NCBI GenBank assembly: GCA_024860865.1
Contig: JACRDV010000066.1
Location: 1-33,018 of the forward strand
Reading direction: 5' to 3'
From: JACRDV01 sp024860865 [NCBI: Methanobacteriota archaeon]
Lineage (GTDB): Archaea; JACRDV01
Length of the DNA: 33,018 bases
The notes below the pieces were generated by a model. That model saw nothing but the letters and a program-made list of their open reading frames with translations. It searched no databases and had not been told where the DNA came from. Below, one piece after another: positions 1-33,018 of the stretch (the stretch's first letter is position 1; every line of letters begins with the position of its first letter). A program made the translations under genes and the position numbers.

Positions 1-44
1 CTCTAACTTGCGACTTTTATTTTAATATTTTAATAAAAATTTTC

Positions 45-259
45 AACCCAACTGCGGATGCTTTAATTGAGGCTATTGAATTAAAAGTTAAGTGTCATCG
101 CGATATAATTGACAATATGCTATATGCTACGCTCACAGAATGAAAATGTATTTACTATCCATCGACAAAGATCTTTACGAATTTTTGAAAGATCAGGGTT
201 ATGATACAAGTTTCATTCTCAATGTAAGCGAACTAGTTAAAAGTTTAAGTCAAAAATAA
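45..259 (+). pseudogene. Decayed PIN-domain (VapC-like) toxin, C-terminal part
   Basis: Two frames joined at about 140 read as the C-terminal half of a PIN ribonuclease. The first frame gives RDIIDNMLYATLTE and then a stop at 141-143. The overlapping frame from 140 continues MYLLSIDKDLYEFLKDQGYD and ends at a stop at 257-259. The order D..hhA-t....hLsIDkDL is the usual end of a PIN domain, with the third and fourth acidic residues. The frame break and the lack of any N-terminal half show it is not functional. The PIN assignment rests on motif order only. Confidence 0.6.
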
Positions 260-277
260 TTTTTTATAATAATAAAA

Positions 278-501
278 ATGATGGCTGTAAATTTGTTGGC
301 GATGCTATGTTTATGCCAAAGGCGATATTCTATAACTATTCCAAAGGAAATTAGGGCACTGTTCCAGTCAAATTTACCGTATATACAGAAGGCAGAAGGA
401 TTGTCATTGAACCACATTTAGAAGACCAGTTTGAAACGATAGATCATATAGCTGGAGATATCATATACGATCGCACAGCGAGGAAGAAAGTAGAAGAATA
501 G
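278..501 (+). pseudogene. Decayed AbrB/MazE-like antitoxin
   Basis: The segment reads SITIPKEIRALFQ in one frame, which is the AbrB swapped-hairpin signature. In another frame it reads KFTVYTEGRRIVIEPHLEDQ followed by a helical tail ending RTARKKVEE at 501. At least one frameshift near 365 separates the two halves, and the N-terminus is disturbed as well. The family normally precedes a PIN toxin gene, but no PIN gene follows here, and the PIN remnant upstream lies in the wrong order to be its partner. It is probably the relic of a second VapBC pair. Confidence 0.6.
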
Positions 502-919
502 AGACTGAAGCAAGCAAGGAGTCGGAGTTAGTTTTTTTCGAATAATCTTTTCCATTTTCCATTACGAAGAAGACTAAAGCTCACAAGTGGAGATATTCTT
601 ACAAAGCTAAATGCTGAAGAAAAGAAAGCGCAGTAACTATCGCTTGAGTATGAAAGCAAATGTAGAAGGCAACAAAGTATCTTAGCTATCAAGAATTTTT
701 AAGCCAAGATTTATACAATCGCTCTTCTATTTCGGTCCTTAATTCAAAAGATTGTTCAATGTTGTCAAGCGACTTGCAAATGCAAGCATAAACTTAGTCT
801 TTTTGAAAGAAAAATCCAAATACGCCATTCAACCACTCGTCCTTGACGACTCTCTCGCTAATTTGATGTCGAAATCTTAAAATATAAATTTCATTCTTAG
901 CTTTTAAAAGGTGTGAGAG
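502..919. other. Gene-free stretch, probably decayed coding DNA
   Basis: No intact gene is visible. One frame around 575-705 reads LTSGDILTKLNAEEKKAQ, a stop, then LSLEYESKCRRQQS, which has the composition of a broken helical protein, but I cannot name a family. The last 40 bases hold the promoter of the next gene. Confidence 0.4.
880..891 (+). promoter_or_regulatory. Archaeal TATA box for the DUF5678 gene
   Basis: The sequence AAATATAAATTT is centred about 35 bases before the ATG at 920, the spacing expected for a short-leader archaeal transcript. A GGTG Shine-Dalgarno-like stretch lies between it and the ATG. Confidence 0.5.
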
Positions 920-1129
920 ATGAGCAGGGAATTTGAATTGTTTTTGAAAACGAATTTGAGCAGGTATAAAGGGCTTTACATAGCAATTCTTGGCGACGAA
1001 ATAGTAGCAAGTGGGAAGAATGCGAAACAGGTTTGGGAAAAGTGCAGAAAAAAATATCCTAATAAAATCCCAACAATAGCCAAAATACCGAGAGAGGAAA
1101 CGCTGATTTTAGTGATAAAATGCAAATAG
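920..1129 (+). CDS. DUF5678 family protein
   Basis: This 69-residue protein has the DUF5678 pattern: an aromatic/KG segment (YKGLYIAILGDEIVASG), a helix with K..E.C.KKYP, and a final IPREETLILVI strand. The family is small and widespread in archaea and bacteria, with no settled biochemical function. The ATG has a TATA box about 35 bases upstream and a GGTGTGAG stretch in the Shine-Dalgarno position. The gene overlaps the aspartyl protease gene by 10 bases in another frame, so translation is probably coupled. The family call is fairly secure; the function is unknown. Confidence 0.75.
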   Translation: MSREFELFLKTNLSRYKGLYIAILGDEIVASGKNAKQVWEKCRKKYPNKIPTIAKIPREETLILVIKCK

Positions 1130-1521
1130 AATTTTCTTTCAAGAGGGAAAAGTCTGGAATTTTTGGTTTAATCCCAAGACCTGTTGCAAGAATAATTTTA
1201 ATCAATGATAAAAATCAAGTGCCTGAATTAGTTTATGTTGATTCTGGAGCTGATGTAACGTTGATTTCAAAATCAGTCGGTGAATTATTAGGCTTTAAAA
1301 TCGAGGCTAATGACAAGATAGAAGAAATTAAAGGAATTGGTGAACGTGGAATTCCCATTGTAATAAAGAAGGTCGGAATTAAAATTGGTGGAAAAACCAT
1401 TGATGCAAGAGTTGCTTGGAGTCTTATAGAAGAAGTCCCGCTCTTATTAGGAAGGGTTGATATTTTCAAATTATTTGATATAACTTTTGAAAAAGAAAAG
1501 AAAACTGTATTTGCTGACTGA
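1120..1521 (+). CDS. Retropepsin-like aspartyl protease (clan AA)
   Basis: The 133-residue protein carries the retropepsin active-site signature VDSGADVTLIS with catalytic Asp41. A glycine-rich flap-like region follows (GIGERGIPIV), and the second hydrophobic signature is PLLLGRVDIF near residue 108. A single DSGA motif means the active enzyme should be a homodimer, as in retroviral proteases. There are no signal peptide or membrane segments, so a cytoplasmic location is expected. The gene begins inside the DUF5678 gene (10-base overlap), indicating one transcript and possibly a shared role. The natural substrate is unknown. No transposon or retroelement genes are nearby, so a stand-alone cellular protease is the simplest reading. 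Confidence 0.75.
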   Translation: MQIEFSFKREKSGIFGLIPRPVARIILINDKNQVPELVYVDSGADVTLISKSVGELLGFKIEANDKIEEIKGIGERGIPIVIKKVGIKIGGKTIDARVAWSLIEEVPLLLGRVDIFKLFDITFEKEKKTVFAD

Positions 1522-1672
1522 TTCTAATTTCTCGGCAAGAAAAGGCAGCCTAAAAAATAATTGCTCTTCAATCCAAATAATTTTTTCATTAGAAGTTTAT
1601 AGGCTAAAGCACTTTAAGACACAAAAGAATTTGAATTATAGAAAAATTATCTTTTATTTGAGTATAATAAAC

Positions 1673-4354
1673 ATGGATGAACTAAACTGGCATTCAAAGA
1701 AGATTGAAGAAGCTATTCGACTTTTAGAGTCAAACTTAAATGGTCTTTCAGAAATTGAAGCTGAAAGCAGGCTAAATCAGTGCGGACCAAATGAGCTTAG
1801 AGAAGAGAAGAAGATATCACCTTGGAAGCTTTTTTTCAAACAGTTTAGACAAATATTAATAATCATACTTTTATTTGCGATTATAATATCAGCCTCAATT
1901 GGAGAAATTGTTGATGCTTTAGTTATTTTTGCAATTGTTTTTGTAGCAGTTGGACTAGGATTTTTTCAGGAATATCGGGCAGAAAAAGCCTTAGAAGCTC
2001 TTAAGAAAATGGCAGCTCCAATCGCGACGGTAATCCGAGCCGGAAAGGAGAGAGCAATACCAGCAAGAGAATTAGTGCCCGGAGACTTGATCCGCATAAG
2101 AACTGGAGATATAGTGCCAGCAGACAGTCTAATAATTGATGCTATCAACCTACAAGTTAACGAGGCTGCTCTCACTGGAGAATCAGTACCGGTAAACAAG
2201 AAGTCAGCAGTATTACCAATTGAAACGCAATTGGCTGAAAGATTCAACTTAATATTTGCAGGAACAACAGTAACACTGGGGCACGCTACTGCTTTAGTTT
2301 TTGCAACTGGTATGAATACAGAATTTGGCAAAATCGCTAAGATGGTTCAAATTACTGAAAAAGTGGAGACTCCAATCGAAATTAAGATGGAACAAGTAGG
2401 AAAATTTCTTGCAATTGCATTTATAGCCGTCATAAGCATCATTGCAATTCTGGGATTTCTAAAAGGACACAGACTTTTTGAAATATTCCTTTGGGCTGTT
2501 AGTTTAGCTGTTGCGGCAGTTCCAGAAGCTTTGCCAGCGGTTGTAACAGGATCTCTTGCAATTGGCGTCTACCGTATGGCAAAGAAGAATGCTATAGTAA
2601 GAAGGCTCCCAGCAGTAGAAACACTGGGGTCAACTACCGTTATTTGCTCTGATAAGACTGGAACACTAACCACGGGTGAGATGACTGTACGCGAATTGTA
2701 TGTTGATGACCAAATAATCGAGGTCACCGGAGTCGGTTATGAACCAAAGGGTGAATTCAGATTTGATTCTTCTAAAGTTGATGAAAGTCATATCAAGCTA
2801 GTCTCCAAAATTGCTGCACTTTGTAATGATTCTCACCTTGAAAGAGTTGATAGCAATTGGCAAGTAACTGGAGATCCAACAGAGGGAGCATTACTAGCGA
2901 TGGCGGGAAAAGCTGGGATTTGGCAAAACGATGTTGCTAAAGAATTTCCAAGGGTTGGAGAAGTTCCATTCACTTCCGAAAGAAAATGTATGACAACTAT
3001 TCACTGCGTAACTAGTGAAGAATTGTTAGCATGCACGAAAGGGGCCCCAGAGGTAGTCTTAGAAAAGTGTACCTATGAATATCTCAATGGGAAAGAAGTT
3101 GTCTTTACCCAAGAACAAAGAAATAGAATTTTGGATGCTAACGAGAAAATGGCTTCTAAAGCTCTAAGATTGCTTGGGATAGCTTATCGGAGGTTGCCTT
3201 CTACTCTGCAACAATTTGATGAAGGGCACGTTGAAAAAGATTTAGTTTTTGTTGGGCTGGTTGGAATGATGGATCCTCCAAGAGAGGAAGTTATGGCATC
3301 GATCCGTTCTTGCAAAGAAGCTGGTGTAAAAGTAATAATGATAACTGGCGACCATAAGCTCACTGCAGTTGCGATAGCAAAAGAACTCAACCTAGTAGAA
3401 TCAGATGGATTAATCCTAACAGGTAAAGAGTTGGATAAATTAAGTGATATAGAGTTCGAAAAAATAGTTGAGAATGTTGTTGTATATGCTAGAGTTTCCC
3501 CTGAGCACAAAATGCGCATAGTAAAAGCATTGAAAGAAAAAGGCCACATAGTGGCGATGACTGGTGATGGCATAAATGATGCTCCAGCTCTCAAAAATTC
3601 AAATGTCGGCATTGCGATGGGCATCACTGGTACCGATGTAACTAAAGAAGCGTCTCATATTATTTTAGCTGATGATAACTTTTCCACAATTGTAGCTGCT
3701 ATAGAGGAAGGAAGGGGGATTTATGATAATGTGAAGAAGTATCTTACCTTTCTTCTTTCCGTTAACATCGGTGAAATATTGGTCATGTTTCTAGCAAGTA
3801 TAGCTGCGTTACCATTGCCTTTACTTGCGAAGCAAATCCTTTGGATAAACCTTGCGACAGATGGGTTGCCTGCACTAGCATTAGGTGTAGATCCAGCCGC
3901 ACCGGACGTAATGAAACATCCACCACGAAGTCCTAAAGAGAGTGTATTCTCTGGAATTAAGATATGGCTAGCGGGAATATCCGCATTATTAGCGATAGGG
4001 GTTCTCTTCATCTTTTCAGTTGGGTTATTTGCTAACGCTCAAAATGGTGAGAGCTTAATCAAGGCAAGAACAATGACCTTTGCCACAGTGATCATTTTTG
4101 AACTATTATTTGTTTTCAGCTGCAGGTCATTTAGACATTCTGTCTTCGAGCTAGGTCTCTTGACCAACAAGTATCTAGTTTTAGCTGTAGTTTGGGAAAT
4201 CTTTATGCTCGCTGCACTTATCAATGTACCGTTCTTGAGAAATATTTTCGGATTAAGCTCATTAAGTTGGTTAGATTGGTTTTTAGTTTTAGCAATCGCT
4301 TCAACTGGATTTATAGCAAGTGAGCTTGGAAAAATAATTTTTAAACCTAGATAA
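1673..4354 (+). CDS. P2A-type cation-transporting ATPase (probable Ca2+ pump)
   Basis: The 893-residue protein has the full P-type ATPase set: actuator TGES near residue 168, PEALP in M4 at 284, phosphorylated Asp327 in DKTGTL, KGAPE in the nucleotide domain, and TGDGINDAP at 630. M5 has SVNIGE and M6 has NLATDG, which align with the Ca2+ ligands of SERCA. An N-terminal cation-ATPase domain (residues 1-70) and a C-terminal block of four helices are present. It should export or sequester Ca2+ using ATP. I start it at the ATG at 1673. An in-frame ATG at 1487 would add 62 residues unlike the family and would overlap the protease gene. A T-rich TATA-like stretch lies about 25 bases before 1673, suggesting a leaderless message. 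Mn2+ transport cannot be excluded. Confidence 0.88.
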   Translation: MDELNWHSKKIEEAIRLLESNLNGLSEIEAESRLNQCGPNELREEKKISPWKLFFKQFRQILIIILLFAIIISASIGEIVDALVIFAIVFVAVGLGFFQEYRAEKALEALKKMAAPIATVIRAGKERAIPARELVPGDLIRIRTGDIVPADSLIIDAINLQVNEAALTGESVPVNKKSAVLPIETQLAERFNLIFAGTTVTLGHATALVFATGMNTEFGKIAKMVQITEKVETPIEIKMEQVGKFLAIAFIAVISIIAILGFLKGHRLFEIFLWAVSLAVAAVPEALPAVVTGSLAIGVYRMAKKNAIVRRLPAVETLGSTTVICSDKTGTLTTGEMTVRELYVDDQIIEVTGVGYEPKGEFRFDSSKVDESHIKLVSKIAALCNDSHLERVDSNWQVTGDPTEGALLAMAGKAGIWQNDVAKEFPRVGEVPFTSERKCMTTIHCVTSEELLACTKGAPEVVLEKCTYEYLNGKEVVFTQEQRNRILDANEKMASKALRLLGIAYRRLPSTLQQFDEGHVEKDLVFVGLVGMMDPPREEVMASIRSCKEAGVKVIMITGDHKLTAVAIAKELNLVESDGLILTGKELDKLSDIEFEKIVENVVVYARVSPEHKMRIVKALKEKGHIVAMTGDGINDAPALKNSNVGIAMGITGTDVTKEASHIILADDNFSTIVAAIEEGRGIYDNVKKYLTFLLSVNIGEILVMFLASIAALPLPLLAKQILWINLATDGLPALALGVDPAAPDVMKHPPRSPKESVFSGIKIWLAGISALLAIGVLFIFSVGLFANAQNGESLIKARTMTFATVIIFELLFVFSCRSFRHSVFELGLLTNKYLVLAVVWEIFMLAALINVPFLRNIFGLSSLSWLDWFLVLAIASTGFIASELGKIIFKPR

Positions 4355-4366
4355 CTACTAGTGTTT

Positions 4367-5296
4367 CTATATTCTTGAGATTAAAACAACTAAGAAGGTA
4401 ATATATAACAATAATAAACACAACCCCTCGAATTTGCCTAGTTTACCCTTTCTAATGAATAACCAAAATAAAAAATTAGAAGAGACTAAAAATATCACTA
4501 GACATGTATATGCAGCTATGTTTACTTTGAATGGAGAGAGCAATAAAACAGGACCCAATATTAGAGTTAAATTGGTCATACCGCTACCGAGAACATCTCC
4601 AATAGCTAAATTGAGTTTGTTTTTCTTTATCGCAGTAAGATCAACAGCCATTTCGGGTAAAGAAGTTCCAACCGCAATTATTGTACCACCTATCACGGAT
4701 TGGGGTATGCCAACAGCACGAGCTATTGTAGAAGCAGATTCAACAACAAAGTGAGCGCTTATTAATAATCCAGCCATACCTATCGCAAATCCAAGAAAAG
4801 TGATTAACAGACTTCCATTTTCTCTGTTTTTAGATTCTTCTTCCATCGTGGCTTTCATTTTTATAGAGTAGTAACAAAATCCAACGAAGATTAGCACTAA
4901 AGCTAGCCCAACTATTTTATTTAACTCACCTAAAATTAAAAGAATTACTGGGATTAGCGAAGTTACAAGTAAAATCAAGGATAAATTCTTGAACATTTCT
5001 CTTTCTATTATTAATGCTCGAAATAGCAAACCTATTCCAAATATTAAACAGATATTGGCAATATTTGACCCCAATAAATTGCCTATAGAAATTCCAACAC
5101 TGCCTGTTAATATAGAAAACACGGAAACAACTAATTCAGGCAGAGAGGTGGAAACTGATATCAATATAAATCCTATTGTTATCTCAGCTATTCCCGTCAA
5201 TTTTGCTATTTTAATTGCTCTGTTTACAACTATGTTCCCAAAACCTGCTAAAGCAAAAATAGAAGCTAAAAGTATAAGTGAGTCTAACCAGAGCAT
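4367..5296 (-). CDS. Ca2+/cation antiporter, CaCA family (YrbG-like)
   Basis: The 309-residue membrane protein has two inverted alpha-repeats typical of Na+/Ca2+ exchangers. Repeat 1 has STSLPELVVS (Glu54) and GNLLGSN (72-78). Repeat 2 has GTSLPEMAVD (Glu215) and GDVLGSG (233-239). About ten helices are predicted, split by a charged loop around residues 148-160. It should exchange Ca2+ for Na+ or H+ across the cell membrane. The gene is convergent with the P2A ATPase gene, with 12 bases between their ends, giving a paired primary pump and secondary exchanger. In repeat 2 the usual GN..GSN is GDVLGSG, which could alter ion preference. Confidence 0.87.
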   Translation of the reverse strand: MLWLDSLILLASIFALAGFGNIVVNRAIKIAKLTGIAEITIGFILISVSTSLPELVVSVFSILTGSVGISIGNLLGSNIANICLIFGIGLLFRALIIEREMFKNLSLILLVTSLIPVILLILGELNKIVGLALVLIFVGFCYYSIKMKATMEEESKNRENGSLLITFLGFAIGMAGLLISAHFVVESASTIARAVGIPQSVIGGTIIAVGTSLPEMAVDLTAIKKNKLNLAIGDVLGSGMTNLTLILGPVLLLSPFKVNIAAYTCLVIFLVSSNFLFWLFIRKGKLGKFEGLCLLLLYITFLVVLISRI

Positions 5297-5343
5297 TATT
5301 AACTTCTCATAATTCCTTTAAATTTAATCTAATCTAAATTGTA

Positions 5344-5500
5344 CTAGTGTTGAGATTTTTCAAATGACCATTTCAGCAGTACGGGAGTCGATATTGTCGT
5401 TAAGATGACTATACCTATTATTTCGAAGTTCTCCTATAATCTTAGCAACAAAAATAAGAACGCTTATACTTAAAATCGCTCTTAACACTAGTTCTTCCAT
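5344..5500 (-). pseudogene. Collapsed CPA2 cation/proton antiporter remnant
   Basis: Between the exchanger and the channel gene, the minus strand starts MEELVLRAILSISVLIFVAK at 5500, which looks like the first helix of a CPA2 antiporter. After about 75 bases another frame gives GIVILTTISTPVLLKWSFEK and a stop at 5344, the typical last helix (hhLTT..TP.LLKW.F). The whole centre of the gene is missing, so this is a deletion relic. The two intact CPA2 genes nearby make an antiporter origin plausible. Confidence 0.6.
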
Positions 5501-5544
5501 ATAGATACCTAAAATTTTGGTACCAGAGTTCTTAAACTGTTATC

Positions 5545-6480
5545 CTATACTAATGTAAGCAATCCAATGAAAAGGATGAATCCGATAATAGGAACTAATT
5601 TTATAGCTTTTTTATTTATCTCTTCAGCTTTTTCCATCTGTTTTTGGTCAACTAATCTCATAATCCTTGCAGTGGTGGCTAGACTATACAGAAAAAGTGC
5701 ATAAACAGTTAACATGATTTTATCAGCTAAAGTCAAATAACCTATAGGCGGGATTTGGCCGCTTAATGCTAGGTGAAAGGCAACTGCGGACATTAAAGTA
5801 GTAACCCCCAAACCTATCCTCTGACCAAAATTGGCTGGAGAAATAACAAAAGCTAGCATAGCAATGCAAGTGATTATCAATATTGGTACTACAGTTTTGA
5901 GAACAGAAGATAAAGTAGATCTTGCTAACACAAATTCGAAAATAAAGCGAGAGTATGTTTCGTTGCCCGGATATTGATGCTTGACTACATTAACACTCCA
6001 CTCTTTGAGATTCCATCCTGGTATGTTTATACTCGGGTCAATCCCACTTTCTTTTAGGTCCGGCACATAAACTAAATTTTCAATAGGATTAAGCTTATCT
6101 TCGATCTCAATAGTGAGCACATGTTCATCAAAAGGGTAGTTTTTAAAGCTCAATGTTTTTAAAAAAGTTCCTCTTATTCGAAACTCTGTGTAGTCAGATC
6201 TATCAACTCGCGTATCAATTGAAGTTGTACGCCCGTTCATAAATTCATAATTTTTTGGAGAAAGATTTCCCTGCCATTTAAACCAAAGATAAAAATCAAT
6301 ATTGTAGCTTCCAGTTGATAGCTCAAACTTTTCTATGTTGACCAGCCAAATGCCAACCTCCACCGGCTGTGAGGGCTCCGAAAAACTTGATTGCGAATTA
6401 GCTGGAGAAATTAGATAAATTAAAGTTGACAAAACTGTTAACAAAATCATTATAACCGGTTTTTTCAAAGAATGCACCAT
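5545..6480 (-). CDS. Pentameric ligand-gated ion channel homologue (Cys-loop receptor superfamily)
   Basis: The 311-residue protein has a signal peptide (about residues 1-30, ending near NSQ) and a beta-rich extracellular domain (35-187). The family motif YPFDEH (115-120) stands where animal receptors have FPFDxQ. Four membrane helices follow: M1 190-213 with the conserved proline at 199, M2 about 220-243, M3 251-275 and M4 292-311. As in GLIC and ELIC, the Cys-loop disulfide is absent and the M3-M4 loop is short (about 16 residues). It should assemble as a pentamer in the cell membrane and open in response to a ligand or pH. Position -1' before M2 is Gln in GQR, so the acidic ring of cation channels is missing and selectivity is uncertain. 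A TATA-like TTATACTATAA and an AAGGAT stretch precede the ATG. Confidence 0.85.
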   Translation of the reverse strand: MVHSLKKPVIMILLTVLSTLIYLISPANSQSSFSEPSQPVEVGIWLVNIEKFELSTGSYNIDFYLWFKWQGNLSPKNYEFMNGRTTSIDTRVDRSDYTEFRIRGTFLKTLSFKNYPFDEHVLTIEIEDKLNPIENLVYVPDLKESGIDPSINIPGWNLKEWSVNVVKHQYPGNETYSRFIFEFVLARSTLSSVLKTVVPILIITCIAMLAFVISPANFGQRIGLGVTTLMSAVAFHLALSGQIPPIGYLTLADKIMLTVYALFLYSLATTARIMRLVDQKQMEKAEEINKKAIKLVPIIGFILFIGLLTLV

Positions 6481-6533
6481 AGAGATCCTTTGATAGTAAA
6501 ATGGTTATAGTATAAAAATTTTAAAACAGTAAC

Positions 6534-7661
6534 TCAGCTTTTAAAAACCGGTTTAAGAAGCGGTATTGCTAGGAAAGTTGTAAGAACAATTGCTATTACT
6601 CCGATTGAATATATCTCTGAACCAATTAAACCGCTTGTTAAACCGATACCCGCTACAATTAGACCCACCTCGCCCCGAGGAACCATTCCTATTCCGACCC
6701 GTAGAGCTTCTTTTAAGTTATATCCCACTAGAAAGGTAGCAACTCCACATCCAACTAATTTGCCAATAATTGCTAAAATTGTGATAATCAAGCCAAGGGA
6801 GAATGCTTTTAAGAATATTCTGAAGTCAACTAGTAGCCCAATTGAGATGAAAAATATTGGGACGAAAATAACATAAATCAAATCTAGATTTTTCAAAGCT
6901 TCATGTATTTTGAAAGTTTTTGATAATGCAAGCCCAATTGCAAAGGCACCTATAATTGAAGACAATCCCAACTGAGCTGTAATAAAAGCAAACCCAAAAC
7001 AAACTGCAAGAAAGAGCAAAACCAATGCCTCATCATGCACCCTCGCACGGTCGAATATTGGCACAAGTAAACGAGTCCCAACAAATAAAATCAAGAACCA
7101 AGCTATGATGGCTTTTGTTGTTATAAACGCAACAGATGCAAGAGTTAGACCACCTGTAAGTATTCCTAGAACGATAGCTAAAATGATAACTCCTAATATA
7201 TCATCTACAACTGCTGCTCCCAAAATTGTGAGTCCCTCGCGAGTGTTTAGTTTGCCCATGTCGCTTAGAGCTCGAACGGTAATTCCAATACTGGTAGCAG
7301 TAAGTACTGCTCCAAGAAACAATCCCTCAGCAACTGAAAATCCAAAAGATAATGCAGCTATTAATCCAAGGAAGAAAGGCAGAATAACTCCGCCTATACC
7401 AGCAAAAATAGCTGGTCTCCAAATACCTGAAAGTTTTTCAGATTCGGTCTTTAATCCAACTATAAATAATAGGATAATCGATCCAACCTCTGCAAAGGCG
7501 CCTACGGTTTCAGTATACTTCACAAGCCCTAAAACATATGGGCCGACGATGATTCCGACCATCATTTCTCCAAGTGCAGCTGGCTGCCCGAGTCGCTTGG
7601 CTAATCTACCTACAGCTATAGCTGCGATAAAGAAAATGGCTAAATCAAGTATAAACTCCAT
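6534..7661 (-). CDS. CPA2 family Na+/H+ antiporter
   Basis: The 375-residue membrane protein spans the complete antiporter fold: N-terminal LGQPAALGEMMVGIIVGPY, the unwound TATSIG helix (121-126), the ion-binding pair Asp153-Asp154 in AAVVDDILGV, and the C-terminal MVPRGEVGLIVAGIG signature with the conserved arginine. The DD pair is characteristic of electrogenic NapA/NhaA-type exchangers. There is no RCK or Usp tail, so gating by nucleotides is not indicated. The gene is 54 bases upstream of the channel gene start on the same strand and may be co-transcribed with it. Exported ions are probably Na+ or K+ in exchange for H+. Confidence 0.87.
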   Translation of the reverse strand: MEFILDLAIFFIAAIAVGRLAKRLGQPAALGEMMVGIIVGPYVLGLVKYTETVGAFAEVGSIILLFIVGLKTESEKLSGIWRPAIFAGIGGVILPFFLGLIAALSFGFSVAEGLFLGAVLTATSIGITVRALSDMGKLNTREGLTILGAAVVDDILGVIILAIVLGILTGGLTLASVAFITTKAIIAWFLILFVGTRLLVPIFDRARVHDEALVLLFLAVCFGFAFITAQLGLSSIIGAFAIGLALSKTFKIHEALKNLDLIYVIFVPIFFISIGLLVDFRIFLKAFSLGLIITILAIIGKLVGCGVATFLVGYNLKEALRVGIGMVPRGEVGLIVAGIGLTSGLIGSEIYSIGVIAIVLTTFLAIPLLKPVFKS

Positions 7662-7726
7662 TTCAAACCCAAATTATTTTTCAATGGTTAAATAAAAAAC
7701 ATTTTTGTTTTATACTTAGCCTCCAT

Positions 7727-7861
7727 TCAACAAACATAAGTTAGGTCTAAAAGTAATTGTGAAGTACAACGTTTTTCCTTAAATTCTTTTATCCATAGTA
7801 TTAGTTCAATCGCCGATTCCACACTTTTATTTACAAACAGTTTTTTATTTTGATTTTGCAT
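7727..7861 (-). CDS. Small ORF of unknown function (44 residues)
   Basis: An ATG-started frame encodes a 44-residue protein: a basic, Gln/Asn-rich start (MQNQNKKLFVNK), then an amphipathic helix around ESAIELILWIKEFKEK and a hydrophobic end with two Cys. Its base use matches neighbouring genes better than expected for random AT-rich DNA. I see no Shine-Dalgarno site and recognise no family. It could equally be a fragment of a decayed gene. Confidence 0.3.
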   Translation of the reverse strand: MQNQNKKLFVNKSVESAIELILWIKEFKEKRCTSQLLLDLTYVC

Positions 7862-7975
7862 TAAAATTTTTCTAAATTTTTAATTTTCTTAATTATGACT
7901 AAATGAAATATAAATAGAAAATTTTAAATAAAAGTTAAATTAAATCACAATTAGTTTTATTGAAAAGTGATAATT

Positions 7976-8292
7976 ATGGCTAAAAAAGAAAGCGAAGAAA
8001 GTAAAGAAATAAATTTTAATGAACTTAAGCTAGGGTTTATTTTTTAATCTTGGCAATTATCGAGAGTTGGGCCTTGGATTAAATTAGTTAATATTGTGGC
8101 TCTTTCTTGCTCGTTTTTTAAAAGTAAATGCGTTCTTGAAAACTGTACTTTTGCTATGGCTATTAAGAAACCAGATGGTAAAAAATCCTTTGTTTGCTAC
8201 ATACGAAAAATAAAGAACAACTAGGAAATATCTCTGCCCAATTAGATGAAAGTGTAAGTGTATATAGAAAGCCAACTCAAAACAGATATTAA
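7976..8292 (+). pseudogene. Decayed gene for a small membrane-associated protein
   Basis: From the ATG at 7976 one frame reads a charged start (MAKKESEESKEINFNELKL) and hits a stop at 8045. Other frames continue ILAIIESWAL, then NAFLKTVLLLWLLRNQMVKN and LFATYEK. After one more shift near 8210, KEQLGNISAQLDESVSVYRK ends at a stop at 8290-8292. The pieces join end to end across at least two frameshifts into a plausible protein of about 100 residues with one or two hydrophobic helices. No family is recognised. A TATA-like AAATATAAATAG lies about 75 bases upstream of the ATG. Confidence 0.4.
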
Positions 8293-8419
8293 GTTATCAA
8301 TTTTTTCAATTCTAGTCTAACACTGAAGCAATTAGGGTTCAAACTTTAAACTTCTCAAATAATTAGGGAAGAACAAGAGCTACCTCAAATCTTTATTTAT
8401 CTGAAACCTAAAAACTACT

Positions 8420-10108
8420 ATGGAATATCCTATTTTAATTGATCTCGGAATAATTCTGTCGGCAGCTATCATTGGAACACTTGCAATGGAAAAACTCAGA
8501 CTGCCCGGGACATTAGGTCAAATTATTGCTGGTTTAGCAATCGGTCCATTTGCATTTGGATTGGTCCATGATGTGACTACAATTGAGATTTTTGCTTCTC
8601 TCGGTGCAATTCTTTTACTTTTTACAATAGGTTTTGAGTTTGGATTTGAACGGTTAAAGGAGGTAGGCGCTTCAGCTTTGGTTATAGCATCATTTGAACA
8701 ATTTGCTTGTTTTATTATTGGATTTGAGCTAGGGTTATGGCTTGGTTTTTCTTTTGTTGAAGCTTTGTTTCTTGGAAGTTTTTTAACTATAAGCAGCACA
8801 GGTATAATCTCCAAGCTATTAATGGATTTAAGGTTAATTAAAGCTCAAGAAGCGCAAGTGATAATAGGAATCCTAGTTATTGAAGATCTGTTCACTGTAT
8901 TTATCCTAGCCTTTCTTTCTAGCGCTGCAACAGTGAGTAAACCTCTACTTGTTTCTAGCTTAACTCCAGTTGCTATTAAAGCGACTTTCTTCTTTGTTTT
9001 TGCGGTATTGTTTGGAGTGAAAGTAGTACCAAAATTATTGGAATTCATCACTAAACATTCAAAATCTCCTGAACTACAGCTATTTTCAATTTTAGCACTA
9101 GGGTTTGTAACTGCATATCTTGGAATATCCTTTGGATTTTCCCCTTTGGTAGGCGCGTTTATTGCAGGATTAATTGCTTCTGAGATTCCATTGGCAAGGG
9201 GTACACTAGACAAAATTCATCCACTAAGAGACGTGCTCGCTGCTTTTTTCTTTGTTTCGATTGGGATGATGATTAATTTAGCTTCCTTGGCTAATGTAGC
9301 ATGGATTGGATTTATAATTGGTATAGCCGGAATATTGAGTAAACTAGTGAGCGGGACCTTGGGCAGTTTCATTAGCGGGTTCCCACTGGGATCGGCTGTG
9401 TTTGTTGGAGTAGGATTAATCCCAAGGGGAGAATTTTCTATAATTTTTGCTAAACTAGGGAATGACATAGGGATACTCGGCCAAGAATTTTATTCAATAG
9501 CTACATCTTTAGTTTTAGTTACTGCATTAGCCGGACCACTTCTATTAAAACAACGTAGAAATATTCACTATATGATTTCAACTGGTTTTCTTTCAACATT
9601 TGTAGAGGGATTTCTAAAACCACTCCGCGGATTTGAGATAGCGCGTTTTCTAATGTTAGACAGAATGGCCTCGGTAATTAGAAAGGCTGCCTTGAGGGTA
9701 ATTTTTGATATTTTGTTCTTGCTTTGTTTTCCATTGTTGGCCTACATAGGTATAGATTTACTAAGCCACTTTGAGCTCTCAAAAACTATGTTAATGGTAT
9801 CTAAGATAACAATCATTTTAATTGCCATGGCTTTTTGTCTTTTGCCTGTGCTACATTTGATGGAAGACATCAAAGAAACAGTTTCATTCACAAGTAGACA
9901 CTTTAGGATTTTCATAGGGGCTGGATATCGAAGAGTTATAATTGATGTAATTTTTGCATCTATATGCATAGGCTCTATAGTGTTTGCAACTCCTATTATT
10001 GCCTTCCTTGGAATGACTCGAAAAGTGATTTATTTGTTCGTGTTGCTAAATTTGACTTTATTAACATTAGTGCTCTGGGATGCTAGCAAAGCTATGAGAA
10101 AAAGATAA
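8420..10108 (+). CDS. CPA2 family cation/proton antiporter with extra C-terminal membrane domain
   Basis: Residues 1-380 of this 562-residue protein form a CPA2 antiporter: LRLPGTLGQIIAGLAIGP at the start, TISSTG in the unwound helix, Glu155-Asp156 in LVIEDLFTV, and GLIPRGEFSIIFAKLG near residue 335. The ion site is ED, not the DD of the neighbouring paralogue at 6534-7661, suggesting different ion or charge coupling. Kef proteins have an RCK domain at this point. Here residues 420-562 instead hold about four further hydrophobic helices joined by basic loops, and no Rossmann fold is visible. A TATA-like TTTATTTA lies about 27 bases before the ATG. It ends 2 bases from the convergent mscS gene. 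Confidence 0.85.
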   Translation: MEYPILIDLGIILSAAIIGTLAMEKLRLPGTLGQIIAGLAIGPFAFGLVHDVTTIEIFASLGAILLLFTIGFEFGFERLKEVGASALVIASFEQFACFIIGFELGLWLGFSFVEALFLGSFLTISSTGIISKLLMDLRLIKAQEAQVIIGILVIEDLFTVFILAFLSSAATVSKPLLVSSLTPVAIKATFFFVFAVLFGVKVVPKLLEFITKHSKSPELQLFSILALGFVTAYLGISFGFSPLVGAFIAGLIASEIPLARGTLDKIHPLRDVLAAFFFVSIGMMINLASLANVAWIGFIIGIAGILSKLVSGTLGSFISGFPLGSAVFVGVGLIPRGEFSIIFAKLGNDIGILGQEFYSIATSLVLVTALAGPLLLKQRRNIHYMISTGFLSTFVEGFLKPLRGFEIARFLMLDRMASVIRKAALRVIFDILFLLCFPLLAYIGIDLLSHFELSKTMLMVSKITIILIAMAFCLLPVLHLMEDIKETVSFTSRHFRIFIGAGYRRVIIDVIFASICIGSIVFATPIIAFLGMTRKVIYLFVLLNLTLLTLVLWDASKAMRKR

Positions 10109-10110
10109 TC

Positions 10111-11139
10111 TCAAGTTTCTTTTTTCATTATTAATGTTCTAACTGGGAATGGTATTTCAATTCCTTCTTTTTTGAATCTCTCATTAATTTGAGAATTGAT
10201 ATGATCAATTACAATCATTTTCTTCCTTAAATTTTCTATCCAAAATATTAATTCTAAGTTAAGCGAAAAATCACCAAAGCTTTTGAACAAAACTAAAGGT
10301 TGAGCATCCTTTAAAGCATATGGGGCATTAACAGCTATTTCAGTCAGAATTTTTTTAACTTTATTTAAATCAGTTCCATAAGCAACTCCAATTGGAACAA
10401 CTACTCTTATGCTTTCACTAGGTTGTGAGAGGTTAAGTACTCTGGTCTTAGTGATTTCAGAGTTGGGAACAATTAAAATAGCGTTATCGGGAGTTTTAAT
10501 TTTAGTAGTTCTTAAACCAATATCAACAACATCGCCAACTTCCCCACTTGCAAGTTGAATGTTATCTCCTATTTTAAATGGCTTACCGACTGAAATGTAA
10601 ACGCCAGCAAAAAAGTTGGCCAAAGTGTCTTGGAGAGCTAAAGCAATAGCTAAACCTGCGATACCTAAGCTTGCCACTAGCGGGCTGATTTCGTACCCCA
10701 ATGCCTTAATGATAATAATTGCACCAATTATCCAAATGAATACCTTGGCAATTCTTTGTAGAAGCCTTACAAGCTCTTCATCGAGTCGTGCTTCAATGCG
10801 AGCAGCAATCTGAGCTAGATAATTTCTAATAACTACATCAGAAATCCTAATAACTATCCAGATTCCTAGCAAAATTTCAGCAATTGAAAAAATCTTGTGA
10901 ACATAATCTGGATAAAAAGTTGGGAAAGTAGTTTTTACTGCAAAATAAGTCCCAAACAAAATAATTGCATAATAAAGAGGCCATTTGATTGTTTTAAGGA
11001 TTAACTCGTCAAGTTCTGTTTTTGTTCGAGCGGCAAGCTTAATAACAAAATTTTCAATAATAAATACTACTAACTTAGCAAACAAAATTGCCCCAATTAC
11101 TACAGCCAGAGCATATGCTAGTGACCAAATATCAACCAA
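10111..11139 (-). CDS. mscS: MscS-family mechanosensitive channel
   Basis: The 342-residue protein has three or four N-terminal helices and then the diagnostic pore-lining helix and beta domain: SLGIAGLAIALALQDTLANF, FAGVYISVGKPFKIGD and VGDVVDIGLRTTKIKTPDNA, followed by IVPNSEI. This matches the MscS core through the C-terminal alpha/beta domain. It should open on hypo-osmotic shock to release solutes. The pore helix keeps the small Gly/Ala residues needed for packing. Together with the adjacent antiporters and Ca2+ transporters it completes an ion and osmotic homeostasis cluster. The start at 11139 gives a normal family length. Confidence 0.9.
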   Translation of the reverse strand: MVDIWSLAYALAVVIGAILFAKLVVFIIENFVIKLAARTKTELDELILKTIKWPLYYAIILFGTYFAVKTTFPTFYPDYVHKIFSIAEILLGIWIVIRISDVVIRNYLAQIAARIEARLDEELVRLLQRIAKVFIWIIGAIIIIKALGYEISPLVASLGIAGLAIALALQDTLANFFAGVYISVGKPFKIGDNIQLASGEVGDVVDIGLRTTKIKTPDNAILIVPNSEITKTRVLNLSQPSESIRVVVPIGVAYGTDLNKVKKILTEIAVNAPYALKDAQPLVLFKSFGDFSLNLELIFWIENLRKKMIVIDHINSQINERFKKEGIEIPFPVRTLIMKKET

Positions 11140-11280
11140 TCAAATCACCAAAGAAGAGTTAAACAAATAGTGAAATTTTCATTATTGAACAATCTTTTTT
11201 AAAAAGCTTTTCTTTATTAACTTTTAGTTTTAGTTTTAATTTTAATTCAAAAGCTTTTAATCATAAGATAATGAAATTTA

Positions 11281-11370
11281 GGCTCAAAGTCCATGGCCTC
11301 CTGTTGCGGAGAATTCAGCATCCTAGTCTGCCCCTGCGAGCAGGAACACGAGATCATGAAACTATCCTAA
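11281..11370. other. GC-rich, hairpin-forming block in an AT-rich spacer
   Basis: The spacer 11140-11401 is very AT-rich except for this 90-base block of clearly higher GC. Two perfect small hairpins are visible: CTCC/GGAG (11298-11311) and CCTG/CAGG (11333-11344). GC-rich islands in AT-rich archaeal genomes often mark structured RNA. Alternatively, an ATG at 11293 opens a 25-residue Cys-rich peptide (MASCCGEFSILVCPCEQ...) ending at 11370. An AAGCTTTTAATC stretch just before it could serve as a promoter. I cannot decide between RNA, peptide and relic. Confidence 0.3.
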
Positions 11371-11401
11371 AAAATTTTAAAAAATCTAAAAGGATGAGTG
11401 A

Positions 11402-11830
11402 ATGCCTTATCCTAAGTATAAAAAGGCAGAATGTGGCCATTGGTCAACTGAAGAATATCTTCAAACACATAAATTATGTGCTAAGTGTGAAAATCTAAAA
11501 AGATATGGATCTGAGAATAGATGCCTTACTGATGAAGAAAAAGAGAGGAGAAGAAAAATTCGTCTGCTCAAGAGATTAAAATGTGAAAAGTGTGGGGAAA
11601 GCCTCTTAGCTGATTTGAGGTCAATTTTTTCAAATACTGCTGAACGTTATGTGGATGGAGAAATATCTTTTGAAGAAGCTGAGAGAGTATTGAAATCCGT
11701 CCACTTTCGGCATAATCATACTGATCATGACATTAGAGAGTTGAAATTATTTGAAAAATATAGAAGTATAGGATATGATTGGGAGAGTGCGTGGAAGAAA
11801 GCTCATAATGAAATACATGAAAACAATTAA
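11402..11830 (+). CDS. Zinc-binding protein of unknown function (DUF2293-like tail)
   Basis: The 142-residue soluble protein begins with a Cys/His-rich half: C11-x-H13, CAKC around 26-29 and CEKC near residue 60, with a very basic EEKERRRKIRLLKRLK between them. This looks like two metal-binding knuckles. The second half has the block VHFRHNHTDHD followed by helices. That block resembles the RHxHTxYD motif of DUF2293-type proteins, but I hold that only loosely. The ATG at 11402 follows AAGGATGAGTG, a fair ribosome site. An earlier in-frame ATG is not available. A nucleic-acid-binding role is possible from composition but unproven. Confidence 0.6.
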   Translation: MPYPKYKKAECGHWSTEEYLQTHKLCAKCENLKRYGSENRCLTDEEKERRRKIRLLKRLKCEKCGESLLADLRSIFSNTAERYVDGEISFEEAERVLKSVHFRHNHTDHDIRELKLFEKYRSIGYDWESAWKKAHNEIHENN

Positions 11831-11865
11831 GTTTTCTACGAACCTCTTTTTAAATGGCTTAGGCG

Positions 11866-11939
11866 CAAGTAGGTTTTAAATTTATTTCCTTTGTTCTGTC
11901 TCCAAATTCCGTTATCATTGTAGTTACATAACCTACTTG
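11866..11939. repeat. 10-bp inverted repeat in the spacer 11831-12068
   Basis: CAAGTAGGTT at 11866-11875 is matched exactly in reverse complement by AACCTACTTG at 11930-11939, with 54 bases between. It lies downstream of the zinc-protein gene. It may be a long-looped terminator or a relic; no gene is apparent in the spacer. Confidence 0.35.
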
Positions 11940-12068
11940 AACGAACGTCAAGAACCATTCCTCTTTTGAACAAGTCCTTTTTGTTTACTCCCGATATCTG
12001 ACTAAAATTTTAATTTTTATATGCTTTGTTGGGTTATAATCTTAAATTACTCAAAATAATTAATTTTC

Positions 12069-12398
12069 ATGTCTTATTGTTCTATCGAATATAGAAAGAA
12101 AGTTGGCAAAGAAATAGAATCCGGAGTTTCTACGCCGGCGCTCGGCAAATGCGGAATACTGTGTGAGATTTGTAATCTCAAAGAAATGGGCGAGTGCCAA
12201 GGATGCTCTATCGAAGTTCCTAAAGTTGACCCCTCCAAACAATGTCGGGTCTATCGATGTGTTCAAGCTAGCCAATTCGAATTTTGTTTTCAATGCGGGA
12301 ACTTCCCTTGTGATATTTATAAAGAAACTATTATGGACTGCCCACTTCGTTGGATGGTATTGCGCAAATTTGCAGAAAATTCGAAGAATCAAACTTAA
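12069..12398 (+). CDS. DUF3795 Cys-rich protein
   Basis: The 109-residue protein has the DUF3795 layout: CGILCEICNLKEMGECQGC (from Cys28), then C-x4-C with Tyr before the second Cys, FCFQCGNFPCD near 72-82, and a final DC. Eleven or more cysteines in paired CxxC spacing imply binding of zinc or an iron-sulfur centre. The family is common in archaea and anaerobic bacteria with no defined function. Upstream, TTTTTATATGC about 50 bases before the ATG is a possible TATA box. An overlapping reverse-strand frame is excluded because the cysteine pattern fits this strand. Confidence 0.75.
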   Translation: MSYCSIEYRKKVGKEIESGVSTPALGKCGILCEICNLKEMGECQGCSIEVPKVDPSKQCRVYRCVQASQFEFCFQCGNFPCDIYKETIMDCPLRWMVLRKFAENSKNQT

Positions 12399-12546
12399 AA
12401 TAATTGAAAGCACGTTTATGGTTCGCTTATTCATAAAGTAATACAAAATTTCTCCTGGCAGCCGATGCAATGTTATCATAATATAATCATTTTAAGTTAG
12501 ATAGTTAGATTATAACATGAAATGCAATACCGTTGGAAGTGCTTGA

Positions 12547-12813
12547 TTGAAAAAGCCTATCATAATTCAATGGAATGAGGATTCCATTAAACACATCGCA
12601 AGGCATAAGGTAACAGATAAAGAAGTAAATACAGCTTTGAACAGTAAAATTCTAATGAGAAAAATACCAGAAGGTTTACTAGAGATATTAGGAGAAGTAG
12701 AAGGTAGAATTTTATTCATTATTCTTAAGCGGGTTAGAGATAGATATAAAGTGATAACTGCAAGGGATGCAAACAGAAGTGAAAAAAGATTATATAAGAA
12801 AAAGAGAAAGTGA
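12547..12813 (+). CDS. BrnT-like toxin (RelE-fold ribonuclease family)
   Basis: The 88-residue basic protein has the BrnT/DUF4258 pattern: IQWNEDSIKHIARHKVTDKEV at the start, a central GRILFIILKR strand, and the terminal YKVITARDANRSEKRLY. In this family the conserved His/Arg and the final ITAR(D/E)....E...Y motif belong to a small mRNA-cleaving toxin fold. The only start giving the conserved first strand is TTG at 12547. It is followed directly by an AbrB-like gene, with the toxin stop (TGA, 12811-12813) overlapping a possible GTG start. Toxin-first order is normal for BrnT. Function is inferred from motifs only. Confidence 0.65.
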   Translation: MKKPIIIQWNEDSIKHIARHKVTDKEVNTALNSKILMRKIPEGLLEILGEVEGRILFIILKRVRDRYKVITARDANRSEKRLYKKKRK

Positions 12814-12818
12814 TTATT

Positions 12819-13037
12819 ATGAAAAAAGTTAAAATTGAGTCTATGGAAGATGTAGAAGCTTTGCCAGAAGGGGAGTGGGTAGAGGTTCCTGAAGGATTGC
12901 ATGCTAAATTTTATTACAAAGTAAATAAGGAAGCCAATAAGCTCACTATCACTCTTCCGAGAAATATGGCCAAAAGATTAACTGGCAAGCTGCTTGCAAC
13001 CTTTAAGGGTAAGAAAATCATAATAGAACAAATATAA
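12819..13037 (+). CDS. Probable antitoxin partner with AbrB-like C-terminal half
   Basis: The 72-residue protein begins with an acidic segment (ESMEDVEALPEGEWVEVPEG). It ends with a strand-turn-strand unit, LTITLPRNMAKRLTGKLL then ATFKGKKIIIEQI, resembling the AbrB/SpoVT swapped hairpin. The known BrnA partner of BrnT is a ribbon-helix-helix protein, so this pairing is not the textbook one. The start could be GTG at 12810, overlapping the toxin stop as GTGA, or ATG at 12819; I prefer the ATG. Tight coupling to the toxin gene supports an antitoxin role. The fold is inferred from sequence pattern alone. Confidence 0.6.
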   Translation: MKKVKIESMEDVEALPEGEWVEVPEGLHAKFYYKVNKEANKLTITLPRNMAKRLTGKLLATFKGKKIIIEQI

Positions 13038-13105
13038 ACCAAATTTTATAGAGATTGATACTTAATTGGCGCCGGGGACAGGACTTGAACCTGCGGCCAC
13101 TCGGT

Positions 13106-13120
13106 GACTGCTCAGCGGAT
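13106..13120 (-). other. tRNA-Asn intron 2 (canonical position 37/38, 15 bases)
   Basis: Loop bases CTGT (32-35) pair with intron GCAG as the central helix. The bulges are TA^A and TC^A, and the anticodon stem CTCGG/CCGAG is the outer helix. The intron body TCCGCTGA can close only a 2-bp stem with a 4-base loop, so this is close to the minimum size. CTCGG exists only after intron 1 is removed, implying an order of splicing. Confidence 0.7.
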
Positions 13121-13127
13121 TAACAGC

Positions 13128-13156
13128 TTCGCCTTTAGAGGATTAATCCGCTAAAT
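13128..13156 (-). other. tRNA-Asn intron 1 (position 30/31, 29 bases)
   Basis: Exon nucleotides CGCT (25-28) pair with intron GGCG to give the central 4-bp helix with one G-U. The flanking bulges are CG^A and AA^G, each cut after its second base. Inside the intron TTTAG pairs with CTAAA. The outer exon helix is only about 2 bp, so the motif is relaxed. Position 30/31 is non-canonical. Confidence 0.7.
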
Positions 13157-13254
13157 CGAGCGCTCTACCTGCTGAGCTACCCCGGCAAATTGGGGAAATC
13201 TTAATTACCGTCCTATTATTTATGTTATTACTCTTTTAAATTTGAGGTTTATTA

Positions 13255-13554
13255 ATGGAGAAGCCAAAGATAATAGTTCAATCTCCTCAAGTTGGAGTGA
13301 AAAAGCAGAAAGGTGGTTTTCTACGAAGGGGCCGCGGGTTTAGTTTGGGAGAAATAAAAGAAGTAAATTCGAACATAGGCCTCATGCGAAAGTTAGGTTT
13401 ACCAGTAGATACCCGCAGAAAAAGCATTCGATCAGAAAATGTTGAGCAATTAAAGGCTTGGTTTGAAAAAGTTAAGCCTGAACTGGAGAAAAAGAAAGCT
13501 GAAGCCAAAGCAAAAGAGAAAGAAAAGAAAACAAAAGAAGAAACGAAAGCCTAG
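13255..13554 (+). CDS. rpl13e: Ribosomal protein L13e (eL13)
   Basis: The 99-residue basic protein carries the L13e core: RRGRGFSLGEIKEVN (about 24-38), a helix, then LGLPVDTRRKSIRSENVEQLKAWFEK, which matches the eukaryotic VDPRRRN-S-E-L-N-LK motif. A Lys/Glu-rich tail follows from about residue 78. It belongs to the large ribosomal subunit. L13e occurs in eukaryotes and in TACK/Asgard archaea but is generally missing from Euryarchaeota, so it is useful for placing the organism. A GAGGT stretch precedes the ATG. The gene overlaps the last 4 bases of convergent top6A. Confidence 0.85.
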   Translation: MEKPKIIVQSPQVGVKKQKGGFLRRGRGFSLGEIKEVNSNIGLMRKLGLPVDTRRKSIRSENVEQLKAWFEKVKPELEKKKAEAKAKEKEKKTKEETKA

Positions 13555-14636
13555 GCAGGTTTAGGTTTAAAGTTAGGCTCATGCTCACGAATTTTATCGG
13601 GTAAATATTTCTCGACAACATAGCTTAAGCCGTGACGTGCCAATCCTTGCTGTTCGCTTTTGGCGCCCATTTTCTCCCAAAGTTCAAGTTGTTTTTGCCA
13701 AAACTTACCTTGATATCGAGGATCTTTTTTGAGCTCTTCAATTCTTTTGAAATCTTGGTCGTTAAATTTGTCAGTAGGAAGTTTATATTTGGTTATGTCC
13801 TCAGGGGTAACTCCAATCCAGATAGCATTAGGAGTGGCAAGTTCTTTGTTAACATGAGCAGCTTTCGCTGAACCAGAAATAACGACCATGGCTATAAATG
13901 AACCCCACGGATCTCCATCCGTAAAAACATATACTGGTAATTTTAGTTCCCCATGCAACCTTCTAATCATCCTTCTTGTTGCGCGGCTTGCTTGACCCTT
14001 CAGTCCGACAATCAATGCATCAAATCTTTTGTAGGCTCGCTCTTGAACAAGTCTGTGGTAGTAACCTAAAGTTTCAACAGCAATTAATCGTTTAGCCCCA
14101 CACCTCACAAACTCTATATCATCAACTATTGGGGGGATTGTGTAACCCCCCATCCCCGCTTTCTCAGCATGAATCTCATTACCATCAGGCTCACGAACAA
14201 GCACATCTCCAAAAACTCCGGCCCCTGACTCTTCCGGATAAATTCCGAAGTCCTCACGTTTACAGCCCAACATTACTTCGAGGTCTTCCGCAACCATATC
14301 GCTTTCTTGCTGATCGACAAATTTCCCACAAGGCCAACCTTCTCCATAATAGTACATTTCCCTGAGAGTTGCAAATTGACTTTTCTCAGCTAGCTCTTTT
14401 CCAAAAGTTGCAACACACATGGTCTGAGCAATCTTCTTTACATGAGCTATGTTGCCAGCTGACCTAAGTTTGTATTTATCTCCTAAAACATAACACCTTG
14501 CAACCGGATCATAAACAATATTCGAAGTTATTCTACTAGGCACTTGCAATTTCGGGGGTTCTCCTTTTCTAAGGTAATCAATTATATTTGTACCAAGCAA
14601 TTTCAATTCATTCAACATCTTTGTTTTCTTGTCCAT
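13551..14636 (-). CDS. top6A: DNA topoisomerase VI subunit A
   Basis: The roughly 361-residue protein is the Spo11-like catalytic subunit, which cuts both DNA strands with ATP-driven help from subunit B. The winged-helix (CAP) domain contains the active tyrosine in TLREMYYYGE (Tyr95/Tyr96; the second is expected to be catalytic). The Toprim domain shows the acidic residue in IAVETLGYYHRL and the Mg2+ motif TDGDPWG. I prefer the ATG at 14636, preceded by GGAG at about 8 bases. An upstream in-frame ATG at 14654 would add 6 residues. Either start lies inside the end of top6B (29 or 47 bases overlap), so the two subunits are translationally coupled. Confidence 0.93.
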   Translation of the reverse strand: MDKKTKMLNELKLLGTNIIDYLRKGEPPKLQVPSRITSNIVYDPVARCYVLGDKYKLRSAGNIAHVKKIAQTMCVATFGKELAEKSQFATLREMYYYGEGWPCGKFVDQQESDMVAEDLEVMLGCKREDFGIYPEESGAGVFGDVLVREPDGNEIHAEKAGMGGYTIPPIVDDIEFVRCGAKRLIAVETLGYYHRLVQERAYKRFDALIVGLKGQASRATRRMIRRLHGELKLPVYVFTDGDPWGSFIAMVVISGSAKAAHVNKELATPNAIWIGVTPEDITKYKLPTDKFNDQDFKRIEELKKDPRYQGKFWQKQLELWEKMGAKSEQQGLARHGLSYVVEKYLPDKIREHEPNFKPKPA

Positions 14637-17600
14637 GTGTCTCCATCTCCTCATATTGTTTTACAATTTTTTTAATTATTGGTTTTACATCTGGGACATT
14701 TTTGACCTCAGCAAGTTTTGCAGCCTCATCAGCAATGACTGGCAAATATTTCTCAAAAATATTCATCCTTTCTTCTTCCATATGAGCTCGAACTTTTCGA
14801 GATAAATGGATTTGTAGCTCTCTTGCAACGTCCATTAATGCATTTTTAATCTCATGAAGTATCTCATCTTCAGCCGATACAGCTTGCTTTCCAGCTGAAA
14901 TATATGGAACAAAAGTTGATACAAGATTAACAAAAATACTAATTGGAGCACTTTCGTTGGTCTTAATGCCGTAGCGCTTCCAGTCAATGCTGTTCACAGC
15001 TTCAGTTATTGCACATGCCCCAGCATCAAAAGTTAATGGAACTCTGTTTGCAAATCTCATAATCTCCATTTCTGTTCCATTTTGTGTCTTATGCCCCGCA
15101 TTTCCACCATGAGCTATGCCAGCCTCTATCAAAAATGGGATGCCACCGCGATAGGTCTTAGGTTTGCGCGTACTTGCAGCCACAAACTCTGCATTTAGCA
15201 TCTCTTTTTGGCCTTTTTTAATCACTTCTTCGCCAATTGGTCTCAATCCGTCGCCAGAAGGGGCGATGAATTTAATCCTTTGAAAAGCTTTGATTATTCT
15301 CTCTGCATCTTCCCAATTCAACTGTGTCGGCTCTTTTTCCATATCAACTTTAGAAATTTTGGCTATTTCATAGACTTTGTCACCGGAAATTCTAGAAAAC
15401 TCTTTCATTAAAAATGTTCCAAGCTTATGCGCATTAGTGCGATTTGCAAAATATAGCAAGTCATCAGCAGTTAATCCTCTTGGATGGGGTGAAATCTCCT
15501 CAGGCTGCTCTGGAACTTCTTTTACAAGTCTATCAAATATAATGGGTTCTTTATTATCAGGTTCATAAAAAGTGATTTTTGCATGGGGGTTTGCAATTGC
15601 AGTTTTCTTTATGTATTCAAGTGGTCCTCTTTCGCCCCTAACATATTGCACATCTTTAACTTCTACTTTGACTTGAGTTCCCCTAAATCCCCCCTCCTTT
15701 TGTTCTTGCTCAATTATTCTTCCTTCATTTTTTTCAACATCTACTAAAACTTTAAGTTCATAAACAGTTCCATTACCAGTACCTGTTTTAATATAAGTTG
15801 GTTTGCCGGTAGACATTTGAGAGAAAAGAGTAACTCCAGAATTATGAACAACAACTCCATTTGCAATGAAGTTATGAGAATGATCAATCTCTAAATCATA
15901 TACGTACTCATCATCATTAATAACTTTCTTTATTTCTTTAACTTTTAACCAAATTATATCACTGTTAGCTAGCTTATCTATTTTCAAAATAGGTTCGTTC
16001 AATCCATAGATTCTTTCATGCGATGAAATCGATTTAATTATACTCAACGCGTTTTGTAAAGTACGTCTTGTGATATTGTTTTTTTTAATCGCAGTTTTAA
16101 CATCAGAAGGTATTAACTTACTGGAGATGTTTAAAGTTTTAAAAATCTTATTTACCTGTTCTGAAATATTTGGAATTATATCTGAGCACGTATTGTGTTT
16201 TTTCGTATTTTCTAAATATCTAATGAGCTTAGATTGCTTATAATTTGAAAAACCTATAATTTTGCTGAAAGCCTTAATGTTCGGTTTACCACATATGGCA
16301 AGTACAAATTCCTTTTCCTTTTTCTTGCGGATACTAGGAATTATACCAAACATTAACAAAATTAGTGCAAGTTTTCTAATAACATTTTCATTATGTAAAG
16401 TCAAAACCAACTCTTTCTTATTAACACAGACGGAAGCTTCCGCATCAAATAATCCTCTAACATAGGCTGCTAGTTGGTCGTAGGGAAGTGTTAAAACTAT
16501 ATTTGGAACATCAAAAGAATGAGATTTTGCTCCAGAAGGAACTCCAAAGCAATGTAAGAGGTTTGAAACCATGTTAGAAGAAAAATGTGAACTATAACAT
16601 CCGCTTCCTCTATCATCATAATAAAACCGAGGGGTGGCTGCAAATAATTCTTTAGTAGTATTTTCTATTGTCTTTACAGTACCAAAATCACCATCAGTAA
16701 AAGTGATGTTAGTACCCCATCTTTTGTCGGATTTGCATATGTTACCATCACCTGCTACTGCCCCTGCGAACCAAAGTAGATGGGGATTTGTCCATATTGG
16801 AATATTAAAATAAGTCCCATTTCGACCTATCCTATTTATTTTTTCTAAAATCTCTTCATCATCAAATCCTGCATCTCGAGATAAATTAATCAAACAATTT
16901 ATGGTTGGTCTTCCACGAGGACTGTTGCCATTAATTTTTCTAAGCCAACCCCTTAATCTATCATAATGGATATTATGCTTTCTAGCAATATTTCTTAGGG
17001 AAGTATATTTTTTCTTTAAATTTGCGATGATTTTTAGTACAAATTCTTGATTGTCAACTTGATATTTATTCCAGTTGAATAATGAAATCACAGAGATTTT
17101 CTGGTTTTCATTTTGACGGGGAAGTTTTCTTACAGTTGCAATATAATCGTCTTGCTTTAATTCCTCAGCAGTTATCCACGTTGGTACTCCATTACGCAAT
17201 ACTAAGGTAGGATTATCAGGAGTAAGTTTGATTTCTCTTCCAAGAATAGTTTTAATTTTAATTAAATTTTTATTTTTAATTTTCCAACAGTTAACTATCG
17301 GCTTATGTTCTAACTTCAAAGTATCTAAGTTTAATGCAAATACCTTTTCTCCTATTTTATTATTGTTAACGATTTCTTTTATAGGTAAGATTGAGCCATT
17401 AGCTAAAGGTATTAAAGTATCTCCTGTCATGCAGGCGCCGATCCCCTGCTGTCCACGCATTTGCATTGATCGATGGAATTTTGTCCCAGCCAACATCTTC
17501 CCAAAAACTTTAGGAATAAAAACAAGTGGAATGCCTGGACCATTATCATCAACGATTACCTTATAATGTTCTTTCTCAACTTCCCACCAAGTCTTTAGCA

Positions 17601-17961
17601 TCTCAACTTTATCTGGATCAACTTCTTTTTTGCTTTCATCAATTTTAATTCCAAATTCGCGTGCTTGTTCAATGTTCATGTTTAGTGCTTCACGAATCTC
17701 ACTTGGGCTGAAAACTCTGTTTCGAATGGCTGTTGTTTCAAAAACTTTCTCGATCTTCACTTTAACATCCGGCAGAATACCTGCTTCCTCGCAGGCATCC
17801 AAGCTATTGCTAACTAATTCATGCACAATCGTCGTCATTGAGCGCAGCTTACCGGAATAGCCTAAATGCTGCCTATTTTTTCTGAAAAATTCAGCTAGAG
17901 AGACCTCTTTGAATTCTCTAAACAAAGTATCAGCTGAAAGTGTTTGACTTTCCAAGAACAT
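14608..17961 (-). CDS. top6B: DNA topoisomerase VI subunit B with in-frame intein
   Basis: The 1117-residue precursor is a GHKL ATPase subunit interrupted by a 531-residue intein (residues 177-707). The N-extein has the Bergerat ATP site: HELVSNSLDACEEAG (N box, 48-62) and VIVDDNGPGIP (G1 box, 135-145). MRGQQGIGA (G2, the ATP lid) stops exactly at the intein, and the C-extein resumes SGVTLFSQMSTGKP. The rest holds the H2TH region, the transducer domain (NANPHAKITF) with its switch Lys motif region, and a helical C-terminus. The spliced product is about 586 residues, normal for the family. A GGAGG site sits 5 bases before the ATG. Splicing must occur before the subunit can bind ATP properly. 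Confidence 0.92.
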   Translation of the reverse strand: MFLESQTLSADTLFREFKEVSLAEFFRKNRQHLGYSGKLRSMTTIVHELVSNSLDACEEAGILPDVKVKIEKVFETTAIRNRVFSPSEIREALNMNIEQAREFGIKIDESKKEVDPDKVEMLKTWWEVEKEHYKVIVDDNGPGIPLVFIPKVFGKMLAGTKFHRSMQMRGQQGIGACMTGDTLIPLANGSILPIKEIVNNNKIGEKVFALNLDTLKLEHKPIVNCWKIKNKNLIKIKTILGREIKLTPDNPTLVLRNGVPTWITAEELKQDDYIATVRKLPRQNENQKISVISLFNWNKYQVDNQEFVLKIIANLKKKYTSLRNIARKHNIHYDRLRGWLRKINGNSPRGRPTINCLINLSRDAGFDDEEILEKINRIGRNGTYFNIPIWTNPHLLWFAGAVAGDGNICKSDKRWGTNITFTDGDFGTVKTIENTTKELFAATPRFYYDDRGSGCYSSHFSSNMVSNLLHCFGVPSGAKSHSFDVPNIVLTLPYDQLAAYVRGLFDAEASVCVNKKELVLTLHNENVIRKLALILLMFGIIPSIRKKKEKEFVLAICGKPNIKAFSKIIGFSNYKQSKLIRYLENTKKHNTCSDIIPNISEQVNKIFKTLNISSKLIPSDVKTAIKKNNITRRTLQNALSIIKSISSHERIYGLNEPILKIDKLANSDIIWLKVKEIKKVINDDEYVYDLEIDHSHNFIANGVVVHNSGVTLFSQMSTGKPTYIKTGTGNGTVYELKVLVDVEKNEGRIIEQEQKEGGFRGTQVKVEVKDVQYVRGERGPLEYIKKTAIANPHAKITFYEPDNKEPIIFDRLVKEVPEQPEEISPHPRGLTADDLLYFANRTNAHKLGTFLMKEFSRISGDKVYEIAKISKVDMEKEPTQLNWEDAERIIKAFQRIKFIAPSGDGLRPIGEEVIKKGQKEMLNAEFVAASTRKPKTYRGGIPFLIEAGIAHGGNAGHKTQNGTEMEIMRFANRVPLTFDAGACAITEAVNSIDWKRYGIKTNESAPISIFVNLVSTFVPYISAGKQAVSAEDEILHEIKNALMDVARELQIHLSRKVRAHMEEERMNIFEKYLPVIADEAAKLAEVKNVPDVKPIIKKIVKQYEEMETHGQENKDVE
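15841..17433 (-). mobile_element. Intein with LAGLIDADG homing endonuclease in top6B
   Basis: The intein begins with Cys1 (CMTGDTLIPLANGS, block A) and ends with EIDHSHNFIANGVVVHN before Ser+1 (blocks F and G; penultimate His and terminal Asn present). Two LAGLIDADG-type motifs are visible, LWFAGAVAGDGNI near precursor residue 397 and AAYVRGLFDAEASV near 498, with the acidic residues kept. A helix-turn-helix-like segment (SLRNIARKHNIHYDRLRGWL) precedes them. Block B reads LTPDNPTLV, so the usual TxxH histidine is Asn (precursor residue 250). Splicing chemistry otherwise appears intact. The insertion point is the ATP-lid motif of Top6B, a conserved site typical of homing. Confidence 0.9.
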
Positions 17962-18120
17962 TATCCTCCATAGTTAGACATTATAACCTACTATAACATG
18001 ATATTTTGAAGGTTTAACAGTAATTTGACCATTGTTTCTTAAATAAAGGTTTTTACTGCCTCCTTATTATTTAAGGTAACATATATAAAGCTTTTTTCAT
18101 TAAATAAGCCATGCAGCAGC

Positions 18121-18684
18121 TTAAACTGGCTTCCAAATCTCTGTAGCCTTCTTTTTAAGCTCATCTCTTTTTCTTTCAAGGAATTTGTAGACAGATCCAT
18201 GTGTTGACCCTGTCAACAACATCCTCAAAGCCTCTCTAGTCACATCAATCTGCTCAAAAGTACCAATCATTCCAATTGTTTTTCCGTAAACTGAAATTGA
18301 AGCGCCAGTTAATTGTTCAATGGTTTTCCTAGTTTTTCCTTCTTCTCCAATTACTCTCCCCTTGTATCTTTTTAGCGCTTTTTCAGACTCTCCAACAAAA
18401 TCTGTTAAATCTAAGACTTCAAGGGCATATTCTTCATCAAGCAGTTTAAAAGCTCGTTGAGGGTTAAATCCTCTGCCAATCGCCTGAATAATATCCTTTG
18501 CTCTCAAAAGTAACAAGGGATCTTTTGCATCATTAACTAATTCAATAGTTACTTCCCCTGTTTGGGAGTCAACTTCAATTTCGGTATGGGTAGCCGTCTC
18601 GATTTCCTTTTTAATTTTGCCATTCTCCCCCAAAACTACCCCAATTCTATCCATAGGTATCCGCAGATATTCTCTAGCTTCCAA
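18121..18684 (-). CDS. Two-KH-domain RNA-binding protein, archaeal Dim2/Pno1 homologue
   Basis: The 187-residue protein has KH1 with VVLGENGKIKKEIE (about 17-30) and KH2 with VIGEEGKTRKTIEQLTG (111-127), plus the family end HGSVYKFLERKRDELKKK. Archaeal Dim2 binds the 3' end region of pre-16S rRNA and works with late small-subunit maturation factors. It starts 11 bases inside the end of rio1 (18674-18684), consistent with co-translation of two 30S maturation proteins. A spacer of about 160 bases follows before top6B. The family is confident; partners are inferred from homologues. Confidence 0.88.
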   Translation of the reverse strand: MEAREYLRIPMDRIGVVLGENGKIKKEIETATHTEIEVDSQTGEVTIELVNDAKDPLLLLRAKDIIQAIGRGFNPQRAFKLLDEEYALEVLDLTDFVGESEKALKRYKGRVIGEEGKTRKTIEQLTGASISVYGKTIGMIGTFEQIDVTREALRMLLTGSTHGSVYKFLERKRDELKKKATEIWKPV

Positions 18685-19462
18685 CTTTCTCCCCTCTGAT
18701 TTTTCTAAGAGCTTCTTTTTCGTCTGGTACTGAAATTCTTAATTTGTCTCTAAAATATCTTAAAATATTTCGTACATCGCGCTCAAGAAAACTTTCAGCC
18801 ATGGGATGCTCAATTGTTACTGCTTGACCCCAATCAATTAATATTGGTTTATCATTGAACATCAGTACATTATACTCGCTAATATCAGCATGGACTAGCT
18901 CAGCATTAACATAGAGTTTTTTAATAAATTTAAGCAATAAATCTAAAACTTTCTCTGGATTTTCTGGAGGAGAATCTTTCATAAGTGGAGCAGCATTTCC
19001 CTTTTTATCGCCAATGAATTGCATGACCAAAACGTTATTAAGCACAACAAAAGGTTTGGGAGCATAAACTCTGACTTCAGCTGCTTTTTCCAAATTTCTG
19101 AATTCTTTTTTAGCCCAAGTATACACTATATGTCTATGATCTTTTTTAGTTCCAGTAAAGCGTGGATCACCACTTATATATTGCCACATTGTGCGAAAGT
19201 CTGATGTTGCAATTCGATAAATTTTTAAAGCAATTATGTTGTCGCTTTTATAGGCCCGAAAAATATTTGCTTCTTTTCCCGTGCTCACAGGACCATTAAC
19301 AGTATCGATCACTCCTCTATTGGCTAAATCATAAAGAGTTAAAAGAGTTGACTTATCAAAAACTTCACTGCAAACTTTTCGATCCTCATCCGTCTTAAAA
19401 ACTTTTTCAGGCTTTGTAATTTTTCGCTCTAATTTTCTCTCAATCCGTTCAAACCTTGACAA
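18674..19462 (-). CDS. rio1: RIO1-type serine/threonine kinase/ATPase
   Basis: The 262-residue protein shows the RIO1 fold: nucleotide loop STGKEANIF, catalytic lysine in IALKIYR, flexible-loop region, catalytic HADISEYNVL and metal-binding ILIDWGQAV. Family members act as ATPases in late 40S/30S assembly and rRNA processing. The N-terminus is short and basic, as in other archaeal RIO1. Its start is 6 bases after the aIF1A stop, and its end overlaps the Dim2 gene, so the run aIF1A-rio1-dim2 is a translation and ribosome-maturation operon. Confidence 0.93.
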   Translation of the reverse strand: MSRFERIERKLERKITKPEKVFKTDEDRKVCSEVFDKSTLLTLYDLANRGVIDTVNGPVSTGKEANIFRAYKSDNIIALKIYRIATSDFRTMWQYISGDPRFTGTKKDHRHIVYTWAKKEFRNLEKAAEVRVYAPKPFVVLNNVLVMQFIGDKKGNAAPLMKDSPPENPEKVLDLLLKFIKKLYVNAELVHADISEYNVLMFNDKPILIDWGQAVTIEHPMAESFLERDVRNILRYFRDKLRISVPDEKEALRKIRGEKVGS

Positions 19463-19468
19463 ACTGAC

Positions 19469-19780
19469 CTACCTATAACTAGAGAAACGATGATATCCTT
19501 GTTTCCTGAGCCAATCTGACTGCCCTCTTGTATATCGCCAAATTACATCTGCGCGGTCAGCCTGAAATGACCATGGTACAACCAAAACCAGATCCCCTGC
19601 ACGGATCCAAATTCTCTTACGAATTTTTCCGGGAATTCGGCAAACTCTTACTTTACTATCTATGCAACGGACATTTATGTGATTAGCACCAAGCATTTGT
19701 TCTACAATTCCAAGAAGTTCCCCTTCCTTAGGGATTTTTACTTTTTCAATTTTCTCTTGGACTGGTTTCTTTTTTTGCAG
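19469..19780 (-). CDS. eif1A: Translation initiation factor aIF1A, probable CTG start
   Basis: The OB-fold protein contains the family core VKIPKEGELLGIVEQMLGAN, VRVCRIPGKIRKRIWIRAGD and DVIWRYTRGQSDWLR. An ATG at 19696 would delete the basic tail and the first OB strand. Between that ATG and the in-frame stop at 19808-19810 there is no ATG, GTG or TTG. CTG at 19780-19778 gives 102 residues beginning (M)QKKKPVQEKIEKVKIPKEGE, exactly the expected aIF1A start. GAGG lies 8 bases before it, inside the end of tyrS. An ATT farther in is a weaker alternative. aIF1A promotes start-site selection on the 30S subunit, so an inefficient start codon in its own gene could be autoregulatory. Confidence 0.88.
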   Translation of the reverse strand: MQKKKPVQEKIEKVKIPKEGELLGIVEQMLGANHINVRCIDSKVRVCRIPGKIRKRIWIRAGDLVLVVPWSFQADRADVIWRYTRGQSDWLRKQGYHRFSSYR

Positions 19781-19791
19781 GTTGTTTCCCT

Positions 19792-20853
19792 CTAAGCTTT
19801 TAGAATTTCAAGCAACTCAGGTTTTTGTTCAAAGTACTTGCGAACTGGAGCTAGCAACCTAATAAGGTTTTCTGAAACTGCGTTTTTAAGGTCTAAAGGA
19901 TGCAGCCCGCCTTCCCGATAAATTTTCTCAAGTTCAGCATAAGATTGTAATTCTAACGGGCCACCGTACTTTGATTCCCTCTCGATTCGAAAAATTCCGT
20001 CATTTCTAAATATAATATATTTGCAAATCTCAAGGACTGGATTAAATTCGATTTGTTTTTCTGGACAAAATGCTTTAGAAATTTTCTGTTGAATTGCTTC
20101 AGGAGAATCGTGCACACAAACAAAAGTCTCAGGCCTACTCTTTGACATCTTGGAGCTAATTATTGTGTCTAACTTTTCATCTTCGTCTAATCCCATCTTT
20201 TGTATACCGCTTAGCCCCATTAGAAGAGAGGTATGAACGGCAATTGGTTTTTGATAACCTAATTTATCGGCAACCTCTCTTGCTAGTATATGTGCCTTGC
20301 GCTGGTCCATTCCTCCATATGCAACATCCACGCCCAACAAAAATATATCTGTAACTTGCATTGGAGGGTAAATCAGCAAAGAGGCTTTAAGATTTTCATC
20401 TAAAATAGACCTGCCCATAATTGTTAAACTTCGCCGCAAACGGGCTAAGCTAACTTGATCTGCAATTTTTAGAACATTTTCCCAATAGCCCGCCTTCTGG
20501 ACGAGCTCAGATGCGAACATAAATTTTGTTCTCTTCGGATCAACCCCCAATGCCAAAAAACAATGCTTAAAATATTCGCCTACTTTTTGGATTTTGTCGA
20601 GGTCTCCGCCCATCTTCTCATTTATCCATGCATGAAGGTCTGCCAACAAAACTATGAAGTCAAATCCCACATCTGTAAAATCTTTAATTTTATTTACTGT
20701 CATTACCCAGCCTATATGTATAAGACCTGAAGGTTCGTAACCCTGATATGCTAGCAACCTATCTTTTGTTTCTAAGCGCTCGCGTAGCTCATTTAATGTG
20801 ATTATCTCCTCAGTTCCGCGAGAAATTAGATGGAGTCTTTTTTCAATATCCAT
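19792..20853 (-). CDS. tyrS: Tyrosyl-tRNA synthetase
   Basis: The 353-residue class I synthetase follows the archaeal/eukaryotic TyrRS plan: GYEPSGLIHIGW (HIGH-type motif with Trp as fourth residue, 46-49), FIVLLADLHAWIN, YPPMQVTDIFLLGVDVAYGGMDQRK, and SSKMSKSRPE as the KMSKS loop, with HPLDLKNAV near the end. It charges tRNA-Tyr. The frame is open upstream to 20904, but the extra residues are unlike the family and overlap gfcR. The ATG at 20853 gives the normal N-terminus and leaves 19 bases after gfcR. Its last codons contain the Shine-Dalgarno site of aIF1A, so the genes are tightly packed in one operon. Confidence 0.92.
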   Translation of the reverse strand: MDIEKRLHLISRGTEEIITLNELRERLETKDRLLAYQGYEPSGLIHIGWVMTVNKIKDFTDVGFDFIVLLADLHAWINEKMGGDLDKIQKVGEYFKHCFLALGVDPKRTKFMFASELVQKAGYWENVLKIADQVSLARLRRSLTIMGRSILDENLKASLLIYPPMQVTDIFLLGVDVAYGGMDQRKAHILAREVADKLGYQKPIAVHTSLLMGLSGIQKMGLDEDEKLDTIISSKMSKSRPETFVCVHDSPEAIQQKISKAFCPEKQIEFNPVLEICKYIIFRNDGIFRIERESKYGGPLELQSYAELEKIYREGGLHPLDLKNAVSENLIRLLAPVRKYFEQKPELLEILKA

Positions 20854-20872
20854 GGTAAAACCTAAAATTAAT

Positions 20873-21589
20873 TTAAGATATTTGAGGCTCCGGTAGCTCT
20901 GCAATAATTTTCACTGGGCAATTTGCTGCTTGTTTCACTGTTTTTGTTCCGACTTCTCCCACACCAACCAGCACAAAAATTCCAGCAACATTTGCTTTTG
21001 CTTTATGAACTAAATTAATTAATGCCTTTTGAGTTTCTCCAGTTCTAATTATATCATCGACAATTAAAACTTGTTCGCCTTTTTTTACCGCCCAGACTGG
21101 CAAATACAAGCTCATTAAAACTCCCGAAGAGCCTGGGCTATAAGTTTCCTCTAAAAATTCTTTTACACCGATTTCTTTACGATTCTTTGAATAAACTATA
21201 TCCACTCCAAACTCATTTGCAATTAGAACTGCAATAGGAATGCCATCTGTTGCAGCTGTTAAAACTTTATCTATTTTTATTCCCTCAAATGACGTTTTTG
21301 CAAGCTCAGCGCAACGCCTCATTAACAAAAGGTCACTTAAAATTCCGTAGTTATCAAAGTAACCCTCTGCATTAAATGCTACCCTTTGGGTTATCTCTCT
21401 CTTTAAGTCAAATTCTGTGCTTAATGCTTGTATCAACTGCTTAGCGCGCTTATGGCTCGGAAGCACATGTCCCTTAATATATCGATTGAGCACAGTTATT
21501 GGAAGACTAGTTCGTTTGGAGAGCTCCTCGTAAGTAGTAGTTCGCTTCATTTGTTTAAGTAAATCAATGGCTTTTAATCGAAGCCACAT
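20873..21589 (-). CDS. gfcR: GfcR-type transcription regulator (HTH plus phosphoribosyltransferase domain)
   Basis: An N-terminal helix-turn-helix (TYEELSKRTSLPITVLNRYIKG) is joined to a type I phosphoribosyltransferase domain with the PRPP loop VLIVDDIIRTGETQKAL and a TAATDGIPIA segment. In haloarchaea GfcR of this architecture is a DNA-binding regulator of sugar metabolism, not an orotate PRTase. I start at the ATG at 21589 (238 residues), preceded by GGAG at a short spacing. TTG at 21631 or GTG at 21628 would add 13-14 residues. A TATA-like AAATATAAATAG lies about 45 bases before 21631. It heads the gfcR-tyrS-aIF1A-rio1 run, which suggests that PRPP level may influence this translation operon. 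Confidence 0.85.
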   Translation of the reverse strand: MWLRLKAIDLLKQMKRTTTYEELSKRTSLPITVLNRYIKGHVLPSHKRAKQLIQALSTEFDLKREITQRVAFNAEGYFDNYGILSDLLLMRRCAELAKTSFEGIKIDKVLTAATDGIPIAVLIANEFGVDIVYSKNRKEIGVKEFLEETYSPGSSGVLMSLYLPVWAVKKGEQVLIVDDIIRTGETQKALINLVHKAKANVAGIFVLVGVGEVGTKTVKQAANCPVKIIAELPEPQIS

Positions 21590-21729
21590 GCTCTCCAGAT
21601 GGGTAGGTTCTGCTTCCAAAGGTGTCACCAAAAGTTTAACAAAATTATGTATAAATTCGAGACAGCTCTATTTATATTTTGAGCTGCTTCCTAAAAAATT
21701 GAACATTTTATATATTTTTAGCCGAAAGT

Positions 21730-23079
21730 TTAAAATTCAATAGTTTTTGTTCGCTCCACGACTTCTTGAATTTGTTGCTTTGCTGTTCCAATGTATTTAG
21801 CAGGATCCAATGCCTCCTCTATCTCCTCAGATTTTAGATAACGAGTTACAGCTGGGTTAGATTTCAAAACTTCTGCAAGCGTCTTTTGGGTATTCCATAC
21901 CTCCATTGCACATTTTCTAACAATTTCATGAGCTTCTTGTCTGCCCAATCCTTTGTTAACTAGGGCCAGCACAATTGATTCAGTCATAATTAATCCTTTG
22001 GTTAGATGCAGATTCCTAGCGATGTTTTCAGGATAAATGTGCAGACCTTCTAGAACTTTTTTAAAGGTTTTTAGCTGTTCATCCAAAAGAATAAATGCCT
22101 CTGGGATTATTGCCCTTTCACACGAACTGTTGCTTAAATCTCTTTCATGCCAAGATACAACATTTTCAAGAGCTGGAATAACTGTTCCTCGCAAAATTTT
22201 TGCTAGCCCAGAAATTTTCTCACTATTAATTGGATTTCTTTTGTGTGGCAAAGCTGTTGATCCTACTTGGGTTTCTTCTTTAAATGGCTCTTCAACTTCT
22301 CTTATTTCAGTCCTTTGGAGGTTACGAATTTCTGTTGCAAATTTATCGAGCGAAGAAGAAATTAAAGCTAATAAACAAATCAACTCTGATAGTCTATCGC
22401 GTGGCACAATTTGAGTTGTAATTGGTGCAGCTCTTAAACCAAGATATTGCATTGCAAGGTTTTGTATTTCTTTAGCATGAGAACCAAACCCGGCTTGTGT
22501 GCCAACAACGCCGCTCATTTTTCCAACACAAACTCTATCTCGGCATTGTTCTAGTCGCTCAATATGCCGCATGATTTCGTCCGCCCAAACTGCAAACTTA
22601 TGGCCAAAAACATAGACCGTTGCGTGAATGCCATGCGTCCTTCCAACGCATAAAGTGTCTTTATGCGAATTTGCTAAGTGCGCAATTAATTTCAAAATAT
22701 CTATCAAATCTTTTCTAAATATTTCTAATGCATCCTTAATTTGGAGAGCCAGAGATGTATCGATGATGTCATTGCTAGTTGCTCCAAGGTGTACCCAAGC
22801 GCCACTCTTCCCGCTGGCCTCTGTTAAGGCTTTCACTAGAGCCATCAAGTCGTGCTTAGTTTCCTCTTCAATTTCTTTAACTCGCTGAACTTTGATGAAT
22901 TTAGTTGTAGCTTTGCGCGAAATCTCTTCAGCAGCTTCTTTAGGAATATTTCCAACTGCTGCATGAGCTTTTGCTAAAGCAGCTTCAACTTCCAACATTT
23001 TTTGAATTTTATTTTCTTCAGTAAAAATTTGCCGCATCTCTTTGCTGCCATATCGATAATCAATTGGATGGATTGCCAT
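21730..23079 (-). CDS. purB: Adenylosuccinate lyase
   Basis: The 449-residue fumarase-superfamily enzyme has the signature GSTALPHKRNPINSE, the catalytic-base region VGRTHGIHA, and WVHLGATSNDIIDTS. It releases fumarate from SAICAR and from adenylosuccinate, acting twice in purine synthesis. Length and C-terminus are normal. CGGAG precedes the ATG by about 8 bases, and CATATTTAAAG some 20 bases farther up is a likely TATA box inside decayed DNA. The gene lies between gfcR and guaA on the same strand but with its own promoter region. Confidence 0.93.
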   Translation of the reverse strand: MAIHPIDYRYGSKEMRQIFTEENKIQKMLEVEAALAKAHAAVGNIPKEAAEEISRKATTKFIKVQRVKEIEEETKHDLMALVKALTEASGKSGAWVHLGATSNDIIDTSLALQIKDALEIFRKDLIDILKLIAHLANSHKDTLCVGRTHGIHATVYVFGHKFAVWADEIMRHIERLEQCRDRVCVGKMSGVVGTQAGFGSHAKEIQNLAMQYLGLRAAPITTQIVPRDRLSELICLLALISSSLDKFATEIRNLQRTEIREVEEPFKEETQVGSTALPHKRNPINSEKISGLAKILRGTVIPALENVVSWHERDLSNSSCERAIIPEAFILLDEQLKTFKKVLEGLHIYPENIARNLHLTKGLIMTESIVLALVNKGLGRQEAHEIVRKCAMEVWNTQKTLAEVLKSNPAVTRYLKSEEIEEALDPAKYIGTAKQQIQEVVERTKTIEF

Positions 23080-23083
23080 GTAC

Positions 23084-23326
23084 TTATCTCCGAAATTGCA
23101 TCTTTAAATATGTTTCAAATCCAGGATCATAAATTTCATATTTTCCATTTATACAAATAATCAAGAATCCTCTTATTTTTAGTAAGTAACTATATCTAAG
23201 TTATTAAAATTTATCAATGATCTTTAAGAACTCAATTATAGCATTTTTAGACAAAGGCTCTTCATGGGGATTTATTTTTCTTATCGACTCTGCCCCTCTT
23301 AATTCTAGGTTAAATATAATTAACAT
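23084..23326 (-). pseudogene. Decayed gene tail, perhaps C-terminus of an archaeal ATPase
   Basis: The spacer 23080-23391 is not empty. From an ATG at 23326 the minus strand reads 40 residues (FNLELRGAESIRKINPHEEP...) to a stop at 23204. In another frame it then reads YLLKIRGFLIICINGKYEIY and DPGFETYLKMQFRR to a stop at 23084. The second piece has the G-hh--NGKYEIYDP.F..YL pattern common at the winged-helix end of archaeal AAA ATPases. A frameshift and missing N-terminus show decay. The rest of the spacer is AT-rich promoter DNA. Confidence 0.4.
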
Positions 23327-23391
23327 AAAATCGATTATAGGTTAAATAAATATGGCAGAAATTGGCGCTTATTTTTCTATTATTTATATTC

Positions 23392-24936
23392 TTATTCCCA
23401 CTCAATACAGCCAGGCGGTTTGTGAGTGACATCATAAACAACTCTTGTAACCTGTGGCACTTCATTAGTTATTCTCGTGGAAATATTCTCTAAAAGTTCG
23501 TAGGGAATTTTTGCAAAACTGGCAGTCATAGCTTCTTTGCTTTCAACAGCTCTAATAGCAATCGTATAACCATAAGCTCTAGCATCGCCTTTTACTCCAG
23601 TGCTCTTTGTATCTGTTAAAACGGCAAAATACTGCCATAGACTTTCTTTTATTTTGGTTTTTTCTATTTCTTCTGTTACAATTTTGTCTGCTTTCCTAAC
23701 AATATCGATTTTTTCTTGCGTCACTTCACCAATAATTCTTACAGCAAGAGCGGGACCAGGAAATGGTTGTCTCCAAACTATCTCTTTTGGTAATCCCAGT
23801 TTTTCTGCAACTTTTCTAACCTCATCTTTGTATAAATCTCTTAATGGCTCAACGATGGCTTTAAATTCGATTTTAGTTGGTAAACCTGCAACATTGTGGT
23901 GCGTCTTTATTTTGTCTGAATGCTTCCTGAAGCCGGATTCAATTCTATCTGGATATATTGTTCCTTGTAAAAGATATTCTGCTCCAACCTTTTTTGCAAC
24001 TTCTTCAAAAACTCTAATAAATTCTTCTCCAATGACTTTTCTCTTTTGTTCTGGGTCAATGACGCCTCGTAGTTTTTCTAGAAATCTTTTTTTTGCATCA
24101 ACTAGAATCAAATTCATGTCAAATTTTTCAAAAGTATTTTTAACAAATTCTGGTTCGTTCTCGCGCATAAATCCATGGTCAACAAAAACTGCTGTCAAAT
24201 TTTTTCCTACAGCTTTTGCAGCCAAAACTGCAGTGATGCTTGAATCGACGCCTCCACTTAGAGCTATAATGCACTTATGATCCTTAACAATTTGTTTCAC
24301 TTCATCAACGGCTTTATTTACAAAACTCTCCATTGTCCAATTCGGTTGGCATTTGCAAACATTAAAAATAAAGTTTTTCAGCATCAACATACCGTGTTCT
24401 GTATGGATAACTTCGGGATGCCATTGCAAACCATATACCGGCTTTTCTCTGTGCCTGAAACCAGCTATTGGACAATTTTCTGTATGTGCTAGAGTTTCAT
24501 ATTCGCTAGGAAGCTCGTAAACTGTATCACCGTGGCTCATCCAAACTTTCTCTTTCTTGCTTAACCCTTCTAGCACACCAACAGGTTTATCAATAGTTGC
24601 GTAGGTTATCCCATATTCTTTTTTTACTGCAGGTTCAACTTTTCCACTTAAAAAATGTGCGATTAGCTGGTGCCCATAGCATAAACCCAAAATAGGGATA
24701 TTTAAATCCAAGATTTTTGGATCACACTTAGGAGCATTTTTTTCATAAACACTTGATGGGCCGCCAGATAAAATCATTCCCTTAATGTTAAACTTTTTGG
24801 TTAAATCCTCAATTTCTTCTTGAGTTATATCACATGGAACTACTTCCGAATAGACACTATGCTCTCTAACTCTCCTGCCAATAAGATGGGCGTATTGCCC
24901 GCCAAAATCAAGGATTAAGATGGTGTCTGCCCTCAT
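23392..24936 (-). CDS. guaA: GMP synthase (glutamine-hydrolysing), fused form
   Basis: The 514-residue enzyme joins a class I glutamine amidotransferase (ILGLCYGHQLIAH with the catalytic Cys, and WHPEVIHTE) to a PP-loop ATP pyrophosphatase (IIALSGGVDSSITAV) and the C-terminal dimer domain ending THKPPGCIEWE. It converts XMP to GMP using glutamine. Many archaea carry the two halves as separate genes, so the fused form is worth noting. The start at 24936 gives the expected RADTILILDFGGQY beginning. A TTAAAG-type promoter sequence lies 25-45 bases upstream and overlaps a repeated 21-bp element. Confidence 0.95.
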   Translation of the reverse strand: MRADTILILDFGGQYAHLIGRRVREHSVYSEVVPCDITQEEIEDLTKKFNIKGMILSGGPSSVYEKNAPKCDPKILDLNIPILGLCYGHQLIAHFLSGKVEPAVKKEYGITYATIDKPVGVLEGLSKKEKVWMSHGDTVYELPSEYETLAHTENCPIAGFRHREKPVYGLQWHPEVIHTEHGMLMLKNFIFNVCKCQPNWTMESFVNKAVDEVKQIVKDHKCIIALSGGVDSSITAVLAAKAVGKNLTAVFVDHGFMRENEPEFVKNTFEKFDMNLILVDAKKRFLEKLRGVIDPEQKRKVIGEEFIRVFEEVAKKVGAEYLLQGTIYPDRIESGFRKHSDKIKTHHNVAGLPTKIEFKAIVEPLRDLYKDEVRKVAEKLGLPKEIVWRQPFPGPALAVRIIGEVTQEKIDIVRKADKIVTEEIEKTKIKESLWQYFAVLTDTKSTGVKGDARAYGYTIAIRAVESKEAMTASFAKIPYELLENISTRITNEVPQVTRVVYDVTHKPPGCIEWE

Positions 24937-24962
24937 AGCTACTACTTAATTACATTTAATAC

Positions 24963-24983
24963 TTTAATTATTACTTTAACTGC
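24963..24983 (+). repeat. 21-bp repeat, copy A (upstream of guaA)
   Basis: This sequence, TTTAATTATTACTTT then A then ACTGC, recurs at 26045-26065 in the same orientation with one difference (A to G at position 16). It lies 27-47 bases before the guaA start, in the core promoter. The two copies bracket the vapBC module. Confidence 0.6.
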
Positions 24984-25089
24984 TTATCTTTTTTAGCCTG
25001 ATTAAACGCGATTAGAAATTTTTTTGTCAATAAAAGATTAGAAATCCTAAACTAAAAGTAAACCATAATTTTTAGATACATATTAAACA

Positions 25090-25116
25090 TTGGAATAGTA
25101 AAATAATGAATTCCAA
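25090..25116. repeat. 7-bp inverted repeat upstream of vapBC
   Basis: TTGGAAT and ATTCCAA are separated by 13 bases, ending about 68 bases before the vapB start. It could be an operator for the AbrB-type antitoxin, or a chance palindrome in AT-rich DNA. The surrounding spacer 24937-25184 shows nothing else coding. Confidence 0.35.
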
Positions 25117-25184
25117 AAAATTTTGTGCCGTAGTTTAGCTTTTAGTAGAAATACTTAAATATTTTGTATAACTATTTTAAAAGT

Positions 25185-25439
25185 ATGACAATTAAAAAAG
25201 TAGAACTTATAACTAAAATAGGATCTAAAGGACAGATAGTTTTAAAAAAGGAAATTAGAAAAGCTTTAGGTTTAAAACCTGGTTCTATGGTAAAAGAAAA
25301 ACTTTTTAAAGGAAAAATAATTGTTGAACCATTTGATCCTATAGAGAGAATAATGAAAATCGCAAGCAAATATCCTAAATTTGATTTTAAAAAAGCTTGG
25401 AGAGAAGTACAAGAAGAAAGGAGAAGAAATGAGAGATGA
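25185..25439 (+). CDS. vapB: VapB-type antitoxin, AbrB family
   Basis: The 84-residue protein has the AbrB swapped-hairpin DNA-binding domain: ITKIGSKGQIVLKKEIRKAL followed by GLKPGSMVKEKLFKGKIIVEP. A charged helical tail (FDFKKAWREVQEERRRNER) should wrap the toxin. I use the ATG at 25185; the frame is open to a TTG at 25164 but that adds nothing conserved. AAATACTTAAATATT about 25 bases before is a promoter-like sequence, implying a leaderless message. The stop overlaps the toxin start (ATGA). Confidence 0.85.
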   Translation: MTIKKVELITKIGSKGQIVLKKEIRKALGLKPGSMVKEKLFKGKIIVEPFDPIERIMKIASKYPKFDFKKAWREVQEERRRNER

Positions 25440-25837
25440 AGTTTTGTGCGGATACTTGGTTTATCCTTAAACTTTTTAATGGCGACACTAAATCAACTGA
25501 ATTGTTAAAGGATGTGAAGTTTGGTAAAGATGAATTGATCATTCCTATAACAACAATCGCTGAATCATATAAAAAGTTTTTTGGACAAGGAGTGACTGAA
25601 ATAGATATAGAACATTTTTTAGATAGTTTACAAATTATTGAAAAAGTCCATCTGATTAATTTGGATAAAAGTTTTTGCAAGGAAGCGGCAAAGGTATCTC
25701 TATCTTTCGAAGTTCCAATTATGGATTCTTTTGTAGCTGCTACAGCAAGATTATCTAAATGTCATTTCGTTCTTTCTGATGATGAAGATTTAAAAAAATT
25801 GCATAGAAAAAAATATATAAAACTTAAATCTTGGTAA
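25436..25837 (+). CDS. vapC: VapC-type toxin, PIN-domain ribonuclease
   Basis: The 133-residue PIN protein keeps the acidic site: Asp6 (CADTWFI), Glu43 (ITTIAESY), Asp97 (PIMDSFVAATA) and Asp115-118 (LSDDEDLKKL). Such toxins cut tRNA or rRNA with Mg2+. The 4-base ATGA overlap with vapB is the classic antitoxin-toxin coupling. All key residues are present, so it looks active. The pair lies between guaA and amtB, bracketed by a 21-bp direct repeat. Confidence 0.87.
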   Translation: MKFCADTWFILKLFNGDTKSTELLKDVKFGKDELIIPITTIAESYKKFFGQGVTEIDIEHFLDSLQIIEKVHLINLDKSFCKEAAKVSLSFEVPIMDSFVAATARLSKCHFVLSDDEDLKKLHRKKYIKLKSW

Positions 25838-26044
25838 ATGAGATTTTTGGTCTTTCTAGGCGAGATACTTATTTTGCTAAGGCCTTGGCTACATAAAGGG
25901 ATTTGCAAAAGGAATATTTCTCTATATCTGGCTTCCTTCCAATTATCAGGGAGCATTTCAAAACTACCAGCGGTTGAGCAGCTAGCAAGGGTAATAAAAA
26001 TTTTTAAACTGCTAACCACAACTTTTGTATTTAAGAGCGTTAAT

Positions 26045-26065
26045 TTTAATTATTACTTTGACTGC
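26045..26065 (+). repeat. 21-bp repeat, copy B (upstream of amtB)
   Basis: Same as copy A at 24963-24983 with a single A-to-G change at position 16, same orientation. It ends 117 bases before the amtB ATG. See copy A. Confidence 0.6.
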
Positions 26066-26100
26066 GAGAAGTTACTAATTTTCATACCATTTTCATTTAT

Positions 26101-26158
26101 CTATATAGTTTTTTTATTTTTTTATATCTCACTATTTTTTTTAGAATAGCTATATAAA
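26101..26158 (+). promoter_or_regulatory. amtB promoter with element shared with the AbrB-PhoU gene
   Basis: CTATATAGTTTTTTTATT at 26101-26118, followed by a TTATATCTCACTATTTTT stretch, matches 32775-32815 upstream of the AbrB-PhoU gene over about 43 bases with few differences and one gap. The TATA box GCTATATAAAG (26149-26159) is about 28 bases before the ATG at 26183, so amtB mRNA is probably leaderless. The shared element lies just upstream of this TATA box, a position suited to activator or repressor binding. Confidence 0.6.
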
Positions 26159-26182
26159 GTAATATTTTTCTTTTTAATCTCC

Positions 26183-27481
26183 ATGCTAAGAAAAAAATTC
26201 TTTACAACTATAATTGCGGTGGCAATTTCATTACTAATAGTGCCAAACATAGTTGCCGCTGAAGCCGTAGATACTGGAGATACAGCATGGGTTTTAACAG
26301 CATCAGCATTAGTTATGATAATGATACCAGGTGTCGGTTTATTCTACGGGGGCATGGTACGAAGAAAAAATGCAATTTCAACAATTATGTTTAGTTTTAC
26401 AATTCTCTGTCTCATTAGTGTTCAGTGGGTTCTCTATGGCTACAGTTTAGCTTTCGGACCCGATAAAGGAGGAATAATTGGAAGTCTTGAGTGGCTTGGG
26501 TTAAGAGGGGTTGATCAAGAGCCGAATCCAGATTATGCTGCGACCATACCTGCATTAGCCTTTATGATTTTCCAAGCAATGTTTGCTATAATAACACCTG
26601 CTTTAGTTACTGGTGCTTTTGTAGAGCGCATAAAATTTAGCGCATTTATCATCTTCACACTCCTTTGGGCAACGCTTGTGTATGATTTTATCGCCCACTG
26701 GGTCTGGGGAGTTGGTGGTTGGTTACGCAACCTAGGAGCTCTTGATTTTGCTGGTGGCACAGTTGTTCACATTAGCTCAGGTGTATCTGCCCTTGCGATA
26801 GCTCTAGCAATTGGCGCTCGCAAAGGATTTGGGAAAGAACCTATGGAACCCCACAATATACCTATGACTGTGCTTGGAGCAGTCTTGCTATGGTTTGGTT
26901 GGTTTGGCTTTAATGCGGGTAGCGCAGTAGCTTCTGGAGGCTTAGCATCGAGTGCCTTTGTAGTTACTAATACAGCCACAGCTGCAGCAGCTTTAACTTG
27001 GATGTTTCTAAGTTGGATGCGCAAAGTTCCGAGTGTTCTCGGTATTGCAAGCGGAGCAATAGCAGGGCTTGTTGCAATAACTCCAGCCTCTGGATTTGTA
27101 GGCCCTATGGCTGCAATTGTTATTGGCGTTGGAGCAGGCGCATTTTGCTACTATGCTATGCTCTTTAGAATGAAGAAACGAATAGATGAATCACTTGATG
27201 TTTGGGCTGTCCATGGAATAGGTGGTTCATGGGGAGCAATAGCCACAGGGATCTTCGCAAGTACAGCCGTTAATCCCGCAGGTGCAAATGGATTAATTTA
27301 TGGAAATCCTATGCAAGTGGCTACTCAAGCAACTGCTGTAGCAACAACTTGGATATATGCGTTTGCAGTTACATGGATTTTAGCAAAGATTGTGAATGCA
27401 ATTATTGGCTTAAGAGTCAGAGATGAGGAGGAAGAAGTAGGCCTAGATATCTCACAGCATGGAGAAAAGGCATATCCTTAG
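26183..27481 (+). CDS. amtB: Ammonium transporter (Amt/MEP/Rh family)
   Basis: The 432-residue protein has a signal-like first helix (to about residue 25) and eleven transmembrane segments. Landmark motifs are [25 protein letters not shown], the phenylalanine gate region around [30 protein letters not shown] with the first pore His, and [15 protein letters not shown] with the second pore His. A cytoplasmic tail ends in [11 protein letters not shown]. It conducts NH4+/NH3 into the cell and is expected to be blocked by the GlnK T-loop. The glnK gene begins 9 bases after its stop, the usual archaeal pair. Confidence 0.95.
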
Positions 27482-27829
<348 letters not shown>

Positions 27830-27861
27830 TTAATTCTATTTTTTTATACTCATTTTGTAAA

Positions 27862-27942
27862 ATGGTACAAATGTACGAAGAAATCCTAGATGAGCTATAC
27901 CAAATAAAAGCACAAAAAAGCCAGGGAGCCATGTTAAGATGA
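27862..27942 (+). CDS. 26-residue ORF between glnK and the amidohydrolase gene
   Basis: The frame MVQMYEEILDELYQIKAQKS... starts with ATG at 27862 and ends by overlapping the amidohydrolase start as ATGA (27939-27942). The peptide is a likely amphipathic helix. The stop-start overlap is the same kind of coupling seen at vapBC and suggests it is really translated, possibly as a leader that delivers ribosomes to the next gene. There is no clear ribosome site and no known family. Confidence 0.45.
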   Translation: MVQMYEEILDELYQIKAQKSQGAMLR

Positions 27943-28670
27943 TAATTGATGCCCATAATCACGTAGGCGGACCAGATAAAGGAGATTATGCAAAGCAATC
28001 TGCGGAGGAGATAGTAACAGTTATGGATAGGTTAGGTATCGACAAAGCAGTGATTTTCCCATTCAACGAACTTGAACCAGGAATTTCTTTCTCACTAGCT
28101 AACGATCGTACTGCACAATCTGTCCAGAAATATCCGGATAGACTCATTGGGTTTGCTAGATTAGATCCAAATTACAAAGAGAGAGCAGTAGAAGAATTGG
28201 AACGCTCCATAAAGAAACTTGGATTAAAAGGACTAAAACTGCATCCAACTAGCCAAAATTTTTCTCTCGATGACCCTTACGTTTTAAAAATAATTGAAAA
28301 AACTGCTGAGCTAAAAATACCAGTAGTCTTCGATTCTGGAAAAACACTTTCTCTACCTGAATACATTGGGAAACTGGCTGAGCAGGTTCCAGATTCAACC
28401 ATTATCATGGCCCATATGCGCGGTCCAAATTATTTAGAAGTAGCAAAAAAATTTGACAATATTTTCCTAGGAACCACTGGGATGTTTGCTATAGATAAAC
28501 TCCAAAAAGCACTAAATACTCTAGGAGCAGAGAAGCTAATAGTAGGTTCAGACTCGCCTTATATAAAAATGGAGCAAGAGCTAAAAAAAATTGATCTAAT
28601 ACCAAACATTAAAGAGGAGGAAAAGGGCTTAATTTCAGGAGAAAACATGAGAAAAATATTAAAGATATAA
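27939..28670 (+). CDS. Amidohydrolase_2 family metal-dependent hydrolase
   Basis: The 243-residue TIM-barrel hydrolase has IIDAHNHVGG (HxH metal site) at the start, GLKGLKLHPTSQNF, a FDSGKT segment, IIMAHMRG with the later metal His, and the final Asp in LIVGSDSPY. These give a mononuclear or binuclear metal site for hydrolysis or decarboxylation of an unknown substrate. It lies between glnK and glnA, 35 bases before the latter. Amidohydrolase_2 and type I glutamine synthetase domains are fused in FluG and NodGS proteins, so the pairing may reflect a functional link. Confidence 0.82.
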   Translation: MIIDAHNHVGGPDKGDYAKQSAEEIVTVMDRLGIDKAVIFPFNELEPGISFSLANDRTAQSVQKYPDRLIGFARLDPNYKERAVEELERSIKKLGLKGLKLHPTSQNFSLDDPYVLKIIEKTAELKIPVVFDSGKTLSLPEYIGKLAEQVPDSTIIMAHMRGPNYLEVAKKFDNIFLGTTGMFAIDKLQKALNTLGAEKLIVGSDSPYIKMEQELKKIDLIPNIKEEEKGLISGENMRKILKI

Positions 28671-28705
28671 TTTCTATTTTTGGGTTATTATTCGGAGGTA
28701 ATAAA

Positions 28706-30148
28706 ATGACTATAACTGCTGAAAAAATTATGGAAATAATTCAAAAGGAAAAAATTCGATGGATTGATTTACAATTTTTAGATGTTCCAGGATATCTACA
28801 ACACTTGACAATGCCATATCATGATCTTAGTGTTGAAAGTTTCAAGGAAGGTGTTGGTAAACTCGATGGCTCTTCGATCAAAGGGTTTAAAGCAATATAT
28901 GAGTCAGATATGCTGATGGTTCCAGACCCGACAACTTTTGCAATTATCCCCTGGACTCAACATAAAACAGCTAGAATGTTTGTTGATATTCGAGAAGCAT
29001 ATGGTGGGCCAAGATTCTCGAGAGACTCTAGACATATTGCACAACGAGCTGAAGAAGCAGTTAAAAAAGCTGGCTTTGATATTTCATATTGGGGCCCAGA
29101 ACTTGAATATTTTGTTTTTGATTCGGTCAAAATATTTCCAAGCTCCTTAGCTGCAAAAGATGCTTGGAGTGGAGTTGGTTATTCCATTGAATCTAAAGAG
29201 GCAATTTGGGCCCAAGGAGGGATAAATTTTCCAATTAGATTTAAAGAAGGGTACTATCCAGCTCCGCCTCAAGATACTTTACAAGACTACCGCTCAGAAG
29301 TTTCTTCAATTTTAGAAGACAATTTTGAAATTAAAACAGATGCCCACCACCATGAAGTTGCAACTGCGGGACAAGTAGAAATTGATATGGCCTATGCTCC
29401 ACTAACCCGCATGGCAGACAACGTTGTTACCTACAAATTCGTTGCAAAAAATGTTGCTTATATGAGGGGTATGATAGCAACTTTTATGCCAAAACCAATC
29501 TTTGGTGATAATGCCTCTGGTATGCATACTCACCAGAGTCTGTGGAAAGGGGGAAAGAATTCCTTTTACGATCCCGACGATGAGTATGCGGAAATTAGCC
29601 AAGTTTGTCGGTATTATATTGGAGGGCTAATGGAACACAGCAGAGCCTTAGCTGCGATAGTTGCTCCAACTACTAACTCGTATAAGCGATTAGTTCCAGG
29701 ATATGAAGCTCCTGTCTATATTGCTTGGTCAAAAAGAAATCGATCGGCCAATGTTAGGGTCCCTGTCTATCATAAAGGTACTGAATATGCAATGAAGACC
29801 AAACGCGTTGAATTTAGACCACCAGATACTGCGTGCAATCCATACTATGCCTTTGCGGCTATGCTTGCTGCTGGTCTTGACGGTATTAAAAATAAAATTG
29901 ACCCAGGTGATCCAATAGATGAGAATATCTATCATTTAACACCTAAGCAAAGAAGAGATCTCGGTGTAAAAGAACTACCAGGGTCACTTAAAGAGGCAAT
30001 TGAAGAACTGAGTGCCGATAGAGATTTCTTAGAACTAATTTTCTCAAGCGATGCCATAGACACTTGGGTCGATATGAAGGCAGAGGAATATACGCAAAAT
30101 TCTATAAGACCTACGCCATATGAATTCTATCAATACTTCGACATCTAA
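28706..30148 (+). CDS. glnA: Glutamine synthetase, type I
   Basis: The 480-residue enzyme carries the GS signatures: KLDGSSIKGF near residue 52, YWGPELEYFVFD with metal Glu residues, DAHHHEVATAGQVEID, NASGMHTHQSLW, and the substrate/ATP arginines in KRNRSANVRVP and KRVEFRPPD. It condenses ammonia and glutamate using ATP. A strong CGGAGGT ribosome site lies 8 bases before the ATG. I do not see the adenylylation Tyr segment of the enteric type, so control probably comes through GlnK or small proteins. It is the core of the amtB-glnK-glnA unit. Confidence 0.95.
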   Translation: MTITAEKIMEIIQKEKIRWIDLQFLDVPGYLQHLTMPYHDLSVESFKEGVGKLDGSSIKGFKAIYESDMLMVPDPTTFAIIPWTQHKTARMFVDIREAYGGPRFSRDSRHIAQRAEEAVKKAGFDISYWGPELEYFVFDSVKIFPSSLAAKDAWSGVGYSIESKEAIWAQGGINFPIRFKEGYYPAPPQDTLQDYRSEVSSILEDNFEIKTDAHHHEVATAGQVEIDMAYAPLTRMADNVVTYKFVAKNVAYMRGMIATFMPKPIFGDNASGMHTHQSLWKGGKNSFYDPDDEYAEISQVCRYYIGGLMEHSRALAAIVAPTTNSYKRLVPGYEAPVYIAWSKRNRSANVRVPVYHKGTEYAMKTKRVEFRPPDTACNPYYAFAAMLAAGLDGIKNKIDPGDPIDENIYHLTPKQRRDLGVKELPGSLKEAIEELSADRDFLELIFSSDAIDTWVDMKAEEYTQNSIRPTPYEFYQYFDI

Positions 30149-30160
30149 GAGGTGAATAAA

Positions 30161-30472
30161 ATGGGTGTTTATCGCGTTACAAGCCCAGCGGCACAAGCTT
30201 ATGCAGCAAGAGAGAAGGTACTTGGAAGTGGAATTACCATTTTGGGATCAGCATCAGAGAAAATAGCTTCTCTTGACAAAATAACTCTAGAAAAGTGTGG
30301 TGATATTGCAGCTGAACTACTCCCTCATGCACCTGGTTATGCTGGAAAATTACTTCATGTCTCAGCAAGATTGTTCTGGGCTCTTGCTAGGGTAAAGGAA
30401 AAGGAAACTAAAGTCATTCCACTGGAGGAGTTAGAAAAGAAAATCGAAGAACTTAAAACATTACTTGGTTAA
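30161..30472 (+). CDS. Protein of unknown function directly after glnA
   Basis: The 103-residue protein begins MGVYRVTSPAAQAYAAREKV, is rich in Ala and Gly, and ends in a Lys/Glu coiled-coil-like helix (PLEELEKKIEELKTLLG). There is no signal peptide, clear membrane helix or known motif. A good GAGGTG site precedes the ATG at 30161; a GTG at 30152 is less likely. It starts 12 bases after the glnA stop and is followed by T-rich terminator sequence, so it is the last gene of the glnA transcript. Position and size suggest a glutamine synthetase accessory or inhibitor, but this is inference. Confidence 0.7.
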   Translation: MGVYRVTSPAAQAYAAREKVLGSGITILGSASEKIASLDKITLEKCGDIAAELLPHAPGYAGKLLHVSARLFWALARVKEKETKVIPLEELEKKIEELKTLLG

Positions 30473-30497
30473 TTCCTTTTTTATTCTAATTTTTTTG
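30473..30497 (+). terminator. T-rich archaeal terminator after the nitrogen operon
   Basis: Two T-runs (about 30477-30482 and 30490-30496) follow the last stop codon at once, typical of archaeal intrinsic termination, and a separate promoter serves hisC. Confidence 0.45.
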
Positions 30498-30553
30498 GGA
30501 AAAAATGTAGTTGTGATCATTTTTCTTAAGTTTATTAACTGATATGGTATTGA

Positions 30554-31645
30554 ATGTTCAGAGAAGTATTAAATTATATAAGACCCTATGATGCCGGAAT
30601 TTTTCCAGAAGACCTATACAAAAAATACGGCATCAGCGAAAAGAATGTGGTTAACTTAGGTTCTAATGAGAACCCATATCCTCCTCCAAAGAGCGTGATT
30701 AAAGAAATAGTAAAAGAATCCTCACATGTGAATAGATATCCAGATCCGTCATATCCAGAGTTAAAGCAAAAACTTTCAGAGTATACTGGTTTACCCATAG
30801 AAAATATTGCTGTTGGAAGTGGCGCTAGCGAAATTTTAGACAGCATTTGCAAGATTACTTTAAATCCATTTGATAAAGTTGTTATACCCATTCCTTCTTA
30901 TTCCATATACATTCTTATTTCAATGCTAAGAGATGCGAGTATTGAATATATAAAAACTGAGGACCAAAATTTTGAATTTAGAGCAGAGCAAGTAATCAAT
31001 TTTGGAAAAGATGTGAACCTAATCTTCTTAAACTCTCCTAATAATCCAACTGGAAAGAGTATTCCTAGAGAAGAAATCATTAAAATAATTGAGGGGACAA
31101 ATGCACTTGTTGTAGTGGATGAAGCTTATTATGAATTTTCTAGAAAAACTATTGCAGAGAAGGTTAATGAATATAACAATCTACTAGTTGTTCGATCCAT
31201 GTCAAAGTTTTTTAGCCTAGCTGGCCTGAGAATTGGATATGCTTTATCTAATCCTAAAATTATTGAAATGATAGAGAAAGTAAGACTTGCATTCACTATT
31301 AGCAATATAGCTGAAAAGGCGGCTATTAAAGCATTAGAAAAGCAAAATTGGTATTTAAAAATAAGGGAAAAAATAATAGCTGAACGAGACTTTGTTATGC
31401 GAGAAATTAGCAGGACAAAAGGTTTTACTGTTATTCCTTCAGATGCAAATTTTTTATTAATTAAGTTGCCTGCAAAAGTGAATATGTCTGCAATTATGGA
31501 AGAGCTAAATAAAAAAGGTATCATAGTGAGAGACGTGACTGAAGTCCCAGGTTTGAAAAATAATTATATAAGAATAACTATAGGAAAAAAACAAGAGAAT
31601 AGAGCAGTTATTTCTGCTCTAAGAGAACTCAGCTTGAAATGGTAG
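30554..31645 (+). CDS. hisC: Histidinol-phosphate aminotransferase
   Basis: The 363-residue fold-type I PLP enzyme has NLGSNENPYPPP (36-45), RYPDPSYPELKQKL, VGSGASEILD, SPNNPTGKS, VVDEAYYEF and the PLP lysine at about 218 in RSMSKFFSLAGLRIGYA. It transfers an amino group from glutamate to imidazole acetol phosphate in histidine synthesis. No other his genes are in the window. The ATG at 30554 has TTAAGTTTATT about 28 bases upstream, implying a leaderless message. A related aromatic aminotransferase role cannot be ruled out, but the N-terminal motifs favour HisC. Confidence 0.88.
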   Translation: MFREVLNYIRPYDAGIFPEDLYKKYGISEKNVVNLGSNENPYPPPKSVIKEIVKESSHVNRYPDPSYPELKQKLSEYTGLPIENIAVGSGASEILDSICKITLNPFDKVVIPIPSYSIYILISMLRDASIEYIKTEDQNFEFRAEQVINFGKDVNLIFLNSPNNPTGKSIPREEIIKIIEGTNALVVVDEAYYEFSRKTIAEKVNEYNNLLVVRSMSKFFSLAGLRIGYALSNPKIIEMIEKVRLAFTISNIAEKAAIKALEKQNWYLKIREKIIAERDFVMREISRTKGFTVIPSDANFLLIKLPAKVNMSAIMEELNKKGIIVRDVTEVPGLKNNYIRITIGKKQENRAVISALRELSLKW

Positions 31646-31750
31646 GGAAACATAAAACTTTGTAAATATGAATAAAGAAGATTTGCAAGCACTTGATCAG
31701 ATAGGCTCAAATCACAGGAGTAAAGCTGATCTGGCAACAAATGAGTTGCT

Positions 31751-32770
31751 TTAGTAGTTATGCTGAACATATCTATTAACCGCAACTTCTACTAAATCGA
31801 GCATGTAATCGTTTACTCGATTTAAACCATCGCAAAATGATTTTGTGCTGACCGCAACTTTAGAGTTTTTAATTGCCAGTGGATCTAATTTGTTTAATTC
31901 CAATCTGAAAGCATCATGGAGCCTATGTACTTCAATTGCTAAATTAAGGTCTTCTTTGAAAAGAGCATCTAATGATTTCTCATGCATCTCTTTCATTCTA
32001 AGTATAAAACTCAGTAGTTTTTTTCTTAATGATTCTTCAGTTTTTATAGTTAATAATTCTTTAGCATCCTTCGAAATTATTTCTATATTTTCTATCATTT
32101 TCAATGACGCTTTAATTACTATTCGATAACCTAGGCATTGGATAACATCTTTTAAGCCAATTTTTAGAGCGATTTCTTTGTTTTTAACTCCAGCAATTAA
32201 TTGGCGGAGAAGAAGTGAATATATTTTTCTCGCTTCTTGTAATTGATGTGAGATACCTTCCATTGAACTTACATCCTTTTTCTCAAGAGCAGAATAAATT
32301 TCATCGAACATAAGCGAGAGAATTGATCCTAATCTTCTTACCAATGGGCGAAGTGAAAATTTTAAAGGATCTATAAGACTCTGTATTGTTAGGCTATCCG
32401 CTTTTTCTTCAAGTATAGCAAGACCGTGATAAGCATTTACGACATTGTCTATTTCTTTGATTCTATCAAAACTGATTTTTTTACCTGATTTAATTTTAAT
32501 TAAATCGTAGCCAATATGGTAGCAAGCTTGAATAAGTTCTTTTAACATACCTGGTTTTAAATCTTCAATATTAAAACTCTTTTCAATTATTGGTTTTTTT
32601 TCTAAGAGAGCAACTGGCAATAATTTTAAAGACCCATCCTCTTCTTTTGTTATGTTAAGACTATCTCCAGGCCTAAGATTGTTTTCGGTTATCCATTCTT
32701 TAGGCAAAGTTATAGTAAAACTAGATTTCCCAACCAATTGAAGTTTTCTGATTTTCATACTGGTTTTCAT
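31751..32770 (-). CDS. AbrB-PhoU domain regulator
   Basis: The 339-residue protein joins an N-terminal AbrB/SpoVT DNA-binding hairpin (MKIRKLQLVGKSSFTITLPKEW then LRPGDSLNITKEEDGSLKLLP) to two PhoU-like helical bundles (about 95-200 and 210-335). PhoU bundles bind metal clusters and link phosphate status to transporters. In archaea this fusion is commonly near phosphate uptake genes, but none is here; neighbours are hisC and the nitrogen operon. An ATG at 32758 is a possible alternative start. AT-rich elements at its promoter match the amtB promoter, suggesting autoregulation and shared targets. Confidence 0.85.
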   Translation of the reverse strand: MKTSMKIRKLQLVGKSSFTITLPKEWITENNLRPGDSLNITKEEDGSLKLLPVALLEKKPIIEKSFNIEDLKPGMLKELIQACYHIGYDLIKIKSGKKISFDRIKEIDNVVNAYHGLAILEEKADSLTIQSLIDPLKFSLRPLVRRLGSILSLMFDEIYSALEKKDVSSMEGISHQLQEARKIYSLLLRQLIAGVKNKEIALKIGLKDVIQCLGYRIVIKASLKMIENIEIISKDAKELLTIKTEESLRKKLLSFILRMKEMHEKSLDALFKEDLNLAIEVHRLHDAFRLELNKLDPLAIKNSKVAVSTKSFCDGLNRVNDYMLDLVEVAVNRYVQHNY

Positions 32771-32774
32771 AAAT

Positions 32775-32866
32775 CTATATAGTTTTTTTATTAGTTATAT
32801 ATCTTACTGTTTTTCTTGAATTAAATATATAAGAATAAACTATATAAGATAAAACTATATAAGAAT
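32775..32866. promoter_or_regulatory. Divergent promoter with three 15-bp-spaced TATATAAGA repeats
   Basis: TATATAAGA occurs at 32826-32834, 32841-32849 and 32856-32864, exactly 15 bases apart; the last two copies extend to AAACTATATAAGA. Next to them, 32775-32815 carries the element shared with the amtB promoter. The region lies between the minus-strand AbrB-PhoU gene and a plus-strand start at 32894, so it probably holds both promoters and operators for an AbrB-type protein. Confidence 0.55.
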
Positions 32867-32893
32867 ATTTTTTTGAAAGAAAGGCGAGAAATT

Positions 32894-33018
32894 ATGACTA
32901 TGGCCAGTAGTGACGACAAACTAAAAGAATAAGGAATGGGAGATTGAAAAGACATGAAGTAAGTGTAGTTGGTGGTTTAATGAAGCAAATGCCAGCGTTT
33001 TGGGGATGCACGCTTGCA
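32894..33018 (+). pseudogene. Start of an unidentified gene, probably frameshifted, cut by the window edge
   Basis: An ATG at 32894 with GGCGAG before it and ACTATATAAG about 35 bases upstream opens MTMASSDDKLKE and meets a stop at 32930-32932. A -1 shift near there would continue into RNGRLKRHEVSVVGGLMKQM and PAFWGCTLA, which is open to the end. A separate TTG start at 32944 is the alternative. No family is recognised from so short a piece. Confidence 0.35.

What the first reader, a model, noticed from the sequence alone, without database searches (positions are those of the whole stretch)
19696..19810. aIF1A lacks any standard start codon and appears to begin at CTG
All codons between the in-frame stop (19808-19810) and the first ATG (19696) were read: none is ATG, GTG or TTG. 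That ATG would remove the conserved first OB-fold strand. CTG at 19780 gives a family-length N-terminus and has GAGG 8 bases upstream. Initiation factors in other domains control their own synthesis through poor start codons or context (bacterial infC with AUU, eukaryotic eIF1). A CUG start on an archaeal start-selection factor would be a parallel case of autoregulation.
Basis: partly seen in the sequence, partly recalled or inferred. Interest (0 to 1): 0.82.

Follow-up and report, generated by a model that had tools for sequence, protein, structure and literature searches.

The report
Conserved CTG start in archaeal aIF1A
In this archaeon, and in many other archaea, the gene for a protein that helps ribosomes choose the right start codon appears to begin with an unusual start codon (CTG) itself, which may let the protein limit its own production.

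Summary
aIF1A's frame has no ATG, GTG or TTG between its in-frame stop (19808-19810) and ATG 19696, which lies inside the conserved fold. CTG 19778-19780 has GAGG 8 bases upstream, at the spacing this genome prefers. It is not a one-off: of 207 distinct aIF1A loci, 64 lack any standard start upstream of the fold, and 62 of these are called CTG. CTG predominates in two classes whose genome lengths match Archaeoglobi and Methanosarcinia (names recalled): 32 of 54 and 46 of 50 loci read. The site varies among CTG, TTG, ATG and GTG rather than among leucine codons. In 30 genomes, uL14 and aIF2-beta show no CTG start (0 of 59). The partner factor aIF1 has CTG in another family (17 of 21 loci). Sequencing error, generally relaxed starts, or coupling to tyrS explain this poorly. 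The likeliest use, by analogy with bacterial infC and eukaryotic eIF1, is negative feedback on start-codon stringency. That step is inferred; published effects of aIF1A and eIF1A are mixed, and by score the window's best domain-wide matches (family f10) have ATG, GTG or perhaps TTG, not CTG. Searches of one open-access library showed no report of it.

The parts
19469..19780 (-). aIF1A (translation initiation factor 1A) coding sequence read from CTG, 103 codons plus stop
   Evidence: NCBIfam NF003084 138 bits, TIGR00523 127.6 bits; 1jt8 E 6.5e-31
19778..19780 (-). CTG start codon
   Evidence: no ATG/GTG/TTG upstream in frame; SD at the genome's preferred spacing; same site CTG in many other archaea
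19789..19792 (-). Shine-Dalgarno GAGG, 8 bases before CTG; its first base is the last base of the tyrS stop codon
19808..19810 (-). in-frame stop TGA that closes the aIF1A frame upstream
19694..19696 (-). first standard start codon (ATG) in the frame, inside the OB fold; unlikely as the start
19792..20853 (-). tyrosyl-tRNA synthetase gene (tyrS), stop codon 11 bases before CTG
   Evidence: NF006330 459.4 bits; distance 11; ATG at 20853
18674..19462 (-). RIO1 kinase gene, TTG start, next in the operon
   Evidence: NF041310 match of 239.9 bits, below its cut-off of 480
18121..18684 (-). KH-domain protein (arCOG04150), TTG start as listed by the ORF tool, overlaps RIO1
   Evidence: TIGR03665 229.1 bits, NF010327 250.9 bits

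Best explanation
The gene is translated from CTG 19778-19780, placed on the ribosome by the Shine-Dalgarno GAGG. This is one instance of a recurrent feature of archaeal aIF1A genes: in many lineages they keep a weak start codon (CTG, TTG, rarely what looks like ATT/ATC/ATA), usually with a good Shine-Dalgarno. Proposed use: aIF1A, acting with aIF1, makes the pre-initiation complex less tolerant of weak start codons, so when the factor is plentiful its own mRNA is initiated poorly, and when scarce it is initiated better. Shown by sequence: the missing standard start, the SD spacing, conservation of the codon in two classes, its absence from the control genes examined. Inferred: initiation at CTG with methionine, and the feedback. 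My odds: CTG start in this gene 0.93; selected weak start at aIF1A in the CTG lineages 0.9; negative feedback as its purpose 0.45 (lowered from 0.5 on re-reading the mixed published effects of aIF1A and eIF1A).
For: Of 207 distinct aIF1A loci (200 genomes or records), 64 have no ATG/GTG/TTG from the in-frame stop to six codons before the OB fold; 62 of the 64, in 61 genomes, are called CTG. Class of G007: 54 loci, SD-first calls CTG 32, TTG 15, ATG 5, GTG 1, none 1; class of G029: 50 loci read, CTG 46, TTG 2, ATG 2. Codon read blindly at a fixed distance from the best SD (120 of 208 loci with an SD of 6 or more): CTG 45, TTG 20, ATG 14, GTG 2, other 39; leucine codons there are CTG or TTG in 65 of 66, against 220 of 667 in the same genes' bodies. 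Same 30 genomes, chosen to include CTG cases: aIF1A CTG 9 of 30; uL14 0 of 30, aIF2-beta 0 of 29 (Fisher 2e-5). RIO1, often the next gene: no locus of 129 lacks a standard start but has CTG. aIF1 has CTG at the family position in 17 of 26 loci of the class of G036. Passages read: aIF1 in Sulfolobus favours discrimination against non-canonical starts, and with aIF1 present aIF1A reinforces the dynamic state (PMC6237735); eIF1 autoregulates through its own poor start (PMC5756025); IF3 through AUU (PMC9410913).
Against: No expression, ribosome-profiling or N-terminal data. The same passages are mixed for factor 1A: without aIF1, aIF1A stabilises the tRNA, and in yeast the eIF1A tail favours suboptimal sites (PMC5756025, title and passages); so a rise in aIF1A alone need not raise stringency. 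Loci within a class are related, so p-values overstate independence; on a poorly resolved tree of 262 loci the fewest CTG/other changes are 12, without a shuffled control. ATG is the commonest aIF1A start domain-wide (52 of 101). The best-scoring domain-wide matches (f10) have no CTG. In the window's genome TTG is an everyday start (19 of 48 strong-SD sites) and the window's SD match is only 4 bases. aIF2-beta shows no CTG. In the class of G020 only 1 of 30 loci has CTG. Only four other genes were compared, and RIO1 shows TTG in 18 and a soft CTG in 7 of 129.
Confidence: 0.58

Rival explanations
1. The weak start only sets a low fixed level of aIF1A; there is no feedback.
For: All sequence evidence fits; GTG/TTG starts are expected to lower translation (PMC6237735 passage).
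Against: A weaker SD would do the same, yet CTG loci have the longest SD matches (median 6 against 4 for ATG; partly built in, since the caller needs an SD to choose CTG over a standard codon). aIF1, the other start-inspecting factor, is affected in other lineages.
Confidence: 0.36
2. Translational coupling with tyrS relaxes the need for a good start codon.
For: tyrS directly precedes aIF1A in the window (11 bases) and lies close upstream in 45 of 54 loci of the class of G007, ten CTG loci overlapping it by four bases (CTGA).
Against: 43 of 50 loci read of the class of G029, where 46 are CTG, have no co-directional ORF of 80 codons or more ending nearby upstream. In the class of G007 all 15 TTG and all 5 ATG loci also follow tyrS.
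Confidence: 0.1
3. Sequencing or assembly error: the true start in this genome is ATG, GTG or TTG.
For: The genome is in 160 contigs with no other genome held of its phylum; reads cannot be seen. An indel error could also bring the out-of-frame TTG 19749-19747 into play.
Against: CTG at this site is usual in two classes, including f54 and f55 (5 of 5), and it has an SD at the right distance, which that TTG lacks.
Confidence: 0.04
4. CTG is a general start codon in these genomes.
For: Two of 48 strong-SD sites in the window's genome were CTG by a mechanical caller, and 7 of 129 RIO1 loci, all with standard codons also available in RIO1.
Against: In eight genomes of the two classes (seven with CTG aIF1A, one of these by hand; one with TTG), uL14, aIF2-beta and aIF1 start at ATG in 23 and GTG in 1 of 24.
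Confidence: 0.04
5. Translation starts at the in-frame ATT (19750-19748) or another non-NTG codon, as in infC.
For: ATT, ATC or ATA seem to be used by three other aIF1A (L123, L435, L454; my reading).
Against: No SD at that ATT; relatives keep NTG at the CTG position.
Confidence: 0.03

Closest known systems
Bacterial infC (IF3) with AUU start
   Same: A start-inspecting factor encoded behind a weak start codon, with feedback through its own start (PMC9410913 passage)
   Different: Different protein: the same passage likens IF3 to eIF1 and aIF1, not to aIF1A; codon CUG rather than AUU; feedback not shown here
Eukaryotic eIF1 (SUI1) autoregulation by poor AUG context
   Same: Start-selection factor of the same core complex, weak own start (PMC5756025 passages)
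   Different: Context of an AUG, not a non-AUG codon; described there for eIF1, not eIF1A
Archaeal aIF1A family with ordinary starts
   Same: Same protein family
   Different: Start codon; 52 of 101 domain-wide loci were called ATG
Stop-start overlapping gene pairs (ATGA type, PMC6728339, start of abstract seen in the listing)
   Same: tyrS-aIF1A overlap of four bases in ten CTG loci
   Different: The overlap is CTGA, and in the window the genes do not overlap

Membership tests
aIF1A | Matches curated family models above cut-off | tested here: met
   NF003084 138 (cut-off 91), TIGR00523 127.6 (102.9)
aIF1A | Complete OB fold including the first strand | tested here: met
   By sequence alignment to 1jt8, and only if translation starts upstream of ATG 19696
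Genes with a non-AUG (CUG) start | No standard start codon in frame upstream of the conserved part | tested here: met
Genes with a non-AUG (CUG) start | Codon conserved as NTG in other archaea | tested here: met
Genes with a non-AUG (CUG) start | Peptide or ribosome evidence of initiation there | not testable with these tools
   no such data held
Autoregulated initiation factor (infC/eIF1 kind) | Product discriminates against weak starts | not testable with these tools
   Literature passages only: clear for aIF1, mixed for aIF1A (PMC6237735)
Autoregulated initiation factor (infC/eIF1 kind) | Own start codon is weak | tested here: met
Autoregulated initiation factor (infC/eIF1 kind) | Weak start confined to the start-inspecting genes | tested here: inconclusive
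   CTG 0 of 30 uL14 and 0 of 29 aIF2-beta, no hard CTG in 129 RIO1, but RIO1 has TTG 18 and soft CTG 7; only four other genes examined
Autoregulated initiation factor (infC/eIF1 kind) | Raised factor lowers own synthesis through the start codon | not testable with these tools
   needs a bench test

The most novel reading that the evidence does not exclude
Archaea have their own old start-codon feedback circuit: the two factors that inspect start codons, aIF1A and aIF1, are themselves read from weak codons (CUG, UUG, rarely AUU/AUC/AUA), with one of the pair carrying the very weak start in a given lineage. It would be a third case, in the third domain, of a control known from infC and eIF1. In the domain-wide sample the five genomes with CTG, ATC or possibly ATT at aIF1 all have ATG at aIF1A (0.038 by a simple count made after seeing the data; two of the five are of one family, two are my reading of the codon, and one further genome has TTG at both), suggestive only.
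Probability: 0.4. Interest if true: 0.9.

Novelty: new variant of a known kind. Interest (0 to 1): 0.8.

Why it matters
If true, control of start-codon stringency through the factor's own start codon exists in all three domains, by different codons and different proteins. It would also mean that CUG is a physiological start in archaea for a core gene in two whole classes, that aIF1A N-termini may be mis-annotated where gene finders allow only ATG/GTG/TTG (inference; public annotations were not examined), and that archaeal start fidelity could be measured with a natural reporter in culturable methanogens.

Tried and rejected

Considered and rejected: sequencing error, general CTG starts, tyrS coupling alone, the downstream ATG (see rivals). 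The blind SD test does not work for aIF1 (5 NTG of 52), and in controls gave 9 NTG of 23 (uL14) and 7 of 12 (aIF2-beta, one of them CTG); it is informative only for aIF1A, where 22 of the 30 printed non-NTG cases are SD-like stretches in the coding part just before the fold or outside the frame upstream. Mechanical calls were corrected by hand: a list of 7 aIF1A loci (six changed) and 11 aIF1 loci, and of 17 (for example L124, called CTG, taken as ATG; L126 and L374 left undecided; L038 and L368 taken as CTG). The control orientation was wrong and was repeated. In one search aIF2-beta of G073 was missing, leaving 29. Repeats: L037, L043, L065 and L033 repeat other loci; the 208 still holds L033, the 207 does not.

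What was read of what was found: all 101 aIF1A matches and all 54; the 30 best-scoring loci plus 20 chosen by me from family f27 (140 genomes had a match); 30 of 35 matches and 30 (40 genomes with a match); aIF1 in 100 of 100 genomes with a match.

Full report
What is there. The minus-strand frame 19469-19807 encodes aIF1A. From its in-frame TGA (19808-19810) to the first ATG (19696) no codon is ATG, GTG or TTG. The ATG is frame residue 38; the match to the solved factor 1jt8 begins at frame residue 17, so an ATG start would remove the first conserved stretch. CTG 19778-19780 has GAGG 8 bases upstream; its aligned SD distance is 14, within the 13-14 mode of this genome (38 of 48 strong-SD sites). 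The gene sits tyrS - aIF1A - RIO1 - KH; the tyrS stop is 11 bases before CTG.

Is it peculiar to this genome? The window's genome (G000) is the only one held of its phylum, so I compared across archaea. In a domain-wide sample of 101 genomes, 99 have aIF1A, with 101 matches, all fetched. Starts were called with one rule: the NTG codon with the longest Shine-Dalgarno match at aligned distance 11-15, ATG preferred on ties; without such a match CTG only if no standard codon exists. Mechanically this gives ATG 51, TTG 31, CTG 10, GTG 8, none 1; after hand correction of six loci ATG 52, TTG 33, CTG 8, GTG 6, ATT 1, undecided 1. Seven of the 101 have no standard start at all upstream of the fold: six CTG and one that looks like ATT (L123). 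The five best-scoring matches after the window itself (family f10) are called ATG 4 and GTG 1, one of the ATG perhaps TTG; none is CTG.

Depth. In the class of G007 (53 of 59 genomes with aIF1A, 54 loci) the calls are CTG 32 (27 hard), TTG 15, ATG 5, GTG 1, none 1. By genus the site reads GGTGTCnnnCTG, GGTGATnnCTG and the like; g81, g71, g84 and g86 have TTG, g85 has ATG (4 of 5, the fifth runs off a contig end), and g80 has one ATG and one CTG. The GTG call (L038) and one TTG call (L368) also have CTG at the usual distance, which I took as the start. In the class of G029 (140 of 149 genomes with aIF1A; 50 loci from 46 genomes read: the 30 best-scoring and 20 chosen from family f27) CTG is called in 46 (31 hard), TTG 2, ATG 2. 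Contig lengths printed equal those I recall for Archaeoglobus veneficus, A. sulfaticallidus, Geoglobus ahangari and G. acetivorans (first class; the two Geoglobus have TTG), and Methanosalsum zhilinae, Methanohalophilus mahii and Methanosarcina acetivorans (second); these names come from recall, not from a call. In the class of G020 only G020 itself has CTG (1 of 30 read); in the class of G025, 2 of 30 read have CTG (both with standard codons also upstream) and 13 TTG. Two more loci there have no NTG and show ATC (L435) or ATA (L454) behind an SD-like stretch (my reading). The six named loci gave ATG 5 and GTG 1.

The codon behaves as a start codon. Of 207 distinct loci, 64 are hard; 62 are called CTG, in 61 genomes, one is L123 and one (L374) runs off a contig end. 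Reading the in-frame codon at a fixed distance from the best SD, without asking for NTG, gave CTG 45, TTG 20, ATG 14, GTG 2 and other 39 of 120; of the 30 others printed, 22 come from SD-like stretches in the coding part just before the fold or outside the frame upstream. Neighbouring codons were NTG in 3 and 4 of 120. Leucine codons at the site were CTG or TTG in 65 of 66, against 220 of 667 in the bodies (2e-30 by a binomial that ignores relatedness). CTG is followed by Ala or Ser in 49 of 87.

Specificity. In 30 genomes chosen to include the CTG cases: aIF1A CTG 9, TTG 8, GTG 1, ATG 11, none 1; uL14 ATG 27, GTG 2, TTG 1; aIF2-beta ATG 26, GTG 2, TTG 1 of 29; aIF1 ATG 23, CTG 3, GTG 2, none 2. 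In eight genomes of the two CTG classes uL14, aIF2-beta and aIF1 start at ATG in 23 and GTG in 1 of 24. RIO1, often the next gene, has no locus of 129 without a standard start but with CTG; the mechanical caller gives it ATG 99, TTG 18, CTG 7, GTG 4, none 1, and its longer N-terminal region makes a hard case less likely. So weak starts are not unique to aIF1A in general; the hard CTG was seen only in aIF1A and aIF1 among the five genes examined.

aIF1. In 100 domain-wide loci aIF1 is mostly ATG (80), with GTG 7, TTG 3, CTG 3 and no call in 7; the three CTG are hard (G099, G036, G026). Among the seven without a call, one looks like ATC (L328) and one possibly like ATT (L346), my reading; the others are truncated or too short at the N-terminus for the rule. 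In the class of G036 (26 of 27 genomes with aIF1; 26 loci) CTG stands at the family position in 17: 14 hard, plus three called GTG just before the conserved cysteines with CTG three codons earlier; the rest are ATG 8 and GTG 1. All 17 lie in family f30 (21 loci). Most have GGAGGTG upstream at a longer spacing than my rule accepts, so 11 of the 14 hard ones count as having no SD.

Coupling. tyrS lies close upstream of aIF1A in 45 of 54 loci of the class of G007; ten CTG loci overlap it by four bases (CTGA). In the class of G029, 43 of 50 loci have no such upstream ORF. So coupling cannot be the general reason for CTG.

Kinship. On a poorly resolved tree of 262 loci the rows nearest the window's aIF1A by path are families f55 and f54 of the first class, with no supported set holding it; those families have CTG in 5 of 5 loci. 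The fewest CTG/other changes on that tree are 12, with no shuffled control.

Mechanism. Papers, passages only: aIF1 in Sulfolobus favours discrimination against non-canonical starts; in P. abyssi aIF1A with aIF1 present reinforces the dynamic complex but without aIF1 favours stable tRNA binding; GTG/TTG starts are expected to be weaker (PMC6237735). eIF1 limits its own synthesis through a poor start context, while the yeast eIF1A tail favours suboptimal sites (PMC5756025). IF3 limits itself through AUU (PMC9410913). The archaeal pattern - weak codon, good SD, hard CTG seen only in start-inspecting factors - fits feedback, most simply if aIF1A acts together with aIF1. The feedback itself is untested, and on re-reading these passages I lowered its odds from 0.5 to 0.45. 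In PMC7531240 and PMC6412873 the term CUG does not occur. The listings (titles and starts of abstracts) showed no paper reporting a CUG start at archaeal aIF1A or aIF1; subscription papers and database annotations were not searched.

Noticed in passing
window 14608-17961 (-): Topoisomerase VI subunit B appears interrupted by an intein with a LAGLIDADG homing-endonuclease domain (PF14890, PF14528).
   Followed up: no
L389, L390, L395-L407, L159, L170: aIF1 (SUI1) genes of family f30 have CTG at the family position in 17 of 21 loci.
   Followed up: partly
L123, L435, L454 (aIF1A); L328, L346 (aIF1): Frames with no NTG start called; ATT, ATC or ATA look like the start, L346 doubtful (my reading).
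   Followed up: partly
L044, L045, L047-L050, L052, L054, L057, L059: tyrS stop overlaps the aIF1A start as CTGA, a CTG version of the ATGA overlap.
   Followed up: partly
G000, 137 kb sampled: TTG is almost as common as ATG among strong-SD starts (19 against 23 of 48); RIO1 and KH in this operon also appear to use TTG.
   Followed up: partly
family f27 genomes: Many genomes carry two to five eIF-1a family matches; in the five genomes where two copies were read, CTG was called in 9 of 10.
   Followed up: partly
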